Source: an uncultured Cellvibrionales bacterium (GTDB lineage Bacteria; Pseudomonadota; Gammaproteobacteria; Pseudomonadales; Cellvibrionaceae). From it: a DNA stretch of 64,000 nucleotides. Below, piece by piece: positions 1 through 64,000 of the stretch. The translations under genes and the position numbers were made by a program. Positions within the stretch are counted from its first letter, which is position 1; each line of letters opens with the position of its first letter. The DNA lies in assembly GCA_913050115.1 (NCBI GenBank), contig CAJWZU010000005.1, positions 1-64,000 of the forward strand, given 5' to 3'. The notes below the pieces were generated by a model. The model was given only the letters and a program-made list of their open reading frames with translations. It searched no databases and was not told the origin of the DNA.

Positions 1-76
1 ATTGATTAAATCTTGTTCTCTGATTGTGATTATTTGATACGGTCATGCTCGCTTAAGATATTTTGTGTGATATTAA

Positions 77-1027
77 TCACTTGTCAATAGCTATTAAATC
101 CAATACCAGTCCGAATATAGGTTTAGGGAGCAATACCGGTGGCCACTCTTCTTCATAATCTTCAACCGATGAATCAATTTCATCAATGCACGATGTCACC
201 ATATCTGTAATGATTTTAATTTCTTCTAAACCTAAAGGGGCTCCGTGACAGTTGTGAGTACCCGATTTATTCGGCGAACCAAAACCAATAACCGTTTTAC
301 AACAAATTAGTGTCGGCTTGGCAGTTTCAGCTTTAGCTGCTGCAATTGCATCAGCAATAGCTTTAGAGTCATGTCCATCTACGTCGGCTATTACATGCCA
401 ACCATAGGCTTCAAAACGAGCTGGCGTGTCATCCGTAAACCAGCCCTCAACATGCCCATCAATTGAAATACCGTTGTCATCCCAAAACGCAACTAATTTA
501 CCTAAGCCCAATGTGCCAGCTAAAGAACATACTTCGTGAGAAATACCTTCCATCAAACATCCATCGCCCAAAAAGCAATAAGTGAAATGGTCAACTACAT
601 CAAAATCAGGCTGATTAAACTGTGCAGCTAAGGTTTTTTCGGCAATCGCCATGCCCACTGCATTACTAACACCCTGTCCCAAAGGTCCAGTGGTAGTTTC
701 AACACCAGGTGCATAACCATATTCTGGGTGACCAGGAGTTTTAGAATGCAATTGACGGAAATTTCTTAACTCTTCAATCGGTAATGCATAACCTGTCAAA
801 TGTAATAGAGAGTAAATCAACATAGATCCATGGCCGTTAGATAATACAAATCTATCTCTATTAGCCCAATCAGGATTACTTGGATTATGTTGCAGATTAT
901 CTGCCCATAACACTTGCGCAATGTCAGCCATACCCATAGGTGCACCAGGGTGACCTGAGTTAGCTTGTTGAACAGCATCCATGCTAAGGGCGCGAATGGC
1001 GTTGGCGAGTTCGGTGCGTTCTGACAT
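77..1027 (-). pseudogene. tkt: Truncated transketolase, N-terminal (PP) domain only
   Basis: Residues 1-270 match the thiamine-diphosphate-binding N-terminal domain of full-length bacterial transketolase: His26 ([10 protein letters not shown]), His66 (SNGHGSM), GPLGQG at 114-119, GDG at 154-156 with Asn185 (the ThDP/metal motif), and His261 ([10 protein letters not shown]). A full enzyme has about 665 residues. Here similarity stops abruptly after residue 270, and a 46-residue tail of no recognised family follows to a TGA stop. The pyrimidine-binding and C-terminal domains are absent, so the fragment should not be catalytic alone. No frameshift restores the missing part in the 217 bases left of the break. 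The gene is clearly AT-richer than its neighbours (60-base lines counted at 30-43% GC, against 50% in metK). A tkt gene divergent from a metK unit is the usual place in pseudomonads. It could also be a split-transketolase subunit, but the sequence is of the full-length type. Confidence 0.8.
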
Positions 1028-1205
1028 GGGCTTGGATTCCTAGCTAACTTCAATATGCTTAGTCGGTGTTAAGCGACAAAATAAATGCCGCTATTGTCCC
1101 CCAGAGCTTTATCGGCGTAAAGCGATGACGCCGCTAGATCTGATCATTTAAGGCTTTAAATGGCATTTTCGAACAGTGCTTATGATAATTTGCGCTGCCA
1201 GCGAC

Positions 1206-1245
1206 CTATATCAAAATATTTTTATATTAAAACATTTTGATATAG
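1206..1245. promoter_or_regulatory. Perfect 12-base inverted repeat, probable operator of the methionine-cycle operon
   Basis: CTATATCAAAAT at 1206-1217 is repeated exactly in inverse orientation at 1234-1245, with a 16-base AT-rich centre. The site ends 27 bases before the regulator's start codon. ArsR-family repressors bind such palindromes over promoters, and regulators of this type beside metK/ahcY are known to control methionine-cycle genes (SahR group). Autoregulation of the whole operon from this site is inferred. Confidence 0.6.
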
Positions 1246-1272
1246 GGTGTTCACACTGCTAAACTCTCGCCC

Positions 1273-2244
1273 ATGTTAAACCCCAATCCATCATCCACCG
1301 TACCTCTGGCACAGCAGTTAAAAGCCGCTGCCGACCCTTTGCGACTCGATATTTTGCGTGCAATGGCGTGCGGCTCATTTGGGGTGTTGGAGCTGTGCCG
1401 TCTGTTTGGCATTAAACAGTCAGGCATGAGCCACCACTTAAAAGTGTTGGCCGCAGCGGGCTGGATTAGTTCTCGCCGCGAGGGTAATTCAATTTTTTAT
1501 CGCCGCGCACACCTAAGTACCGATAATTATCAGGCGCCGCTACAACAGCAACTGTTTGATACTTTAGATGCCCAACTTTTAAGCGACCCAGTGCAGGACG
1601 GCATCAAAGTCATTCAAGCTGAACGCAGCGCCCAGTCGCTGCGCTTTTTTAGTGACAATGCCGATAAATTTCGCGAGCAACAAGATTTAATCGCCAGTTA
1701 CCCCGTTTACGCGGATCAAGTGCTGGAATTATTGACCGCGACACTGCTGCCGCAACGACAGAGCGTGCTGGAAGTGGGGCCGGGAGTCGGCGAGTTTTTA
1801 ACACCGCTGGCAGCGCAGTTTGAACAGGTCATAGCGCTCGACAATTCCAGCGCTATGTTAGAACGAGCGCAGGCGACCGCCAGCAAGCTGGCGAATATCG
1901 AATTTATCGCAGGTGATACCACCACTTTGAGTAAACGCAATATCACTGCCGATTGCATAGTGGTAAATATGGTACTGCACCATACGCCCAATCCACGGCA
2001 GGTTTTCAGCGAATTAAGTACCGCTTTAAATTGCGGCGGCGCGCTGCTAATCACCGATCTGTGTCGCCATGACCAAAGCTGGGTGCGCGAGACTTGCGGC
2101 GATTTATGGCAAGGTTTTGAACCGAGTGATTTTAGTAGCTGGGCATCAGATGCCGGGCTGCGCGAAGGCCAAGCCGTGTATTTTGCACTGCGCAATGGTT
2201 TTCAAATTCAGCTCAGACAGTTTTTCAAACACAAACAGCATTAA
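1273..2244 (+). CDS. ArsR-family regulator fused to a SAM-dependent methyltransferase domain
   Basis: This 323-residue protein has an N-terminal winged helix of the ArsR type (about residues 8-85; recognition-helix region [13 protein letters not shown] at 47-59). A class I methyltransferase fold follows from about residue 140, with the SAM-binding motif LEVGPGVGE at 166-174. No metal-binding cysteine pair of the classical ArsR type stands out. The gene starts the metK-ahcY-metF operon, 41 bases before metK, so the C-terminal domain probably senses SAM or S-adenosylhomocysteine rather than methylating a substrate. Similar fused proteins sit next to metK in Pseudomonas. There is no strong ribosome binding site before the ATG; expression from a short leader just after the palindrome is possible. 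Confidence 0.85.
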
Positions 2245-2285
2245 AGAATAGAACATTACAATATTTAATATTTAGGAACCAAGCT

Positions 2286-3494
2286 ATGTCCGACTATTCA
2301 GTATTTACCTCGGAGTCTGTCTCCGAGGGTCATCCCGACAAACTCGCCGATCAGATTTCCGACGCCGTACTCGATGCCATTATTGCTCGCGATAAGCACG
2401 CGCGCGTAGCGGTAGAAACACTGGTGAAAACCGGTATGGCTATTGTTGCCGGCGAGCTAACGACCTCTTGCTACGTCGATTTAGAAAATATCATTCGCGG
2501 CGTTATAACCGATATTGGTTATAACAGCAGCGATGTCGGATTCGATGGCGCCACCTGCGCAGTACTGAACGCCATCGGCAAACAGTCTGTCGATATCAAT
2601 CAGGGGGTTGATCGCGCCAAGCCAGAAGACCAAGGCGCCGGCGATCAGGGTTTAATGTTTGGCTATGCCACTAACGAAACCCCGAGTTTAATGCCCGCAC
2701 CGGTGTATTACTCACACCGTTTAGTAGAACGGCAAGCCCAGCTGCGCAAGGACAAAGTGCTGCCGTGGTTACGTCCAGACGCCAAGAGCCAGGTCACTCT
2801 ACGCTATGAAGACGGCGTGCCAGTGGCCATTGATGCGGTAGTGCTATCGACTCAGCACGATCCTGACATTTCTCTCGAAGACCTGCGCACGGCCGTACTG
2901 GAAAACATTATCAAGCATGTGTTGCCGGCCGAGCTGTTGCATGAGGGCACTCAGTACCACATAAACCCAACCGGTAACTTTGTTATCGGCGGCCCAGTAG
3001 GCGACTGCGGTTTAACTGGTCGCAAGATTATTGTCGATACCTATGGCGGCATGGCTCGCCATGGCGGTGGCGCTTTTTCAGGCAAAGACCCATCCAAAGT
3101 AGATCGTTCAGCCGCCTATGCCGGTCGCTATGTGGCCAAAAACATTGTTGCTGCAAAATTGGCTGACCGCTGTGAAGTACAGATTAGCTACGCTATCGGC
3201 GTGGCCGAGCCGACCTCTATTTCAGTCAATACTTTTGGCACCGGCAAAGTAAGCGATGAAAAGTTAATCACGGCCATTCGCGAAGTCTTTGATCTGCGCC
3301 CTTACGCCATCACTAAGATGCTCGACTTGCTACACCCTATGTACCAGCTTACCGCTGCTTACGGCCACTTCGGTCGCGAGCCGTTTGAACACAGCTACAC
3401 CCACATTGAAAACGGCGAACAAAAAACCGAAACCTTTACCGCTTTTACCTGGGAAAAGACTGACAAAATCGAAGAATTAAAAGCGGCTATTTAA
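2286..3494 (+). CDS. metK: S-adenosylmethionine synthetase
   Basis: The enzyme makes SAM from methionine and ATP in the cytoplasm. At 402 residues it has the family's normal length. Visible signatures are GHPDK at 15-19, the first family motif GAGDQG at 117-122, and the glycine-rich phosphate loop GGGAFSGKD at 260-268. An AGGA-type ribosome binding site precedes the ATG. It is the second gene of the methyl-cycle operon. The product is used by methyltransferases, and the by-product S-adenosylhomocysteine is recycled by the next gene, ahcY. The operator before the upstream regulator probably controls it. Confidence 0.97.
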
Positions 3495-3515
3495 TTTTTA
3501 GCCAGTATTTATTTC

Positions 3516-3534
3516 GGCGCTGGACTCAGGCGCC
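3516..3534 (+). other. Short intercistronic hairpin between metK and ahcY
   Basis: GGCGC at 3516-3520 pairs with GCGCC at 3530-3534 around a 9-base loop. No T-run follows, so it is not a standard intrinsic terminator. It may stabilise or punctuate the mRNA. Confidence 0.35.
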
Positions 3535-3554
3535 ACAAAATCTAGGACACTATT

Positions 3555-4967
3555 ATGACTATTAATGCCAACGGATTTACCGACTTTAAAGTTGCCGCCG
3601 CCAGCCAAGAAGAATTCAACCAACTGGCCACTTGGGGCCGCAAGGAAATTGACATCGCCGAGGGCGAGATGCCGGCACTAATGGCGCTGCGTCGTAAATA
3701 TAAGGCCCAACAGCCACTGGCCGCAGCCAAGGTTATGGGTTGTATTCACATGACCATTCAGACCGCGGTACTGATCGAAACTTTAGTCGACTTAGGCGCA
3801 GAAGTACGCTGGTCTTCTTGCAATATTTTCTCCACTCAAGATCATGCTGCTGCCGCTGTAGCGGCCGCTGGTGTACCGGTATTTGCTTGGAAAGGCGAAA
3901 CCGAAGAAGAGTTTTTATGGTGCATCGAGCAGACCATTCGCGCCGAACTAGGCAGCGATAAAGTTTGGGACGCCAACATCATTCTCGACGATGGCGGCGA
4001 CTTGACCAATATGGTGCATGAAGATTTTCCAGCGATGCTCGACAGCATTCATGGCATTAGTGAAGAGACCACTACTGGCGTGCACCGTCTGTTAGAAATG
4101 ATGGAAAAAAACGAGCTTAAAGTTCCTGCCATCAATGTTAATGACGCAGTGACTAAATCCAAAAACGATAACAAGTACGGCTGCCGCCATAGCTTGAACG
4201 ACGCCATCAAGCGCGGCACCGACCATCTGCTGTCGGGCAAGAAAGCCCTAGTTATAGGTTACGGCGATGTCGGTAAAGGTTCTGCCGCGTCTCTGCGCCA
4301 GGAAGGCATGATTGTTAAAGTTTCAGAGATTGATCCTATCTGCGCGATGCAGGCCTGCATGGACGGCTTTGAAGTAGTATCGCCGTATAATGAAGGCATC
4401 AACACAGGCAAAGCCGCCGACATCAACACTATCGTACTCGGTACTACCGATTTAATCGTGACCACTACCGGCAACGCCAATGTCTGCGACAGCGCTATGC
4501 TGCAGACATTGAAAAACGCAGCGGTAGTATGCAACATCGGCCACTTCGATAACGAAATCGATACCGTCTTTATGCGCGATAACTGGGAGTGGGATGAAAT
4601 TAAGCCGCAGGTTCACAAAATCTATCGCGACAAGTCTACCAATAACCATTTAATCCTGTTGTCCGAGGGCCGCCTAGTAAATCTCGGTAATGCCACCGGT
4701 CATCCATCGCGTATTATGGATGGCTCTTTTGCCAACCAAGTACTCGCGCAGATGTATTTGTTCGAAAAGAAATTTGCCGATTTGCCTGCCAGTGAAAAAG
4801 CCGAAGGTATCTACCTTAAGATTCTGCCGAAAAAACTCGACGAAGAAGTAGCCCAGGACATGGTTGAAGGTTTTGGGGGTGTGATCACCAAACTGACCAA
4901 GACTCAAGCCGACTACATCAATGTGCCTGTTGAAGGTCCGTTTAAGCCGGAAGCCTACAAGTACTAA
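3555..4967 (+). CDS. ahcY: S-adenosylhomocysteine hydrolase (adenosylhomocysteinase)
   Basis: It splits S-adenosylhomocysteine into adenosine and homocysteine, relieving product inhibition of methyltransferases and feeding homocysteine back to methionine. The 470-residue protein is of the long bacterial type. The NAD-binding loop GYGDVGKG is at 235-242. The substrate-domain segment [19 protein letters not shown] lies just before it, and the conserved C-terminal PFKPEAYKY closes the chain. An AGGA site lies 9 bases before the ATG. The gene is cotranscribed with metK and metF. The spacer before it is too short and lacks the core of an S-adenosylhomocysteine riboswitch. Confidence 0.97.
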
Positions 4968-4980
4968 TCTGTAAGTGAAT

Positions 4981-5008
4981 GGCCGAGTTGACCCTGATTA
5001 ACTCGGCC
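4981..5008 (+). other. Strong intercistronic hairpin between ahcY and metF
   Basis: GGCCGAGTT (4981-4989) and AACTCGGCC (5000-5008) form a perfect 9-bp stem with a 10-base loop. No T-run follows. It may act as an RNA-processing or stability element, or attenuate expression of metF and rsmE. Confidence 0.45.
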
Positions 5009-5024
5009 GTCAGCGAGATATATT

Positions 5025-5873
5025 ATGTCTGAAGATATTCGTTTAAGTTTCGAGTTTTTCCCTGCCAAAACAGATGTTGGCCGGCAAAAACTTGATAAAG
5101 TTCGCGACGAACTTGCACTGTTAAAACCCGAGTTTTATTCGGTGACTTACGGTGCTGGTGGCTCGACCCGAGACAATACTAAGAAGATTATCAGCGACTA
5201 CAGCAGTGCCGGCTTTGCCGTGGCACCGCACCTATCTTTTGGTGGCGACGACATCGACACCATTAAACAATTAATTAGCGAGTACAAAGCTGCCGGTGTC
5301 AATCGTATTGTGGCTCTACGCGGTGACATGCCCTCGGGTATGGGCGGTTCATCACAGCTGGTTTACGCCAATGAGCTAGTGGCGTTTATCCGAGAGCATT
5401 TCGGCAATCACTTTCATTTAGAAGTGGCGGCCTACCCTGAGATTCATCCAGAAGCAAAAACCTTTAGCGATGACATTCGCTACCTCAAAGGTAAGTTTGA
5501 TGCCGGTGCCAACAGCGCCATCACGCAATACTTTTTTAACCCAGATGCCTACTTCTACTTTATGGAACAGTGCCAGAAAGCCGGTATTACACAGCCCATT
5601 TACCCCGGTATTATGCCGATTCTGAACTACCAGAATTTGGCCCGTTTTAGCAGCAGTTGCGGCGCTGAAATTCCGCGCTGGTTGCGAAAAGCGCTGGAGA
5701 ATTACGCCGATGATGAAGTAAGTTTGCGTGCCTTTGGGGTCGATATGATCAGCGAGTTGAGCGCAACCCTACTCGACAATGGCGCCCCAGGACTGCATTT
5801 TTACACCATGAATCAGACCGATCCAACCGCGACTATTGTGCGCAATCTAGGTTTAGATCCCGCCGCAGGTTAA
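5025..5873 (+). CDS. metF: 5,10-methylenetetrahydrofolate reductase
   Basis: This flavoenzyme produces 5-methyltetrahydrofolate, the methyl donor for methionine synthesis from homocysteine. The 282-residue TIM-barrel protein carries SFEFFPAKT near the N terminus, with the catalytic glutamate at position 10, the YGAGGSTRD loop at 42-50, and LRGD at 98-101. Length and motifs agree with the family. It is the fourth gene of the methyl-cycle operon; its stop codon is one base before the rsmE start, so translation is probably coupled. Confidence 0.96.
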   Translation: MSEDIRLSFEFFPAKTDVGRQKLDKVRDELALLKPEFYSVTYGAGGSTRDNTKKIISDYSSAGFAVAPHLSFGGDDIDTIKQLISEYKAAGVNRIVALRGDMPSGMGGSSQLVYANELVAFIREHFGNHFHLEVAAYPEIHPEAKTFSDDIRYLKGKFDAGANSAITQYFFNPDAYFYFMEQCQKAGITQPIYPGIMPILNYQNLARFSSSCGAEIPRWLRKALENYADDEVSLRAFGVDMISELSATLLDNGAPGLHFYTMNQTDPTATIVRNLGLDPAAG

Positions 5874-5874
5874 T

Positions 5875-6600
5875 ATGAGAATTCCACGTATTTTCACCGA
5901 GCAAGGCCTTGTTGAAGGCGCTGTTGTGGCACTCGAAGAGGGTCCCTCCCGGCATATTGGCAAGGTCTTGCGCATGCAAGTGGGGCGCGAACTGATCTTG
6001 TTCAATGGTCAAGGCGGTGAATACCACGCCAGTATTAGCCACGTTGGCAAGAAAGTAATCGAAGTTGAAATACGTGAATTCTCAGTAGGCAGTAGGCAGT
6101 CACCGCTAAATATCGAGCTGGCGATTGGCTTGTCTAAGGGCGACCGTTTCGATTTAGTATTGCAAAAAGCCACAGAACTCGGTGTCAGTCACATTGTGCC
6201 GCTATTAAGCCAGCGCTCAGAAGTGAAGCTAAACCCAGAGCGACTGACAAAGAAATTAGCCAGCTGGCGACAGATAATCGTGAGTGCCTGCGAGCAGTGC
6301 CAGTTGAATATTGTGCCTACATTAAGCGAACCGCTAAAACTTGGGCAGTGGCTAAGTGAATGCGACAGCGACTTAAAACTGGTGCTGCATCATCGCTCGG
6401 ACGGCACTCTGGCCGATATACCAGAGCCCAAGAGTTTAAGCTTATTGATTGGCCCAGAAGGCGGCTTGAATGACGAAGAAATTAAGTGCGCCCAAAGTCA
6501 CGATTTCAAAGCCCTCACATTGGGACCACGAGTCCTGCGCACAGAGACAGCACCACTAGCGGCTATTAGCCTTGCACAATATTTGTGGGGCGACTTTTAG
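5875..6600 (+). CDS. rsmE: 16S rRNA m3U1498 methyltransferase
   Basis: RsmE methylates N3 of U1498 in 16S rRNA with SAM. The 241-residue protein has an N-terminal PUA-like RNA-binding part and a C-terminal trefoil-knot (SPOUT) part. The knot motifs are visible: GPEGGL at 193-198 and LGPRVLRTETA at 216-226. The start ATG lies one base after the metF stop. Its position at the end of an operon that makes and recycles SAM is functionally sensible. A weak hairpin lies just after the stop codon. Confidence 0.93.
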   Translation: MRIPRIFTEQGLVEGAVVALEEGPSRHIGKVLRMQVGRELILFNGQGGEYHASISHVGKKVIEVEIREFSVGSRQSPLNIELAIGLSKGDRFDLVLQKATELGVSHIVPLLSQRSEVKLNPERLTKKLASWRQIIVSACEQCQLNIVPTLSEPLKLGQWLSECDSDLKLVLHHRSDGTLADIPEPKSLSLLIGPEGGLNDEEIKCAQSHDFKALTLGPRVLRTETAPLAAISLAQYLWGDF

Positions 6601-6611
6601 CCGCAATAATT

Positions 6612-6631
6612 TGCCTCGGCCTGCAGAGGCA
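6612..6631 (+). terminator. Weak hairpin after rsmE
   Basis: TGCCTC (6612-6617) pairs with GAGGCA (6626-6631) around an 8-base loop, 11 bases after the rsmE stop. There is no T-run, so intrinsic termination is doubtful. The rest of the spacer to 6864, between convergent genes, shows nothing else. Confidence 0.25.
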
Positions 6632-6864
6632 GTCCCTTGGCAACAAACCTGATAGATACCAGTACATCAATTGGCATTGGCGAAAGGTATATTCCGCCCT
6701 TTGCCGCAAATACCATGAGTCACTGGGCTTAGTGCTGCTACAAAACTGGCAAATCTAACAATACAATGTCGATAGTGTGAAGTACTGCGGTAATTGACAG
6801 CACACAGTATCACCAGTAATGCATATCATCGATATCTGAGCCTGAACTCGAAATCAGTCGCTCA

Positions 6865-7344
6865 TTAGGCAGAGTCTAAATAGGCTTTTTCCATTCCCTC
6901 AATATCAGGAACAACCGCCTCTTCACCGGCTAAACTGACACGCATCAATTCAAAGGGTTTTTTATCGGTACTGCTTTCTAACTGCTGAATTTCGTCTTCG
7001 GTAACACGAGCTAAGCGAGGAATACCCTGAGTGATGATCGCAATAAAAGGCAGGCTGTCGCTCTGGCCCGTATTGTTGAGTACTGCCACTCGGCATCGAC
7101 TGTGTAAATCTGGGCGGCCCTCTCCGTTGATTTGTTCAAACGATATTAACGGGACTTTTAGCTCGCGCCAATGATAATTCCCCAGTAACCAATCAGGTGA
7201 ATCGGCCACACGGCTTACTGCCGAAAACGGTACTATTTCGGCCACACTAGTGCTGGGCACCAGCAACATGCGCTCGGACACTGGCACCATTAAACAAGCT
7301 ATTTCGCTGGGATTTGAATTATCAATTTGTTCCGGCAGAGCCAT
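6865..7344 (-). CDS. CheW-like adaptor protein of the pilus chemosensory system (ChpC-like)
   Basis: This 159-residue protein has the character of a single CheW domain: an N-terminal MVPVSERMLLVPSTSVAEIV strand pair, then a central SPDWLLGNYHWRELKVPLISFE segment typical of CheW folds. CheW proteins bridge receptors and CheA kinases at the inner membrane. It is the last gene of the pil/chp operon, 184 bases after chpA on the same strand. In P. aeruginosa the CheW-like ChpC occupies a comparable place after chpA and chpB; no chpB is present here. Its partner would be PilJ or an accessory receptor. Confidence 0.8.
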   Translation of the reverse strand: MALPEQIDNSNPSEIACLMVPVSERMLLVPSTSVAEIVPFSAVSRVADSPDWLLGNYHWRELKVPLISFEQINGEGRPDLHSRCRVAVLNNTGQSDSLPFIAIITQGIPRLARVTEDEIQQLESSTDKKPFELMRVSLAGEEAVVPDIEGMEKAYLDSA

Positions 7345-7528
7345 AATGATTTACCTTTCTTTTACTGGGAATGTAGCGAGCATCATCGGTGTTAAATAAC
7401 GCACCAAAATCTCTACATAAGCTTTGCCACAGGGGCTTAAGGCCTAATGAGCTAATACAGAAAACGAGTGCTAGCGCCCCGTTACTGCTAATAAAACCGA
7501 TATTAAGAGATTGTACTCAATACCACCT

Positions 7529-10500
7529 TTATTGGCTCTGATCCGCTTCACCTGTCAGAGCGCGAATATTAGCAAGCAGAATGTCTTCCTGAAAAGGCTT
7601 ACCCATATATTTATTCACCTTCAAGCGCATAGCCCGTTGGCGATGTTTATCACCGGTACGTGAGGTGATCATAATAATAGGTAGGTCTTTTAAACGGCTG
7701 GAGGAGCGCATATTTTTCGCCAACTCAAAACCGTCCATACGCGGCATTTCAATATCAAGCAACATCACATCGGGTATGTGATCTTGTAGTAGCAGCAACG
7801 CTTCATGACCATTTTTTGCGGTGATAACTTCGTAGCCTTCACGTTCTAAGAAGCGGCCAGTCACTTTACGCACAGTAACCGAGTCATCGACCACCATTAC
7901 CGTCAACGCCAAATCTCCACGAGCTTTTTTGCTCTCAGTGGGAGTAAGCGGTTCGAGAATATTAGTTTTGGGGGCGGCCAACAGCGCTTCTTTACGGATC
8001 ATCGCGTGCGGATCAAGAATAACGACCACGCTGCCGTCCCCCATAACCGTGGCTCCCGATAGACCCATTACACCGCCAAATTGTGGGCCCAGTGTTTTCA
8101 CCACAATCTCTCGGCTGCCCATCAAGCGATCCACCTGTATAGCCACTGTGTGCTCGGCACTGCGCACCAGCACCACGGGGAGCGGCAACACTTGATCTTC
8201 AAGCTTTGGCCGCGCAGTAGCATCGAGCATACGGCCCAAGTAACGCACCTGATAATTTTCACCCGCGTATTCAAAACGGGCTTGTTCGTCTTGGTAGTAG
8301 TGCTCAAGTTCAAACGGACTGACTCGCACAATACCTTCGATGGTGTTCAAAGGAATGGCATATCGATCGTCGCCAATCTGTACCATCAGGGCGCGGTTAA
8401 CCGACACCGTGAAGGGCAGGCGCACGGTAAACTCGGTACCTTGCCCCTGCTTTGAATTAATCAGCATAAGACCGCCGAGCTGCTTGATCTCTGAGTGCAC
8501 CACATCCATACCGATGCCACGACCAGAAATTTGACTGACACTTTCGGTGGTACTGAAACCTGCATGCAAAATAAACTGCATAACCTCTTGATCACTGAGC
8601 GCCGAATGTTCAGTCATTAAGCCGCGTTCAATGGCTTTAGCTCTGACTCGATCGAGATTAATACCGCGACCATCATCCACCAGGCGCAGAACCACCTCAC
8701 CGCCCTCTCGAGCCAAGCTTAAAATGACGCGTCCCGTTTCGGCCTTGTTAACGTTGGCGCGCTCGTCAGGCGCCTCAATACCATGGTCGACAGCATTGCG
8801 CAGCATATGTTCTAGTGGCGCCACCATGCGCTCAAGTACGGAGCGGTCTAGTTCGCCCTCGACATTATCGAGTTCAAAACTCACTTGTTTGCCAAGTTCG
8901 GTGGCCACCTGACGCACTATTCGTCTTAAACGCGGGACCAACCTGGAGAAAGGCACCATGCGCGAGCGCATCAACCCCTCTTGTAATTCAGTGTTAATAC
9001 GCGACTGCTGCAGTAGCAGTGTTTCGGAGTCGCGAGTCTTCTCAGCCAGGGTTGTCTTCAGATCCATTAAGTCAGAGGCCGATTCAATCAGTGAACGCGA
9101 CAATTGCTGCAGGGCTGAATAGCGATCCATTTCTAGAGGATCAAATTCTTCTTGGTCAGACAACTGCTCTTCGCGGAAAGAAATTTGCGCTTCAGTTTCT
9201 ATATCAAGACGACGCAACTGTTCTTGCAATCGATGAATAGTTGACTCCATTTCATCAACCGCACCACCCAGCTGATTGACCTGCTCCTCCATACGACCAC
9301 GGGAAATCGATGTTTCACCGGCAAGGTTAACCAGCTCTTCCAGTAATTCAGCGGAAACTTTAACCACTTCTTGTGGGCCGCTGCGTTTAGCCGCTAATTG
9401 CGGCGCTGCCGCACCAGCCTGAACGATGTTCTGACCGCCTTGCGGAGGAATAAAACTAGGCACCACAGCGCTGGTATTGCTGGCTTTAGGTTTGGCAATG
9501 AAGGGAATAATATCGGCACTCGCCGGAGCTGTGACGGGCTGTTGAATAGCTTCTTCAACGCCTATCTTCTCCTTCGACACGTCGAGTGTTTGATCGGTTA
9601 CCTTAACAGGAGCAATTTTCACCGATTCAGCAACGGGTGTTTCTCCCGCTAGCAGTGCAGCAATTTTTTCGACCGCGTGCAAAAGTTTATCTTGATAGCC
9701 ATGAATGGAGCCGACCATCGAGGTATTTATATTGCCTTCATTGGCAATAATCATGGTCTCAAAGTCATGCGATAAATCGCCGATATCCACTAGGCCAGCC
9801 AATCGCGCGCCACCTTTGAGGGTATGCAAAATTCGCTTGAGTTCATCGGCTGGCTCAGCGCTTTGCCAATCGGACTCCCAATTGTGAATCGCTTGTTCCA
9901 TTTCCTCGAGTAATTCATTGGCTTCTTCGAAAAATATCTCAATAATCTCTACATCGAAATCATCGTTATCTTCACCCCTAGTAAATGAAGTTTCAGCTGC
10001 AACAATGCTGTCGAGTTCGACACTGACAGTATCGACACTAGCCGTGTCGCCATGATGGCTTTTTACGTCATTATCCGACCCAGTTACAGGCTCAACCAAT
10101 ACTGCCATCGTGGTGCTATCGTCGGCTGCATCAACTTCTGCCACTGACACAACCGCCAGTGCCGTCAAGTGTTCAACTAGATCGCTTGCCAGTACCGGCA
10201 GTGTTTGCCCAGCAGCAACAGCATCAACCATATTGAGCAATTGGCTGTGTCCCTCTTTCAAGGTGGCACATTGGCGATCAGTATACTTACCGCCGTCGGC
10301 CCTAATCGCTATGTAAGCGCGATACAAATGATCACTCAATTCAGCCATAGCGGGTAAGTTGGCGTGCATGGCGCCTTGCTGCAGGGTCTTTAGCTCTTGC
10401 TGCAACGGCTGCATAGATGCCAACAGGCTGAAATTCAGCAAGCAATCATCCAGCAACTGCTCCGCGTCCAACAAGAGATCCATTTCCTCAGCCATAAATA

Positions 10501-13465
10501 TTTCTAGCAGCTTTGGATCTATCTTCAATTGACCGTCTTTTAGCGTGTCTTTCTGACGCACCAGCGGGGCTATTTGTAACTCTCGCAACTCTGCTACGCG
10601 AGCACAAAACTGTGCCATAGCAGTGATTTCAACCACTTGCCCTTGTTTAATCTGCTCAAGTGCAGCGCGGGTATAAGCCACGACATCACTTAACAGCTGC
10701 AAGGTATCGTCATTAATATTAATCTGATAGCTGCGCAGCTCTTTGGCAAAGGCTTCCAGCGGCGTCACCAATTCAGCAATAGGCGTAACCCCAGCCATAT
10801 AAGCACTGCCTTTTAGAGTGTGCAAGGCGCGTTGCATGTCATCCGAGGGTGGTGAATATATCGGTGCAGCCTGTTGCATATCAGCAATAAACTCTTCGAC
10901 AGTGAACAGATGTCCCTGTGCTTCGGTGCCAAATATGTCCCAGAGTAGACAGTCAGTATCGTCTTCGCTATTGCCTCTTGTTTCTGCGCCATTAGCCGTA
11001 TCAATGTGCTGGTTATTGAGTGCTGTCGGCTCTTGTAATTCAGCCCGAGAAACCTTGGCAAACGCTTCACCCATAGCCACATAGCGATCACACAATACCT
11101 GCTGTGGATTAGGTTGCCGATCGCGAAAGGCAACCACCAACTCAGGCAGTAGAACGCGTACATTTTCGATTAACCCACACTGATCATTATTGATCGAAAC
11201 TATGCCATCAATCATATGATTGAGCATATTTTCAATAGACCAGGCCAGCTCGCCGATATCATTAGCGCCAACCATGCGACCGCTGCCCTTGAGCGTATGA
11301 AAGGCGCGACGGACCTCTATAATAGCGTCGTCATCGTTGCGGTTTTCTAACCAGCGCGGGAAAGTCTCGCCTATCGTTGCAATAACTTCTTGTGCTTCTT
11401 CAACGAAAATCTCGACAATTTCTTCAGCGACATCACTATGATCAATGCTGACTATTACCGATGCTACATCCTTAATATGGGCAGTGTTAGAGTTTGCAGC
11501 TGCTGCAGCTCTCTCTTTTGTATCAAGCTCGGCACCCTCTGGTAACGATACTTCCAAGGTGGCACTAGCGACTTGCTCGACACCGAGTAGCTCTGGCTCT
11601 GCATCAAGCTCATTTTCTATAAATCCAGACAATAAACTTTCTGCCGTCTCATCAACCGTAATATCGGCCAATATGTCTGTATCTGTTGCAGCGCCGTCAA
11701 TAGCCGCGGTTGTCACCTGCTCGGTTGCGGTAATGATTGTAGCCGCTAGTCCCAGCTCAATACCGCCAACCCCTACCGGATAACCCAATACCGCTACACT
11801 GTCTTCTGCTGTAATTAGTAGTAATTCATCGTCATCGCGACGCTCACTCGAAATTCGCTCTAAATAATATTCAACACTGACAATCGCATCAGCTAATTTG
11901 TTCAGAGTCGACCATTGCGGCGTATGCTGCTGTTGCAGTAACTGCTCTTCTATATAATTCGCACAGGCACCGAGAATTTTTGCCGGGCGAGGCAGAGGAA
12001 TAATATCCAAACCACCACGTATTTCGCGCAAGGTCGCAGGAACCGATTGCAAATGTTCTGGGTTCCACTGCGATGCAATAAATTCAACGATCGAATCTTT
12101 AACATGCTCTAAACCATTGCGAGACTCACGCAAGACGCATGCCAGCGCTTGATCTATTTGTACGCTAGCGCCAACGGTATTAGCAACAACGGCATCCACT
12201 TGGCCGGCGGCAACAGCGTCGAGGTTATTCTCTATCTCGATAATACTGCTGGCAACACCCATCAATAAATCGTGTGAGAGTTCGGCACTGCTGCTACCCG
12301 CAGCCGCTAAAATCTCGCACTGAGCCTGCACCTGCTTGCGCAAGTTCCCTATGCCCAACACCGCCATAGTATCGGCTACACGCTGCATAATGAGCAGTGA
12401 CTGATCGATAGGATCGTCTATCTCAATACCGCTGATACTGACATCGAGCACATGTTTGATACTATCTAGCTCATCTTTAAGTGCCGACACCACCGAGCGT
12501 AACGTTTCAGAATCGGGTGCGGCTAACATGTCATCGGCCTGCGCCGATTCCATTTCACCGCCCTCTGGCATTGCATTAGCTAAGTCATAGTCAAGAAACA
12601 CCTGACTCTGAGCAGAGTTAGCTGCAGTAGGCTCACCCGCGCAGGCAATGTAATACAGTAGATTTTTCAGTAATTCATCTGATGCGCTAACATCGAGCGC
12701 TTTAATACCGTGTTTGTGCAGAATTTTTATTTCACGATTAAGCTGACGCAATAAATTTTTAATAGACGCGCTAAGACTGATCGAGTCATTGGCCAGACCT
12801 TCAGCAAGGGCCAGGGCTATTTTCCATAACGATTGTTTGGCTGTACCTTGGCTCAGTTTATGCAGGCGCTGGAAAACTTTTATTAAATACGCTAGATTTT
12901 CATCCAACTTAACACCGCGTAATATTCCCGCAGCGGCATATTGGTACATTTTCACCAACTTGGACAGCATTGCCAAGAACACGGCGTTGTCTTGTGACTG
13001 CGGCAGACGCGAGCCGGCGATAACTTTGGCAGCGGCTAAACTGGGTGTAAATAGTTTGGTTTCAGTTAGCAGTGACTCGCCGCGCACAGTGCGTAAATCA
13101 TTTAACAGCGGCAACACCATGACAGGATGATCGCGGCGAGTGGTCTTAACTTTTTCGAGATAAAGGGGAAACTGCAAGATGGCACGCATCAACACTTCTT
13201 GCGCTTCAGCAAGATCATTAACTTGTTCGTTCATCATGGCCTCGGCGAGATTCTCCATCTCTTCCGCCATTAAAGCAGCGCCGTAAAACTCCACCAGCAA
13301 TAAGCTGCCATAGACCTGATGAATATGCGTAAGGCAAAACCGAATATGAGTCGAATCCTGTGGATTTTCCACGAAAGACTCAAGTGCTTGACGAGCATCT
13401 TTTAGCGTCTGACTAATTTCACCCGTCACCCATTCTAGAGCTGCAAAATTGCGGTTGTCACCCAT
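7529..13465 (-). CDS. chpA: Giant CheA-type hybrid histidine kinase of type IV pilus chemosensing (ChpA/PilL)
   Basis: ChpA phosphorylates the PilG and PilH response regulators to control twitching motility. I place the start at the ATG giving MGDNRNFAALEW, which matches known ChpA N termini; an ATG 54 bases upstream (13519) would add 18 residues but has no ribosome binding site. Over about 1978 residues there are an N-terminal Hpt-like domain (THIHQVYG near residue 48), three canonical Hpt motifs (HTLKGSG near 723, HTLKGSA near 882, HTLKGGA near 1214), a dimerisation region, a HATPase (RNAVDHGIE near 1557), a CheW-like domain, and a C-terminal receiver with Asp at about 1904 (LLDIEMPRMDG). 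The P. aeruginosa protein is longer, with more phosphotransfer domains. It lies downstream of pilJ after an unusual 0.6-kb gap. Confidence 0.95.
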   Translation of the reverse strand: MGDNRNFAALEWVTGEISQTLKDARQALESFVENPQDSTHIRFCLTHIHQVYGSLLLVEFYGAALMAEEMENLAEAMMNEQVNDLAEAQEVLMRAILQFPLYLEKVKTTRRDHPVMVLPLLNDLRTVRGESLLTETKLFTPSLAAAKVIAGSRLPQSQDNAVFLAMLSKLVKMYQYAAAGILRGVKLDENLAYLIKVFQRLHKLSQGTAKQSLWKIALALAEGLANDSISLSASIKNLLRQLNREIKILHKHGIKALDVSASDELLKNLLYYIACAGEPTAANSAQSQVFLDYDLANAMPEGGEMESAQADDMLAAPDSETLRSVVSALKDELDSIKHVLDVSISGIEIDDPIDQSLLIMQRVADTMAVLGIGNLRKQVQAQCEILAAAGSSSAELSHDLLMGVASSIIEIENNLDAVAAGQVDAVVANTVGASVQIDQALACVLRESRNGLEHVKDSIVEFIASQWNPEHLQSVPATLREIRGGLDIIPLPRPAKILGACANYIEEQLLQQQHTPQWSTLNKLADAIVSVEYYLERISSERRDDDELLLITAEDSVAVLGYPVGVGGIELGLAATIITATEQVTTAAIDGAATDTDILADITVDETAESLLSGFIENELDAEPELLGVEQVASATLEVSLPEGAELDTKERAAAAANSNTAHIKDVASVIVSIDHSDVAEEIVEIFVEEAQEVIATIGETFPRWLENRNDDDAIIEVRRAFHTLKGSGRMVGANDIGELAWSIENMLNHMIDGIVSINNDQCGLIENVRVLLPELVVAFRDRQPNPQQVLCDRYVAMGEAFAKVSRAELQEPTALNNQHIDTANGAETRGNSEDDTDCLLWDIFGTEAQGHLFTVEEFIADMQQAAPIYSPPSDDMQRALHTLKGSAYMAGVTPIAELVTPLEAFAKELRSYQININDDTLQLLSDVVAYTRAALEQIKQGQVVEITAMAQFCARVAELRELQIAPLVRQKDTLKDGQLKIDPKLLEIFMAEEMDLLLDAEQLLDDCLLNFSLLASMQPLQQELKTLQQGAMHANLPAMAELSDHLYRAYIAIRADGGKYTDRQCATLKEGHSQLLNMVDAVAAGQTLPVLASDLVEHLTALAVVSVAEVDAADDSTTMAVLVEPVTGSDNDVKSHHGDTASVDTVSVELDSIVAAETSFTRGEDNDDFDVEIIEIFFEEANELLEEMEQAIHNWESDWQSAEPADELKRILHTLKGGARLAGLVDIGDLSHDFETMIIANEGNINTSMVGSIHGYQDKLLHAVEKIAALLAGETPVAESVKIAPVKVTDQTLDVSKEKIGVEEAIQQPVTAPASADIIPFIAKPKASNTSAVVPSFIPPQGGQNIVQAGAAAPQLAAKRSGPQEVVKVSAELLEELVNLAGETSISRGRMEEQVNQLGGAVDEMESTIHRLQEQLRRLDIETEAQISFREEQLSDQEEFDPLEMDRYSALQQLSRSLIESASDLMDLKTTLAEKTRDSETLLLQQSRINTELQEGLMRSRMVPFSRLVPRLRRIVRQVATELGKQVSFELDNVEGELDRSVLERMVAPLEHMLRNAVDHGIEAPDERANVNKAETGRVILSLAREGGEVVLRLVDDGRGINLDRVRAKAIERGLMTEHSALSDQEVMQFILHAGFSTTESVSQISGRGIGMDVVHSEIKQLGGLMLINSKQGQGTEFTVRLPFTVSVNRALMVQIGDDRYAIPLNTIEGIVRVSPFELEHYYQDEQARFEYAGENYQVRYLGRMLDATARPKLEDQVLPLPVVLVRSAEHTVAIQVDRLMGSREIVVKTLGPQFGGVMGLSGATVMGDGSVVVILDPHAMIRKEALLAAPKTNILEPLTPTESKKARGDLALTVMVVDDSVTVRKVTGRFLEREGYEVITAKNGHEALLLLQDHIPDVMLLDIEMPRMDGFELAKNMRSSSRLKDLPIIMITSRTGDKHRQRAMRLKVNKYMGKPFQEDILLANIRALTGEADQSQ

Positions 13466-14092
13466 ATCGCCATTCTCTTTTATTGCCGCTAACTCAACTA
13501 ATGATGGCTGAGTTAGCATTGTATTTATATTCGCATTTCAATTTTTAACAGTTACTCAAATTCGCTATTAAACTGCCTGCTCACTCTAGCCCACACAAAC
13601 TTGAATTCTCTCGCCACTTATTAGTGGTATCAATGGGCACGTCCACTCAAGTACCTCACCTAAACCAATAACCACCCATACTGCAACTTGGCCGTATTAA
13701 GGGTGTCGCGCTGCAGCCAGCGACGAAAATATACCAATATGTAATGACGATAAATTACATCTATAGACAACATTGGCATTTTATTAATCGCCATACATTG
13801 CCCAGATTAAAATAGGCTCATTCACGCAGTTTAGCTGTTCAATGTGTGTGTTTTGCCTTTGACCGCAGCAAAAAGTTACAACTAACGCTGTGGATTGCAG
13901 GCTAAGCCACTCAATAACTCGTTAAGTTCCTGCGTATCAATATCTGCGCCTGCAAAAGACCGACCGGCCTTAAGCTCATTACCTATCAATGCGCTGTTCC
14001 AACAATACACGCCATTGTGATCACTGCGCCGCCTATAAATATATCGGTGAATACAGTGACCCTGACATACATAAACCCTAGTCGCTGGGTTT
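13466..14092. other. Gap between pilJ and chpA where pilK (CheR) would be expected
   Basis: In P. aeruginosa the cheR homologue pilK lies between pilJ and chpA. Here I see no methyltransferase sequence in either direction. Two things are visible. A minus-strand frame stays open from inside the end of pilJ to 13882. An inverted repeat, ATGTAAT at 13739-13745 and ATTACAT at 13754-13760, may mark a promoter or operator for chpA. The remainder holds nothing recognisable. Confidence 0.5.
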
Positions 14093-14124
14093 CTATGATT
14101 CAGCTGATGATGGCTTATTTGCAT
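13882..14124 (-). CDS. Possible small protein after pilJ, unknown function
   Basis: A minus-strand reading frame of 80 codons starts at an ATG within the last 32 bases of pilJ and ends at a TAG at 13882-13884. It has a cysteine/histidine-bearing stretch ([17 protein letters not shown], then VYCWNSA) and an acidic end ([14 protein letters not shown]) that reads more like protein than random translation. I recognise no family. It may be a real small gene, the remnant of one, or chance. Confidence 0.25.
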
Positions 14125-16354
14125 CAAGGCTAGAGACATCATCGTCAACCAGAGTGTCGATATCTAAATCAAAATCCTCTTCCAAAGTTTCAGATGCGTT
14201 CGAGCCAACCTCTGCTAACTCAGTCTGCGACACATGATTATTTTCGTCTTCGATATTAATATTTAAATCATCGCTGGCTTGAGGATCAGCAACATCGTCA
14301 ACGGGCTCATGCAATGTTGCCAACGTACCACTCAGCTCAACCTCCTCTGGCAGTTTGAAACCGGCAACCGACTCTCGCAGATCCAAAGCCATACCGGCCA
14401 AAGTACCAATCGACGCGGCGGTAGCACCGGTACCGGCAGACGTCTGCGAAGTAATCTCTTGAATCACGTTCATGGTGTTGGAGATATGGCCGGCAGACGA
14501 TGCCTGCTGACGTGCGGCGTTGGAGATGTTTTGAATCAACTCCGCCAGATTGGCCGATACATTTTCGATCTCTTCCAGCGCCACACCCGCATCCTGAGCA
14601 AGACGTGCTCCACGCACCACTTCCGAGGTGGTTTGCTCCATCGAGATTACCGCTTCATTGGTGTCATTTTGAATCGTTTTCACCAGTGCTTCAATCTGCT
14701 TGGTTGCGGCAGCGGATCGCTCTGCAAGGCGTTGCACTTCATCCGCCACTACCGCAAAACCTCGGCCAGCGTCACCCGCCATAGATGCTTGAATCGCGGC
14801 GTTCAGTGCGAGGATGTTGGTTTGGTCGGCAATATCATTAATCAAAGATACGATGTCACCAATTTCTTGCGAGGATTCACCCAGTCGCTTGATTCGTTTA
14901 GAAGTATCTTGTATCTGCTCACGAATCGTATCCATGCCGTGAATAGTATTTTGTACAACCTTGGAGCCGTTGTTAGCAATCGATACCGATCGCTCTGCTA
15001 CCGCCGCTGATTCTGAGGCGTTGGCCGATACCTGATCGATAGTCACCGCCATCTCATTAACCGCTGCCGATGCTCCGGCAATTTCATGGGCTTGGTGCTC
15101 AGAAGCTTCAGCCAGATGCAATGCCGTCTGCTGAGTTTCTTGCGCCGCCGCCGATACGCTCACGGCAGTATCGTTAATACGGGCAACCAGAATACGCAGT
15201 TGATCAATAGTAAAGTTAATAGAATCGGCAATCGCACCCGTAAAATCTTCCGTTACCGTGGCTGTGGTGGTCAAATCACCGTCAGCGAGGTCCGCTAGCT
15301 CATCCAGTAGACGCAAAATTGCGCTCTCATTACGCTCTTTCATTTCACTGGTTTCCTGCAGGCGGCTACGAGTGCCCTGCCAGAACTGAAAACCCAACAT
15401 AAACAAGCAGAATACAAAGCAAGCCACAAAAGCCAATGTGGTTTGACTGCTGAATTTACTAGCCACCGACCCCGTAGAAATTTCTTCGCTTAATTGACCC
15501 AAGGCTGAGAGGAATTTGGGAGTGTTATCGAGTAGCCCGTCGGTTGATTGGCGCGCCTTAAATAGCGATGGTGATGCTTCAAAAATTTCGCGGACCGAGC
15601 TGCTTACAAATTGAAACATTTTGGCAATTTCGGCCAAGCTTTCGAGTGCGTCTGAGTCGGTTACCCTAGGAATACCCATAGCGGCATCGCCTTTTTGCAT
15701 GCCCGCTAGGACTTTACCGAACAAGTTACCATCGAGGTTAAACTGATCGGCCGCCTGCCGCGCATCGCCACCACCGCGCAGCATTTTGTCGATATTACGA
15801 CCAATACGCTCTGCCCGCCAAGATTGATACTGAGCCACAGACACCTGGTCAGCTGGGGCGTTTTTCTCCAGCAGCGTCTCGACAATATCGTTGTGCTCTG
15901 CCTGTAACTCGGGCAGCGACTCGTTCAGGGTAGTCGCCACATCATGCAAAAATATAATGGTGTCTTTGTTAGTAATAATGTTATCGGCATCGCCCTTAAT
16001 GGTATCCCAGACGGCCTTTAACTCGGCCAATTCATCGGGGAGTGCTTCGCGCAAGCTATCGCTTTGGCGCAGCTTATCCCAAGTTGCAACCATACTGGTG
16101 ACAACCGTATCGAGCTGGGTAAACGCGGCTTCATCGCCCCCCGTCGCATCGCGCGACAGTGACGTCAGTCGGTAAGCTTGTTTTTCAAGTTCTGCGGTCA
16201 TCTGCAGATAGCTCTGATCGCGACTGCTATTCTTTTGCACGATAACTTGAGAAAAAATGGTGGCGATAAAAAAGCCCACCAAAGCGATGACCAAAAAGGC
16301 CATCGTTTTGTTTGCTTTCATGGAAGCAAAGAGGCCCTGGGGTTCGATTTTCAT
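14093..16354 (-). CDS. pilJ: Methyl-accepting chemotaxis protein of the pilus chemosensory system
   Basis: PilJ is the inner-membrane receptor that feeds signals to ChpA. The 753-residue protein has a first membrane helix at about 18-37, a periplasmic sensor part, a second helix near 305-327, a HAMP-like linker and a cytoplasmic coiled-coil signalling domain whose tip motif ([16 protein letters not shown]) lies near 506-521, followed by [18 protein letters not shown]. The C-terminal 75 or so residues are acidic and low-complexity. There is no CheR-binding pentapeptide at the end, consistent with the absence of pilK. An AGGAG ribosome binding site precedes the ATG. The gene sits between pilI and chpA. 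Confidence 0.95.
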
Positions 16355-16434
16355 GCTACGTGCTCCTGACAGACGTTGCGTTCATTATTTTAATTATTAA
16401 TCGTTAGCGTGGCAGAGCCGCGCTAACATTCCAG

Positions 16435-16977
16435 TTAATCCGCTGCGGCGTTGGCAAAGCGATCATCTAAGGCCAGCATTGCCGGGCTAAAAAGCGCCCA
16501 ACGCCTCCCATCCAATGCGTAACTTCCCTGCGTAAAAGGCTTAATAGCCTCGGACGCATGGTCATTTTGTTCAGAATAGGTATCTATGGGAAAGTGTTTC
16601 ATACCGAAGACCTGATCAACTTCAAGCCCGGTGTAAATGTCGCCACTTTCAAGTATCAACACTCGGCGCTGCTTGCGGTGGCCGCCTAAACGGCCCCCAA
16701 AGAAATTGCCCATGTCAAACAGCGGCAACAATCGACCACGCACATTAGCCACCCCTTTCACCCAAGGCATAACCCCTGGTAAACGGGTAAAACTTGGCAC
16801 TTCGAGCATTTCCGTTACTTCACCCATCGGGGCGACAAAAAACTGCCCCAACAAAGAAAAGCCGACGCCGCTCCACTGCGGCCGAATATCGACCTGAGCG
16901 GGTAAACCTCGAGAGCTGCGGCGACAGAGTCGAGATAAATCGACCAGAGCCTGATAAGCCTGCTGAGAACTAGACAT
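16435..16977 (-). CDS. pilI: CheW-type adaptor PilI
   Basis: PilI couples PilJ to the kinase ChpA. The 180-residue protein has the CheW fold: FLLGQFFVAPMGEVTEML-type beta strands followed by LPGVMPWVKGVANVRGRLLPLFDM, the region containing the highly conserved V-x-N-x-R-G motif, and a GLEVDQVFGMKHF segment. It lies 23 bases after pilH and 80 bases before pilJ on the same strand, exactly as in other pil chemosensory clusters. An AGGGA site precedes the ATG. Confidence 0.93.
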   Translation of the reverse strand: MSSSQQAYQALVDLSRLCRRSSRGLPAQVDIRPQWSGVGFSLLGQFFVAPMGEVTEMLEVPSFTRLPGVMPWVKGVANVRGRLLPLFDMGNFFGGRLGGHRKQRRVLILESGDIYTGLEVDQVFGMKHFPIDTYSEQNDHASEAIKPFTQGSYALDGRRWALFSPAMLALDDRFANAAAD

Positions 16978-17000
16978 TCATCAATCCCTAAGCGCCCGCA

Positions 17001-17363
17001 TTAAGCCATTGCATCTTGCATGGCGGCAATCAGCTTTGGCTCTTCAATGGGTTTGGTGAGATAAGCCTTGGCACCTTGACGCATAGCCCAAACACGATCA
17101 GTTTGCTGATCTTTGGTGGTAACGATGATCACCGGAATACTTGCTGTTTCGCCCGCTTTGGTCAGCTGGCGAGTGGCCTGAAAACCATTTAGGCCCGGCA
17201 TAACAATATCCATTAATACTAGATCTGGCAGTTCTTTCTTAGCTTTAGCAACGCCGTCTTCGCCATTTTCGGCCGTCAACACCACGTGACCGTGTTTTTC
17301 CAGAATTTGCGTAAGTTTGTATGTCTCGGTAGGAGAGTCATCAACGATGAGTACTCTAGCCAT
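17001..17363 (-). CDS. pilH: Response regulator PilH, single receiver domain
   Basis: This 120-residue CheY-like protein has no output domain. The acidic pair is at Asp8-Asp9, the phospho-acceptor is Asp52 (LVLMDIVMPG), the conserved Thr lies in VIIVTTKD, and Lys104 is in YLTKPI. In P. aeruginosa PilH opposes PilG and acts with the retraction motor. It is the second gene of the operon, 64 bases after pilG. All catalytic residues are present. Confidence 0.94.
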   Translation of the reverse strand: MARVLIVDDSPTETYKLTQILEKHGHVVLTAENGEDGVAKAKKELPDLVLMDIVMPGLNGFQATRQLTKAGETASIPVIIVTTKDQQTDRVWAMRQGAKAYLTKPIEEPKLIAAMQDAMA

Positions 17364-17427
17364 GTATTTACCCCGATATAAAATGAATCATCGCGTAGAT
17401 GAAGATATTACTAGTAGATGCCTTAAA

Positions 17428-17817
17428 TTAAGGCGCTTGCTTAACATGATTTTCGATAGCGCCAAGTAATTCGCTCTTACTAAAGGGCTTAGTCAAATAC
17501 TGATCCGAACCGACAATACGCCCCTTGGCCTTGTCAAACAGGCCGTCTTTGCTGGAAAGCATAATCACCGGAGTAGATTTAAACTCGCTATTATTTTTAA
17601 TCAGCGCACAGGTCTGATAACCATCCAGACGAGGCATCATAATGTCGACAAAGATGATATCGGGGCGCGTATCGGCAATCTTAGCCAATGCGTCAAAACC
17701 GTCAGTGGCAGTGACAACAGTACAACCCGCCTTTGTTAATAAAGTTTCTGCGGTCCTGCGAATGGTCTTACTATCGTCGATAACCATGACCTTCAGACTT
17801 TCTAGATTTACGTCCAT
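17428..17817 (-). CDS. pilG: Response regulator PilG, single receiver domain
   Basis: This 129-residue stand-alone receiver has acidic residues Asp14-Asp15 in VMVIDDSKTIRR, the phospho-acceptor Asp58 in IIFVDIMMPRLDG, Ser88/Ser89 and Lys110 in QYLTKPF. PilG promotes pilus extension and, in Pseudomonas, links the pathway to cAMP signalling. It is the first gene of the operon. The 295-base spacer to the divergent gshB should contain both promoters. Confidence 0.94.
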   Translation of the reverse strand: MDVNLESLKVMVIDDSKTIRRTAETLLTKAGCTVVTATDGFDALAKIADTRPDIIFVDIMMPRLDGYQTCALIKNNSEFKSTPVIMLSSKDGLFDKAKGRIVGSDQYLTKPFSKSELLGAIENHVKQAP

Positions 17818-18112
17818 AATGACCTTGCCTTAATTGTTGACTCTACTTGCTAGTGCCGAGTGTAATATAGGTCATCCGTGCACAAAGAGACATTAAGCCG
17901 TTTTTTTAACACAGTTCACACTCTGGTTGCCACTATTTAATAGCTGCACTTTGCTTACAGCCACCCAACTGACCAATAATAGAACAAACCCCACATAAAA
18001 CCGTCAACCGCGGTCAATTGTTTAGTCGATTGCAGTTGCACTGACTACGCAGCTGACTTAAGTTAGCGCCTTGCTCTACAGTGATGACATTTTCTAACGT
18101 TCAGGTGTAATA
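17818..18112. promoter_or_regulatory. Divergent promoter region between pilG and gshB
   Basis: The two operons point away from each other here, so both promoters should lie in this 295-base spacer. I could not single out convincing -35/-10 pairs. An AGGTG site precedes the gshB ATG. Confidence 0.5.
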
Positions 18113-19090
18113 ATGAGTATTGTTTTAGGCGTGGTAATGGATCCAATAGCCACGATCAACCCCAATAAAGACACTTCATTGGCCATGTTACTTGCCGCCC
18201 AAAAACGTGGCTGGACGCTGGTATATATGGAACAGAGCGACCTATATTTGTGTCAGGGTCAGGCTCGCGCTCGCACTCGCACTTTGACGGTTAGCGATGA
18301 CACCGACCGTTGGTTCAGTCTCGGAAAAAGTGAAGATCAAGATCTTGGCGATCTGGATGTGATTTTGATGCGCAAAGACCCACCGTTTGACAGCGAGTTT
18401 GTCTACAGTACTTATATTCTTGAAGCTGCCGAGACCCAAGGGGCACTGGTGGTCAATCGCCCGCAGAGCCTGCGCGACTGCAATGAGAAGATTTTCGCCA
18501 CGCAATTTCCCGCTTGCTGCCCGCCAGTGCTGGTCAGCCGGGATAGTCAGCGCCTGCGAAATTTCCACCGCGAACACGGCGACGTTATTTTTAAGCCTCT
18601 CGACGGCATGGGTGGCGCCAGCATCTTCCGCTGCCGCGCTGACGATCCCAATGTCGGCGTCATCCTAGAAACTCTGACCCAGCACGATCAGCAGTCTACT
18701 ATGGCGCAGAAATTCATCCCGGATATCAGCAATGGCGACAAACGCATATTAGTTGTTAACGGCAAGGCTGTACCTTACTGCTTAGCACGCATACCCGCCA
18801 AGGGCGAAACCCGGGGCAATTTGGCCGCAGGAGGTACCGGCGAGGCTCGCCCAATTAGCGCCCGCGACCAGTGGATAGTTGACCAGATCACCCCCACGCT
18901 AATCGAAAAGGGCCTGCTATTTGTTGGACTCGATGTGATTGGCGACTATCTCACCGAAATTAATGTCACCAGCCCTACCTGCGTGCGTGAAATCGACAAG
19001 GCGTATAACATCGATATCGCCGCTCTATTGATGGACGCCATCGCTGAGACATTAGCTGCCGAGAAACTCAACTCTGCAAATTTAAAGTAG
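18113..19090 (+). CDS. gshB: Glutathione synthetase
   Basis: It ligates gamma-glutamylcysteine and glycine using ATP, completing glutathione synthesis in the cytoplasm. The 325-residue protein has the family's N-terminal segment (VLGVVMDPIATINPNKDTS, residues 4-22) and an ATP-grasp domain: VIFKPLDGMGGASIFR near 160-175, QKFIPDISNGDKRILVVNGK, LPYCLARIP-type strands, and the metal-binding end LTEINVTSPT. The partner gene gshA lies 19 kb away at 38.1 kb. The next gene, tonB, begins 9 bases after the stop, so the two are cotranscribed as in Pseudomonas. Confidence 0.96.
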   Translation: MSIVLGVVMDPIATINPNKDTSLAMLLAAQKRGWTLVYMEQSDLYLCQGQARARTRTLTVSDDTDRWFSLGKSEDQDLGDLDVILMRKDPPFDSEFVYSTYILEAAETQGALVVNRPQSLRDCNEKIFATQFPACCPPVLVSRDSQRLRNFHREHGDVIFKPLDGMGGASIFRCRADDPNVGVILETLTQHDQQSTMAQKFIPDISNGDKRILVVNGKAVPYCLARIPAKGETRGNLAAGGTGEARPISARDQWIVDQITPTLIEKGLLFVGLDVIGDYLTEINVTSPTCVREIDKAYNIDIAALLMDAIAETLAAEKLNSANLK

Positions 19091-19099
19091 CACTATAAT

Positions 19100-19999
19100 A
19101 TGGCCAGCAGCGACAACATGCCCCTAAATAGCGGCGCCGTAGACACCGCAGACCGACTCAGCTTTACCGTATTTCTAGCGGTGGCACTGCATGCGCTGCT
19201 AATACTTGGCGTCAGTTTTAGCTATGAAGCCAAACCTAGGCTAGCCCCCACACTACAAATCACTTTGGCGTCGCATCAATCTAAAAACAAACCCGACGAA
19301 GCCGACTACCTAGCCCAGTTTAACCAAGAGGCCAGCGGCACCGAAAAAGAAAAACGTGAACTAGCCGCAGAGCGCGAGGCCCCACTTGACGACAGTCGCA
19401 TTAACGACATAACCCCGGCACCTAAGATTAAAGCCGTAAAACATCAACAGCAGTTGAACAGCCAGCTAATCAGTACGCGCGGCGCCAGCCAACAGCAAGC
19501 GGCTAAACAGAAGCAAAAAGAAAACCAGAAAACACATCAGGATCAGGTCGGTGAAACTGCCGAGCAGCCGCCGATCAATCAAGAAATTGCCAGCCTACAA
19601 GCAAAATTAGCTCGGCAAAAGCAAGAGTATGCCAAGCGCCCGCGCAAGCGTTTTCTAACTTCAGTATCCACCATGAGCTCTAAAGATGCCGAATACTATG
19701 CGCGCTTTCAGCAGAAAGTAGAGCGTGTTGGCAACAACAACTACCCGCCAGAGGCCATTATAAATCGTATCATTGGCGACCTCCGCATGGTGACCGTGGT
19801 AAACGCAAATGGCACTATTGCCGACGTCGAAATACTGCATTCCTCTGGCCACCGCCTGCTCGACGACGCCGCTCTACAAATTGTCTATCTGGCCGCGCCT
19901 TTTCCGCCGTTCCCTGAAGAGACTCGCCGCGAGACCGATCAGCTGGAAATTATCAGGACATGGCATTTTGAAATTACAGGGTTAACCACCAGCAACTAG
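19100..19999 (+). CDS. tonB: TonB-family energy transducer protein
   Basis: This 299-residue protein has one N-terminal membrane anchor (about residues 22-41), a long charged, glutamine/lysine-rich periplasmic spacer rather than a proline-rich one, and a C-terminal TonB domain (about 205-295: NNNYPPEAIINRIIGDLRMVTVVNANGTIADVEILHSSG region). TonB transmits proton-motive force to outer-membrane receptors. The homologue in this position in P. aeruginosa (tonB3, after gshB) affects type IV pilus assembly, which fits the pil genes just upstream. It could also energise the TonB-dependent receptor at 25-27 kb; no exbB/exbD is in the window. Confidence 0.88.
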   Translation: MASSDNMPLNSGAVDTADRLSFTVFLAVALHALLILGVSFSYEAKPRLAPTLQITLASHQSKNKPDEADYLAQFNQEASGTEKEKRELAAEREAPLDDSRINDITPAPKIKAVKHQQQLNSQLISTRGASQQQAAKQKQKENQKTHQDQVGETAEQPPINQEIASLQAKLARQKQEYAKRPRKRFLTSVSTMSSKDAEYYARFQQKVERVGNNNYPPEAIINRIIGDLRMVTVVNANGTIADVEILHSSGHRLLDDAALQIVYLAAPFPPFPEETRRETDQLEIIRTWHFEITGLTTSN

Positions 20000-20031
20000 C
20001 ATTTTCAGCGAGCAGCACCAATACTAAAGCT

Positions 20032-20646
20032 ATGCCTATTAAAAAAACTGTCGCCTCAAACAATCCCATCCATGTCGATCGTGAAGAGCTTACCGCCGGT
20101 AGCCTCTGCGATCACTTCCTAATCGCCATGCCGGATCTTAAAGACCCCAACTTCGCCCGCACGGTCACCTACATCTGCGAGCACAACGAAGAGGGCGCTA
20201 TGGGGATTACCATCAACCACCCACTGGAATTGACGGTTAGCGATATTTTCGAGCAGCTCAAGCTGTCGCAAGATGCAGGCTGTAGCCAACAACAAGTGCT
20301 ATCAGGCGGCCCAGTACAAGTAGAACGGGGCTTTGTAATACACCCCCAAGGCCCCAGTTGGGAATCTACCCTGCAAGTATCCAACGAGATTAGCATCTCC
20401 TCATCGCGCGACATTCTTGAAGATATGGCGGCTGGCGATGGCCCAGAACACAACATTGTCGCGCTTGGCTATGCAGGCTGGGGACCAGGCCAGCTAGAAG
20501 CTGAAATCGCTGACAACGCTTGGCTCACCGTACCCGCCGATAGTCATTTACTCTTCCACACGCCCTGTGAACTGCGCTGGGCTGGTGCCGCACAAAAACT
20601 CGGCGTAAACTTAGATTTAATTCCCTCGGGCGCAGGTCATGCCTGA
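20032..20646 (+). CDS. yqgE: YqgE/AlgH family protein (DUF179)
   Basis: This 204-residue protein is of the widespread UPF0301 family, with the typical motifs LCDHFLIAMPDLKDPNFARTV near 25-45, GAMGITINHPL near 56-66, GGPVQVERGFVIHP near 92-105, and GYAGWGPGQLEAEI near 143-156. The molecular role is not established; AlgH in Pseudomonas was linked to alginate regulation. It forms a conserved pair with ruvX, which here lies 212 bases downstream instead of overlapping or adjoining. Confidence 0.92.
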   Translation: MPIKKTVASNNPIHVDREELTAGSLCDHFLIAMPDLKDPNFARTVTYICEHNEEGAMGITINHPLELTVSDIFEQLKLSQDAGCSQQQVLSGGPVQVERGFVIHPQGPSWESTLQVSNEISISSSRDILEDMAAGDGPEHNIVALGYAGWGPGQLEAEIADNAWLTVPADSHLLFHTPCELRWAGAAQKLGVNLDLIPSGAGHA

Positions 20647-20760
20647 GAAACTAGCAGGTCGCTTGTTCCCACAGGTTACTTGCTCCAGACGTTACCTAAC
20701 ACCTAAGTTCATATAGACAACACGACCTAAGGACCTACATCCATTTAGGCCATACTAGAG

Positions 20761-20809
20761 GCTAGATGCTAGATGCTAGATGCTAGATGCTAGATGCTAG
20801 ATGCTAGAA
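20761..20809. repeat. Heptanucleotide tandem repeat (GCTAGAT), seven copies
   Basis: Six exact head-to-tail GCTAGAT units (20761-20802) and one variant ending in A (20803-20809) lie between yqgE and ruvX, starting 98 bases before the ruvX start codon. Each unit contains the tetranucleotide CTAG, which is normally rare in proteobacterial DNA. A related ACTAGAG precedes the array. Copy-number change would alter promoter spacing or leader length of ruvX without affecting a protein. Confidence 0.9.
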
Positions 20810-20858
20810 AGAATACACTAGATCAAATCCTCACTTTGCGTTTAGCGCCTTACTTATT

Positions 20859-21269
20859 ATGATTAAAACCCTTATCGCTTTCGATTACGGCACTAAAAAT
20901 ATTGGTGTTGCGTCTGGCACCACTCTGGCAGCTATTACCTCCGAGCTGCCAACTCTGAAAGCACGCGACGGCGTGCCCAACTGGGATCAAATCAAAAAGT
21001 TGCTCGACGAACGCCAGCCCGATTTGGTGCTGGTAGGCCTGCCACTAAACATGGATGACAGTGAAAGTGAGCTAGCTGCGCGGGCGCGCAAGTTCGGCAA
21101 CCGCTTACACGGCCGTTTTGGCGTGCAAATAGAAATGGTAGATGAACGCCTATCAACCTTTGAAGCCAAGGGCGAAGCGTTCGAACGTGGCTATAGCGAT
21201 GACTACAAAAACAACCCTGTCGACTCTATTGCCGCTCGGCTTATTTTAGAAAGCTGGATGAATCGCTGA
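20859..21269 (+). CDS. ruvX: Putative pre-16S rRNA nuclease / Holliday junction resolvase-like RuvX
   Basis: This 136-residue RNase-H-like protein (YqgF family) helps process the 5' end of 16S rRNA. Catalytic-site motifs are FDYGTKNIGVASG at 8-20 (with the first Asp), VLVGLPLNMDDSES near 58-71, and VDERLSTFEA near 93-102, plus DSIAARLILESW at the C terminus. Length is normal. In Pseudomonas it is followed by pyrR-pyrB-pyrC; here a gene-free spacer and then dsbB follow. Confidence 0.92.
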   Translation: MIKTLIAFDYGTKNIGVASGTTLAAITSELPTLKARDGVPNWDQIKKLLDERQPDLVLVGLPLNMDDSESELAARARKFGNRLHGRFGVQIEMVDERLSTFEAKGEAFERGYSDDYKNNPVDSIAARLILESWMNR

Positions 21270-21894
21270 ATCTAGCCGGTCGTTAAAAAGGCTCTTGACT
21301 CTTTTCAAAGCTCTAAAAGTAAAGATTTAACGGCCTGCTACTTTTCCGAAATATCTTTGTTGCGTAGCAACCTATCGCTGTTGCTGCTGGTCGATCAGGT
21401 TATTAAAATACAAACCCACCACACCCGCCTCGCTCTTAAACAAGGCATTGACTTAACTCACTGCCGATAACAGCACCGTCGACGTGTTAATCATGGGTAT
21501 GTTATCGCGCAATGCGCTGGCCACTGCGTTACTATTTATTCGCACTGAAATATAGAACGAATATACGTAAGCCCTGCCCCAGCAGTTTGTAAGGGTTTAT
21601 ATTCAGGTTCTCCAACGTCTAACTCACCTAGCCCTACCAACCTAAAGCCACCACTCCAACCTCAGTGTAAAGCGCGGTCAATCCTGTCAGCAGCCGCGCC
21701 GAAAAATCGATAAGAAGAGCATTTTGTGCGTTTTATATCTCAACATCAGAGTAAACTTAACTGATGATTTATCCATTGATCTGACTGATACAACCAAATT
21801 CAACTGAACATGAGCTAAAACTCAACGAAACCAAAGTATTAGCTGTCACAATAAGCACTTCACATAGACTTACTTTTGACCTTAAGGACCACTC
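21270..21894. other. Gene-free spacer between ruvX and dsbB
   Basis: No intact gene is visible in these 625 bases, where pyrR/pyrB stand in pseudomonads. On the minus strand, about 21372-21560, one frame reads protein-like text (SALRDNIPMINTSTVLLSAV, one stop, then VNALFKSEAGVVGLYFNNLID). It may be a decayed gene of unknown identity. The last 60 bases carry the dsbB leader with an AAGGA ribosome binding site. Confidence 0.5.
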
Positions 21895-22386
21895 ATGCTT
21901 CCTAGTATCCGCCTCACTTCGCTAATCCTCGCCGCTGGCTGCCTCGGTTTGATTGCCACCGGTCTCTATATGCAACATATGCTGGGACTGCAGCCCTGCG
22001 CACTGTGCATTACTCAGAGAATTTTTATTATTGCCGTGGGGCTGACGGCCTTCGGCGCCTTTATTCACCACCCTCAAAACATAGGCCGACGACTATATGC
22101 GGGCATTGGCGTTTTGCTGGCGATGGTGGGTGGCTATTTTTCCAGCCATCATATGTGGTTGCAGGGACTACCCGCTGACGAGGCGCCCGCTTGCGGTCCC
22201 GGGCTCGATTATATATTCGACACTTTTCCATTGCAGGAAGCATTAACAGTACTGCTTAGAGGTGACGGCAATTGCGCCGAAATAGTTTGGTCGCTACTAG
22301 GATTGAGTATCGCGGGGTGGACCTTAATCGCTTTCATTGGGCTAGCGCTGATTAACCTTTGGCAGCTACTTCGCAAACAAAGCTAA
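21895..22386 (+). CDS. dsbB: Disulfide bond formation protein B
   Basis: DsbB is an inner-membrane quinone reductase that reoxidises periplasmic DsbA. The 163-residue protein has four membrane helices (about 8-27, 41-58, 68-86, 138-158). It carries the two periplasmic cysteine pairs: Cys35-Cys38 in PCALC just after the first helix, and Cys100 plus Cys127 in the second loop (ACGPG and GNCAE). An AAGGA site precedes the ATG. rsd lies downstream, as in Pseudomonas (dsbH-algQ). The 3' end has been duplicated in tandem after the stop codon. Confidence 0.94.
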   Translation: MLPSIRLTSLILAAGCLGLIATGLYMQHMLGLQPCALCITQRIFIIAVGLTAFGAFIHHPQNIGRRLYAGIGVLLAMVGGYFSSHHMWLQGLPADEAPACGPGLDYIFDTFPLQEALTVLLRGDGNCAEIVWSLLGLSIAGWTLIAFIGLALINLWQLLRKQS

Positions 22387-22530
22387 ACGACTATCGCAGC
22401 CACCCTCTAATAGCCTGCAACAGTCTGGCACCGATTAACCTTTGGCAGCCACTTCGCAAGCAAGGTTAATCGACTATCGCCGGCAAGCTCTAATTAGCCT
22501 TGATTGGGCTGCAACTGATTAGCTAATAAA
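22333..22530. repeat. Decayed tandem duplication of the dsbB 3' end (about 83-base unit)
   Basis: Bases 22350-22416, which span the last dozen dsbB codons and the sequence after the stop, recur at 22433-22500 with roughly 85% identity by eye. Both copies begin GATTAACCTTTGGCAG. A third, more decayed start of the same unit (GATTGGGCTGCAACTGATTAG) follows at 22502-22522. This indicates two tandem duplications of an 83-84 base unit and subsequent drift. Confidence 0.8.
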
Positions 22531-22823
22531 CTGAATTTTTATAACGGATACAAACAAAAGTAGCTCCAACGAAATTGGTCGAAACGATTGCATCTAATCA
22601 ATACTATGCCCCTATTTTACCCCTGACAAGACCCAACCGAGCAATTAAAAAATATCGTCGTCAATTACTTTTTTTCACTTGCGGGTGAGACCTTGATCAC
22701 ATACCTTCAATCTACACGCACCAATAAGTGATGCAGGCATGGCGTTGTACAGGCGTCGAGAAGATGTGTAAAACATCGGCAATGACCCTTTTTTAAAAGG
22801 GATATTTCGAAGGATAGAATCTT
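22387..22823. other. Spacer between dsbB and rsd
   Basis: After the duplicated dsbB tail, this 437-base stretch holds no gene. Directly before the rsd ribosome binding site there is a small inverted repeat, CCCTTTT at 22786-22792 and AAAAGGG at 22795-22801. It could form a leader hairpin or be a binding site. Confidence 0.5.
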
Positions 22824-23297
22824 ATGTTAGAAAACTGCAAATCGGCCAAAGAGCGTTGGGGTGGCGTCAGTAATATTATTGACCGCTGGTTACAAGAGCG
22901 CCAAGATTTACTCGTGCAATACTGTGCCCTCAGTAGCCACCTCGAAGACAATGAGGCAGAAGAGCTGATCGAGAACGGTAAAGACCTAAAATCTCTCTGC
23001 CAAATTTTGGTCGACTATATTTCTGCCGGACACTTCGAAGTCTACGACCAGTTGCTTAAAGAAGGCCGTGAATTTGAAGATGATGAAGCGCTGAAAGAAG
23101 CCGGCAAACTGTTTACTACTGTCGATAGTACCACCGAGCTGATTCTTGACTTTAATGACAAATACCTTGAAACCGACGACCTAGAGGCCATTACGGTTGA
23201 TTTGTCGCAGCTAGGTGAATCGCTCGCCACACGCTTTGAAGCAGAAGACCGCATGATCGCGGTACTGCATATTGCCCATAAAGACTTGGTTACCTAA
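22824..23297 (+). CDS. rsd: Anti-sigma-70 factor Rsd/AlgQ
   Basis: Rsd/AlgQ binds the housekeeping sigma factor and shifts RNA polymerase toward alternative sigma factors in stationary phase. The 157-residue all-helical protein opens with MLENCKSAKERWGGV and IIDRWLQERQDLL, the diagnostic N-terminal stretch of the family. Length agrees (about 155-160). An AAGGA site lies 7 bases before the ATG. The gene follows dsbB in the same orientation, as in Pseudomonas. Confidence 0.93.
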   Translation: MLENCKSAKERWGGVSNIIDRWLQERQDLLVQYCALSSHLEDNEAEELIENGKDLKSLCQILVDYISAGHFEVYDQLLKEGREFEDDEALKEAGKLFTTVDSTTELILDFNDKYLETDDLEAITVDLSQLGESLATRFEAEDRMIAVLHIAHKDLVT

Positions 23298-23969
23298 CCA
23301 GTCAGTCAGGTCTGCTTAATCTAGGCCTTCGAGTACTTTATCGGCGAATCACTTAAATTGCCGACATGCTTACCGTTGAGCGTTTACACTCTTAGTAAAC
23401 TATAGAGTAAGCGCTTATGGCGCATGCACTTAACTTTAAGCTGCGATAACGGCACAGCGCTTCATAGCGGTTATCGAAGCACCATCGATAGGCCTCAAAG
23501 CGCCGCGTTGTTTGCCGCATGCCATTAGTTGTACCGCGAGCGTCAAACCACCAAAATCGCGTTCGCACTGCTGACTAAGGCCTCGATAAAACACTCAATC
23601 GCTATGCTATTTTAACTATCGATAACGGCGAATAGTAGCGCAAATGCGCAGCATCGTTGTGCGAAATACATTGCTAGATATTAGCTCATGCAATATCTAC
23701 ATTACCTACCTCCTTGTCGGTCATGCAGTAAAAGACTTTGCCATAAAATTGTGGCTTATTAGAATAACGCACAACTGAAAGAATTCAGGGGAATAAGTAA
23801 TGCAGGTGCAGTGATCGAAGTACCTTAGAGCGACCCTGACATTGCCCGATATGCCAAAATATTGGCATCGCAGGTGCATAAATCGGCAAGAATTTCGCGA
23901 CCACAGCTAGGTCTTTTAAGCGATATCACCAAAACCAATTAATACCATAGGCACCCCATAAATACTTTT
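23298..23969. other. Gene-free spacer between convergent rsd and the HAD gene
   Basis: No open frame of note lies in these 672 bases. Several short inverted repeats are visible: GTTTAC/GTAAAC at 23382-23400, the palindrome TAAGCGCTTA at 23408-23417, CGATAAC/GTTATCG at 23444-23476, and ATGCCAA/TTGGCAT at 23851-23868. None has a T-run typical of an intrinsic terminator. Confidence 0.5.
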
Positions 23970-24635
23970 CTATTGGTGTGTTCCTATAAGATCCAAGAGA
24001 TGCTCACGCACTTCCGCGTGCGTATTAAAAACCCGATCGGCGGACGCTAGTGAGCTGAGAGAGAGATAGTCGTGATGGATAGCAAAGCAGGTAAGACCTG
24101 CAGCCTTGGCACTGGCAATACCACTGGCCGAGTCTTCGATAGCGATGGCCTCCTCCGCGGTCACCCCGAGCCTATCCAAAGCCTGTAAGTAACCCTCCGG
24201 GGCGGGCTTATTAACCGCAACATCACTGGCGGTGACCACTGCGCCAAGCATTGACGCCAAGCCATTGCACTGAATCGTATGCAACACGCTGTCGCGCACG
24301 GCACCAGACACTATAGCAACTTTTAACTGCCTGCTATACAGCTCACGCAGCAACTCCATCGCACCAGCAATAGCGTCAAATCCCTTGTCCTGCTGATACT
24401 CTAGCGCCGCACGCTCTTTTATTGCCATCAGCTCTGCTACGGTGATATCCAACGAGAATCGTTCGATAAAATAGCCGGTGGTTGTGTCCACCGACACACC
24501 AATACAATCGCGAGCGAATTCAGCAAAGCTTACGCTAACACCATAGCCTGACAGTAATGCATTCCAGATTTTGCAGTGGCTGGCTTCAGAGTCAACGAGG
24601 GTTCCGTCATGATCGAAGAGAATGGCTTTCAACAT
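23970..24635 (-). CDS. HAD-superfamily phosphatase (phosphoglucomutase/YieH-like)
   Basis: I start this 221-residue protein at the ATG giving MLKAILFDHDG; a TTG five codons upstream is less likely. It has the HAD catalytic set: motif I DHDGTLVDSE (nucleophile Asp8, acid Asp10), motif II VSGA, the lysine in NKPAPEGY, and motif IV EDSASG. A helical cap between motifs I and II (about residues 15-80) places it in subfamily I with beta-phosphoglucomutase and sugar-phosphate phosphatases. The substrate cannot be told from sequence. The gene follows the TonB-dependent receptor on the same strand after 70 bases. Confidence 0.88.
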   Translation of the reverse strand: MLKAILFDHDGTLVDSEASHCKIWNALLSGYGVSVSFAEFARDCIGVSVDTTTGYFIERFSLDITVAELMAIKERAALEYQQDKGFDAIAGAMELLRELYSRQLKVAIVSGAVRDSVLHTIQCNGLASMLGAVVTASDVAVNKPAPEGYLQALDRLGVTAEEAIAIEDSASGIASAKAAGLTCFAIHHDYLSLSSLASADRVFNTHAEVREHLLDLIGTHQ

Positions 24636-24705
24636 AATTCTTCGCCGCAAAACTTAATAGGGCCTCGATTATAGCGCCCTATTAAGCCAGCGACTAAAAT
24701 CATCG

Positions 24706-26964
24706 TTAAAAGCTAAACCGCACACCCAACTCAGCACCGCGGCCAGCCGCAGGGGCAATGTTACGCAGATACGATGTGGAGTGACGAATCTCTTCATCGA
24801 GTAAGTTATTGCCCTTAAGAAAGACCAACACATCGCGCCCACCATTTAAATCAAGACTGTAGTTGAGGCTGGCATCGACACGGCTATAACCGTCGGTCTC
24901 GGTCTCATTCTCACCAGGCTTATTCTGTTTGGCGGCCTCAATCCAGCTAACCTGTAAACCCCAACTGTCCTGCTCAAAATTAACTTCTGCACCAACACGA
25001 TGAGGCGGTAGGCGCGGAACATCGGCGGCACTGCCGCTGAGATCATCAAAACTAGCGGTCACTCGATCGCCAAACAACCGTACATTCAGATTATCCGTGA
25101 GCGGCAAAGTCACTTCAGCTTCAAGCCCCTGAAAAGTGGCATCCTCCTGGGTGTAATCGTATATGACTAAGTCGCCTTCAAAATCACCGGTGTCCTGCTT
25201 ATAGATAAAATCATCAATAGCGTTATGGAATAGGTTCACCTGCGCATGAATGCCGCCAAACCAACTATTCGCGTCGCTATCACCGTGTAGATGCCAACCA
25301 AACTCCAAATTGCGACTGGTTTCTTCCTTCAAATTGCGATTACCATGATCAATACTGTTCGTTGCTAAATGAGCACCGTCAGATAATAATTCTTCAACAC
25401 TCGGCGCTCGCTGAGCGCTAGCTATACCAAAGCTCACGCTCTGTTGATCAAAATAGCGCCACTGAACCGACCCCGAAGCACTGAAAACATTGTGATCAAA
25501 GTTGTCTTTGCTGCTGTCATGGTCGTCATGGTCGTCATGGTCGTCATGGTCGTCATGGTCGTCATGGTCGTCATGGTCATCTTCCATGGCTATTGGCTTG
25601 CTGTCGATGCTCTGACGCTCAACTCTTAGCCCTGCCTCCAAAGTCCAGTCTTGTGCTGGTGTCCACTCTTCAACCCAAAAAGCACCGATACTGGAAATAT
25701 CGCTCTCGGGGATAAAAGCTTCTTCACCCAGAGCCGAAAAGTCACGCTGTAACACCTGAATCCCAAAAGCACCGCGCAGCTGACCACTACCGAGTGTTAG
25801 CGTATTGTGGACTAACTCTAAACGCCCTTCATAGCCTTCATTTTTAAAGGTTGTGCCGACAAAACTGCCTTCATCCGTTATCTCTATTTCAGCGTGTTCA
25901 TAATCATTGTAGCCCAGGCGAAAACTGGCTTTCTCAAAACCGGAGAAAGGTGCATTCAGCTCGCCTTTTAGATCGTAACGAGTCTGTTGCATATCTATGC
26001 GAACACTCTCACTTTCTTCGTGCTCACCTTCGTGCTCGTCATGATCGTCGTGCTCATCTTCATGATCGTCATGATCGTCGTGTTCACCTTCGTGCTCGTC
26101 ATGATCGTCGTGTTCACCTTCGTGCTCGTCGTGTTCATCACCATGAACGTGACCACCGGCGGGGATACCATATTCATTTTCGATTCGATTCACGGCCATA
26201 CCGATGAAACCGCGATCGCCAACCCAAGAAAAACCTAAACTGCCGCTCTTGGCCTCGGTATCGGTGTTACCGATATAGCCTTTACTGGTATCCTCGGCAT
26301 GAAATTCTTCACCCGGAATTTGAGCTGCAGCGTAACCTGGGATATCAATATCGTCGCTATCACGGTAGAGGCCGTCCAAATGAACAACAAATTCATCACC
26401 AAGGGCTGAATCTATGCTCAGCAGCCCAACGCGCTCGTCACTAACACTGTTACCGCGAAGTTCGATGCCGCCTTCAATCCCGTCCGGCACGCGTTTAGGC
26501 ACTCGCTTGTCGATGACATTGACAACACCACCAATAGCTCCAGCGCCGTAGCGCAAAGTCGCCGGACCACGCAACACTTCAATGCGCTCAGCCAATAAAG
26601 GTTCTATGCCGTTGGCATGATCTGGGCTGGCATTAGAGGCATCGAGTAAATCAACGCCATCTTGCATTACCTTGACCCGGTTGGCGCTCTGCCCTCGAAT
26701 AACGGGCATGCCGACTCCAGGACCGAAGCTTGAGTTAGCCAAGCCAAGCTCGTTTTTAAGCGTTTCACCAAGAGTGGCACCGACTTTCTTTCGAAGCGCA
26801 ATACCCGATAGTACGTTAACGGGTTTACTTAATGCTTCGCGGCTCTGTGATAAAGGCGAGGCGGTAACAATAATCTCTTCCATCTGTTCGGCGAACGCAC
26901 TGCTAGCAGTACCTGAAAGTAACAACAGTAGGGCTGCTTTGTGTGTTTGGTTTGGTATGGACAT
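24706..26964 (-). CDS. TonB-dependent outer-membrane receptor with His/Asp-rich loops, probably for zinc (ZnuD-like)
   Basis: The ATG at 26964 gives a good signal peptide (about residues 1-25, ending SSAFA) before the TonB box EEIIVTAS; an upstream GTG is less likely. The mature protein has a plug domain with the GSGPG-type GPGVGMPVIRG and LRGPATLRYG motifs, then a beta barrel ending in ELGVRFSF with terminal Phe. Two external loops are extremely rich in His, Asp and Glu (about residues 273-318 and 461-483), as in the zinc receptor ZnuD. The second is encoded by a 9-base tandem repeat. A Zur-like palindrome stands before the upstream gene. Substrate is inferred; copper or nickel remain possible. 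Confidence 0.88.
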   Translation of the reverse strand: MSIPNQTHKAALLLLLSGTASSAFAEQMEEIIVTASPLSQSREALSKPVNVLSGIALRKKVGATLGETLKNELGLANSSFGPGVGMPVIRGQSANRVKVMQDGVDLLDASNASPDHANGIEPLLAERIEVLRGPATLRYGAGAIGGVVNVIDKRVPKRVPDGIEGGIELRGNSVSDERVGLLSIDSALGDEFVVHLDGLYRDSDDIDIPGYAAAQIPGEEFHAEDTSKGYIGNTDTEAKSGSLGFSWVGDRGFIGMAVNRIENEYGIPAGGHVHGDEHDEHEGEHDDHDEHEGEHDDHDDHEDEHDDHDEHEGEHEESESVRIDMQQTRYDLKGELNAPFSGFEKASFRLGYNDYEHAEIEITDEGSFVGTTFKNEGYEGRLELVHNTLTLGSGQLRGAFGIQVLQRDFSALGEEAFIPESDISSIGAFWVEEWTPAQDWTLEAGLRVERQSIDSKPIAMEDDHDDHDDHDDHDDHDDHDDHDSSKDNFDHNVFSASGSVQWRYFDQQSVSFGIASAQRAPSVEELLSDGAHLATNSIDHGNRNLKEETSRNLEFGWHLHGDSDANSWFGGIHAQVNLFHNAIDDFIYKQDTGDFEGDLVIYDYTQEDATFQGLEAEVTLPLTDNLNVRLFGDRVTASFDDLSGSAADVPRLPPHRVGAEVNFEQDSWGLQVSWIEAAKQNKPGENETETDGYSRVDASLNYSLDLNGGRDVLVFLKGNNLLDEEIRHSTSYLRNIAPAAGRGAELGVRFSF
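25516..25578. repeat. Nine-base tandem repeat coding for the receptor's Asp/His loop
   Basis: Seven exact head-to-tail copies of GTCATGGTC (plus strand) encode repeats of Asp-Asp-His/Asp-His-Asp on the minus strand inside the TonB-dependent receptor. The period is a multiple of three, so gain or loss of units changes loop length but not reading frame. Confidence 0.95.
26010..26146. repeat. Imperfect repeats coding for the receptor's His/Glu/Asp loop
   Basis: Several imperfect copies of a CACCTTCGTGCTCGTCATGA-like unit (plus strand) encode the first metal-rich loop (EHDDHDEHEGEH repeats) of the receptor. All variation is in frame. Confidence 0.85.
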
Positions 26965-27077
26965 AAAAAATTTCTCAAAAGCAATGGCCAGCACGCTTAC
27001 AACAGGCGCACTAAAGCCAATCTGACTAATCTAAAAGGTAAACGGCGACTAAGAATGACGCCCTATATAAAATGCGA

Positions 27078-27383
27078 TTAATGGCCGATCGGCGGTGCGC
27101 GAATGGCGGCCGAAATAATCGAAACAGTGTCCACTGCCGAGCTGCTAAACAAGACTACGGCTACAACAGTGGCAACCGGCACAATAAGGCCGTACGAATG
27201 GATATACAGCTTGAGCTTATCTAAACCTTGCTGACACAGCAGACAGCTGTGGACACTGTCACTTGCAAGCGGTGACACGTCATGAGAATGGCTAGCCTCT
27301 GCCAGCATTGCCACCAACAGCGCAAAAATTCCGACCCAAAGCCAGATATACGAACGCGTGCTATGTAAAACAGATAACGACAA
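27078..27383 (-). CDS. Small membrane protein preceding the TonB receptor (DUF2946-like)
   Basis: This 101-codon gene starts with TTG (no ATG or GTG is available before the first membrane helix, and the frame closes upstream at 27422). It has an N-terminal helix (about 12-30), a periplasmic stretch with SHSHD and a CLLCQQ motif, and a second hydrophobic helix near 68-86. Short proteins with a Cys-x-x-Cys and two helices (DUF2946 type) often precede TonB-dependent metal receptors; their role is not established. It is the first gene of the receptor operon, with the palindromic promoter just upstream. The weak start lowers confidence. Confidence 0.6.
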   Translation of the reverse strand: MSLSVLHSTRSYIWLWVGIFALLVAMLAEASHSHDVSPLASDSVHSCLLCQQGLDKLKLYIHSYGLIVPVATVVAVVLFSSSAVDTVSIISAAIRAPPIGH

Positions 27384-27413
27384 GAAAAGGCAACCCGAAA
27401 CAACTGCAGAAAC

Positions 27414-27446
27414 GTAATGTTATTACATATTGCCGGTTGTTTTCAA
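27414..27446 (-). promoter_or_regulatory. Candidate Zur-type operator over the receptor operon promoter
   Basis: The palindrome GTAAT-GTT-ATTAC at 27414-27426 resembles the AT-rich core of Fur/Zur-family boxes. On the minus strand a -35-like TTGAAA (27446-27441) stands about 15-18 bases before -10-like TAATAA/TAACAT elements inside the palindrome, and the start codon follows about 30 bases later. Binding by Zur is inferred from the metal-rich receptor it precedes. Confidence 0.5.
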
Positions 27447-27571
27447 GCCTGCGGCGCGAAAAACATTATTTCGCCAGCATAAACTCGGTTTACAAAAAAT
27501 AAAGGGGCGGGAATAAGCCCATCACTGAATAACCCTTAGGCTCTAAAAAAGCGGCTTAATCCAATAGAGCA

Positions 27572-27949
27572 CTAAAGATGCTCCGTTAACCAAGACTCAG
27601 CCTCAGTCAGTGAGCGAAAAGCCAAAACCTGCCATGGCACGTCATCAGTAAGGACCATATACAAATTTATAAAAGCTTGATTGCCGAAATCTTTGCGCAT
27701 CACATTAAGATTGATAATACGCGAATTACTGCGGGCTATAGCCTTAACATAGGCCGCCAAGGTGGCGACCTCCTCAGTACTCACGACAGCTTCGGTGCAG
27801 CCAGACCAATCGCCAATTATGTAGCGCAGATCATCAAAACGCTCATCGCCACTAACTTCTAAAGCGGCCGCTAAGAGGCTGTCGCCACAAACGAAGTCCA
27901 GATAGCGTATGTGGAGGCCATGGGGCAACCATTCGTGTTTAATTGACAT
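27572..27949 (-). CDS. Conserved-looking small cytoplasmic protein, possibly STAS-like
   Basis: This 125-residue soluble protein has no signal peptide or membrane helix. The pattern (an initial beta hairpin HEWLPHGLHIRYLDF, then DDLRYIIGDWSGC, a helix, LNVMRKDFGNQAFINLYMV and a final helix with FRSLTEAESWLTEHL) resembles small STAS/SpoIIAA-like proteins found in marine gammaproteobacteria. That assignment is tentative. It is on the same strand as the receptor operon, 188 bases upstream of it, with its own stop before the palindrome. Confidence 0.65.
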   Translation of the reverse strand: MSIKHEWLPHGLHIRYLDFVCGDSLLAAALEVSGDERFDDLRYIIGDWSGCTEAVVSTEEVATLAAYVKAIARSNSRIINLNVMRKDFGNQAFINLYMVLTDDVPWQVLAFRSLTEAESWLTEHL

Positions 27950-28580
27950 GTTTATCCATATTCATATCGTTTGATCCATCAACAAGTCGAGCGACAATAC
28001 CGATTCGCTCTAGCAAAATAGCACCAACTACTAGATAACTGCATCCTTTTTAGGCACTGCCTTCCATGAACGTTTACCTAGACTTTGCGGAAAATTTTTA
28101 CTCATAGATCAACCACTTCAACCAATCTTCGCGCTTAAACATGCATCGTTAGTATTTTTTAAGCCGATGTTTTTTTGCACTTTAAAAAACGCTAGCGCTC
28201 ATTAATATTATCTATCACTACATTAATAGTACCGTTTTTAAACCGACCAAAGTGAGAAATGGCCAGCAACATTATTTGGAATACAATAAAATAGAGCACC
28301 TTGACTGTATCAAAAGTATTAAGATACTGACAAGTAAACACGGCTGCGATAGCAGTATCGAGGGCAACTGGAGAATAATTTACCTAGGTAACGCCAAATG
28401 AAAAGTTAGGCTATGAAATGTTGCCTGCCTTATGGCCAAAATAGAGAAGCAATCCCCTGTTAAAAATAGATTGACTAAGTCCATAAGCTATTAATAAATT
28501 TCAATATTGCCCTCTTAAATCGGGAGCATACGAGCAAAAATTTATTGAAGCGTTAATACCGGTAACTATCGAGAAAAATT
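27950..28580. other. AT-rich spacer between divergent small genes
   Basis: No gene is visible in these 631 bases, which are strongly AT-rich. They should contain the promoters of the flanking divergent genes. I found no RNA gene or convincing repeat. Confidence 0.5.
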
Positions 28581-28862
28581 ATGAATACGAAACTCATTTT
28601 GACGCTACTTGTACTGCCACTTATGACGGCTTGCGCGGGTACAGACACTTATCGTAACAGCTGCAAAATTGAGATCGATGCTGCTTGGAACGAGTTGGAT
28701 ATACTGTCCAGCGATGGCTTCTCTGGCAGTGTTAGCTACAGTAAAGCCTTCGGATTGATGACGTCTGCCAAAACTATGCAAACCGTCGAGAAATATGATA
28801 ACTGTGTAGGGCAAGCCAAAAAAGCACGCTATTACATGAACCAAGCGCGACAAGGAAAGTAG
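28581..28862 (+). CDS. Small lipoprotein, unknown function
   Basis: This 93-residue protein has a lipoprotein signal peptide: charged start, hydrophobic core LILTLLVLPL and the lipobox LMTAC with the acylated Cys at position 18. The mature part is mostly helical with two further cysteines (NSCKIE and DNCVGQ) that could form a disulfide. I recognise no family. It lies 10 bases before a small membrane protein gene with which it is probably cotranscribed. Confidence 0.7.
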   Translation: MNTKLILTLLVLPLMTACAGTDTYRNSCKIEIDAAWNELDILSSDGFSGSVSYSKAFGLMTSAKTMQTVEKYDNCVGQAKKARYYMNQARQGK

Positions 28863-28872
28863 AGAATACAGT

Positions 28873-29127
28873 ATGGAATTTAACGATAAAGAGCAGCGCC
28901 TAATTCAGTCGGCACACAAAAAAGTAAAACAAACAGCACTAATGCGAATACTAATAATGATCGCCTTGGCAATATCGGCGATACTGGTGCTTTCAGGCCA
29001 ACTGGACACTCGAGCACTGAGTGGTATCGCGCTAATGCTAGTGGCTATAGCGGTTGGCCAGCCGAATATTGTTAAAGGCCCTAGCTATGAAGAGCTACTA
29101 ACCCTGCTACAAAAAAAACGTAAATAA
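28873..29127 (+). CDS. Small two-helix membrane protein, unknown function
   Basis: This 84-residue protein has a basic amphipathic start (residues 1-22), two hydrophobic helices (about 24-42 and 48-65) and a basic C terminus ending QKKRK, so both ends should face the cytoplasm. It follows the small lipoprotein gene after 10 bases. No family recognised. Confidence 0.65.
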   Translation: MEFNDKEQRLIQSAHKKVKQTALMRILIMIALAISAILVLSGQLDTRALSGIALMLVAIAVGQPNIVKGPSYEELLTLLQKKRK

Positions 29128-29139
29128 TTATTAATTGAC

Positions 29140-29643
29140 TCAGGCCATAAGACTTCGTGTTGAGTTAGGCCGCTGATATTCTATCGTCGGCTTGCGGTGT
29201 ATTACTGGCAATAATGACTTTGCGTAAGCTTCACAGGCGTCTAAATAACCGCCGCCTGTTAGTGCTCGAATTGATTTTGACCAATGTAAAAACTCAAGCT
29301 GTGGCAATGCATAAGCCACTTCATATTTACTCAACCAAAATTCCAGTGGCAACGTCGATTCCACTTCGCACCAATAGCCTTTAACGTCTTTTTTTGACTG
29401 TATCAGTTCACCATCACGATAGCGATTTTCTAGGCCGCGATAAGAAAACGGCAGACGGCCTTGGTCGGACAGGTAGTTGCCAATGTTTTTCAACGATAGG
29501 TGCAAACGCTCTACTTGAGTGTCAATCAACTGTCCGCGCGGACTACCCGCACGATACCAAGGGGAGCTTTTGGGCTCGGGCTGCTCAACGGCAGGGCGGG
29601 CATCCACTTCAGAAAACAACTGTAAACAAATTAAATAGCGCAA
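29140..29643 (-). CDS. Hypothetical protein with possible signal peptide
   Basis: Three consecutive TTG codons (29649-29641) follow directly on a clear AGGAG ribosome binding site at 29654-29650. The third has the best spacing (6 bases), so I take it as the start; using the first adds two residues. The product has a short hydrophobic N terminus (LLRYLICLQLF) that may be a signal peptide, then a soluble domain of about 145 residues containing two Cys and several Trp/Tyr (KGYWCEVES, EFLHWSKSIRAL, LDACEAYAKSL). I recognise no family. It converges with the small membrane protein gene, 12 bases from its end. Confidence 0.6.
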   Translation of the reverse strand: MRYLICLQLFSEVDARPAVEQPEPKSSPWYRAGSPRGQLIDTQVERLHLSLKNIGNYLSDQGRLPFSYRGLENRYRDGELIQSKKDVKGYWCEVESTLPLEFWLSKYEVAYALPQLEFLHWSKSIRALTGGGYLDACEAYAKSLLPVIHRKPTIEYQRPNSTRSLMA

Positions 29644-29713
29644 CAACAACTCCTGGAATTAATGCCTTAAAGACGGCAAGGTCTCTATTCTACAAGATGT
29701 TTTACATGCCAGC

Positions 29714-29750
29714 AAAAAAAGCCGCTGTTAACAAGTGATGGCGGCTTTTT
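29714..29750 (-). terminator. Intrinsic terminator of the RND efflux operon
   Basis: On the minus strand AAAAAGCCGC and GCGGCTTTTT form a 10-bp stem around a 16-base loop, followed by further T residues, starting a few bases after the pump's stop codon. The sequence also has an A-run on the other side and could work in both directions. Confidence 0.85.
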
Positions 29751-29752
29751 AT

Positions 29753-32700
29753 TCAACTGAAAGATTGCTCGTCATCAATAACAACTTTTTCGGGCCTTAT
29801 TTTACGCCAAGTCATACGCGCACCTATTTTAGTACCCAATAAATACAAGCTTGGCACTAATATCAACGTCACGCTGGTGGCAAACAGTACTCCAAAGGAT
29901 AACGAGATTACCATTGGAATCAAAAACTGCGCCTGCAAGCTAGTCTCAAATAATATCGGCATTAAACCAATAAAGGTGGTCAGCGACGTTAAGATAATGG
30001 CGCGAAAGCGGTCGCGACCGGCATTAGTAACCGCCTCTAATGCTGTCTTGCCCTGCGCACGCAATTGATTAATACGATCGAGCAATACCAAGTTATCGTT
30101 CACCACAACTCCCGCGCAGGCCAGAAAGCCCAAGATCGACAGCATACTAATGTTGTGCTCGCCCATAATTAGATGGCCGATAATAGCGCCCATAAAGCCA
30201 AACGGAATGGCAGTAAGAATCAGCAACGGCTGCGCATAGGAACGAAAAGCTATGGCCATAAGCGCATAGATAACGAACAGTGACATAATAAAGCCCTTCA
30301 CCATGGACGCCCCGAACTCCGACTGACTTTTCATATTACCGTCCACTTGCAAGCTAAACCCCGCAAACTGTCGCTGCCAGTCGGCGCTGTTCGCCGCTTT
30401 TAATGCGACTACCGTTTGGGCAGCGTCAAAACCGTCATCAAGTTCTGCGGTAATAGAAATATTACGCTTACGATCGATGCGCTGAATAGAGGTAAAGCCC
30501 GGCACCATGTCAATTTCAGCAACACTAGTTAAAGGTATTTCGACCCCATCTTTACTGCGAATTCGCATTGAGCCCAGCTGATCAAGGCTATTACGTTCAG
30601 CTACAGGGTAACGCAGCATTACCTTTACATCTTCGCGCGCGCGCGGAATGCGCTGCACTTCTTCACCGTAAAATCCCTGTCGAACCTGCGCAGCAATGTC
30701 GCGCTGGCTTATACCAAGAGTGTTGGCATACGGCTTAGCGCTCAACTCAACTTCAGTACGGGCGGTATCGAGGCTAGAGCGCACATTGAATACACCAGGG
30801 TAGGAGGCAAGGGCCTTAGTAACATTGTCGACCGCTGCGCGTTGACTGCCTAAATCATTAGCAAGAACACTCAAATTTAATCGAATGTCAGCATCAGCCC
30901 GAGCAATATTCCAGTCGAGGGAATAAGTTTTTGCGGTCGGTAGCGGACCAATTAATTCGCGCATGCGGCCAGCCAATTGTTCTGGTGAAATAAGTCTCTT
31001 ATCACCGCCCTCCATACCAACAAACACAAAAATTGTATTGTCTGTAGCAGACTGTGAAATCTCGGTAATAAAAGGCTGGTCATCATTTAATGCTAGCATC
31101 TGTGAGTCCACCCGAAGAATTTCGGCTGCCTCACTCACGCGCTGAGCAATAGCCCGAGTTTCATAAAAAGGCGAACCCTCGGGCATAGTAATATTTACGA
31201 TAACAGCATCGCTAGGCACGTTGGGCAAAAAGCTACTGGTAAACCAATTTCCAGCAACCACTGCAATCGACAACAAAAATGCAATTAAAAATGCACTCGC
31301 CGTAGCGACGCAATTGTTGAGCATTTTGCTCAGTGCCGGCTGATAATAATGATCGCCTATATGCGCCAAGCCGCCAGCGAATTTAGCTCGAATTTGGGCT
31401 AGCTTACGCAGTGGTAAATATTGACTTTCACGTTCGGGCTTTAGATGTGCCAAATGTGATGGCAATATAAACATTGATTCAATGAGTGAAAACAGCAGAC
31501 AAAGAATAACCACCATCCCCATAGGTTTGGTCATGGCGATCATGGCCGGCGGCGCATCTAAAAATGGTAAGAAGAAAATCATAGTGCTGATCACAGCAAA
31601 AAAAACCGGTAATGCTACCCGCTTGGCGCCTCCTGCCGCTGCGGCGTTACCGTGTAAACCATCTTGCTGACGAGAATAAATACTTTCACCGACAATAATT
31701 GCGTCATCGACAACAATTCCAAGCACCATTAAAAATGCAAACATCGATATCATGTTAATGCTGACATCAAAGTATGGCAAAAGCCAAAGTGCGCCACAGA
31801 AGGCGGTAGTTATTCCCACGCAGACCCAAATTGCCAATGCCGGGCGCAGAAATAGCATCAGGACAATAAACACTAACAGTAAACCGCTAACAGTATTATC
31901 GAGTAATAAACCAAGTCGACTATCAAATAACTCCTTCATTTCAAATGTTATTGCCACCGTCATGCCCGCTGGTAACAACTTACTGGCCTGGTCAATATAA
32001 TCGCGTACTTCCTGACTGGTTTGAATAACATCAGGGTTGTCGCCGAGATAGGCCCGTATATAAAGCGCAGGCTTATCATCAAACCGCATATCCACATCTT
32101 GATCAGAAAAACTGTCATCGATAGCAGCGATTTCTCCCAGTAATAACTGACTGCCGTCGGCACGGCTGACTATCACAATATCGGCAAAATCATCGGCATT
32201 GTAAGCCTGACTTCTCGACTGAACTTGTATATCACCGTGTCGCGATTTTATCAGTCCGGCCGGTAAATTTAATGACGAGTTACGAATAGCCACGGCCACT
32301 TGATCAAAGGTTAAATTATAACGACGCATTGAGTACTCAGAAATCTCGATACTCACTTCGTCGGCACGCATACCCCGAATTTCAACCAAGGCTATGCCAT
32401 CGAGCAGTGATATATCATCGCGTACTTGTTGTGCGTGTTCTTTTAATACGCGTTCATCAACATCGCCGTAAATCACCAAAAACATTAATTCAATACGGCG
32501 CAAGCGGCGTTTTACAGTGGCACGTTCGGCGTTACCGGGAAACGTAATAACGGCATCAACTTTCGCTTTTATTTCATTGAGAACTTTTTCCGAATCATAG
32601 CCTTCAATGATTTCGGCATTAACACTGCTATAACCTTGATTGGAGCTAGATTTGATCTGATAGATGCCACTGACATCGGCAATTGATTCCTCTATACGTA

Positions 32701-32896
32701 CCGTAATCTGCTGCTCAACCTCACTCGGGCCTGCGCCAGGATAAGCCATACTAATTTCAACAAAGTTTTGTTCACGAGTAGGGAAAACCTCTTTATTGAT
32801 TGTTTTTAAACTAAACAGGGCACCGATAATTATCGACAGCATCAACAAATTTGCTGCAATAGCGTTCTCAGTAAACCACTGAATTAAACGACTCAC
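29753..32896 (-). CDS. RND-family multidrug/solute efflux pump, inner-membrane subunit
   Basis: This 1047-residue AcrB-type transporter starts with GTG, overlapping the adaptor gene's stop by 4 bases (GTGA). It opens with the family's first helix (TENAIAANLLMLSIIIGALFSL), has a large periplasmic loop, helices 2-6 (about 330-480) containing LGIVVDDAIIVGE with the acidic pair of the proton relay, a second periplasmic loop, and a second helical set ending near residue 1025. The type belongs to the AcrB/MexB-like HAE branch rather than the metal-pump branch, whose substrate motifs I do not see. No outer-membrane factor is encoded next to it, so a TolC-like protein must come from elsewhere. Confidence 0.93.
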   Translation of the reverse strand: MSRLIQWFTENAIAANLLMLSIIIGALFSLKTINKEVFPTREQNFVEISMAYPGAGPSEVEQQITVRIEESIADVSGIYQIKSSSNQGYSSVNAEIIEGYDSEKVLNEIKAKVDAVITFPGNAERATVKRRLRRIELMFLVIYGDVDERVLKEHAQQVRDDISLLDGIALVEIRGMRADEVSIEISEYSMRRYNLTFDQVAVAIRNSSLNLPAGLIKSRHGDIQVQSRSQAYNADDFADIVIVSRADGSQLLLGEIAAIDDSFSDQDVDMRFDDKPALYIRAYLGDNPDVIQTSQEVRDYIDQASKLLPAGMTVAITFEMKELFDSRLGLLLDNTVSGLLLVFIVLMLFLRPALAIWVCVGITTAFCGALWLLPYFDVSINMISMFAFLMVLGIVVDDAIIVGESIYSRQQDGLHGNAAAAGGAKRVALPVFFAVISTMIFFLPFLDAPPAMIAMTKPMGMVVILCLLFSLIESMFILPSHLAHLKPERESQYLPLRKLAQIRAKFAGGLAHIGDHYYQPALSKMLNNCVATASAFLIAFLLSIAVVAGNWFTSSFLPNVPSDAVIVNITMPEGSPFYETRAIAQRVSEAAEILRVDSQMLALNDDQPFITEISQSATDNTIFVFVGMEGGDKRLISPEQLAGRMRELIGPLPTAKTYSLDWNIARADADIRLNLSVLANDLGSQRAAVDNVTKALASYPGVFNVRSSLDTARTEVELSAKPYANTLGISQRDIAAQVRQGFYGEEVQRIPRAREDVKVMLRYPVAERNSLDQLGSMRIRSKDGVEIPLTSVAEIDMVPGFTSIQRIDRKRNISITAELDDGFDAAQTVVALKAANSADWQRQFAGFSLQVDGNMKSQSEFGASMVKGFIMSLFVIYALMAIAFRSYAQPLLILTAIPFGFMGAIIGHLIMGEHNISMLSILGFLACAGVVVNDNLVLLDRINQLRAQGKTALEAVTNAGRDRFRAIILTSLTTFIGLMPILFETSLQAQFLIPMVISLSFGVLFATSVTLILVPSLYLLGTKIGARMTWRKIRPEKVVIDDEQSFS

Positions 32897-34137
32897 GATT
32901 TCTCCTCAGTGGTTAATACTTCACTCGGAGCAATATCATTATTATTTTCTTTGTTTAAAAGTTTTGAGTTAACGACAACGCCAGGAGCAATATAGCTTTG
33001 TTTGCCCACAACTATTTCTGTACCTGCGGCAATGTCGGCACGAATCCATATCTGCTCGGTGGTTTTAAACAGCACTTCTACCTGCGCTGCCACAACCTCT
33101 TTTTTACCCGCAACATTTTTTTCTAGGCGATAAATTTTATCGCGCTTAAAAACGGCATCGCGCGGTAAAATGATGACATTATCAACTTGACGCCCATCAA
33201 TTTCGGCCTCAACGAAAAGACCAACAATTAGCGGCACCGCACGACTAACATCGGTAGCGGCAATAAATGGATCACTAACCTCAGCCACGGCATAATACAT
33301 ACGCGAGCGAGTATCGATGCTGGCGTCGGTGCGGGCAATATGTCCCTGCCAAGAATACGACTGGCCGCCAATCACACCTTTAATTTTAACGGCGGGGCCA
33401 AGGTTCTCTAGGCTAGAATTGAAACCCAATGGTAAATCAACCAAGGCCGCCTGGCGGTCGGACAGCGGCAGGCGAATCTCGGCACTGGCAGTATCGTAAA
33501 CGGTAGCGATACGAGTACCTGGGGTAACGTACTGCCCTAGATCGACAAATATCTCACGGATGCGACCAGCAAAAGGCACCGTAATACGGGTGCGTTCTAG
33601 ATCTAACAGCGCTTGATTTAAATCGGCTTGCGCTGACACTAGGCCGGCTTCGGCAGCAGCGAGTTGCGGCTTGCGCAAAAACAATGCATTAGACTCGGCA
33701 TTGCCGAGTTCGCGCCACTCGCGCTTAGCCTGACGCACGCGTCCGCGTTCGGTCGACAGCAATTGCTCGGCATTGGACACCTTCGCGGTAGCTCGTTTGT
33801 GGGCAAAACTGTAATCGCGGTCGTCAATTTGAACCAGTGACTCACCCTCGGTAAAAAAACCACCATCGACAAAGTCGGCATCAACCGAGGTAACTCGGCC
33901 ACCCACTTGTGCCACTAAATCTATTTCGCGGCGTGGTGCCACTGTACCCTGACTGTACACTTCTAGCCGCTGCGTACTCGGCTCAGCGATAACTACCTGT
34001 ACCTCGGGTAGTTTTACCTCTTCCTGTGGCAAAGGTACTGGAGCCGGTTTAATGGTCGCCACGACCACCACGGCTAAAAGACCTGGACCTAATATTTTTA
34101 CTGTCAGAGGAATACGCTGCCACCAATTCACTGTCAC
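32893..34137 (-). CDS. RND efflux periplasmic adaptor subunit (membrane fusion protein)
   Basis: This 414-residue protein has an N-terminal membrane anchor (about residues 12-30), a biotinyl-lipoyl half motif GTVAPRREIDLVAQVGGRV near 78-96, a coiled-coil hairpin (about 120-190) and the second half motif ITVPFAGRIREIFVDLGQYV, then beta-barrel domains. It links the pump to an outer-membrane channel. Two GTG codons (34137 and 34131) are possible starts; the second is better spaced from GGAGA. It is the first gene of the operon and overlaps the pump gene by 4 bases. A perfect 8-bp inverted repeat 56 bases upstream may be its operator. Confidence 0.92.
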   Translation of the reverse strand: MTVNWWQRIPLTVKILGPGLLAVVVVATIKPAPVPLPQEEVKLPEVQVVIAEPSTQRLEVYSQGTVAPRREIDLVAQVGGRVTSVDADFVDGGFFTEGESLVQIDDRDYSFAHKRATAKVSNAEQLLSTERGRVRQAKREWRELGNAESNALFLRKPQLAAAEAGLVSAQADLNQALLDLERTRITVPFAGRIREIFVDLGQYVTPGTRIATVYDTASAEIRLPLSDRQAALVDLPLGFNSSLENLGPAVKIKGVIGGQSYSWQGHIARTDASIDTRSRMYYAVAEVSDPFIAATDVSRAVPLIVGLFVEAEIDGRQVDNVIILPRDAVFKRDKIYRLEKNVAGKKEVVAAQVEVLFKTTEQIWIRADIAAGTEIVVGKQSYIAPGVVVNSKLLNKENNNDIAPSEVLTTEEKS

Positions 34138-34192
34138 TCTCCATTACTCAAAAATTTTCAGGCGTAACCATACGCTGAGCTGAAGTAAAAGT

Positions 34193-34214
34193 TCAGTTAA
34201 AAAATGTTAACTGA
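34193..34214. promoter_or_regulatory. Perfect palindrome upstream of the RND operon, candidate operator
   Basis: TCAGTTAA (34193-34200) and TTAACTGA (34207-34214) flank a 6-base centre. The site is 56 bases upstream of the adaptor gene's start, where a TetR-, MarR- or LysR-type regulator of an efflux operon would bind. No regulator gene is adjacent. Confidence 0.45.
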
Positions 34215-34219
34215 TGATT

Positions 34220-34283
34220 TTTCACTATAAATCGTAATAGGCGGCAGTGTTGGTCACTGGTCCTATTTCGATTTACAGTGAAA
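34220..34283. repeat. Long inverted repeat (22-base arms) between the RND operon and tex
   Basis: The arms 34220-34241 and 34262-34283 are inverse copies of each other at 20 of 22 positions, starting TTTCACT and ending AGTGAAA. The 20-base centre holds a further small inverted pair (CAGTG/CACTG). The element lies in the divergent promoter region, 42 bases before the tex start codon. Confidence 0.85.
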
Positions 34284-34325
34284 TTACGCATAATGAGCCA
34301 ATCAATGGAACACGGATAAGACTGC

Positions 34326-36665
34326 ATGACCGCTATCGCCAACAACATCACTCGTCGCATTGCTACCGAACTCAATGTCCAGCAACAACAAGTTGCTGCT
34401 GCAATAGCCCTCTTAGATGGAGGCGCGACGGTCCCGTTTATCTCCCGCTACCGAAAAGAGGTCACCGGCGGCCTCGATGACACCCACATGCGGAATCTGG
34501 AAGAGCGACTGCGCTATTTGCGCGAGCTAGAGGACAGGCGCAGTGCTATTCTTAAAAGCATCGATGAGCAGGACAAGCTAACGCCTGAGCTGAGTGCCAG
34601 TATCACCGCCGCCGATACCAAGAATCGCCTCGAAGACTTGTATCTACCTTATAAAAAGAAGCGTCGTACCAAGGGCCAGATCGCCATAGAGGCGGGCCTT
34701 GAACCTCTAGCATCCAAACTACTAGCCGACCCGAGCCTGCATCCCGAAGTCGAGGCGGCCAAGTTCCTCAATGCAGAGCACAAAATCGCTGATGTAAAAA
34801 CCGCCCTCGATGGCGCCAAATACATATTGATGGAGAAGTTCAGCGAAGACGCCGAACTGTTAGGCCGGCTGCGCGATTTTTTGAAAGTCGAGGGCGATGT
34901 TACCGCCCGGGTCATGGATGGCAAAGAGGGCGACACCTCGCAAGAAGTACAAAAATACCGAGACTATTTCGAGCATATAGAACCGTTAAAGAACATGCCT
35001 TCACACCGAGCTCTGGCAGTATTTCGCGGCCGCAACGAAGGCATATTGAGTATCGACATCACCGTCGGCGACTCGCTCGACCGCAAGGTGTCACACCCGT
35101 GCGAGGGGATGGTGGCCGAGCATTGGCAAGTTAGGGATAAGGGCCGCGCCGCCGACAAATGGCTGGCAGAAGTCGTGCGCTGGACCTGGCGGGTGAAACT
35201 GTTGACTCACCTAGAAACCGATTTGCTGGGCCAGCTGCGCGAGCGCGCTGAAGAAGGCGCCATCAATGTATTTGCCGACAACCTGAAAGACTTACTGTTG
35301 GCTGCACCGGCCGGTCAAAAAGCTACTATTGGCCTAGACCCAGGTATGCGCACCGGTGTTAAGGTGGCGGTGGTCGATGCCACAGGCAAGGTGCTGGATC
35401 ACTGCGCGATATTCCCGACCCCACCGCAGAACAAAATACGTGAATCTGAGGCTGTACTGGTTAACCTCTGTCGCAAATATAATGTCGGCCTGATTGCTAT
35501 CGGCAACGGCACTGCCAGTCGTGAGACCGATAAATTTGTCGGCGATATGCTGAAAAATCACGATGATATCAACGCCCAAAAAGTGATCGTCAATGAGGCC
35601 GGCGCCTCTATTTATTCCGCCTCAGAATTTGCCGCTAAGGAATTCCCCGATTTAGATGTCACCATTCGCGGCGCCATCTCCATCGCTCGCCGCCTGCAGG
35701 ATCCACTGGCCGAATTGGTTAAAATCGAGCCGAAAGCGATCGGCGTCGGTCAGTATCAGCACGACGTATCGCAGAGCCAACTGTCGCGTTCGCTAGTTGC
35801 TGTAGTCGAGGACTGTGTAAATGCTGTCGGGGTCGAAGTAAACACCGCTTCCAGCGCTTTACTGGCTCACGTATCTGGTCTAAACAAGACAATTGCCGAC
35901 AACATCGTCGAATATCGCGACACTAACGGCGTATTTAAATCGCGCGCCGAACTTAAGAAGGTTTCCCGCTTTGGCGCCAAAACCTTCGAGCAGGCAGCGG
36001 GCTTTTTACGCGTAGCGGGCGGAGTTAACCCCCTCGACGCCTCGGCGGTGCACCCCGAAACTTACTCAGTAGTGCAGCAGATCGCCAAGATCAATGGTCG
36101 TGAAATCAAAGGCCTAATCGGCGATTCCAGCTTTTTGCGAGGCCTTAAAGCCATCGACTACGCTGACGATACCTTTGGCCTACCTACGGTCACAGACATT
36201 ATCACCGAACTCGATAAACCCGGCCGCGACCCGCGCCCAGAGTTTAAAACGGCCAAACTAATGGATGGCGTTGAGAAGATCAGTGATTTGGCTGAATCGA
36301 TGATTTTAGAAGGCACGGTTACCAATGTAACGAACTTCGGCGCTTTTATTGATATCGGCGTACATCAAGACGGTTTAGTGCATATATCCGCTTTATCGCA
36401 CACATTCGTGAAAGATCCGCGTGAAGTGGTTAAAGCCGGTGACATTGTTAAAGTGAAAGTGATGGAGGTGGATGCCGACCGCAAAAGGATTGCACTCAGC
36501 ATGCGCATGAGCGACGAACCCGGCGAAAAGCAGCAGGGCAGCGGCGAGCGAGGTGGCGCCAAACGCGCCCAAAGTTACAACAAACAGAGCAAAAAGCAAA
36601 CGCCGCAAGCGGGTAGCGGCATGGGTTCTATGGGTGCACTATTGGCGCAGGCTCTGAAAAAGTAA
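34326..36665 (+). CDS. tex: Tex-family RNA-binding transcription accessory protein
   Basis: This 779-residue protein has the full Tex architecture: an N-terminal helical part, a YqgF/RNase-H-like domain ([19 protein letters not shown] near 330-350), a helix-hairpin-helix region ([17 protein letters not shown] and [15 protein letters not shown], near 515-565) and a C-terminal S1 RNA-binding domain from about residue 663 ([16 protein letters not shown]), followed by a basic low-complexity tail. Tex binds nucleic acids and influences transcription elongation and toxin gene expression in some pathogens. A degraded copy of the S1-coding 3' end follows directly downstream. Confidence 0.96.
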
Positions 36666-36679
36666 CACGCATAGTGTCT

Positions 36680-36930
36680 TTACTGGTATTGGCTTGCATC
36701 AGAGCGGTTTGGTGCAACTCTCTCTGCTACAGCATTATCGGACACCTTCGTGCAAGCCCCACACGAAGTGGTCAAAGCCGGCCCTCTCGTAAACAAACAG
36801 GGTTAAAGTGATGGAGGTGGCTGCCGACCGCAAGCGCATCGCACTCAGCATGCGCATAAACGACAAACCCGGCGAGAAGCAGCAGGGCAGCGACGCCAAT
36901 CGCCGCCCAAAGTTAGCACCAGCAGGTAGA
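36680..36930 (+). pseudogene. Decayed tandem copy of the tex 3' end (S1 domain)
   Basis: The 250 bases after tex repeat the end of the gene (roughly 36348-36580). For example GAAGTGGTCAAAGCCGG matches GAAGTGGTTAAAGCCGG, and CTCAGCATGCGCAT and GAGAAGCAGCAGGGCAGCG recur nearly exactly. Point changes, a small insertion near 36790-36800 and the loss of the upstream S1 start leave no usable frame. It arose by partial tandem duplication of tex. Confidence 0.88.
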
Positions 36931-36939
36931 TTATCAATC

Positions 36940-37512
36940 CTAGAGCGGCTTATAGCTAAATTTCTGCCCGGCAATAGCCGCCTCGTACATCAAACCGCCC
37001 AGCACATGGGTAAATACCGCATAGCCTTTAACGTAGCTAGCTCCGAGCTGCTTACCGCTATTAGGGCCTGTCGAGGCGCCTGCCGTGGTGCCTTTAGTAC
37101 CGGCTTGAGCCTGAGCGCCAGCGGTAATAGCCACGGCACTGGCGGTGGCATCAAATTCAAAGCTGCCCTGAGTAAATTCGTCAAAGGCGCGCTTATCCTT
37201 AAGAAATATCACCTGACTGAACGCCTGACCACCCAACTGCAAACCCCAAGACAACTTAAACAGTTTACTGTTACCCACCACTTTGCCCTGGCGATAAACC
37301 TGACCAGAGCCATAGGCGCCGCCAATGCCGACCCCGCCCTTACCTACCGTAGGAAAGATCGCATAGCCGTAGGAATCATTAAAGAATGGCTGCGCTACCG
37401 GCGATGCCTGAAAGCGCTTGATGACGCTAGAATAGTTCTCTTCGGCTGAGATGGCCGCGGAAAACAGCACGGTAAAAGTTACCATAAGAACGCTTAAACG
37501 GGAGAACAACAT
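36940..37512 (-). CDS. SYLF/YSC84-domain lipid-binding protein, secreted
   Basis: This 190-residue protein has a signal peptide (about 1-23, ending AAISA) and then the SYLF domain, with AIFPTVGKGGVGIGGAYGSG near 51-70, a LSWGLQLGGQAFSQVIFL strand and FDEFTQGSFEFDATASAVA. Eukaryotic SYLF proteins bind phosphoinositides; bacterial ones are periplasmic or surface proteins of unsettled function, often stress-related. It is transcribed toward the decayed tex copy, with its stop 10 bases past the copy's end. Confidence 0.88.
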   Translation of the reverse strand: MLFSRLSVLMVTFTVLFSAAISAEENYSSVIKRFQASPVAQPFFNDSYGYAIFPTVGKGGVGIGGAYGSGQVYRQGKVVGNSKLFKLSWGLQLGGQAFSQVIFLKDKRAFDEFTQGSFEFDATASAVAITAGAQAQAGTKGTTAGASTGPNSGKQLGASYVKGYAVFTHVLGGLMYEAAIAGQKFSYKPL

Positions 37513-37850
37513 AGCGAAAGTCCTGTTTCAAGTGAGCCAAATTAATAGAATAGCTCAAACACAGTAATGCACGTACGTTGAAGCGACATAAACAGTGCCG
37601 ATAATGAAAAAGATGGCATAGATCTGCCACTAATGTTCAACCTGGGGCCAGAATTGTAAACGTAAATAATTGCCACGCAGATAATTATGCGATCAGGCTG
37701 AACCGCTAAGCTCAGAATTTTAGGTATATATAGCTGCCGCCAAGTATCATATACAAGAATTGATGCTATCTAGCGAAACACTCAAACCTAGAATTTTAAT
37801 TTTTTGCCCCCAGATATGGGACAGATTATATTTACCCAAGGTGGCCCATT
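37513..37850. other. Divergent spacer between the SYLF gene and the gshA operon
   Basis: These 338 bases hold no gene. Both promoters should be here. The 8-base word GAATTTTA occurs twice (near 37715 and 37791). The GTG start at 37851 is preceded by an AAGGTGG ribosome binding site. Confidence 0.5.
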
Positions 37851-38132
37851 GTGAGCACAGTTTTTTTACTGCAAAATCAGCGCAAGCAATTACTCGGCAA
37901 AAGTGGCGACTGGCTAGATGGCCGCACCCCAGCCACTGTGTATCGCAGCGCTCACAAAGACGAAGCCCTGAACCAGCAGTTTGAAGCGGGTTCCAAAGAC
38001 TACAACCTGCGCATCACTATGATGGTGTGCGAACTTAACACCAAGAAGCAGCCAATTATAGACGCAGATAACCTACCCGAAGCTATCTGCCAAGCAGCTC
38101 TGCAAATAGACGAAAACGAGGGCAAACTGTGA
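37851..38132 (+). CDS. Small conserved-looking protein overlapping gshA
   Basis: This 93-residue soluble protein starts at GTG behind a strong AAGGTGG site. It has no signal peptide or helix of membrane type. Its stop codon overlaps the gshA start in GTGA, so the two are translationally coupled, suggesting a role connected with glutathione synthesis or its regulation. I do not recognise the family. Features are a basic N-terminal LLQNQRKQLLGKSGDW and an acidic C-terminal QIDENEG. Confidence 0.75.
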   Translation: MSTVFLLQNQRKQLLGKSGDWLDGRTPATVYRSAHKDEALNQQFEAGSKDYNLRITMMVCELNTKKQPIIDADNLPEAICQAALQIDENEGKL

Positions 38133-39742
38133 TTCAGCACAACAATTACGACATCCTTAAAAGTCAGCCAAAACTACTGCGCGGCATTTTGCGCGGTTTG
38201 GAAAAAGAGAGTTTACGCGTAGACCGCGCGGGTACGCTGGCGCAGACACCTCACCCGCAGGCGCTCGGCGCAGCTTTGTGCCACCCGCGCATAACTACCG
38301 ATTACTCTGAAGCACTGCTGGAATTTATCACTGAGCCACACAGCTGCATGAATACTTTGTTGCAACAGCTCGATGATATCCATCGCTACACCTATAGCCA
38401 CATTGGCAGCGAAACACTGTGGACCAGCAGTATGCCCTGCGAGCTAACGCGCGATGCTGATATTCCTGTGGCACGCTACGGCTTTTCCAATGTCGGCCGC
38501 ATGAAAAGCGTTTATCGACTCGGTCTCGGCAACCGCTATGGCCGTTCTATGCAGACTATTGCCGGTATTCACTACAACTTCTCGCTGCCCGATGATCTCT
38601 GGCAAGTGCTGCATGAAGCTGAGCAAAGTACGTTAGCACTGCAAGACTTTAAGACCGAGCGCTACTTTGCCGTTATTAGAAATTTCCGCCGCTACTATTG
38701 GCTGCTAATTTACCTATTTGGCGCCGCTCCCGCCGTGTGTCGCAGCTTTGTTAAAGGCCGCGAACACCAACTAGACACTTTTAACGATGACGAAAATACC
38801 TTGCATAAACCCTACGCAACCTCGCTGCGCATGGGCGACTTGGGCTACCAAAGTTCCGCCCAGCAAGAGCTGACCGTCGGCTACAACCAGCTGGATAATT
38901 ACTTGCAAACACTCTGTGGCGCGATTACCCGCAGCCACAGTGACTACAGCGATATTGGCGTTAAAGGGGAGCCCGATGCGAGCGAGCAGGACGAGAGCTA
39001 TCGCCAACTAAACAGTAATTTACTGCAAATCGAAAATGAGTTTTACAGCGCTATTCGCCCCAAACGGACTGCCAAACCAGGCGAGACGGCACTTGGGGCA
39101 CTGCAGCGCGGAGGTGTCGAATACATCGAAATTCGCTGCATTGACCTCAATCCATTCGAACCAATGGGAATTACTGCAGAGCAAATGCGTTTTGTGGACA
39201 GCTTTTTAGTCTACTGCATGCTGGCCGACAGCCCCGATTCTGACAGCACCGAGAACATACACATCAATGAAAATCAGCATCGCATTGTCTATCGCGGGCG
39301 CGAACCGGGGTTAAAGCTGCAAACAGCAGGCGGCGAGCGCGATATGAAAGTATTGGCCGCTGAACTGATCAACGGTATCGAAGGCAGCGCCAAACTGCTC
39401 GATCGCGCTTTTGACTCAGAGCTTAATTCTGAACAACATCAGCAATCACTTGATGTGCAGCGCGCCAAACTCGACAACCCCGAACTCACGCCATCGGCGC
39501 AACTGCTACAAGCCATGCGTGATGGCAACAAAACCTTCTTAGACCTAAGCCTTGAGCAAGCACAAAAGCACCGCGCCAGCTTTAACGGCAACAGCCTCAA
39601 GCCCTGCACGGAAAACCAATACGCGGCCATGGCAGCACAATCAATGGGCGATCAAACGGCTATAGAAGAAGCCGATAGTGTCGATTTTGAAACCTATTTA
39701 AGCGACTACTATCAACAGTACCAAAACTGCAGCGGAGGTTAA
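38129..39742 (+). CDS. gshA: Glutamate-cysteine ligase
   Basis: It forms gamma-glutamylcysteine from glutamate and cysteine with ATP, the first step of glutathione synthesis; gshB at 18.1 kb makes the second. The 537-residue protein is of the gammaproteobacterial type 1 family: LRGILRGLEKESLRVD near 15-30 (metal-binding glutamate), ISGIHYNFSLP-like AGIHYNFSLP near 146-155, and GVEYIEIRCIDLNPFEP near 327-343. It starts with GTG in the overlap GTGA with the upstream small gene. No terminator with a T-run follows. Confidence 0.95.
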   Translation: MIQHNNYDILKSQPKLLRGILRGLEKESLRVDRAGTLAQTPHPQALGAALCHPRITTDYSEALLEFITEPHSCMNTLLQQLDDIHRYTYSHIGSETLWTSSMPCELTRDADIPVARYGFSNVGRMKSVYRLGLGNRYGRSMQTIAGIHYNFSLPDDLWQVLHEAEQSTLALQDFKTERYFAVIRNFRRYYWLLIYLFGAAPAVCRSFVKGREHQLDTFNDDENTLHKPYATSLRMGDLGYQSSAQQELTVGYNQLDNYLQTLCGAITRSHSDYSDIGVKGEPDASEQDESYRQLNSNLLQIENEFYSAIRPKRTAKPGETALGALQRGGVEYIEIRCIDLNPFEPMGITAEQMRFVDSFLVYCMLADSPDSDSTENIHINENQHRIVYRGREPGLKLQTAGGERDMKVLAAELINGIEGSAKLLDRAFDSELNSEQHQQSLDVQRAKLDNPELTPSAQLLQAMRDGNKTFLDLSLEQAQKHRASFNGNSLKPCTENQYAAMAAQSMGDQTAIEEADSVDFETYLSDYYQQYQNCSGG

Positions 39743-40067
39743 GTTTTCGACCGACAGTCTTGCTATGGCCATCGATGTTAAGTATTTGCGGGGGAGTAAT
39801 AACTGCTTAATAACTATTTGCTTACATCGATAAAATTTTTTGGTGTTTGTCTGCAATAGAATCGGGTCCGTGGCCTAAAGAGCTCAGTTTGGCTGTGCTA
39901 ATAAGTGATGGCATGGTAGCCGTGCAATTTGCATTTCCTAAGCCCTTGCAGGGCATGTCGGGTAAGACATGACTGCAGATATAAAAGGTAGGGCGCGAAT
40001 GTTAGGCGCTTCAGAGCAAAGCTGAAGCATGTGCCGAAGACGTGCGAGAGCTAATTACTCTGCAGAT
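39743..40067. other. Spacer between convergent gshA and pilU, with hairpins
   Basis: No gene is visible. Two adjoining hairpins lie at 39942-39953 (GCCCT/AGGGC) and 39954-39971 (CATGTC/GACATG), and a third at 40008-40028 (GCTTCAG/CTGAAGC) stands 40 bases after the pilU stop on the minus strand. None has a T-run. They may serve as weak terminators or mRNA ends. Confidence 0.5.
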
Positions 40068-41210
40068 TTAAAACATTTTACCTCTGTTGTCCTCTTCATC
40101 CTCGATACTCAAACCATCGGCAGCAGTTGTCAGGTAGTCGGCATCAACCTCCGAACCCAGTTTAATCAGCAGGCGCAGATCGTTGAATGAATCGGCATGC
40201 AAAAGCGTATCTTCGTAGGTGATTTCACCGCGATCATACAAATCATAAAGGGCCTGGTCGAAGGTTTGCATACCCAGTTCGACCGACTTTTTCATCAGAT
40301 CTTTTAGCTCATGCACGTTGCCTTTACGGATTAAGTCCGACGCCAGCGGGGTGTTCAACAACACCTCTAAACAGGCGCGGCGGCTTTTGCCATCAGGGGT
40401 TGGTATTAATTGCTGAGCAATAATGGCTTTCAGGTTCAGCGACAAATCCATCCACAGTTGTGAGTGTCGATCGGCTGGGAAAAAGTGAATAATCCGGTCC
40501 AGTGCCTGGTTGGCGTTGTTGGCGTGCAATGTGCAAAGGCACAGGTGACCGGTTTCGGCGAAGGCAATAGCGTGATCCATGGTCTCGCGTGAACGCACCT
40601 CACCGATCAGGATTACGTCAGGGGCTTGGCGAAGAGTGTTCTTCAGCGCTGTTTCAAAGGATTCGGTGTCAATACCCACTTCACGCTGAGTAATAATACA
40701 GCCCTGATGCTGGTGAATAAATTCGATAGGGTCCTCGATCGATATAATGTGACCCTTAGAATTTTTATTGCGGTGCCCAACCATTGCCGCCAGAGAGGTC
40801 GACTTACCAGTGCCAGTGGCACCGACAAAAATAATCAAGCCGCGCTTAGTCATGGCCAAGTCTTTAACAATATCGGGCAGACCGAGATCATCGATGGCGG
40901 GAATATTGGTCTCAATACGACGCAGCACCATACCGGCCAGATTGCGCTGGTAAAAGGCACTGGTTCGGAAACGGCCAATGCCACGCGCACTAATAGCAAA
41001 GTTAAGCTCTTTGGTTTCCAAGTACTCGCGCCGCTGCTTCTCGTTCATCACACTCAGTACTATCTCGCGTACCTTTTCCGGCGACAACGGCGTAGTGGTA
41101 ATCGGCAACACTTGACCGTTTACCTTCATTGACGGCGGAATACCCGCGGTAATGAAAAGGTCTGAGGCGCCTTTTTCTACCATAACCTGCAACAGACGAT
41201 CAAAATCCAT
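40068..41210 (-). CDS. pilU: Type IV pilus retraction ATPase paralogue PilU
   Basis: This 380-residue PilT-like hexameric ATPase works with PilT to retract pili at the inner membrane. It has Walker A GATGTGKST at 130-138, a Walker B/Asp-box region ending ILIGEVRSRET, and the His-box HLCLCTLHA. The C terminus is longer than in PilT and ends in an acidic segment (LSIEDEEDNRGKMF), typical of PilU. It lies downstream of pilT, separated by 335 bases that contain a tandem repeat. Confidence 0.95.
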   Translation of the reverse strand: MDFDRLLQVMVEKGASDLFITAGIPPSMKVNGQVLPITTTPLSPEKVREIVLSVMNEKQRREYLETKELNFAISARGIGRFRTSAFYQRNLAGMVLRRIETNIPAIDDLGLPDIVKDLAMTKRGLIIFVGATGTGKSTSLAAMVGHRNKNSKGHIISIEDPIEFIHQHQGCIITQREVGIDTESFETALKNTLRQAPDVILIGEVRSRETMDHAIAFAETGHLCLCTLHANNANQALDRIIHFFPADRHSQLWMDLSLNLKAIIAQQLIPTPDGKSRRACLEVLLNTPLASDLIRKGNVHELKDLMKKSVELGMQTFDQALYDLYDRGEITYEDTLLHADSFNDLRLLIKLGSEVDADYLTTAADGLSIEDEEDNRGKMF

Positions 41211-41545
41211 AGTCTTTATCTCAACTTAATACTGTTCAATTTTACTGTGGCGTCAAAAATAGCGCTGTACAGATATAATAACCGGTTAATCCTTGGCCCC
41301 CTATAACCGTACAATAGGATCACCACAGATGCAGGAGATGCAGTGGATACGGCAAGCAATCACTGCCCATTGATATTAGATACATATGCTCCTGCGCGTC
41401 CATGCGCCCGCGGCATACCGTTCATCCTGAACATCCCCGCTCCTGCGCATCCATGCACCCGCGGCATACCGTTCATCCTGAACATCCCCGCTCCTGCGCA
41501 TCCATGCACCCGCGGCATACCGTTCATCCTGAACATAAAGAGCGC
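41211..41545. other. Spacer between pilT and pilU dominated by a tandem repeat
   Basis: Pseudomonas pilT and pilU are nearly adjacent. Here 335 bases separate them, 149 of which are the 51-base repeat array. Because 51 is a multiple of three, the array is open in several frames and mimics short genes, which I do not accept as real. Confidence 0.6.
41388..41536. repeat. 51-base tandem repeat, 2.9 copies
   Basis: Units start at 41388, 41439 and 41490. They are almost identical; the first differs by GCGTCCATGCG for GCATCCATGCA. Each holds the palindromic words GCATCCATGC and CCGCGG and ends in TTCATCCTGAACAT. The array sits between pilT and pilU and is GC-richer than its flanks. Confidence 0.92.
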
Positions 41546-42580
41546 TTAAAAATTGTCGGGAATCTTGGCTTTCTCTCTCGCCGCATCGCGCGAAATAATA
41601 CGGCGCTCTACCATATCGGTCAGACACTGATCCATAGTTTGCATACCCACAGAGGCACCGGTCTGAATAGACGAGTACATCTGCGCCACCTTGTCTTCAC
41701 GAATCAGGTTTCGAATCGCGGGAGTACCGCGCATAATCTCGTGGGCGGCACAGCGACCGCCGCCATTTTTCTTCAACAGCGTTTGTGAAATTACCGCCTG
41801 CAATGATTCTGACAGCATCGAGCGCACCATCGACTTTTCAGTGGCGGGAAAAACGTCGACAATCCGGTCAATAGTCTTGGCGGCACTGGTGGTATGCAGG
41901 GTACCGAATACTAGATGGCCGGTTTCAGCCGCAGTCAGTGCCAAACGGATAGTTTCCAAATCTCGCATCTCACCCACCAAAATAATATCTGGGTCTTCTC
42001 GCAGCGCCGAGCGCAACGCCTCGGCAAAACCGAGAGTATCGCGATGCACCTCACGCTGGTTGACCAGACACTTTTTACTCTCGTGAACAAATTCGATTGG
42101 ATCCTCAATAGTGAGAATATGCTCGTATTTATTGTCGTTAATATGGTCCACCATGGCCGCGAGGGTGGTGGACTTACCAGAACCAGTAGGGCCAGTAACG
42201 AGCACCAAACCGCGCGGTACTTGGCAGATATCGCGAAACACTGGTCCCATACCCAAATCTTCCATGGTCAGCACTTTCGAAGGAATAGTTCGAAATACCG
42301 CTGCTGAACCGCGATTCTGATTAAAGGCGTTAACACGGAAGCGCGCGACACCCGGTACTTCAAAGGAGAAGTCGGTCTCTAAAAACTCTTCGTAGTCTTT
42401 GCGCTGTTTGTCATTCATAATCTCATAAATGAGACTGTGAACTTCTTTGTGTTCCATCGGTGGCAAGTTTATACGGCGCACATCGCCGTCAACGCGAATC
42501 ATCGGTGGCAAACCCGCCGACAAGTGCAAATCCGAAGCGCCCTGTTTGGCACTAAAAGCTAAGAGTTCCGTAATATCCAT
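41546..42580 (-). CDS. pilT: Type IV pilus retraction ATPase PilT
   Basis: PilT powers pilus retraction and twitching. The 344-residue protein has Walker A GPTGSGKST at 130-138, Walker B ILVGEMRD with Glu204, the His-box HLVFGTLHT at 222-230, and the diagnostic C-terminal AIRNLIRE at 288-295. The length is standard. It diverges from yggS across only 56 bases, the same arrangement as in Pseudomonas. Its activity is probably coordinated by the PilG/PilH pathway encoded at 7-18 kb. Confidence 0.97.
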   Translation of the reverse strand: MDITELLAFSAKQGASDLHLSAGLPPMIRVDGDVRRINLPPMEHKEVHSLIYEIMNDKQRKDYEEFLETDFSFEVPGVARFRVNAFNQNRGSAAVFRTIPSKVLTMEDLGMGPVFRDICQVPRGLVLVTGPTGSGKSTTLAAMVDHINDNKYEHILTIEDPIEFVHESKKCLVNQREVHRDTLGFAEALRSALREDPDIILVGEMRDLETIRLALTAAETGHLVFGTLHTTSAAKTIDRIVDVFPATEKSMVRSMLSESLQAVISQTLLKKNGGGRCAAHEIMRGTPAIRNLIREDKVAQMYSSIQTGASVGMQTMDQCLTDMVERRIISRDAAREKAKIPDNF

Positions 42581-42636
42581 AAATAGCCTACCAACTTGTT
42601 CTTTAATGTCGCAGTTGCGACCGATTTAATAAGTAT

Positions 42637-43338
42637 ATGCACATAATTAACGACAAAATAACACAAGTCCGTGCGCGATTGCATAGAGCCTGTCACCGAA
42701 TTCATCGCAACAGCAACGAAGTCACACTCTTGGCCGTAAGTAAGACTAAAACCGCTGCCGATATTCGCGCTGCATTTGCCGCCGAGCAGCGCCACTTTGG
42801 TGAAAATTACCTACAAGAAGCGCTGGAGAAACAACAGCAGCTGGTAGGCCTCAACATAGTGTGGCATTTTATTGGCCCAATTCAATCAAATAAGACTCGT
42901 GCGCTGGCCGAACACTTTCAGTGGGTACACAGTGTTGACCGCCTCAAGATAGCCCAGCGCCTCAGCAAACAGCGACTAAAGCACCTGCCCGCGCTCAACA
43001 TCTGCCTGCAAGTTAATCTCGACGATGAGGCCAGCAAGAGCGGTGTGATATTAGCAGAGTTACCCGCGTTGGCTGACGCTGTCGCCAAACTACCCAATTT
43101 AAAGCTTAGGGGGCTAATGGCTATTCCAGCGCCGCGCAGCGATGTTAACGCACAACAACAGTCGCTCGAGCGCTTACAGCAAGCGCTGCAGCGCCTTAAT
43201 CAACAGGGTTACAAGCTCGACACCTTATCGATGGGTATGAGCGGTGACCTAGAAGCCGCCATAGCAGCGGGCAGCACAATGGTCAGAATTGGCACCGATA
43301 TTTTCGGCGCCCGCACTCCTCGTGTCTCAAATAATTAA
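42637..43338 (+). CDS. yggS: Pyridoxal-phosphate homeostasis protein YggS
   Basis: This 233-residue PLP-binding barrel protein of the PROSC family has the PLP lysine at 36 (LLAVSKTK), FGENYLQEALEKQ near 53-65, WHFIGPIQSNK near 75-85, LRGLMAIPAP and the phosphate-binding GMSGDLEAAIAAGSTMVRIG near 203-222. It balances PLP and amino acid pools. It starts a likely operon with proC and yggT; proC follows after a short AT-rich spacer. Confidence 0.95.
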   Translation: MHIINDKITQVRARLHRACHRIHRNSNEVTLLAVSKTKTAADIRAAFAAEQRHFGENYLQEALEKQQQLVGLNIVWHFIGPIQSNKTRALAEHFQWVHSVDRLKIAQRLSKQRLKHLPALNICLQVNLDDEASKSGVILAELPALADAVAKLPNLKLRGLMAIPAPRSDVNAQQQSLERLQQALQRLNQQGYKLDTLSMGMSGDLEAAIAAGSTMVRIGTDIFGARTPRVSNN

Positions 43339-43368
43339 ATAACTAAATAACTAAATACAGGAATGTTA

Positions 43369-44190
43369 ATGAAAGATTTACAGATTGCATTTATTGGCGC
43401 CGGCAACATGGCTCGCAGCATTATTGGCGGACTCATTGAGGGCGGATTGGCGGCAGGTAATATCACTGCCTGTGCGCGCACCGAAGAGTCACTGCAAAAA
43501 ACCGCACAGGAATTTCAGGTCAACACCGAGTTGGATGCCCTCAAGGCGGTTAAAAATGCCGACGTGGTCGTACTGGCGGTTAAACCGCAAATATTAAAAG
43601 AAGTGGCCCTGGCTATAGCGCCAGCGCTTACTAAGCAGACACTGGTGCTCTCGGTTGCCGCCGGTATTACTACCGACAGTATGGCCAAGTGGCTGGGCCA
43701 AGAATTCGCCATAGTACGCTCTATGCCCAACACCCCGTCATTACTGCAACTCGGTGCCAGCGGCGCTTTCGCCAATGCCAACTGCAGTGTTGAGCAGCGC
43801 CAAATCGGCAATGACATTCTTGCCTCCGTCGGCATTGTCGAGTGGGTCGACAGTGAGGCTTTGCTGAACCCGGTCACGGCTGTATCGGGCTCCGGCCCCG
43901 CCTATTATTTTTTAATGATGGAAGCGATGATCGATGCGGGTGTCGCTATGGGGCTCGACCGTGACAGCGCCAGTAAGCTCACTATTCAAACCGCACTCGG
44001 CGCCGCTAAACTGGCACAAACGGCCGATGTCGACGTAGCAGAGCTGCGCCGCCGAGTCACTTCCCCCGGCGGCACTACCGAACAGGCGATTAACTCGTTT
44101 GAGCAGAACCACATTCGAGCTACATTTACTTGCGCTATGAAAGCAGCCAGTGACAGAGGCGCTGAGCTGGCTGAAATACTAGGTAAATAA
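43369..44190 (+). CDS. proC: Pyrroline-5-carboxylate reductase
   Basis: It catalyses the last step of proline synthesis with NAD(P)H. I choose the ATG at 43369 because the AGGA site is 6 bases before it, while the ATG at 43363 touches the site; the product is 273 residues. It has the Rossmann motif AFIGAGNMARSIIGG at 6-20 and the C-terminal signature VSGSGPAYYFLMMEAM plus LRRRVTSPGGTTEQAI, both diagnostic for P5C reductase. It lies between yggS and yggT as in Pseudomonas. Confidence 0.95.
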   Translation: MKDLQIAFIGAGNMARSIIGGLIEGGLAAGNITACARTEESLQKTAQEFQVNTELDALKAVKNADVVVLAVKPQILKEVALAIAPALTKQTLVLSVAAGITTDSMAKWLGQEFAIVRSMPNTPSLLQLGASGAFANANCSVEQRQIGNDILASVGIVEWVDSEALLNPVTAVSGSGPAYYFLMMEAMIDAGVAMGLDRDSASKLTIQTALGAAKLAQTADVDVAELRRRVTSPGGTTEQAINSFEQNHIRATFTCAMKAASDRGAELAEILGK

Positions 44191-44222
44191 ACTCAATTAA
44201 TTCTATTTTTAGGACACCCGAA

Positions 44223-44819
44223 ATGCCAGATTTTGTGATAAATATTACCAATATGCTCATAACGTCACTCGGTGCAATCTACTTATTGATTGTAGCTATG
44301 CGCCTCTTGCTGCAATTTGTTCGAGCCGATTTCTACAATCCCTTGTCCCAATTTATTGTCAAGGCCACTAACCCGTTATTACTGCCACTACGTAAAATAA
44401 TTACCGGTTTTTATGGAGTCGATTGGGCCTCTATTTGTTTGTTGTTAACAATACATGTCCTCTTAACTCTGCTGCTTTGCCTGCTGAATAATATTGCTGT
44501 AAACCTTGTAGCCCTTCTCTGTTGGTCTCTGATCGGTCTGTTATTTTTTATAGTGAATATATTCTTTTGGGCCATGATGATATCAATCGTCATAAGCTTT
44601 GTAGCGCCCCAGAATGATCACCCCGCACTGCTACTTATGCGTCAGCTAACAGAGCCACTGTTTGAGCCTATTCGCCGCCGTTTACCCCCCATGGGAGGGC
44701 TGGACTTTTCCCCGATTATTATCTTTATCGGTATTTACGCTATTGAGCAGATACTCTATGTCCTGGCCGGCATGGCCCGAATCACCCCATATATCGCCAA
44801 ATCCATCATTGGGATTTAG
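44223..44819 (+). CDS. yggT: YggT family membrane protein
   Basis: This 198-residue protein has two YGGT repeats, each with a pair of hydrophobic helices (about 8-28 and 65-95, then 100-125 and 160-185), and the family's FYNPLSQFIVKATNPLLLPLRKII and LTEPLFEPIRRRLPPMGGLDFSPII segments. Roles proposed for this family include cell-shape/division and osmotic homeostasis. It follows proC by 32 bases. Confidence 0.92.
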   Translation: MPDFVINITNMLITSLGAIYLLIVAMRLLLQFVRADFYNPLSQFIVKATNPLLLPLRKIITGFYGVDWASICLLLTIHVLLTLLLCLLNNIAVNLVALLCWSLIGLLFFIVNIFFWAMMISIVISFVAPQNDHPALLLMRQLTEPLFEPIRRRLPPMGGLDFSPIIIFIGIYAIEQILYVLAGMARITPYIAKSIIGI

Positions 44820-44882
44820 GTCGTAGATTCGGTTTTAATCGGGCCATAAAAAATAACAATTTTCTCACGCTGGATAAAGGCT

Positions 44883-46883
44883 ATGGGCACTCAATCTATC
44901 GACCAACATATCTCCAATTATGATCAGTGGAAACACTCGCTGGCGCGTCAGTTTGAACATTTTACCGCCTGGGGTCGCGAACATGGGGCCCTCAGCCCAG
45001 AGATTGCAAATAGTATTGAGCGGGCTCGACGACTGCTGGCGCAAGAACACTTCACCCTGGCTTTTGTCGGTGAATTTTCTCGCGGTAAGACCGAGTTGAT
45101 AAATGCCCTGCTATTTAATGGATTAGGCCAGCGCCTGCTACCCTCCACTCCTGGTCGCACCACGATGTGTCCGACTGAGATTTATTGTGAAACAGGCCCT
45201 AAGGCGCACAACAACTGTGTACGCCTACTGCCGATTGAGACCCGTCGCACCACTACCAGCATGCACAGCTTCAAGCGTATTCCACAAAAATGGATCACTC
45301 TAAACTTTGACCCCAGTGATGCCGAGCAGATTAAAAAAGCCATCGGCCAAGTATCCGCCACCAAATATGTCAGCATTGAAGATGCGCGCAAACTAGGCTT
45401 TGATGCCAGCCATTTTAGTGTGGTCGACAATCAGGTTGAAATTCCCGCATGGCGCCACGCGCTTATTACCCTCGAGCACCCACTACTGCGCCACGGCTTG
45501 CGCATTATCGACACGCCAGGGCTTAACGCCCTAGGCAATGAGCCAGAGCTAACCCTACGGACACTGCCCTCAGCCCAGGCTATTGTGTTCTTACTGGCAG
45601 CCGATAGCGGTGTCAGCGCCAGCGAGATGACTATCTGGCAAGAGCATATCGATGAGCTGCGCAAACGCCAAAACCTACAAGTGTTAACGCTGTTAAATAA
45701 AGTCGACACCCTCTGGGATGATCTGCTCAGCGACACAGAAATTAGTGCTAATGTTGACCATATTCGCCAGCAAACAGCGGGCTTGCTGGGTATGCCGCTA
45801 AAAGATGTGATCGCCCTATCGGCTAAACAGGGCTTACTTGGCAAAGCCACCCATGACCACGCCCGTCTCGAGCGCAGCAACTTTGTACCCTTTGAGGAGG
45901 CCATTGCCAACAGCATTGTTCACCATCGCCTGCGTATTGCCAGCCAGCCAGTAGTCGCCGATATTCTGACCATATTCGAGAACACCCGCCAAAGCCTAAA
46001 GTGCCGACTATTTGATTGCGACGCCGAATTGAAAAAAATGGCAGCCAGTCATTCACCCACCGAGCAACAAACAGTGCTGACCGAACTGCGCGGCAATATA
46101 CGCCAGATTCACAGCCGCCATCACAAGTTGGCGCTATCACTGCGCAGCAGCCAACACCTGCTGGAGCGGCAACGGCAATCGCTAACAGGGCCTGTTGACC
46201 ACGATCTGCTCGACAACCAAATTCGCGAGGCTCAGCAAATCCTGTCGCACAGCTGGACTAGCTTAGGCCTGTCGCGCGCCCTCGGCACCTTTTACCAAAT
46301 CTTAGAACATAATCTCGACAACCTTGAGCGCGAAGCTGAGCAGGCTAACCGCGTGTTAGCGTCAATTTATAATCGCCGCGAACACGGCCCGAGCCGTAAC
46401 GAGCTGCTGCATCGCCATCTGTTTAGAGTCGATGACTACCGTCTGCGTTTGCAACATCTGACCCAGCGCGCCAATAACTTTCGTCGCTCTATCGACACCC
46501 TATTGACCAGCAAGAGCAATATTTTAAACCGCTTTATTAACACCCTCGTGCGCGAAATTCGCGAGATTTACAGCGACATTAATATAGCTATCGACCACTG
46601 GATCAAAGAGGCTATGGCGCCGCTAATTCAGCACAATATGTATCAAAAGCAGCTACTCGATCGCCATATGCTGCGCCTGGCCAAGATCAACAACGAGAAT
46701 CAAAACATTGATGATGAACTGCGCGAGTTGCGTAACAATATCGCCAGCTACGAGCAGGCGTTGCAAACGCTCGATAACATCCTTAAAGAGGCTGAGCGCA
46801 ACCCACCGAAGCCAAGTTTAATACCAGAAACCGGTAAAGTGGTTTCTCTAGATCAGGCACAACAGACCGTTCGCGCCTATTAA
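44883..46883 (+). CDS. Dynamin-like GTPase with C-terminal coiled coil
   Basis: This 666-residue protein has an N-terminal dynamin-type GTPase domain: P-loop GEFSRGKT at 63-70, switch region GRTTMCPTE at 91-99, DTPG at 210-213 and NKVD at 272-275. A long helical stalk of about 300 residues (about 350-660) follows, with strong coiled-coil character (LERQRQSLTGPVDHDLLDNQI and RELRNNIASYEQALQTLDNI regions). I see no clear membrane helix; a peripheral membrane-remodelling role like that of bacterial dynamins or Cj0411-type proteins is possible. An AAAGG site precedes the ATG. The gene lies between yggT and metX, where pseudomonads have a different small gene. Confidence 0.85.
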   Translation: MGTQSIDQHISNYDQWKHSLARQFEHFTAWGREHGALSPEIANSIERARRLLAQEHFTLAFVGEFSRGKTELINALLFNGLGQRLLPSTPGRTTMCPTEIYCETGPKAHNNCVRLLPIETRRTTTSMHSFKRIPQKWITLNFDPSDAEQIKKAIGQVSATKYVSIEDARKLGFDASHFSVVDNQVEIPAWRHALITLEHPLLRHGLRIIDTPGLNALGNEPELTLRTLPSAQAIVFLLAADSGVSASEMTIWQEHIDELRKRQNLQVLTLLNKVDTLWDDLLSDTEISANVDHIRQQTAGLLGMPLKDVIALSAKQGLLGKATHDHARLERSNFVPFEEAIANSIVHHRLRIASQPVVADILTIFENTRQSLKCRLFDCDAELKKMAASHSPTEQQTVLTELRGNIRQIHSRHHKLALSLRSSQHLLERQRQSLTGPVDHDLLDNQIREAQQILSHSWTSLGLSRALGTFYQILEHNLDNLEREAEQANRVLASIYNRREHGPSRNELLHRHLFRVDDYRLRLQHLTQRANNFRRSIDTLLTSKSNILNRFINTLVREIREIYSDINIAIDHWIKEAMAPLIQHNMYQKQLLDRHMLRLAKINNENQNIDDELRELRNNIASYEQALQTLDNILKEAERNPPKPSLIPETGKVVSLDQAQQTVRAY

Positions 46884-46975
46884 CCGAGTTTCACGAGCTA
46901 ACAACACATGCTTGCGACTAAGCGCTGGCATCTTTAGACTTGCCGCAGCTTTTGAACGATGCAAACGAGAGAGAT

Positions 46976-48151
46976 ATGCCCGAGGATTTTCCCGCTGATT
47001 CTGTCGGCTTGGTACGCCCGCAAACCATGGCGTTTGATACCCCGCTAGAACTTGCATGCAACCGCGCGCTTGGCCCCTACGAACTGGTGTATGAAACGTA
47101 TGGTCAGCTCAACGCCACTGCCAGCAATGCTATCCTGATTTGCCACGCTCTCTCGGGGCATCATCACGCCGCTGGTTTTCACGATTTTGATGACCGTAAA
47201 CCCGGCTGGTGGAATCACTATATCGGTCCAGGCAAACCGATAGACACCGATAAATTTTTTATTGTCAGCCTCAATAACCTCGGCGGCTGCAACGGTTCGA
47301 CCGGCCCCACCAGTATCAATCCTGCCACCGATAAACCCTGGGGGCCCGACTTTCCCAAGATGCGGGTGCGCGATTGGGTCAATTCACAGGTGCGACTAGC
47401 CGATCGCTTAGGCATAAATTGCTGGGCCGCCGTTATTGGTGGCAGTCTCGGCGGCATGCAAGCTATGCGCTGGGCGCTGGAATACCCCAACCGTATTAAA
47501 CACTGCGTGGTGATCGCCTCAGCGATGAAGTTATCGGCGCAGAATATCGCCTTTAACGAGACGGCGCGTCAAGCAATTCTAGCGGACCCTGAATATCATA
47601 ATGGCCGCTATCAAGAGCACCAAAGCTACCCTAAAAGCGGCCTGTCAGTGGCCCGTATGATCGGCCATATCACCTATTTGTCTGGCGATGGTATGGGCAA
47701 AAAATTCGGCCGAGAATTGCGCTCGGGAAGTTTTGAACAGGGAGTCGACGAGCCGGTTGAGTTTCAAATCGAAAGCTACCTGCGCTATCAGGGCGGCATA
47801 TTTGCCGACAGTTTCGATGCCAACACCTATCTTTTAATGACTCGGGCACTGGACTATTTCGACCTTGCCCGCGAATATCAAGACAACCCCGTGGAGGCAT
47901 TCAAACGCGCCCAGTGTCAGTTTCTAGTAGTGTCGTTTAATTCTGACTGGCGCTTTGCTCCCGAGCGCTCGCGCGAAATTGTCGACGCCTTGATGGGGGC
48001 CAATAAAGCCGTTAGCTATGCCGAGATCGACAGCAGCTTCGGGCACGATGCGTTTTTACTACCAAACGAGCGCTATCAGACGGTATTCAACAACTATATG
48101 GCCAATGTTTTTCTAGAGAGTATCGCCAGCGATCTCAAGGTAAACGGATAA
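46976..48151 (+). CDS. metX: Homoserine O-acyltransferase MetX
   Basis: It activates homoserine (by succinylation in Pseudomonas-type enzymes, acetylation in others) for methionine synthesis. I start at the ATG giving [17 protein letters not shown], which fits known MetX N termini; a TTG 36 bases upstream is less likely. The 391-residue alpha/beta hydrolase has [13 protein letters not shown] at 55-67, the nucleophile Ser157 in GGSLGG, and the acid/base residues in FNSDWRF and GHDAFLL near the C terminus. It overlaps metW by one base (TAATG), so the pair is coupled. Confidence 0.95.
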
Positions 48152-48747
48152 TGCGCTTCGATCTAAAAATCATACAAAATTGGATTGCTCAACACAGCCG
48201 TATTCTCGACCTCGGCTGCGGCGACGGAACCTTGCTGGAGCGCCTGCGTGATGAAAAAGGTGCACAAGGCTATGGCTTAGAAATTGGTGCAGATGAAATT
48301 AGTGCCTGTATTGCCAAGGGTTTAAATGTTATTGAACAGGATCTCGATCGCGGCCTCGGAAACTTTGCCGACAACAGCTTCGACACCGTGATGATGACCC
48401 AAGCTCTACAGACTATGACCTATCCGCACAAGGTGCTAGATGAGATGCTGCGCGTAGGCAAAGAGTGCATTGTCACCTTTCCTAATTTTGGTCACTGGAA
48501 GGCGCGCTTGCATCTACTTATTCATGGGCGCATGCCGGTATCGGACTTGCTTCCATGGGAGTGGTACGACACTCCCAATATTCACTTTTGTACCTGTAAG
48601 GACTTTGAAGACCTGTGCAGCGAGAATGGCATCATCATTTTACAGCGTCAGGTTATTAGTGAGCGCAGCTTCAAAATTTTGACCCAGCTACTGCCGAATC
48701 TGTTTGGTGACACCGCGATTTATCGACTGACAAGATCTATACTATAA
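48151..48747 (+). CDS. metW: Methionine biosynthesis protein MetW
   Basis: This 198-residue methyltransferase-fold protein has ILDLGCGDGTLLERL near 19-33 and the family-specific QALQTMTYPHKVLDEMLRVG and VTFPNFGHWKARL segments. MetW works with MetX in homoserine activation in Pseudomonas and related bacteria. Its ATG overlaps the metX stop. Confidence 0.94.
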   Translation: MRFDLKIIQNWIAQHSRILDLGCGDGTLLERLRDEKGAQGYGLEIGADEISACIAKGLNVIEQDLDRGLGNFADNSFDTVMMTQALQTMTYPHKVLDEMLRVGKECIVTFPNFGHWKARLHLLIHGRMPVSDLLPWEWYDTPNIHFCTCKDFEDLCSENGIIILQRQVISERSFKILTQLLPNLFGDTAIYRLTRSIL

Positions 48748-48774
48748 AGATAACCCTGAACTTGGAGAACGAAA

Positions 48775-49224
48775 ATGAAATGGTTAACCACACTGATGCT
48801 TTTCTGCTTGGCAACAACGGTCACTACTTCTGTTAGTGCGCAGGAAAGCACCAAGCCCTATGAGGAATTTGGCGACTATAAAGTCTATTTCAGTGTTTTT
48901 AACAGCACGTTTATCCTGCCTGAAGTGGCGCGTGCCAACAATCTGACTCGCGCCAAAGACCGAGTATTAATCAATATCTCTGTCGTTAAAGATAACACTT
49001 TCGGTCTACCCGCTAAAATTAGTGGTCACGCGTCTAATTTGATGCAACAAAAGAAACATTTAGAGTTCACCGAAATCGCCGAACAAAACACCACTTATTA
49101 TTTAGCGTCGATGTTTCACCTGCACGAAGAAGTGATCAATTTTACTATCGAGGTTACCCCCGAAGGTGAGTCCAAATCGCATACGGTGAAGTTCACGAAG
49201 AAACTGCACCAGAGCGGCTCTTAA
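48775..49224 (+). CDS. DUF4426-family periplasmic protein
   Basis: This 149-residue protein has a clear signal peptide (about 1-23, ending VSA) and a small beta-rich domain: [27 protein letters not shown] is the family's opening. The function is unknown, but this gene regularly stands between metW and rdgB in Pseudomonas-like genomes, as here. A GGAG site precedes the ATG. Confidence 0.88.
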
Positions 49225-49268
49225 TCGGGTTTAACTGGGCAAATAAAGACACTACAAGCGATTTGAAT

Positions 49269-49865
49269 ATGAAAAAAGTGGTATTGGCCAGCGGTAACGC
49301 CGGCAAGTTAAAAGAGTTTCAACAGCTATTGGGGGACTGCGAATTTGAAATAGTGCCACAGTCAAAGTTTGATGTGCCCGAAGCCGACGAGTGCGGTCTA
49401 AGTTTTATCGAAAATGCCATTATCAAAGCCAGAAACGCCTGCATTCATACCGGCTTGGCCGCAATTGCCGACGACTCTGGTTTGGCGGTGGACGCCCTAA
49501 ATGGGGCTCCGGGTATTTACTCGGCCCGCTTTGCTGGCACTGATGCCACCGACAGTGACAACAACCAACTGCTACTGGAAAAGCTGCGCCTTGTTCCCGA
49601 CGCTCTGCGCAGTGCTCGATTTCACTGCGTACTTGCCTTTATGCGTCACGAGAACGACCCCACCCCCATTATTTGCCACGGCAGCTGGGAGGGGAAAATT
49701 CTTCACGATGCCAGCGGCAGCAATGGTTTTGGCTACGATCCTATATTTTATGTACCCGAGCACAAGTGCACCTCGGCGGAGCTGAAAAAAACCGATAAGA
49801 ACCAAATTAGTCACCGCGCCCGTGCCATGGCGCTGTTACTGCAAACACTAAACGCCCAGCGTTAA
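49269..49865 (+). CDS. rdgB: Non-canonical purine NTP pyrophosphatase (Ham1/RdgB)
   Basis: RdgB removes dITP, XTP and ITP from the nucleotide pool. The ATG at 49269 gives the usual [17 protein letters not shown] start; an in-frame TTG two codons earlier is unlikely. The 198-residue protein shows SGNAGK at 8-13, [12 protein letters not shown] near 66-77, [12 protein letters not shown] and the C-terminal [11 protein letters not shown] and SHRARAM motifs. Confidence 0.95.
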
Positions 49866-49895
49866 CCAAGCAACACCGCGTTGTGCGAGAAATTT

Positions 49896-51053
49896 ATGAA
49901 GCTCCCCCCTCTTTCTTTATATATTCATATACCTTGGTGTGTGCGCAAATGTCCCTATTGCGATTTTAACTCCCACAAGGCCGAGCCCGAACTGCCCGAA
50001 CAGGCCTATGTACAGGCACTGATCGAAGACCTAAAAATTGATGCTGAATTCTGCTCTGGGCGCAAACTCAGTTCAATTTTTATCGGCGGCGGCACCCCCA
50101 GCCTTTTTTCAAGTGCAGCGATTGGCCAGGTTCTCGATGCAGCGCAAAGTATTATCGGTTTTAGCGACGACATAGAAATCACCCTTGAAGCTAACCCCGG
50201 TACCTTCGAACAGGAAAAATTCAGCGGCTATAGAGCCGCCGGTGTCAATCGACTGTCTATTGGTATCCAGAGCTTTAACGACGCACAATTACAGCGCTTG
50301 GGGCGCATTCACTCTAGCGGTGAGGCTGTAGCGGCGGTGGCTATGGCGCGAGCAGCGGGGTTTGACAATATCAATCTCGATTTAATGCACGGACTGCCAG
50401 AACAAACCTTAGAACAGGGCTTGGACGACCTGCGTCAGGGTCTTGCGCTAAACCCTGAACACTTGTCCTGGTATCAGTTAACCATCGAGCAGAACACCGA
50501 GTTTTACTCGGCACCGCCGACCTTGCCAGTAGACGACACCTTGGCCGACATTCAAGATCACGGCCACGTGTTACTGCAGCAAGCTGGATTTCACCAGTAC
50601 GAGATATCGGCCTATACACAGCCACATAAAAACTCGCGCCACAATTTCAATTACTGGCGCTTCGGTGACTATATAGGTATAGGTGCGGGTGCTCATGGAA
50701 AATTAACGCAGCTTGATTCACACGGCAAACTACACATTGAGCGCCGCAATAAAGCACGCCAACCGCAGCACTACCTAGACTATCAACAGCGTATCACGGG
50801 CTTTGTAGCCGGCAGCCAACAACTGAGCGTCGAGCAATTGCCGCTGGAATTTGTTATGAATGCTCTGCGCCTAACCGAAGGTGTTGATATTAATGTATTT
50901 CAGCAAACAACCGGGCTAGCAGTGTCAGCTCTGGAGCCGCAGCGGCAACAATTGATCGCGCGCGGACTGCTGCTAGCCGACCCTCAACGCCTGCAGACTA
51001 CCCCGCTGGGGCAGCGTTTTTTAAACGAAGTACTCTCGATATTCATGGAATAA
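49896..51053 (+). CDS. hemW: Heme chaperone HemW (radical SAM, formerly coproporphyrinogen oxidase-like)
   Basis: The 385-residue protein (start taken at ATG 49896; TTG at 49881 is less likely) has the radical-SAM cluster CVRKCPYC with Cys15, Cys19 and Cys22, FIGGGTPSLF near 66-75 and NRLSIGIQSFND near 113-124. The last cysteine spacing (C-x3-C-x2-C) and lack of the HemN C terminus mark HemW, which binds and delivers heme, rather than true HemN. It closes the metX-to-hemW gene group. Confidence 0.93.
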   Translation: MKLPPLSLYIHIPWCVRKCPYCDFNSHKAEPELPEQAYVQALIEDLKIDAEFCSGRKLSSIFIGGGTPSLFSSAAIGQVLDAAQSIIGFSDDIEITLEANPGTFEQEKFSGYRAAGVNRLSIGIQSFNDAQLQRLGRIHSSGEAVAAVAMARAAGFDNINLDLMHGLPEQTLEQGLDDLRQGLALNPEHLSWYQLTIEQNTEFYSAPPTLPVDDTLADIQDHGHVLLQQAGFHQYEISAYTQPHKNSRHNFNYWRFGDYIGIGAGAHGKLTQLDSHGKLHIERRNKARQPQHYLDYQQRITGFVAGSQQLSVEQLPLEFVMNALRLTEGVDINVFQQTTGLAVSALEPQRQQLIARGLLLADPQRLQTTPLGQRFLNEVLSIFME

Positions 51054-51166
51054 GAAATAGCGCACAATATTAGCGTCCATATCATCTATTAAAGCCTGAC
51101 ATTAGTGTCTAATATCGCCGTATACTACTGTTACACTTAGCTAACTGCGCATTGGAATAAGCATTA

Positions 51167-53557
51167 ATGTTCAATATTGCTCGCTACAGCCGCGAAAATC
51201 CGATTGCGACCAAATTGCTGGGGCTGATTATTCTGTCCAGCTCGCTGATCGCTATGATCGCCATCTTGCTGCAGCTCTACGTTAGCTTCCAAGATGACGT
51301 CGCCGCACTCGAAAAGCGCCTCGATCAGGTGCGTATCTCCACTCTCGCCAGTATCACCAAAAGCCTGTGGGGCTTTGACGAAGAGCAGCTTAGTGTACAA
51401 ATAGAATCGGTATTGGAAGTAGAAGATGTCGCCCAAGTAACGGTAGTGTGGCGCGACTGGAACAATGTCGAGCAAGCCATGATGGCGAACTCCACCAAGG
51501 GCGTAGAACTTGGCGACAATCCCAATAATGTGCTGGTTAAAGAGTACCCGCTAGTTTACGCCGACCCTAATACTCCAGAACAAGAACTCGGCCGACTAGT
51601 GGTTACCGCAAGTTTAGAGGGTGTTTATAACAAACTCTGGGAGCGCGCCGGCTTTATCGCGCTACTGCAGGGTTCGAAAACACTGATCATTTCGCTGTTT
51701 ATCTTGTGGTTAGTGCGCACACTGCTTACCCGCCATATGGATCAGGTAGCTCTGTATGCACGTACCCTTAGCCTCGACAGCCTAACCACACCGCTAATCT
51801 TAAAACGTAAAAAGAACGACGACAAACCCGACGAAATGGATCGAGTCGTGAATGCCATCAATCAGATGCGCGAACAACTGCTCGGCGATATCGAACAGCG
51901 CCGTTCAATTGAAATAGCACTGTTAAGCGAGAAAGAAGAAAAACTAGAAACTCGCCGCCAAAAAGCCGCCGCCGAAGATGCCAACCGCGCCAAAAGTCAA
52001 TTCTTAGCGACCATGAGTCATGAGATTCGCACCCCTATGAACGGTGTAATTGGCATGGTTGAGTTACTACGCGATACGCCATTAAACGAAAACCAGCAAC
52101 ACTATCTCGATGTCATTCACCGCTCCGGTGAAACCCTGCTCGATATCATCAACGATATTCTCGATTACTCGAAGATTGAGGCGGGCAAGATGAAGCTTGA
52201 ATCCGCGCCCTTCAACCTCGAAGACCTGATTGAAGACTGCATCCAGCTCTTTGGCGCCACCGCCAACAAACGCCGTATCGAACTGATCGGCAATGTTAGC
52301 CCCACCACGCCCATACACTTACTCGGCGACCCGACTCGACTGCGTCAAGTCCTCATCAACTTGCTCGGTAATGCCTTTAAATTTACCAGCGAAGGTTCAG
52401 TACTACTCGAAGCCAAACGCGATCTAAACTGCACCATTGACGAGCCACTGATCCGTTTTTCAGTGCGTGACTCAGGCATCGGTATTGAGCAACAAGCCTT
52501 AAATCAGCTGTTTGAGTCTTTTAGCCAAGCCGATAGTTCAACGACTCGCAAATACGGCGGCACTGGGCTTGGGCTGGCGATCTGTAAAAGCATGGCCGAG
52601 CTTATGGACGGTCACATTGGCGTCGAGAGTATCAAGGGCGAAGGCTCTACTTTTTGGTTCACAGCGCGTTTCAAACTGTCGACTACAATAATCGAGCCAT
52701 CAACTCGCTCCAATCAAATTACCACCTGCATAGCCGGCAAAAAGTTACTTATCGTGGAAGATAACCACGCCTTAGCGGATGTTATCCAGCACCACTGCCT
52801 AAGCTGGGGAATAGAGGCAAAAATTGCCGCTACCGGCTTTCAAGCACAACAATTATTAACACAGCACCGCTTTGACTTTGCCTCGCTTGACTACCATTTA
52901 CCTGATATTACAGGGCTAGAATTGGCGCATCGAATTCGCACAGACAATATTAATATGCCCATGTTTATGCTCACAGGCACTGATGAGGCTATGTCAGACG
53001 AGGTAATGCAAGATTTAAATATTACCACCGCTCTGCGCAAGCCAATCTCTATGAAGCGATTAAAATCTGAATTGGCGGGTTTACTGGGTGCCAATATCAA
53101 ATTAGAAAAAGAGCAACATGGTACTGCTCGCGACTTTAGCCTATTTGCTCACCTACGCGTGCTGGTCGCAGAAGACAATGCCGTCAACCGCATGGTGATC
53201 AAAGGCCTACTGGGTAAATTGAAGATTGAACCCGTAATGGCTGAAAACGGTCTGCTGGCATTTAATGCATTAAAAGAGGCTGATAAACCTTTTGATATGG
53301 TGTTAATGGATTGCGAAATGCCTGAAATGGACGGCTTTGAAGCTACTCACCAGATTCGCCAATATGAAAAAGCCAACAGCATGGAAGCCACGCCAATTGT
53401 TGCCCTCACCGCCCATGCCTTGCAGGAGCATCGCGAAGCCGTCTACGCCAGCGGCATGAGTCACTATCTTTGCAAGCCCGTAACACTCAACGACCTTCAC
53501 AACGCAATGGAGAAAATGGGGCTAATGAAATCCACCCCACGAGCAATGGACACTTAA
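51167..53557 (+). CDS. Membrane hybrid histidine kinase with two receiver domains
   Basis: This 796-residue protein has a membrane helix at about 17-39, a periplasmic sensor domain (about 40-160) of no recognised type, a second helix near 168-186 and a coiled linker. The kinase core has the phospho-accepting His285 in [11 protein letters not shown] and ATPase motifs [15 protein letters not shown] and GGTGLGLAI. Receiver 1 has Asp near 574 (SLDYHLPD); receiver 2 has Asp near 714 ([11 protein letters not shown]) and Lys near 769 (LCKPV). There is no Hpt domain, so the signal must pass to a separate phosphotransfer protein. The gene is monocistronic here; its input is unknown. Confidence 0.92.
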
Positions 53558-53891
53558 TGCAAACAGCTCGTCTATTGCCACTGATTACCTGACCACTATA
53601 GATACTGACCTAACCTAAATAATTAGCCGACTTAGGCTCACCAATTAATGAGCTTCACCTGACATTTAATAGTGCACTTGTGGCATTTTTATGGATCACA
53701 TAGAACAATCAAGGAGGTGATGCTGTGTTTTTTTAAGATGTAATCCTTATCTCTGGTCTTTTTCGTCTATTATTACCAATCAGAACGCATCTCGACTTGC
53801 CGCCTTGCGCCACAATCTTTATTATTTCAATATTAAATTAACAACGGCCATCATAATATTGAGCCACTATCTATAATTTTGGAGAACCACC
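53558..53891. other. Leader region before trxA with an isolated perfect ribosome binding site
   Basis: These 334 bases hold no ordinary gene. At 53711-53721 stands AAGGAGGTGAT, an 11-base complement of the 16S rRNA 3' end. It precedes only minimal frames: GTG-TTT-TTT-TAA from 53725, or a 7-codon frame from the ATG at 53720. The trxA promoter lies somewhere in the AT-rich final 90 bases; a GGAG site precedes trxA. Confidence 0.5.
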
Positions 53892-54218
53892 ATGAACAAC
53901 GCAATCATTCACGTTACTGACGACAGCTTTGAAGCCGATGTACTCAAAGCCGAAGGACCGGTTCTGGTCGACTTTTGGGCCGAATGGTGTGGACCGTGTA
54001 AAATGATTGCTCCTGTATTGGACGAATTGGCCAGCACCTATGCCGGAAAAATATCCATCGCCAAAATGGATGTTGATGACAGTAAAGAAACTCCAGCCAA
54101 GTTCAATATTCGCGGTATCCCTACCCTGATCATCTTTAAAAATGGCGAAGCGTCCTCCACCAAAGTAGGCGCTCTGACCAAAAAGCAGTTAATAGAGTTT
54201 ATTGAATCTAGCCTATAA
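53892..54218 (+). CDS. trxA: Thioredoxin 1
   Basis: This cytoplasmic dithiol reductant has 108 residues, the family's usual length, the active site WCGPC at 32-36, the buried Asp at 27 (VDFWAEW) and the cis-proline in RGIPTLIIF. An optimal GGAGA site precedes the ATG. A strong bidirectional terminator follows, and rho is next, an arrangement common in gammaproteobacteria. Confidence 0.98.
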
Positions 54219-54222
54219 TTCG

Positions 54223-54258
54223 AATAAATAGCCGCTTAACCTCTAGCGGCTATTTATT
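54223..54258 (+). terminator. Intrinsic terminator after trxA
   Basis: AATAAATAGCCGC (54223-54235) and GCGGCTATTTATT (54246-54258) form a perfect 13-bp stem with a 10-base loop, 4 bases after the trxA stop. A/T-rich sides on both flanks allow termination in either direction. Confidence 0.88.
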
Positions 54259-54269
54259 GCACTGTTTTT

Positions 54270-54298
54270 TTGCACTGCTGTTATTAAGCCGCTATACT
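54270..54298 (+). promoter_or_regulatory. Sigma-70 promoter of rho
   Basis: TTGCAC (54270-54275), a 17-base spacer and TATACT (54293-54298) make a near-consensus housekeeping promoter directly after the trxA terminator and 155 bases before the rho start codon. Confidence 0.8.
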
Positions 54299-54339
54299 CA
54301 ATTTTAGTTTTTCAGACGTCCTGTCCGGATAGTCTAGTC

Positions 54340-54393
54340 TAAAGAAGTAACCAACAATTTCATTCTCCCTTACTCTCAATCCCCACTTCGGGG
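54340..54393 (+). promoter_or_regulatory. C-rich rho leader, possible rut site, with small hairpin
   Basis: The rho leader contains a pyrimidine-rich, G-poor stretch (about 54350-54384) followed by a small hairpin CCCC-ACTTC-GGGG at 54381-54393. Rho proteins bind such C-rich, unstructured RNA, and rho is known to attenuate its own leader in E. coli. Autoregulation here is inferred. Confidence 0.45.
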
Positions 54394-54452
54394 CCTGCAC
54401 CTAGCCATTCCTACTGGCCGTATCTGCGACCCCCCTCAAAAAAGCATTATTT

Positions 54453-55712
54453 ATGAATCTTACCGACCTGAAAGCCAAACCAATTGAAGAACTGATTGGC
54501 ATCGCCAAAGATATGGGCCTAGACAACCTTGGCCGCAATCGTAAACAAGAAGTACTCTTCAATATTTTGAAACGCCATGCTAAAGGCGGTGAAGACATTT
54601 ACGGCGATGGTGTACTGGAAATTCTTCAAGATGGCTTCGGTTTTCTGCGTTCAGCTGACTCATCCTTTCTCGCTGGACCTGATGATATTTATGTCTCTCC
54701 CAGCCAAATACGCCGTTTTAACCTGCGCACCGGCGACAGTATTTCGGGAAAAATTCGTCCGCCAAAAGATGGTGAACGCTACTTTGCCATGCTCAAAGTT
54801 GATCAGATCAACTACGACAAACCCGAGAACTCCAAGAACAAAATTCTGTTCGAAAACCTGACGCCACTCTTTCCCAACAAGCGTTTAGTTCTAGAGGCGG
54901 GCAACGGCTCATCGGAAGATTTAACCGGTCGTGTAATCGACCTCATCTCTCCGATAGGTAAAGGCCAGCGGGGCTTGATAGTAGCACCGCCTAAAGCCGG
55001 TAAAACCATCATGATGCAAAATATCGCTCAGGCCATCACTCGCAATAATCCCGAGTGTCACTTGATCGTACTGCTCATTGACGAGCGTCCAGAAGAAGTC
55101 ACTGAAATGCGCCGCTCAGTCCGTGGCGAAGTGGTCGCCTCGACCTTTGATGAGCCACCTGCGCGCCATGTACAAGTGGCCGAGATGGTAATCGAGAAAG
55201 CTAAGCGCCTGGTGGAACACAAGAAAGATGTAATCATTCTGCTCGACTCCATCACCCGCTTGGCGCGAGCCTATAACACCGTCATTCCTTCCTCCGGCAA
55301 AGTTCTCACCGGTGGTGTCGATGCTCATGCTCTAGAGCGTCCGAAACGTTTCTTCGGCGCTGCGCGTAATATCGAAGAGGGCGGCAGCCTGACTATTATC
55401 GCAACTACTCTAGTCGATACTGGTTCTAAAATGGATGAGGTTATCTACGAAGAGTTTAAAGGCACCGGTAATCAGGAGCTGCATCTTGACCGAAAAATTG
55501 CCGAGAAGCGCATCTACCCTGCTATTAACCTGCGTCGCTCTGGCACACGCCGAGAAGATCTTTTAATGAAAGAAGACGAGCTCCAACGCGTGTGGATTCT
55601 GCGCAAGCTGCTCACTGATATGGAAGATACCGGCGCCACCGACTTTTTGCTTGGCAAACTGAAAGATTTCAACAATAACGATGATTTCTTTATGTCGATG
55701 AAAAGAAAATAA
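54453..55712 (+). CDS. rho: Transcription termination factor Rho
   Basis: This hexameric RNA helicase ends transcription. At 419 residues it is the standard length, with the N-terminal helix bundle (1-47), an OSB-fold RNA-binding domain with GFGFLRS at 61-67, Walker A PPKAGKT at 179-185, Walker [11 protein letters not shown] near 259-268, the Q loop and R loop ([20 protein letters not shown] near 288-307). An independent promoter and long leader precede it, and an intrinsic terminator follows. Confidence 0.98.
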
Positions 55713-55768
55713 GCTATAGATTATCAAAGTCGCTGCAAATTTAGAGCTTAGAAAGTAAGTTAACCGCA

Positions 55769-55794
55769 AGCCAGATCACGAGATCTGGCTTTTT
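55769..55794 (+). terminator. Intrinsic terminator after rho
   Basis: AGCCAGATC (55769-55777) and GATCTGGCT (55782-55790) form a perfect 9-bp stem with a 4-base loop, followed by a T-run. It lies 57 bases after the rho stop codon. Confidence 0.92.
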
Positions 55795-55830
55795 AATGGC
55801 AATTTTAATTTTTAAAAAATGGGATAAATT

Positions 55831-56643
55831 ATGGATACGGAATCTCTCAACGCTGTACAAGCTTTAGTGCTCGTATATGCTCCAAACCTACTTCTCGCCA
55901 TTGTCACGCTAGTGATCGGCTGGAGCCTAATCGGCTTTGCCATGAAGATGTTTGTTAAGGGCATGGAAAAGAAAGGTATGGAGTCCACCCTGCGTGGTTT
56001 CTTACATAACTTAGGTAATACCCTGTTAAAAGCTATGCTGCTAATCAGTGTGGCTTCCATGGTTGGCATCGAGACTACTTCCTTTATCGCTGTACTGGGT
56101 GCTGCGGGTCTCGCGATAGGCTTGGCCCTTCAGGGTAGCCTGTCAAACTTCGCCGGTGGCGTACTGATCCTGATATTTAAACCCTACAAAGTAGGCGATG
56201 TCATTCAGGCCCAAGGCGAGATCGGCTGCGTAAAAGAAATTCAAATTTTTACCACCCAATTACTTACGCCCGATAACAAGCGGATCATCATCCCTAATGG
56301 CCCACTAGCCAACGGTAATATCGCTAACTATTCCAGCGAAGATAAACGTCGTGTCGATTTTGTTTTTGGCATTGGCTACGGTGACTGTATCGATAAAGCG
56401 CGCAGTGTTATAAAAAGCGTACTCGATGCCGACCAACGCATCCACAAAGACACTGACGCCGTTATCGTTGTATCAGAACTAGCTGATAGCTCCGTAAACT
56501 TTACTGTGCGTGTATGGGCTGATAGCGGCGATTACTGGGGAATTTATTTCGATACCACTGAAAGCGTTAAAAAATCATTTGACGCACAGGGTATTTCTAT
56601 TCCCTTCCCTCAGCGCGATGTCCATATGCATCAGCAAGGTTAA
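55831..56643 (+). CDS. mscS: Small-conductance mechanosensitive channel MscS
   Basis: MscS releases solutes on osmotic downshift. The 270-residue inner-membrane protein has three helices (about 15-38, 60-82, and the pore helix 86-116 with GAAGLAIGLALQGSLSNFAGG, the Ala/Gly pattern of the MscS gate), then the beta domain (KPYKVGDVI) and cytoplasmic cage. Length and motifs match E. coli MscS. A leader GGGATAAATT precedes the ATG. A very long terminator hairpin lies 160 bases downstream. Confidence 0.94.
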   Translation: MDTESLNAVQALVLVYAPNLLLAIVTLVIGWSLIGFAMKMFVKGMEKKGMESTLRGFLHNLGNTLLKAMLLISVASMVGIETTSFIAVLGAAGLAIGLALQGSLSNFAGGVLILIFKPYKVGDVIQAQGEIGCVKEIQIFTTQLLTPDNKRIIIPNGPLANGNIANYSSEDKRRVDFVFGIGYGDCIDKARSVIKSVLDADQRIHKDTDAVIVVSELADSSVNFTVRVWADSGDYWGIYFDTTESVKKSFDAQGISIPFPQRDVHMHQQG

Positions 56644-56803
56644 ATAAAGGATGCTGCTCTTTCGGGAGTTTATCAACAGCAATTACAGCTCTCGGCTTTT
56701 GCTGCTATGGATAGTGGCAATGCCAAAGTGATTTGTAAAAGGCACCGACTTACATTCACTGCATGAGTTACCACGAAGGATAAAGACAGTCTTCCGGTTA
56801 AAT

Positions 56804-56863
56804 ATGCAGTGCTATTAAAAAAGGCTTGGTCTCACGACCAAGCCTTTTTTAATAGCACTGCAT
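56804..56863. terminator. Very long bidirectional terminator hairpin
   Basis: The arms 56804-56830 and 56837-56863 are perfect inverse copies over 27 bases with a 6-base loop (CTCACG). The inner GC-rich part AGGCTTGGT/ACCAAGCCT is flanked by a T-run and A-run, so it can terminate transcription from both sides. It lies after mscS. Confidence 0.93.
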
Positions 56864-57123
56864 TAGTTTTACATCCCACTAAATACTAAGCCAGTAATAA
56901 CCACCTCCCCATTAGCACGAAGATCTCTTGTGCGCCGGACAGACTAAGAGCCCAAAAATAAAGATCACTGGCTATAAATATACCCAGCGACATTTCGATG
57001 TGGGCGGAGACGCTTACTATTAACCCAATAGAGTAACTTTCAGGTACAAACAAGTGCAGGAGAGTATAAGGGTCCAAGCTAGTCGCTGGCCCAGCACAGT
57101 GACCCTTGGCGTAGATAATGAAG

Positions 57124-57372
57124 GTCGGTCTCGCCGCGCCAGCCGTTAATTTCTGCCCAACCAGTAGTGCCGAACTTAATCTTATGGCGCATCATGTAGC
57201 TAGGTATCTACACTCGATACTCTTCATTGTGCGCTACCACGTGGGGCCACGGACCGACAATAGATATACTACCACCAAGCACATTGATAAATTGCGGCAG
57301 CTCAGCCGGCGAAGTACGATGCAAAAATGCCCATAGCTTGGTGGTACGCATATCGCCCTTGGTCGTAAGAAG
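57124..57372 (-). pseudogene. Relic of a polyprenyl-phosphate sugar transferase (WcaJ-type)
   Basis: On the minus strand, codons from 57372 read TTKGDMRTTKLWAFLHRTSP, AELPQFINVLGG, SISIVGPWPHVVAHNEEYRV, a TAG stop (57210-57208), then MMRHKIKFGTTGWAEINGWRGETD. This is the C-terminal half of the bacterial sugar transferase domain that starts exopolysaccharide repeat units; its hallmark is SLDELPQ, VGPRPH, HNEEYR, KPGITGW and NGWRGETD. The usual Arg in GPRP is Trp here. The N-terminal half and the last residues are gone. A short continuing frame near 57002 may be a further remnant, displaced by about 100 bases. Confidence 0.85.
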
Positions 57373-57774
57373 GATACATGACAAGCTTCAGACCACTGCC
57401 TAAAAACTAAGTGCCTAAATAACCATGCAACACTTACAGCTTTTCTTGGTGTTAGCTTTTATATGCATTGAAAAATATGTAATCAGCACCCACTTAAGCT
57501 TCACGAATATGATGACCATAATAGCGTTAAAAGATCTTACATTTAACTTACGATAAGCCTGGATTGTTGCTGTTTGCAGACTCTCAAAGACTGGCAATTA
57601 CCCCACAATGAACGCCACAACAAAATTTAGTGTATTAATTTAAGCTATACTATTTAACTTAGTTGTTTGGCATGGCATGGCAATAGGAAAGTAGCTTCAA
57701 TGTAATAGTCATGTATATTAGCGCCATGAACATCAATTGTGCTGCTCCAAAACCACTATATTTCAAAGGGTTAT

Positions 57775-57870
57775 GTACAGGGCAAGCTTATGCATCTAAT
57801 AATGCCGGTTGAATGCCTAGCCCGGCACCTAGCGAAAAAGGAGAATTTTTTGTTCTCTCGCTTTTAGGCT
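57775..57870 (+). other. Possible structured RNA or DNA element upstream of the diguanylate cyclase
   Basis: Inverse pairs stack closely here: GCCGG/CCGGC (57804-57826), CCTA-GCGA/TCGC-TAGG (57828-57868, with small bulges) and GAGAA/TTCTC (57841-57857). The segment begins with CAGGGCAA. I cannot assign it to a known RNA class. Confidence 0.3.
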
Positions 57871-58162
57871 AATTTATTTGAGAGATCGATATCTAATCGA
57901 AGGTGAAATTTATAGCCACAGACATATCCATGCAATTGGGATATCTTCGTTGTAACGTTAATGGCCAACACTGACCACCGCATTGTGATAAGGCTGCTAG
58001 CTTAATTAATCAACCTTCTGATACAAACGCGAAAATGTCAAAATTTGTATGGCTATAAGTAGCTATTTAGCCTCATTAGAAATATCAAAGGTAGTAAATT
58101 TATCTGTTATTAATTGTAATAATAGAAATTTTATAAAAGTGGATCAGAGATAGCCTATAAAA

Positions 58163-59743
58163 ATGAGATCATTAACTTTTAATCAGCTGCAATTACGCAT
58201 ACTTTTAATACTATTCCTATTTTTTATAAGTGCTTTAGTTGGCTACAGATATTTTATAGAATTACCTAAATTAGAACGCAGCATTGCATCTATTGCAGAA
58301 GGTGAGCTCGACATTTTAACATTTAGTATAGAAAACATGCTGAAGAATGCCTCACTAACAAATTACGACTATGCGGTATGGACATCAACTTATGATTTCA
58401 TGGTCAGTCAAAATCAAAGTTATGTGGATGAATATTTAGTTGACGATACTTTTGTTAGCTTATCTATAGATGGCATGTTTTTCATCAATAAAGATTTAGA
58501 GATTGTTTTTGCTAAGGGATTTCATAGCAAAATCGAAAAACCGCTGGAATTTTCTTTCTATGATTTCAAAAAGCACCCTGAAAACTTAAGTATCTTACCG
58601 GCCCCAGAAAAAGGACGTGGATCGTCTAGTAAAAAAGGTTTTTTAAGCACAAAAAATGGTCCAGCGATTTACAGCGTAAACCAAGTTAGAACCTCTGATT
58701 CGGGCGGTGAACATCGAGGATTTCTGATTTCAGTCAAGCTTATTGAAAACATCTTCACTGAAGACTTGAGTAAATACACGTCCACTAACATTACATTTTT
58801 TCCCGAACATGAAAACATTGATTTTAAAACGATAAAAGTTTGGAATAAAAAAAAGAATCTATTTAGCGTACAGCCCTACACAGATATATTACTCGAGGAC
58901 ATGAATGGTCGCCCTGTTGCAGTAATTAAAATGGAACATAGCGTAGGCTATATGCCTAATTTACTTAATGATAAAATACTGATTTTCACTCTATTGATTA
59001 TTTTCATTTTTTATATTTTTTATCGATTCATATCAACAACTATTATTTTTCCAGTAAACAAATTATCAAGAGACATTGAGTCTCGGCACTCAAGCAATAA
59101 ACATACTAAATTAAGTGAAAAATACACTATAAAAGAGCTCATTACCGTTTCTAAAAACGTCAATAAACTAATGCATATAGTACAAACACAAAATGAATTA
59201 CTGGCTAAGCAGGCCAATACAGACCAACTAACCCAGGTAATGAATCGCTACGGTTTAGAGACTGAGTTAAATAAGTACGAAAATCAATGCATCCGATTTA
59301 ACGTCGGTTTTATCGCTATAATGTGTGATATAGATAATTTTAAAATCTACAATGATTCTTTTGGGCATATACAAGGTGATACTGCTTTATACAAAGTAGC
59401 ACAATCATTAAAACAACACTGTAAACGACCTACCGACATACTTGCTCGCTTTGGCGGCGAAGAATTTATGCTTTTGTTTAGTGAAATGCCAGAAAAATGT
59501 TTACGCAAAAAAATGCAAGCTATTATCAGCTCAATAGAAAAACTGACTATACCTCATTCAAATTCACCAAAGGCTGCACACGTAACAATTAGCTTAGGCG
59601 CTACTATTGTAAGACCATCTGATGTAGTTGATTTCTCACTACCTATAAATGAAATAATTAAAACAGCCGACAATGCTCTTTATCAGGCTAAAGATTTTGG
59701 CCGTAATCGTTTTATTATAAATAATTTCTCATCAAAAAATTAA
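58163..59743 (+). CDS. Membrane-bound diguanylate cyclase with periplasmic sensor domain
   Basis: The 526-residue protein makes cyclic-di-GMP. It has a first membrane helix at about 12-28, a periplasmic sensor region (about 40-265) resembling CHASE4-type domains, a second helix near 270-291, a linker, and a GGDEF domain with active-site GGEEF at 431-435 and the inhibitory-site motif RPTD at 422-425, so product inhibition is expected. Its base composition is markedly AT-rich compared with mscS, rho and lpxL nearby, suggesting acquisition. It stands alone in a gene-poor region. Likely targets are biofilm or pilus functions, but this is inferred. Confidence 0.9.
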   Translation: MRSLTFNQLQLRILLILFLFFISALVGYRYFIELPKLERSIASIAEGELDILTFSIENMLKNASLTNYDYAVWTSTYDFMVSQNQSYVDEYLVDDTFVSLSIDGMFFINKDLEIVFAKGFHSKIEKPLEFSFYDFKKHPENLSILPAPEKGRGSSSKKGFLSTKNGPAIYSVNQVRTSDSGGEHRGFLISVKLIENIFTEDLSKYTSTNITFFPEHENIDFKTIKVWNKKKNLFSVQPYTDILLEDMNGRPVAVIKMEHSVGYMPNLLNDKILIFTLLIIFIFYIFYRFISTTIIFPVNKLSRDIESRHSSNKHTKLSEKYTIKELITVSKNVNKLMHIVQTQNELLAKQANTDQLTQVMNRYGLETELNKYENQCIRFNVGFIAIMCDIDNFKIYNDSFGHIQGDTALYKVAQSLKQHCKRPTDILARFGGEEFMLLFSEMPEKCLRKKMQAIISSIEKLTIPHSNSPKAAHVTISLGATIVRPSDVVDFSLPINEIIKTADNALYQAKDFGRNRFIINNFSSKN

Positions 59744-60650
59744 AATAATTTTTATATCAAGCATCTGGTCCTAATTTTTACCTAAGACGATCTAGCCTGT
59801 AAATATGACTATTTAGATTATAGTTTGAGTGCAGCTATTGCAGGGCAACTAACTTAGTCGTAAGCCCTGTGTGGCTATGGATAGAGACTCTATTGGCTAG
59901 ATTTACTAACCATAAATAGAAAACTATTGAATAGTACACTGAGTTTTAGGCTTCTGATAAGTCCTCTCTTCACAGGGTTTAAAAAAACCGCGTAATAGAG
60001 ATTTCACCCTATACAATGATGATATGGTTGCCACTATAGTTTAAAAGCTATTAGTAAATGTTTGGCCGCACTAACAACAGTAAGATTGTGTTATTAGTAG
60101 ACCATAAAGTAAGAGCTGAGCCCTTATTTTTGTTCAATAGAAATCAGTGAAAATACTTTCAGAATTCACTCTGCCGGTAATTTATACCCTATGCAGAGTT
60201 AGACATTTAAACAACCACTTTACTTAATTATGCCTGTTTCTAGCTATTTTAAGCCGCGCTAATCTCTAGCACTATGGCATTAAATACCGGCCAGTAACAT
60301 TCACCCATTCTATAAATGTAGCGGTTAACCCTGCCAAGCAGTCGTTAAAATCAGCATTTGCTTGTTTTTCATTCATCTTTTAATACTAGTTTCTTTTGCC
60401 AAGCGCGCCATAGCGCTAGTACTCAGCATGCCATTTGAACGGCTCTATTGATGGCATACTGAATCTAACTTTTTGATCCTAAGCTGGCGCACTTCTGGCT
60501 ATTATTGAGGGCATCACAACCGAGTTATTGCGGCCACGCTAGCGCCACAAATCTCAACAACGCTAACTTGCCTGAACAGTGCTTGGTTATTCATCGCCAA
60601 AACTCTAAGATGCCATAACTATAATTTAGATCGCTGTCGCGGAGACAACC
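59744..60650. other. AT-rich spacer after the diguanylate cyclase
   Basis: No gene is visible in these 907 bases. Noted elements are a CAGGGC/GCCCTG hairpin at 59841-59869, the inverted repeat at 60423-60462, and a -10-like TATAAT at 60620-60625 before the next gene. Confidence 0.5.
60423..60462. repeat. Inverted repeat with 12-base arms, one mismatch
   Basis: TCAGCATGCCAT (60423-60434) and ATGGCATACTGA (60451-60462) are inverse copies except for one position, with a 16-base centre. The element lies 190 bases upstream of the hypothetical gene at 60651. No T-run follows. Confidence 0.6.
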
Positions 60651-61043
60651 ATGATCCCAGAACCCGAAATCAAAAAACTCGTCGACAAGCTCGATACCGA
60701 TCGCATCATTAAGTTTTTTCGCAAGAACGCCACCAATACGGTTTATTTTCATCATATGGGCGAAGATGGCGACAACGCGACCCAAATAGACATCGGCAAT
60801 ATTCAGGATCGAGAATTGCAAGTGCCTACTTTGGTTATGGAGGAGGACTCTTTTCTGCTGGTGCATAACAATCAGAAACTGTCGCAAACTCTGGCCAAGG
60901 ATGACTTTCAAGTGGCCTCGATTGCCGTTAATAAATTACTCGATTTGGCACAAAGTTTAGCTGGAGTGAACGGTATAGCGGTGCAGTGCGATAGCTGTTA
61001 CTTCACGGTCGATCTCGATGAGTTGCGAGAAGGATTGGTTTAA
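60651..61043 (+). CDS. Hypothetical cytoplasmic protein, unknown function
   Basis: This 130-residue soluble protein starts at an ATG behind GGAGA. It is acidic, without signal peptide or membrane helix. It has an N-terminal helix with EPEIKKLVDKLDTDRIIKFF, a beta-rich centre (TVYFHHMGEDGDN and LQVPTLVMEEDSFLLV) and two cysteines close to the end (VQCDSCYFTVD). I recognise no family. It is followed by an LpxL-type gene after 58 bases in the same orientation and may be cotranscribed with it. Confidence 0.7.
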   Translation: MIPEPEIKKLVDKLDTDRIIKFFRKNATNTVYFHHMGEDGDNATQIDIGNIQDRELQVPTLVMEEDSFLLVHNNQKLSQTLAKDDFQVASIAVNKLLDLAQSLAGVNGIAVQCDSCYFTVDLDELREGLV

Positions 61044-61101
61044 CTTTCCCTTACTATGTAGCAAGCCATATAATCGCGCCTCTGCTTATTGAGTCTCGCC
61101 C

Positions 61102-62022
61102 ATGGCCGCGCATAGATTTGAACTCGCTCTACTTCACCCCCGCTACTGGCTGACATGGCTGGGCATTGGTGTCTGGGCGCTACTGGTGCAATTGCCCTTT
61201 CCGCTGCTGGTACTAATGGGTACAGGGCTGGGCAAGCTGGTGTATCGCTTCAATCACAAACGCCGCAAAATTGCCGCACGCGATTTAGAGATATGCTACC
61301 CCGAGAAAACCATGCTCGAGCGGGAGCAAATCCTGAAAAAAAGCTTCGAGTCGATCGGCATAGCCGCTTTTGAGACAGCGATCGCTTGGTTTTGGCCTAG
61401 CTGGCGCCTGCGTCGACTTTATACTGTTGAAGGCCGAGAACATGTCGAGCGCGCCCACGCCGAAAATAATTCGGTACTCATGCTAGGCACACACCTCACC
61501 ACGCTCGATATTGGCGGCGCCTTTATGGGCCTTGAATTTCGTATGGGTGGTATGTATCGCACCAACCGCAATGCCGCCTATGACTGGGTACAGCGCTGGG
61601 GCCGTCAGAGCTGTCGACCCGACGCCACTTTTATTTCCAGCGACAATGTTCGCGGCCTGATTAAACACCTGCGCCAAGGGGGCATCTTTTGGTATGCACC
61701 CGATCAAGATCATGGTGCTAAGGGCAGTGTCTTTGTGTCCTATTTTAACGTGCCGACCGCGATGATCACCGCCACGGCTACCTTTGCCCGTATGGGTAAG
61801 GCCGCTGTAGTACCGGTGTATCAACAGCGCCTGCCGGGCGCCAAGGGCTATAAATTAATTTATTTACCCGCACTGGAAAGCTTCCCCAGCGGCGATGATA
61901 ACGCTGACGCTCAAGTCATCAGTGACTTTATCGAGCGCATAGTGCGCGAGCAACCAGAGCAATATCTGTGGATTCAGCGCCGCTTTAAAACCCGGCCCAA
62001 AGGTGTTGCTAGGCTCTATTAA
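61102..62022 (+). CDS. lpxL: Lipid A biosynthesis lauroyl/myristoyl acyltransferase (LpxL/HtrB family)
   Basis: It adds a secondary acyl chain to lipid A at the inner membrane. The 306-residue protein has an N-terminal membrane helix (about 15-40), the catalytic HX4D motif with His131 and Asp136 (LGTHLTTLDIGG), MYRTNRNAAYDWV near 152-164 and APDQDHG near 199-205. Length fits LpxL/LpxM; which chain it adds cannot be told. It lies with its own neighbours rather than in an LPS operon. Confidence 0.92.
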   Translation: MAAHRFELALLHPRYWLTWLGIGVWALLVQLPFPLLVLMGTGLGKLVYRFNHKRRKIAARDLEICYPEKTMLEREQILKKSFESIGIAAFETAIAWFWPSWRLRRLYTVEGREHVERAHAENNSVLMLGTHLTTLDIGGAFMGLEFRMGGMYRTNRNAAYDWVQRWGRQSCRPDATFISSDNVRGLIKHLRQGGIFWYAPDQDHGAKGSVFVSYFNVPTAMITATATFARMGKAAVVPVYQQRLPGAKGYKLIYLPALESFPSGDDNADAQVISDFIERIVREQPEQYLWIQRRFKTRPKGVARLY

Positions 62023-62072
62023 GGCATTGACGCCTATTAATTGTTCAAAAAAAGATCTACCCAACACCGAAG

Positions 62073-62088
62073 CGTGACGTGCGTCACA
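62073..62088. promoter_or_regulatory. Candidate CRP/Vfr-type binding site
   Basis: CGTGA-CGTGCG-TCACA fits the TGTGA-N6-TCACA consensus at 9 of 10 fixed positions and includes the palindrome GTGACG-TG-CGTCAC. A -10-like CATAAA follows about 10 bases later, and the 62-codon frame starts at 62114. What it controls is unclear. Confidence 0.4.
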
Positions 62089-62734
62089 TTACTTTTCAGC
62101 ATAAAGCGTAAGAATGACTATAAGCGCTTCCATAGAGATAGCGCCAAAAATAATAAAAATAAACAATGCACAGATACAGGTGATTTATGAGATTTTTACG
62201 CGCCAGCGCTCACACGCCCTTCCTGCCACCAAAACAGCAAGCGCTGATAGGCAGACACCCGAGCAGCATCAAAAACGCTACCCAGCTCGCAAAGGCTCCT
62301 AGCTTAATAAAAGAAAAACGACAAATCAGCTAAACATTGTCGCTGTAAATGCTGAGTCTATAATGCTTGCGACACCATGATTAAATAAAACCGAGTCACA
62401 GCCCTACCAGAGTTAATAGCCCGTCAATCCGCTATATCGGTTGGTGTTAATTTTAGCGAACGCAGCGACAATGCCAGCGCCACCAACCTGAGTATTGGCC
62501 ACTCTTGCGTGCGTTGCGCCGCGTCTTCGGCTGTCTGATCAAATACACTAGCAAACTTAAGCTCCAGCTCACCAATATTTTAGGGGTGCCACGCTCGCTA
62601 AGATCCTTCCCCCAACTCGATTTAGCTCTAACCCCCTGCTTATGAGTGTGCCCACACCCACACAAGAGACCGTATTACCGATCATTATATAAGACGCCTT
62701 AATGCATCCCATTTGGATTTTCTGCTTATTTTTA

Positions 62735-62771
62735 CTTGCTTACGCTATTGTTGTTAAATAGCGTAAGCAAG
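62735..62771. repeat. Perfect 15-bp inverted repeat before the LplT-like gene
   Basis: CTTGCTTACGCTATT (62735-62749) and AATAGCGTAAGCAAG (62757-62771) flank a 7-base loop. There is no T-run on either side, so it is more likely an operator or leader hairpin than a terminator. It ends 50 bases before the start codon. Confidence 0.85.
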
Positions 62772-62821
62772 CTTATAAATGTTTATACCTGTACATCACT
62801 ACTATTGAGAAAGGCCCACAG

Positions 62822-64000
62822 ATGCTTCGAATCAGCGGTTTTGTTCCCTACCTTACTATCGTCTTTTTGAATGCTTTCATAGACTTGGGTCATAAAATCG
62901 TTATCCAAAACACCGTATTTAAGGTTTACGATGGCGAGACTCAGGTGGTGCTAACCGCCATCGTCAATGCACTTATCTTACTGCCCTTTATTTTGCTGTT
63001 TAGCCCGTCAGGGTTTCTGGCGGACAAATACCCTAAACACAGAGTAATGCAGGTGTCGGCACTGGCGGCGGTATTTATCACCTTGGGCATTACCGCCTGC
63101 TACTATGCCGGCTGGTTCTGGGCTGCCTTCGGACTCACGTTTGTACTGGCGATACAAAGCGCCTTTTACAGCCCCGCAAAATACGGTTACATCAAAGAAC
63201 TGGTAGGTAACAAGAATATCGCTGCGGCCAACGGTGCCGTTCAGACCATCACTATTGGCGGCATTTTAATCGGCGCTTTTGTATTTTCGGCGCTGTTTGA
63301 GCACTTTTTGACCGGTGTTAAGATCGACTCCACCGCCACGGTGCTGCCGCCCATTGCCACTATTGGCTGGGTACTGGTAGCGCTGGCAATAGTAGAGTTT
63401 GTTATCAGCCTGCGCCTGCAGGCCAAAACCAAACCACAACAACAATTGCACTTTGCGCCGCAACAATATTTTAGCGGACACTATCTACGCCGTAACTTAC
63501 AAGCCATTCGTGGCAACAGCACTGTGTGGCTGTCGATTATCGGTCTATCAACCTTTTGGGCAGTCTCACAGGTTGTTATGGCCACATTCCCCGCCTTTGC
63601 CAAAGAGCAATTGCAGGAAACCAACACGCTTATTATTCAAGGTATTTTAGCCTGCTCTGGCATTGGCATTATGCTCGGCGCCAGCATTGCCGGTCGCATC
63701 TCGCGCCGCCATATCGAAACCGGACTTATCCCACTAGGCGCCATTGGTATTGCCGGTGCACTGGCACTGCTGCCTAATTTGACCAGTAACTGGGGTATGG
63801 CGCTAAATTTTGTCGCCATAGGCCTGTTTGGCGGTCTGCTGATTATTCCGCTCAATGCACTCATTCAATACTCCGCCAACGAGCGCGAGCTGGGCACGGT
63901 GCTGGCGGGCAATAACTGGGTGCAGAACATTGTCATGTTGAGTTTTCTCGGCCTGACGGTGGCCGCTGCCGCGGCAGGGGTTAGCCCACAGTGGCTACTG
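62822..64000 (+). CDS. Lysophospholipid transporter LplT-like MFS protein, 5' part (runs off the window)
   Basis: The frame is open from the ATG at 62822 to the end of the window (393 codons). It encodes an MFS protein with at least ten helices, opening MLRISGFVPYLTIVFLNAFIDLGHKIVIQ. The A-loop motif FLADKYPKHRV between helices 2 and 3, SPAKYGYIKELV, and GLFGGLLIIPLNALIQYSA near the end are typical of LplT, the 2-acyl-glycerophosphoethanolamine flippase. In many gammaproteobacteria it is fused to the acyltransferase/acyl-ACP synthetase Aas; whether that is so here lies beyond the window. It would repair phospholipids damaged at the inner membrane. Confidence 0.88.
   Translation, partial: MLRISGFVPYLTIVFLNAFIDLGHKIVIQNTVFKVYDGETQVVLTAIVNALILLPFILLFSPSGFLADKYPKHRVMQVSALAAVFITLGITACYYAGWFWAAFGLTFVLAIQSAFYSPAKYGYIKELVGNKNIAAANGAVQTITIGGILIGAFVFSALFEHFLTGVKIDSTATVLPPIATIGWVLVALAIVEFVISLRLQAKTKPQQQLHFAPQQYFSGHYLRRNLQAIRGNSTVWLSIIGLSTFWAVSQVVMATFPAFAKEQLQETNTLIIQGILACSGIGIMLGASIAGRISRRHIETGLIPLGAIGIAGALALLPNLTSNWGMALNFVAIGLFGGLLIIPLNALIQYSANERELGTVLAGNNWVQNIVMLSFLGLTVAAAAAGVSPQWLL

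Follow-up and report, generated by a model that had tools for sequence, protein, structure and literature searches.

The left end of this DNA poses the question of how a transketolase gene (tkt) in the neighborhood of metK could keep its ThDP-binding domain and then run into an unrelated tail in a frame that stays open, and whether such a frame represents a new kind of protein, a horizontal transfer, or an artefact. The window, by which we mean the whole stretch of 64,000 nucleotides analysed, corresponds to bases 1–64000 of contig C5 (73,875 bases) in a draft assembly of 100 contigs and 2.72 Mb, with an estimated completeness of 97.85% and contamination of 0.29%; and the tkt frame, present in the list of open reading frames, occupies positions 77–1027 of the minus strand and encodes 316 aa.

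Window base 1 is also base 1 of C5, nothing lying further left in the assembly, and the contig stops 76 bases past the tkt stop codon; those unassigned bases (1–76, no strand) had no match below E 1 in a search of the own assembly. The affected part is the last ~1 kb of the 73.9-kb contig. On the opposite side lie two native neighbors: a gene for an ArsR-type helix-turn-helix and SAM-methyltransferase protein, recognized with Pfam (1273–2244, plus strand) and divergent from tkt, and metK (2286–3494, plus strand), an open frame named from its translation, with matches beside tkt in relatives. Just upstream of the former gene, a near-palindrome of 42 bases (1205–1246) is 90% identical to its own reverse complement and looks like a putative operator of that regulator, which would be SahR-like. 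The first-pass annotation had entertained the idea that a mobile element broke tkt, which idea found no support among the frames of window 1–6000, where no mobile-element gene was recognized upon inspection by eye and, for two of them, a scan with Pfam.

As to what the frame encodes, residues 5–273 match Pfam Transketolase_N (PF00456) over profile positions 3–271 of 334 with 483 bits, in agreement with the initial description of a half-gene whose ThDP-binding domain is intact to about residue 270. Besides PF00456, Pfam found two related thiamine-domain families only; of the parts expected in a functional transketolase, the ThDP-binding domain is thus present, whereas the pyrimidine-binding and C-terminal domains are absent from the chain, past whose stop codon 76 bases of contig remain. 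The gene had also been called AT-rich, which description fits its larger part: codons 18–272 have a GC3 of 0.278, whereas the 38 non-overlapping window ORFs of at least 150 aa, the tkt frame included, average 0.520 (sd 0.068), and among them that frame ranks second lowest. Codons 1–17, for which the description fails, are GC-rich (GC 0.569, GC3 0.647). We do not take this richness as proof of a native origin, 29 of those bases being identical in Paraglaciecola; and because most of codons 1–17 are identical there, the position of the border cannot be read from composition alone. The lowest GC3 of the 38 (0.285) belongs to a distant gene at 58163–59743, of 33% GC, which encodes a CHASE4-GGDEF protein and is perhaps a real transfer.

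The slice from 215 to 1012 (minus strand), which comprises the ThDP-binding domain (PF00456), has its closest counterparts in Paraglaciecola. In the collection of named genomes, which may lack records close to the window's own genome and of whose 589 matches the 80 best were considered, three uncultured Paraglaciecola MAGs (L055, L056, and L057) were the top three matches, with 91–92% protein identity and a DNA identity of 82.5–87%. To L055 the DNA identity amounts to 87.1% over 798 bases (window 1012–215), the alignment ending on both sides, and residues 2–278 are 92% identical to the start of a full-length Paraglaciecola tkt. In a tree of 57 rows built on window residues 46–270, the C5 piece grouped with the same three MAGs with a support of 99/92, in a group that contains no same-family row. 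Two other Paraglaciecola records (L058 and L059) fell outside that group. In the same vein, the window reads AQVLWAD as do the three MAGs, where 24 of the 26 same-family copies read AEVLWND. Elsewhere in the tree, the full-length tkt of a MAG named Cellvibrionales bacterium (L084) was placed beside Aliiglaciecola and Paraglaciecola with weak support (84/76), a placement for which transfer or mis-binning is possible.

Over codons 18–268, 80 codons differ from L055 by synonymous changes only and 13 by changes of the amino acid, which proportion shows that the slice stems from a gene subject to normal selection and not from an old pseudogene. The distribution of the differences over the three codon positions (14, 2, and 86) is that of a functional gene, and the domain probably owes its intactness to having been cut from the working gene of another organism.

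At the 5′ side, tkt codons 1–5 (1013–1027, minus strand) are continuous with the arsR/metK flank and, in the comparison of N-termini, unlike Paraglaciecola, similarity to L055 starting at 1012 and neither these codons nor the flank beyond having any match in that genus. The following 29 bases (984–1012, minus strand) recur without a mismatch in the three Paraglaciecola MAGs; the same comparison, over 109 loci, revealed 20 of the 29 in the same-family genome L019. The 5′ junction therefore falls within 984–1012 (codons 6–15) or at the 5′ edge of that stretch. The protein encoded at the junction, 14 residues long, is nearly invariant in the same-family and Paraglaciecola groups, with the AQVLWAD/AEVLWND difference some 20 codons past it, so that an assembler could cross between genomes at this point. 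An exact run of 29 bases is, by our estimate, not rare in an alignment of 87% identity, and is consistent with, without being proof of, a k-mer join. Among the three joins discussed here, a candidate shared stretch was identified at this one only. The 3′ junction lies near window 200–230, at about codon 268. The end of C5 accordingly combines segments of different phylogenetic origin with abrupt borders, as a real transfer would also do.

Beyond that second junction the frame continues as a tail of about 46–49 codons and a stop (77–225, minus strand), which we sought in genomes, phages, plasmids, viral contigs, Pfam, and PHROGs. The last two gave no match at E ≤ 1, in keeping with the earlier remark that the tail belongs to no recognized family. 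In 369 genomes of the class the tail matched its own place alone, at 1e-27, so that a query of such length can be found. A source in Paraglaciecola or its family had to be discarded: in 50 genomes, chosen from the best 80 of 589 tkt loci, there were only four weak matches (E 0.16–0.77), and in the 295 genomes that belong to the same family as G058, a set without a positive control, there were none at E ≤ 0.01. The rest of the own genome was likewise rejected as a source, its matches all lying above E 1, as was a phage or plasmid, for which tblastn returned nothing at E ≤ 1. Viral contigs yielded 20 pattern stretches, none of which was confirmed. The DNA of the tail had zero matches in plasmids and short matches in 30 phage records, of which the 20 listed had E values of 0.2–0.7 and none covered more than 17% of the query.

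Searches of the assembly for a second, complete tkt found no complete copy. The sole other transketolase that they found is on contig C1, in a frame of 687 aa at 1566–3629 (minus strand) of locus L035 (C1:93500–98675). From about codon 44 this frame is an ordinary transketolase, with the pyrimidine-binding and C-terminal domains matched by Pfam; the first ~43 codons are missing, and an AceE-like N-terminus of 64 residues is fused in frame in their stead, the fusion point lying at about C1:96937. A gap-like frame and the start of a pgk-like frame, both named from their translations, come after the tkt, and a divergent Lrp/AsnC gene adjoins the fusion frame. Two further, weak PF00456 matches fell in a frame of 887 aa on C15, which carries a pyruvate dehydrogenase E1 middle domain. 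The AceE-like residues resemble, at 28–51% identity, the start of pyruvate-dehydrogenase-E1-like frames, mostly of 880–950 aa, and had a match at E ≤ 0.01 to such a start in 41 of 48 genomes, counting the own one; at E ≤ 1e-10 the segment matched nothing beyond itself in 369 class genomes, nor did the Lrp protein in 274 at the strict limit of E ≤ 1e-55. Neither was found beside tkt at E ≤ 1e-6 in any of 109 loci, of which the 29 from relatives reach only about 1.5 kb upstream. The C1 frame is probably a second chimeric join. In the tree the C1 copy leaves an unresolved fork together with same-family and other rows, which position does not fix its origin; its composition (GC 0.536) and its neighbors, for their part, lead us to infer that it is the native gene.

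The relatives indicate what the native locus should look like. In 56 of 57 relatives (G000 apart) the best match lay in an open frame of 663–760 aa, the sole one without a match being G016, which is 68% complete. Among 26 same-family tkt loci, taken with about 1.5 kb of flank to either side of the match unless the contig ended sooner, the arsR-methyltransferase gene of the window was beside tkt in 10, gap in 10, and both in two; in these two, L026 and L028, a single stretch of ~3.8 kb contains the arsR-methyltransferase gene, metK, a full-length tkt, and gap. In view of these shared neighbors, the end of C5 and the half-gene of C1 look as if they were the two sides of a single locus, and we infer that the two partial tkt genes derive from one native locus; provided that the C1 copy is native, the continuation missing from C5 is found on another contig, as tkt, gap, and the start of pgk.

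We therefore assign a probability of about 80% to the C5 frame being a contig-end artefact, in which the native tkt is broken and false joins have been made at both contig ends. The organism would possess one ordinary full-length tkt between the metK/arsR side (C5) and gap-pgk (C1), and the assembly would have broken inside that gene. On C5, the first 5 to 15 native codons would have been extended with the tkt of a co-occurring, Paraglaciecola-like organism, which slice would then give way, at about codon 268, to a third sequence before the contig stops; on C1, the part of the gene that starts at about codon 44 would have been extended backwards into the AceE-like N-terminus and the Lrp gene. 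The joins would stem from the assembly, through a shared k-mer, or from DNA amplification, and not from a living cell; judging by its fragmentation, the draft is probably a metagenome or single-cell assembly. Such a chimera accounts for the position at a contig end and for the mosaic, as well as for there being two partial genes and no complete tkt in an assembly that is 98% complete. Against it speak the low estimated contamination and the need for two false joins within about 80–115 bases of one gene, which would be a coincidence unless a coverage gap or amplification caused both. As regards other contig starts, the first 1000 bases have a GC below 42% in C5 and in five of 20 other contigs (C2–C22 without C5), those five (C9, C13, C17, C19, and C22; L160, L164, L168, L170, and L173, respectively) each being below their own bases 1001–5000; these starts speak neither for nor against a chimera.

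If the mosaic were instead the work of evolution, a Paraglaciecola-like fragment would have disrupted the native tkt through horizontal transfer, and a separate rearrangement would have fused the remainder to the AceE-like start. This we regard as unlikely: although the assembly does contain the mosaic, residues 46–270 do group with Paraglaciecola, and the completeness (97.85%) and contamination (0.29%) estimates speak in its favor, the cell would be left without any complete transketolase that our searches could find, two rearrangements of one gene would be needed, no transferred flank is seen, and the mosaic sits exactly at a contig end. Of the first-pass proposal that a foreign tkt fragment had recombined into this site, the foreign source of the sequence thus stands, Paraglaciecola-like as it is, whereas the contig end and the abrupt borders leave a recombination event in the living genome unsupported.

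Other readings take the pieces to be at work as proteins. Were the C5 N-domain protein and the C1 fusion to act together as a genuine two-piece transketolase, the openness of both frames and the supply by C5 of the N-terminal residues missing from C1 would fall into place; the pieces, however, overlap by ~225 residues with no division at a domain border, the C5 piece comes from another lineage according to the tree, and an ordinary full-length frame is the rule in the relatives, all of which renders such an enzyme very improbable. Equally hard to credit is the bolder version in which the cell has no intact tkt and a Paraglaciecola-derived N-domain with a new tail, jointly with the AceE-N/transketolase fusion, replaces it; if true, it would be surprising for a cell to have given up its ordinary transketolase for two mosaic pieces. 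Split transketolases with a separate N-subunit exist in some other bacteria and archaea, and a product of 316 aa that breaks off close to the end of Transketolase_N would suit one. The contig ends too soon after the stop for a partner gene with the other domains to be seen, and the only other tkt found is the nearly full-length fused frame on C1; but the 92% identity over residues 2–278 is to a Paraglaciecola tkt of full length, and the short-frame homologues among relatives, in G047, G043, and G027 (286–319 aa), are only 31–35% identical, so that we give this possibility very little credence.

Nothing in the evidence points to a new system, and the C5 frame is most likely not a new kind of protein. 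The contig-end artefact that we favor carries a caution, in that two contigs of one draft end in plausible frames that mimic gene fusions or horizontal transfers, which frames a cataloguer of transferred or fused central-metabolism genes would score as two events when, most likely, a single native tkt was broken. Compared with known transketolases (tkt, PF00456), the C5 frame shares the ThDP-binding domain; in contrast to the C1 copy, it has an unrelated tail in place of the pyrimidine-binding and C-terminal domains; and the Paraglaciecola genes of L055, L056, and L057, which lie beside metK and gap, extend past the slice by more than 300 codons. The GUNC paper (PMC8201837) describes misassembly into chimeric contigs as a source of error in MAGs, relatively rare in comparison with mis-binning. 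Like the chimeric contigs of metagenome assemblies described there, C5 would unite fragments of different sources in one contig, with the difference that its last ~1 kb only would be affected.
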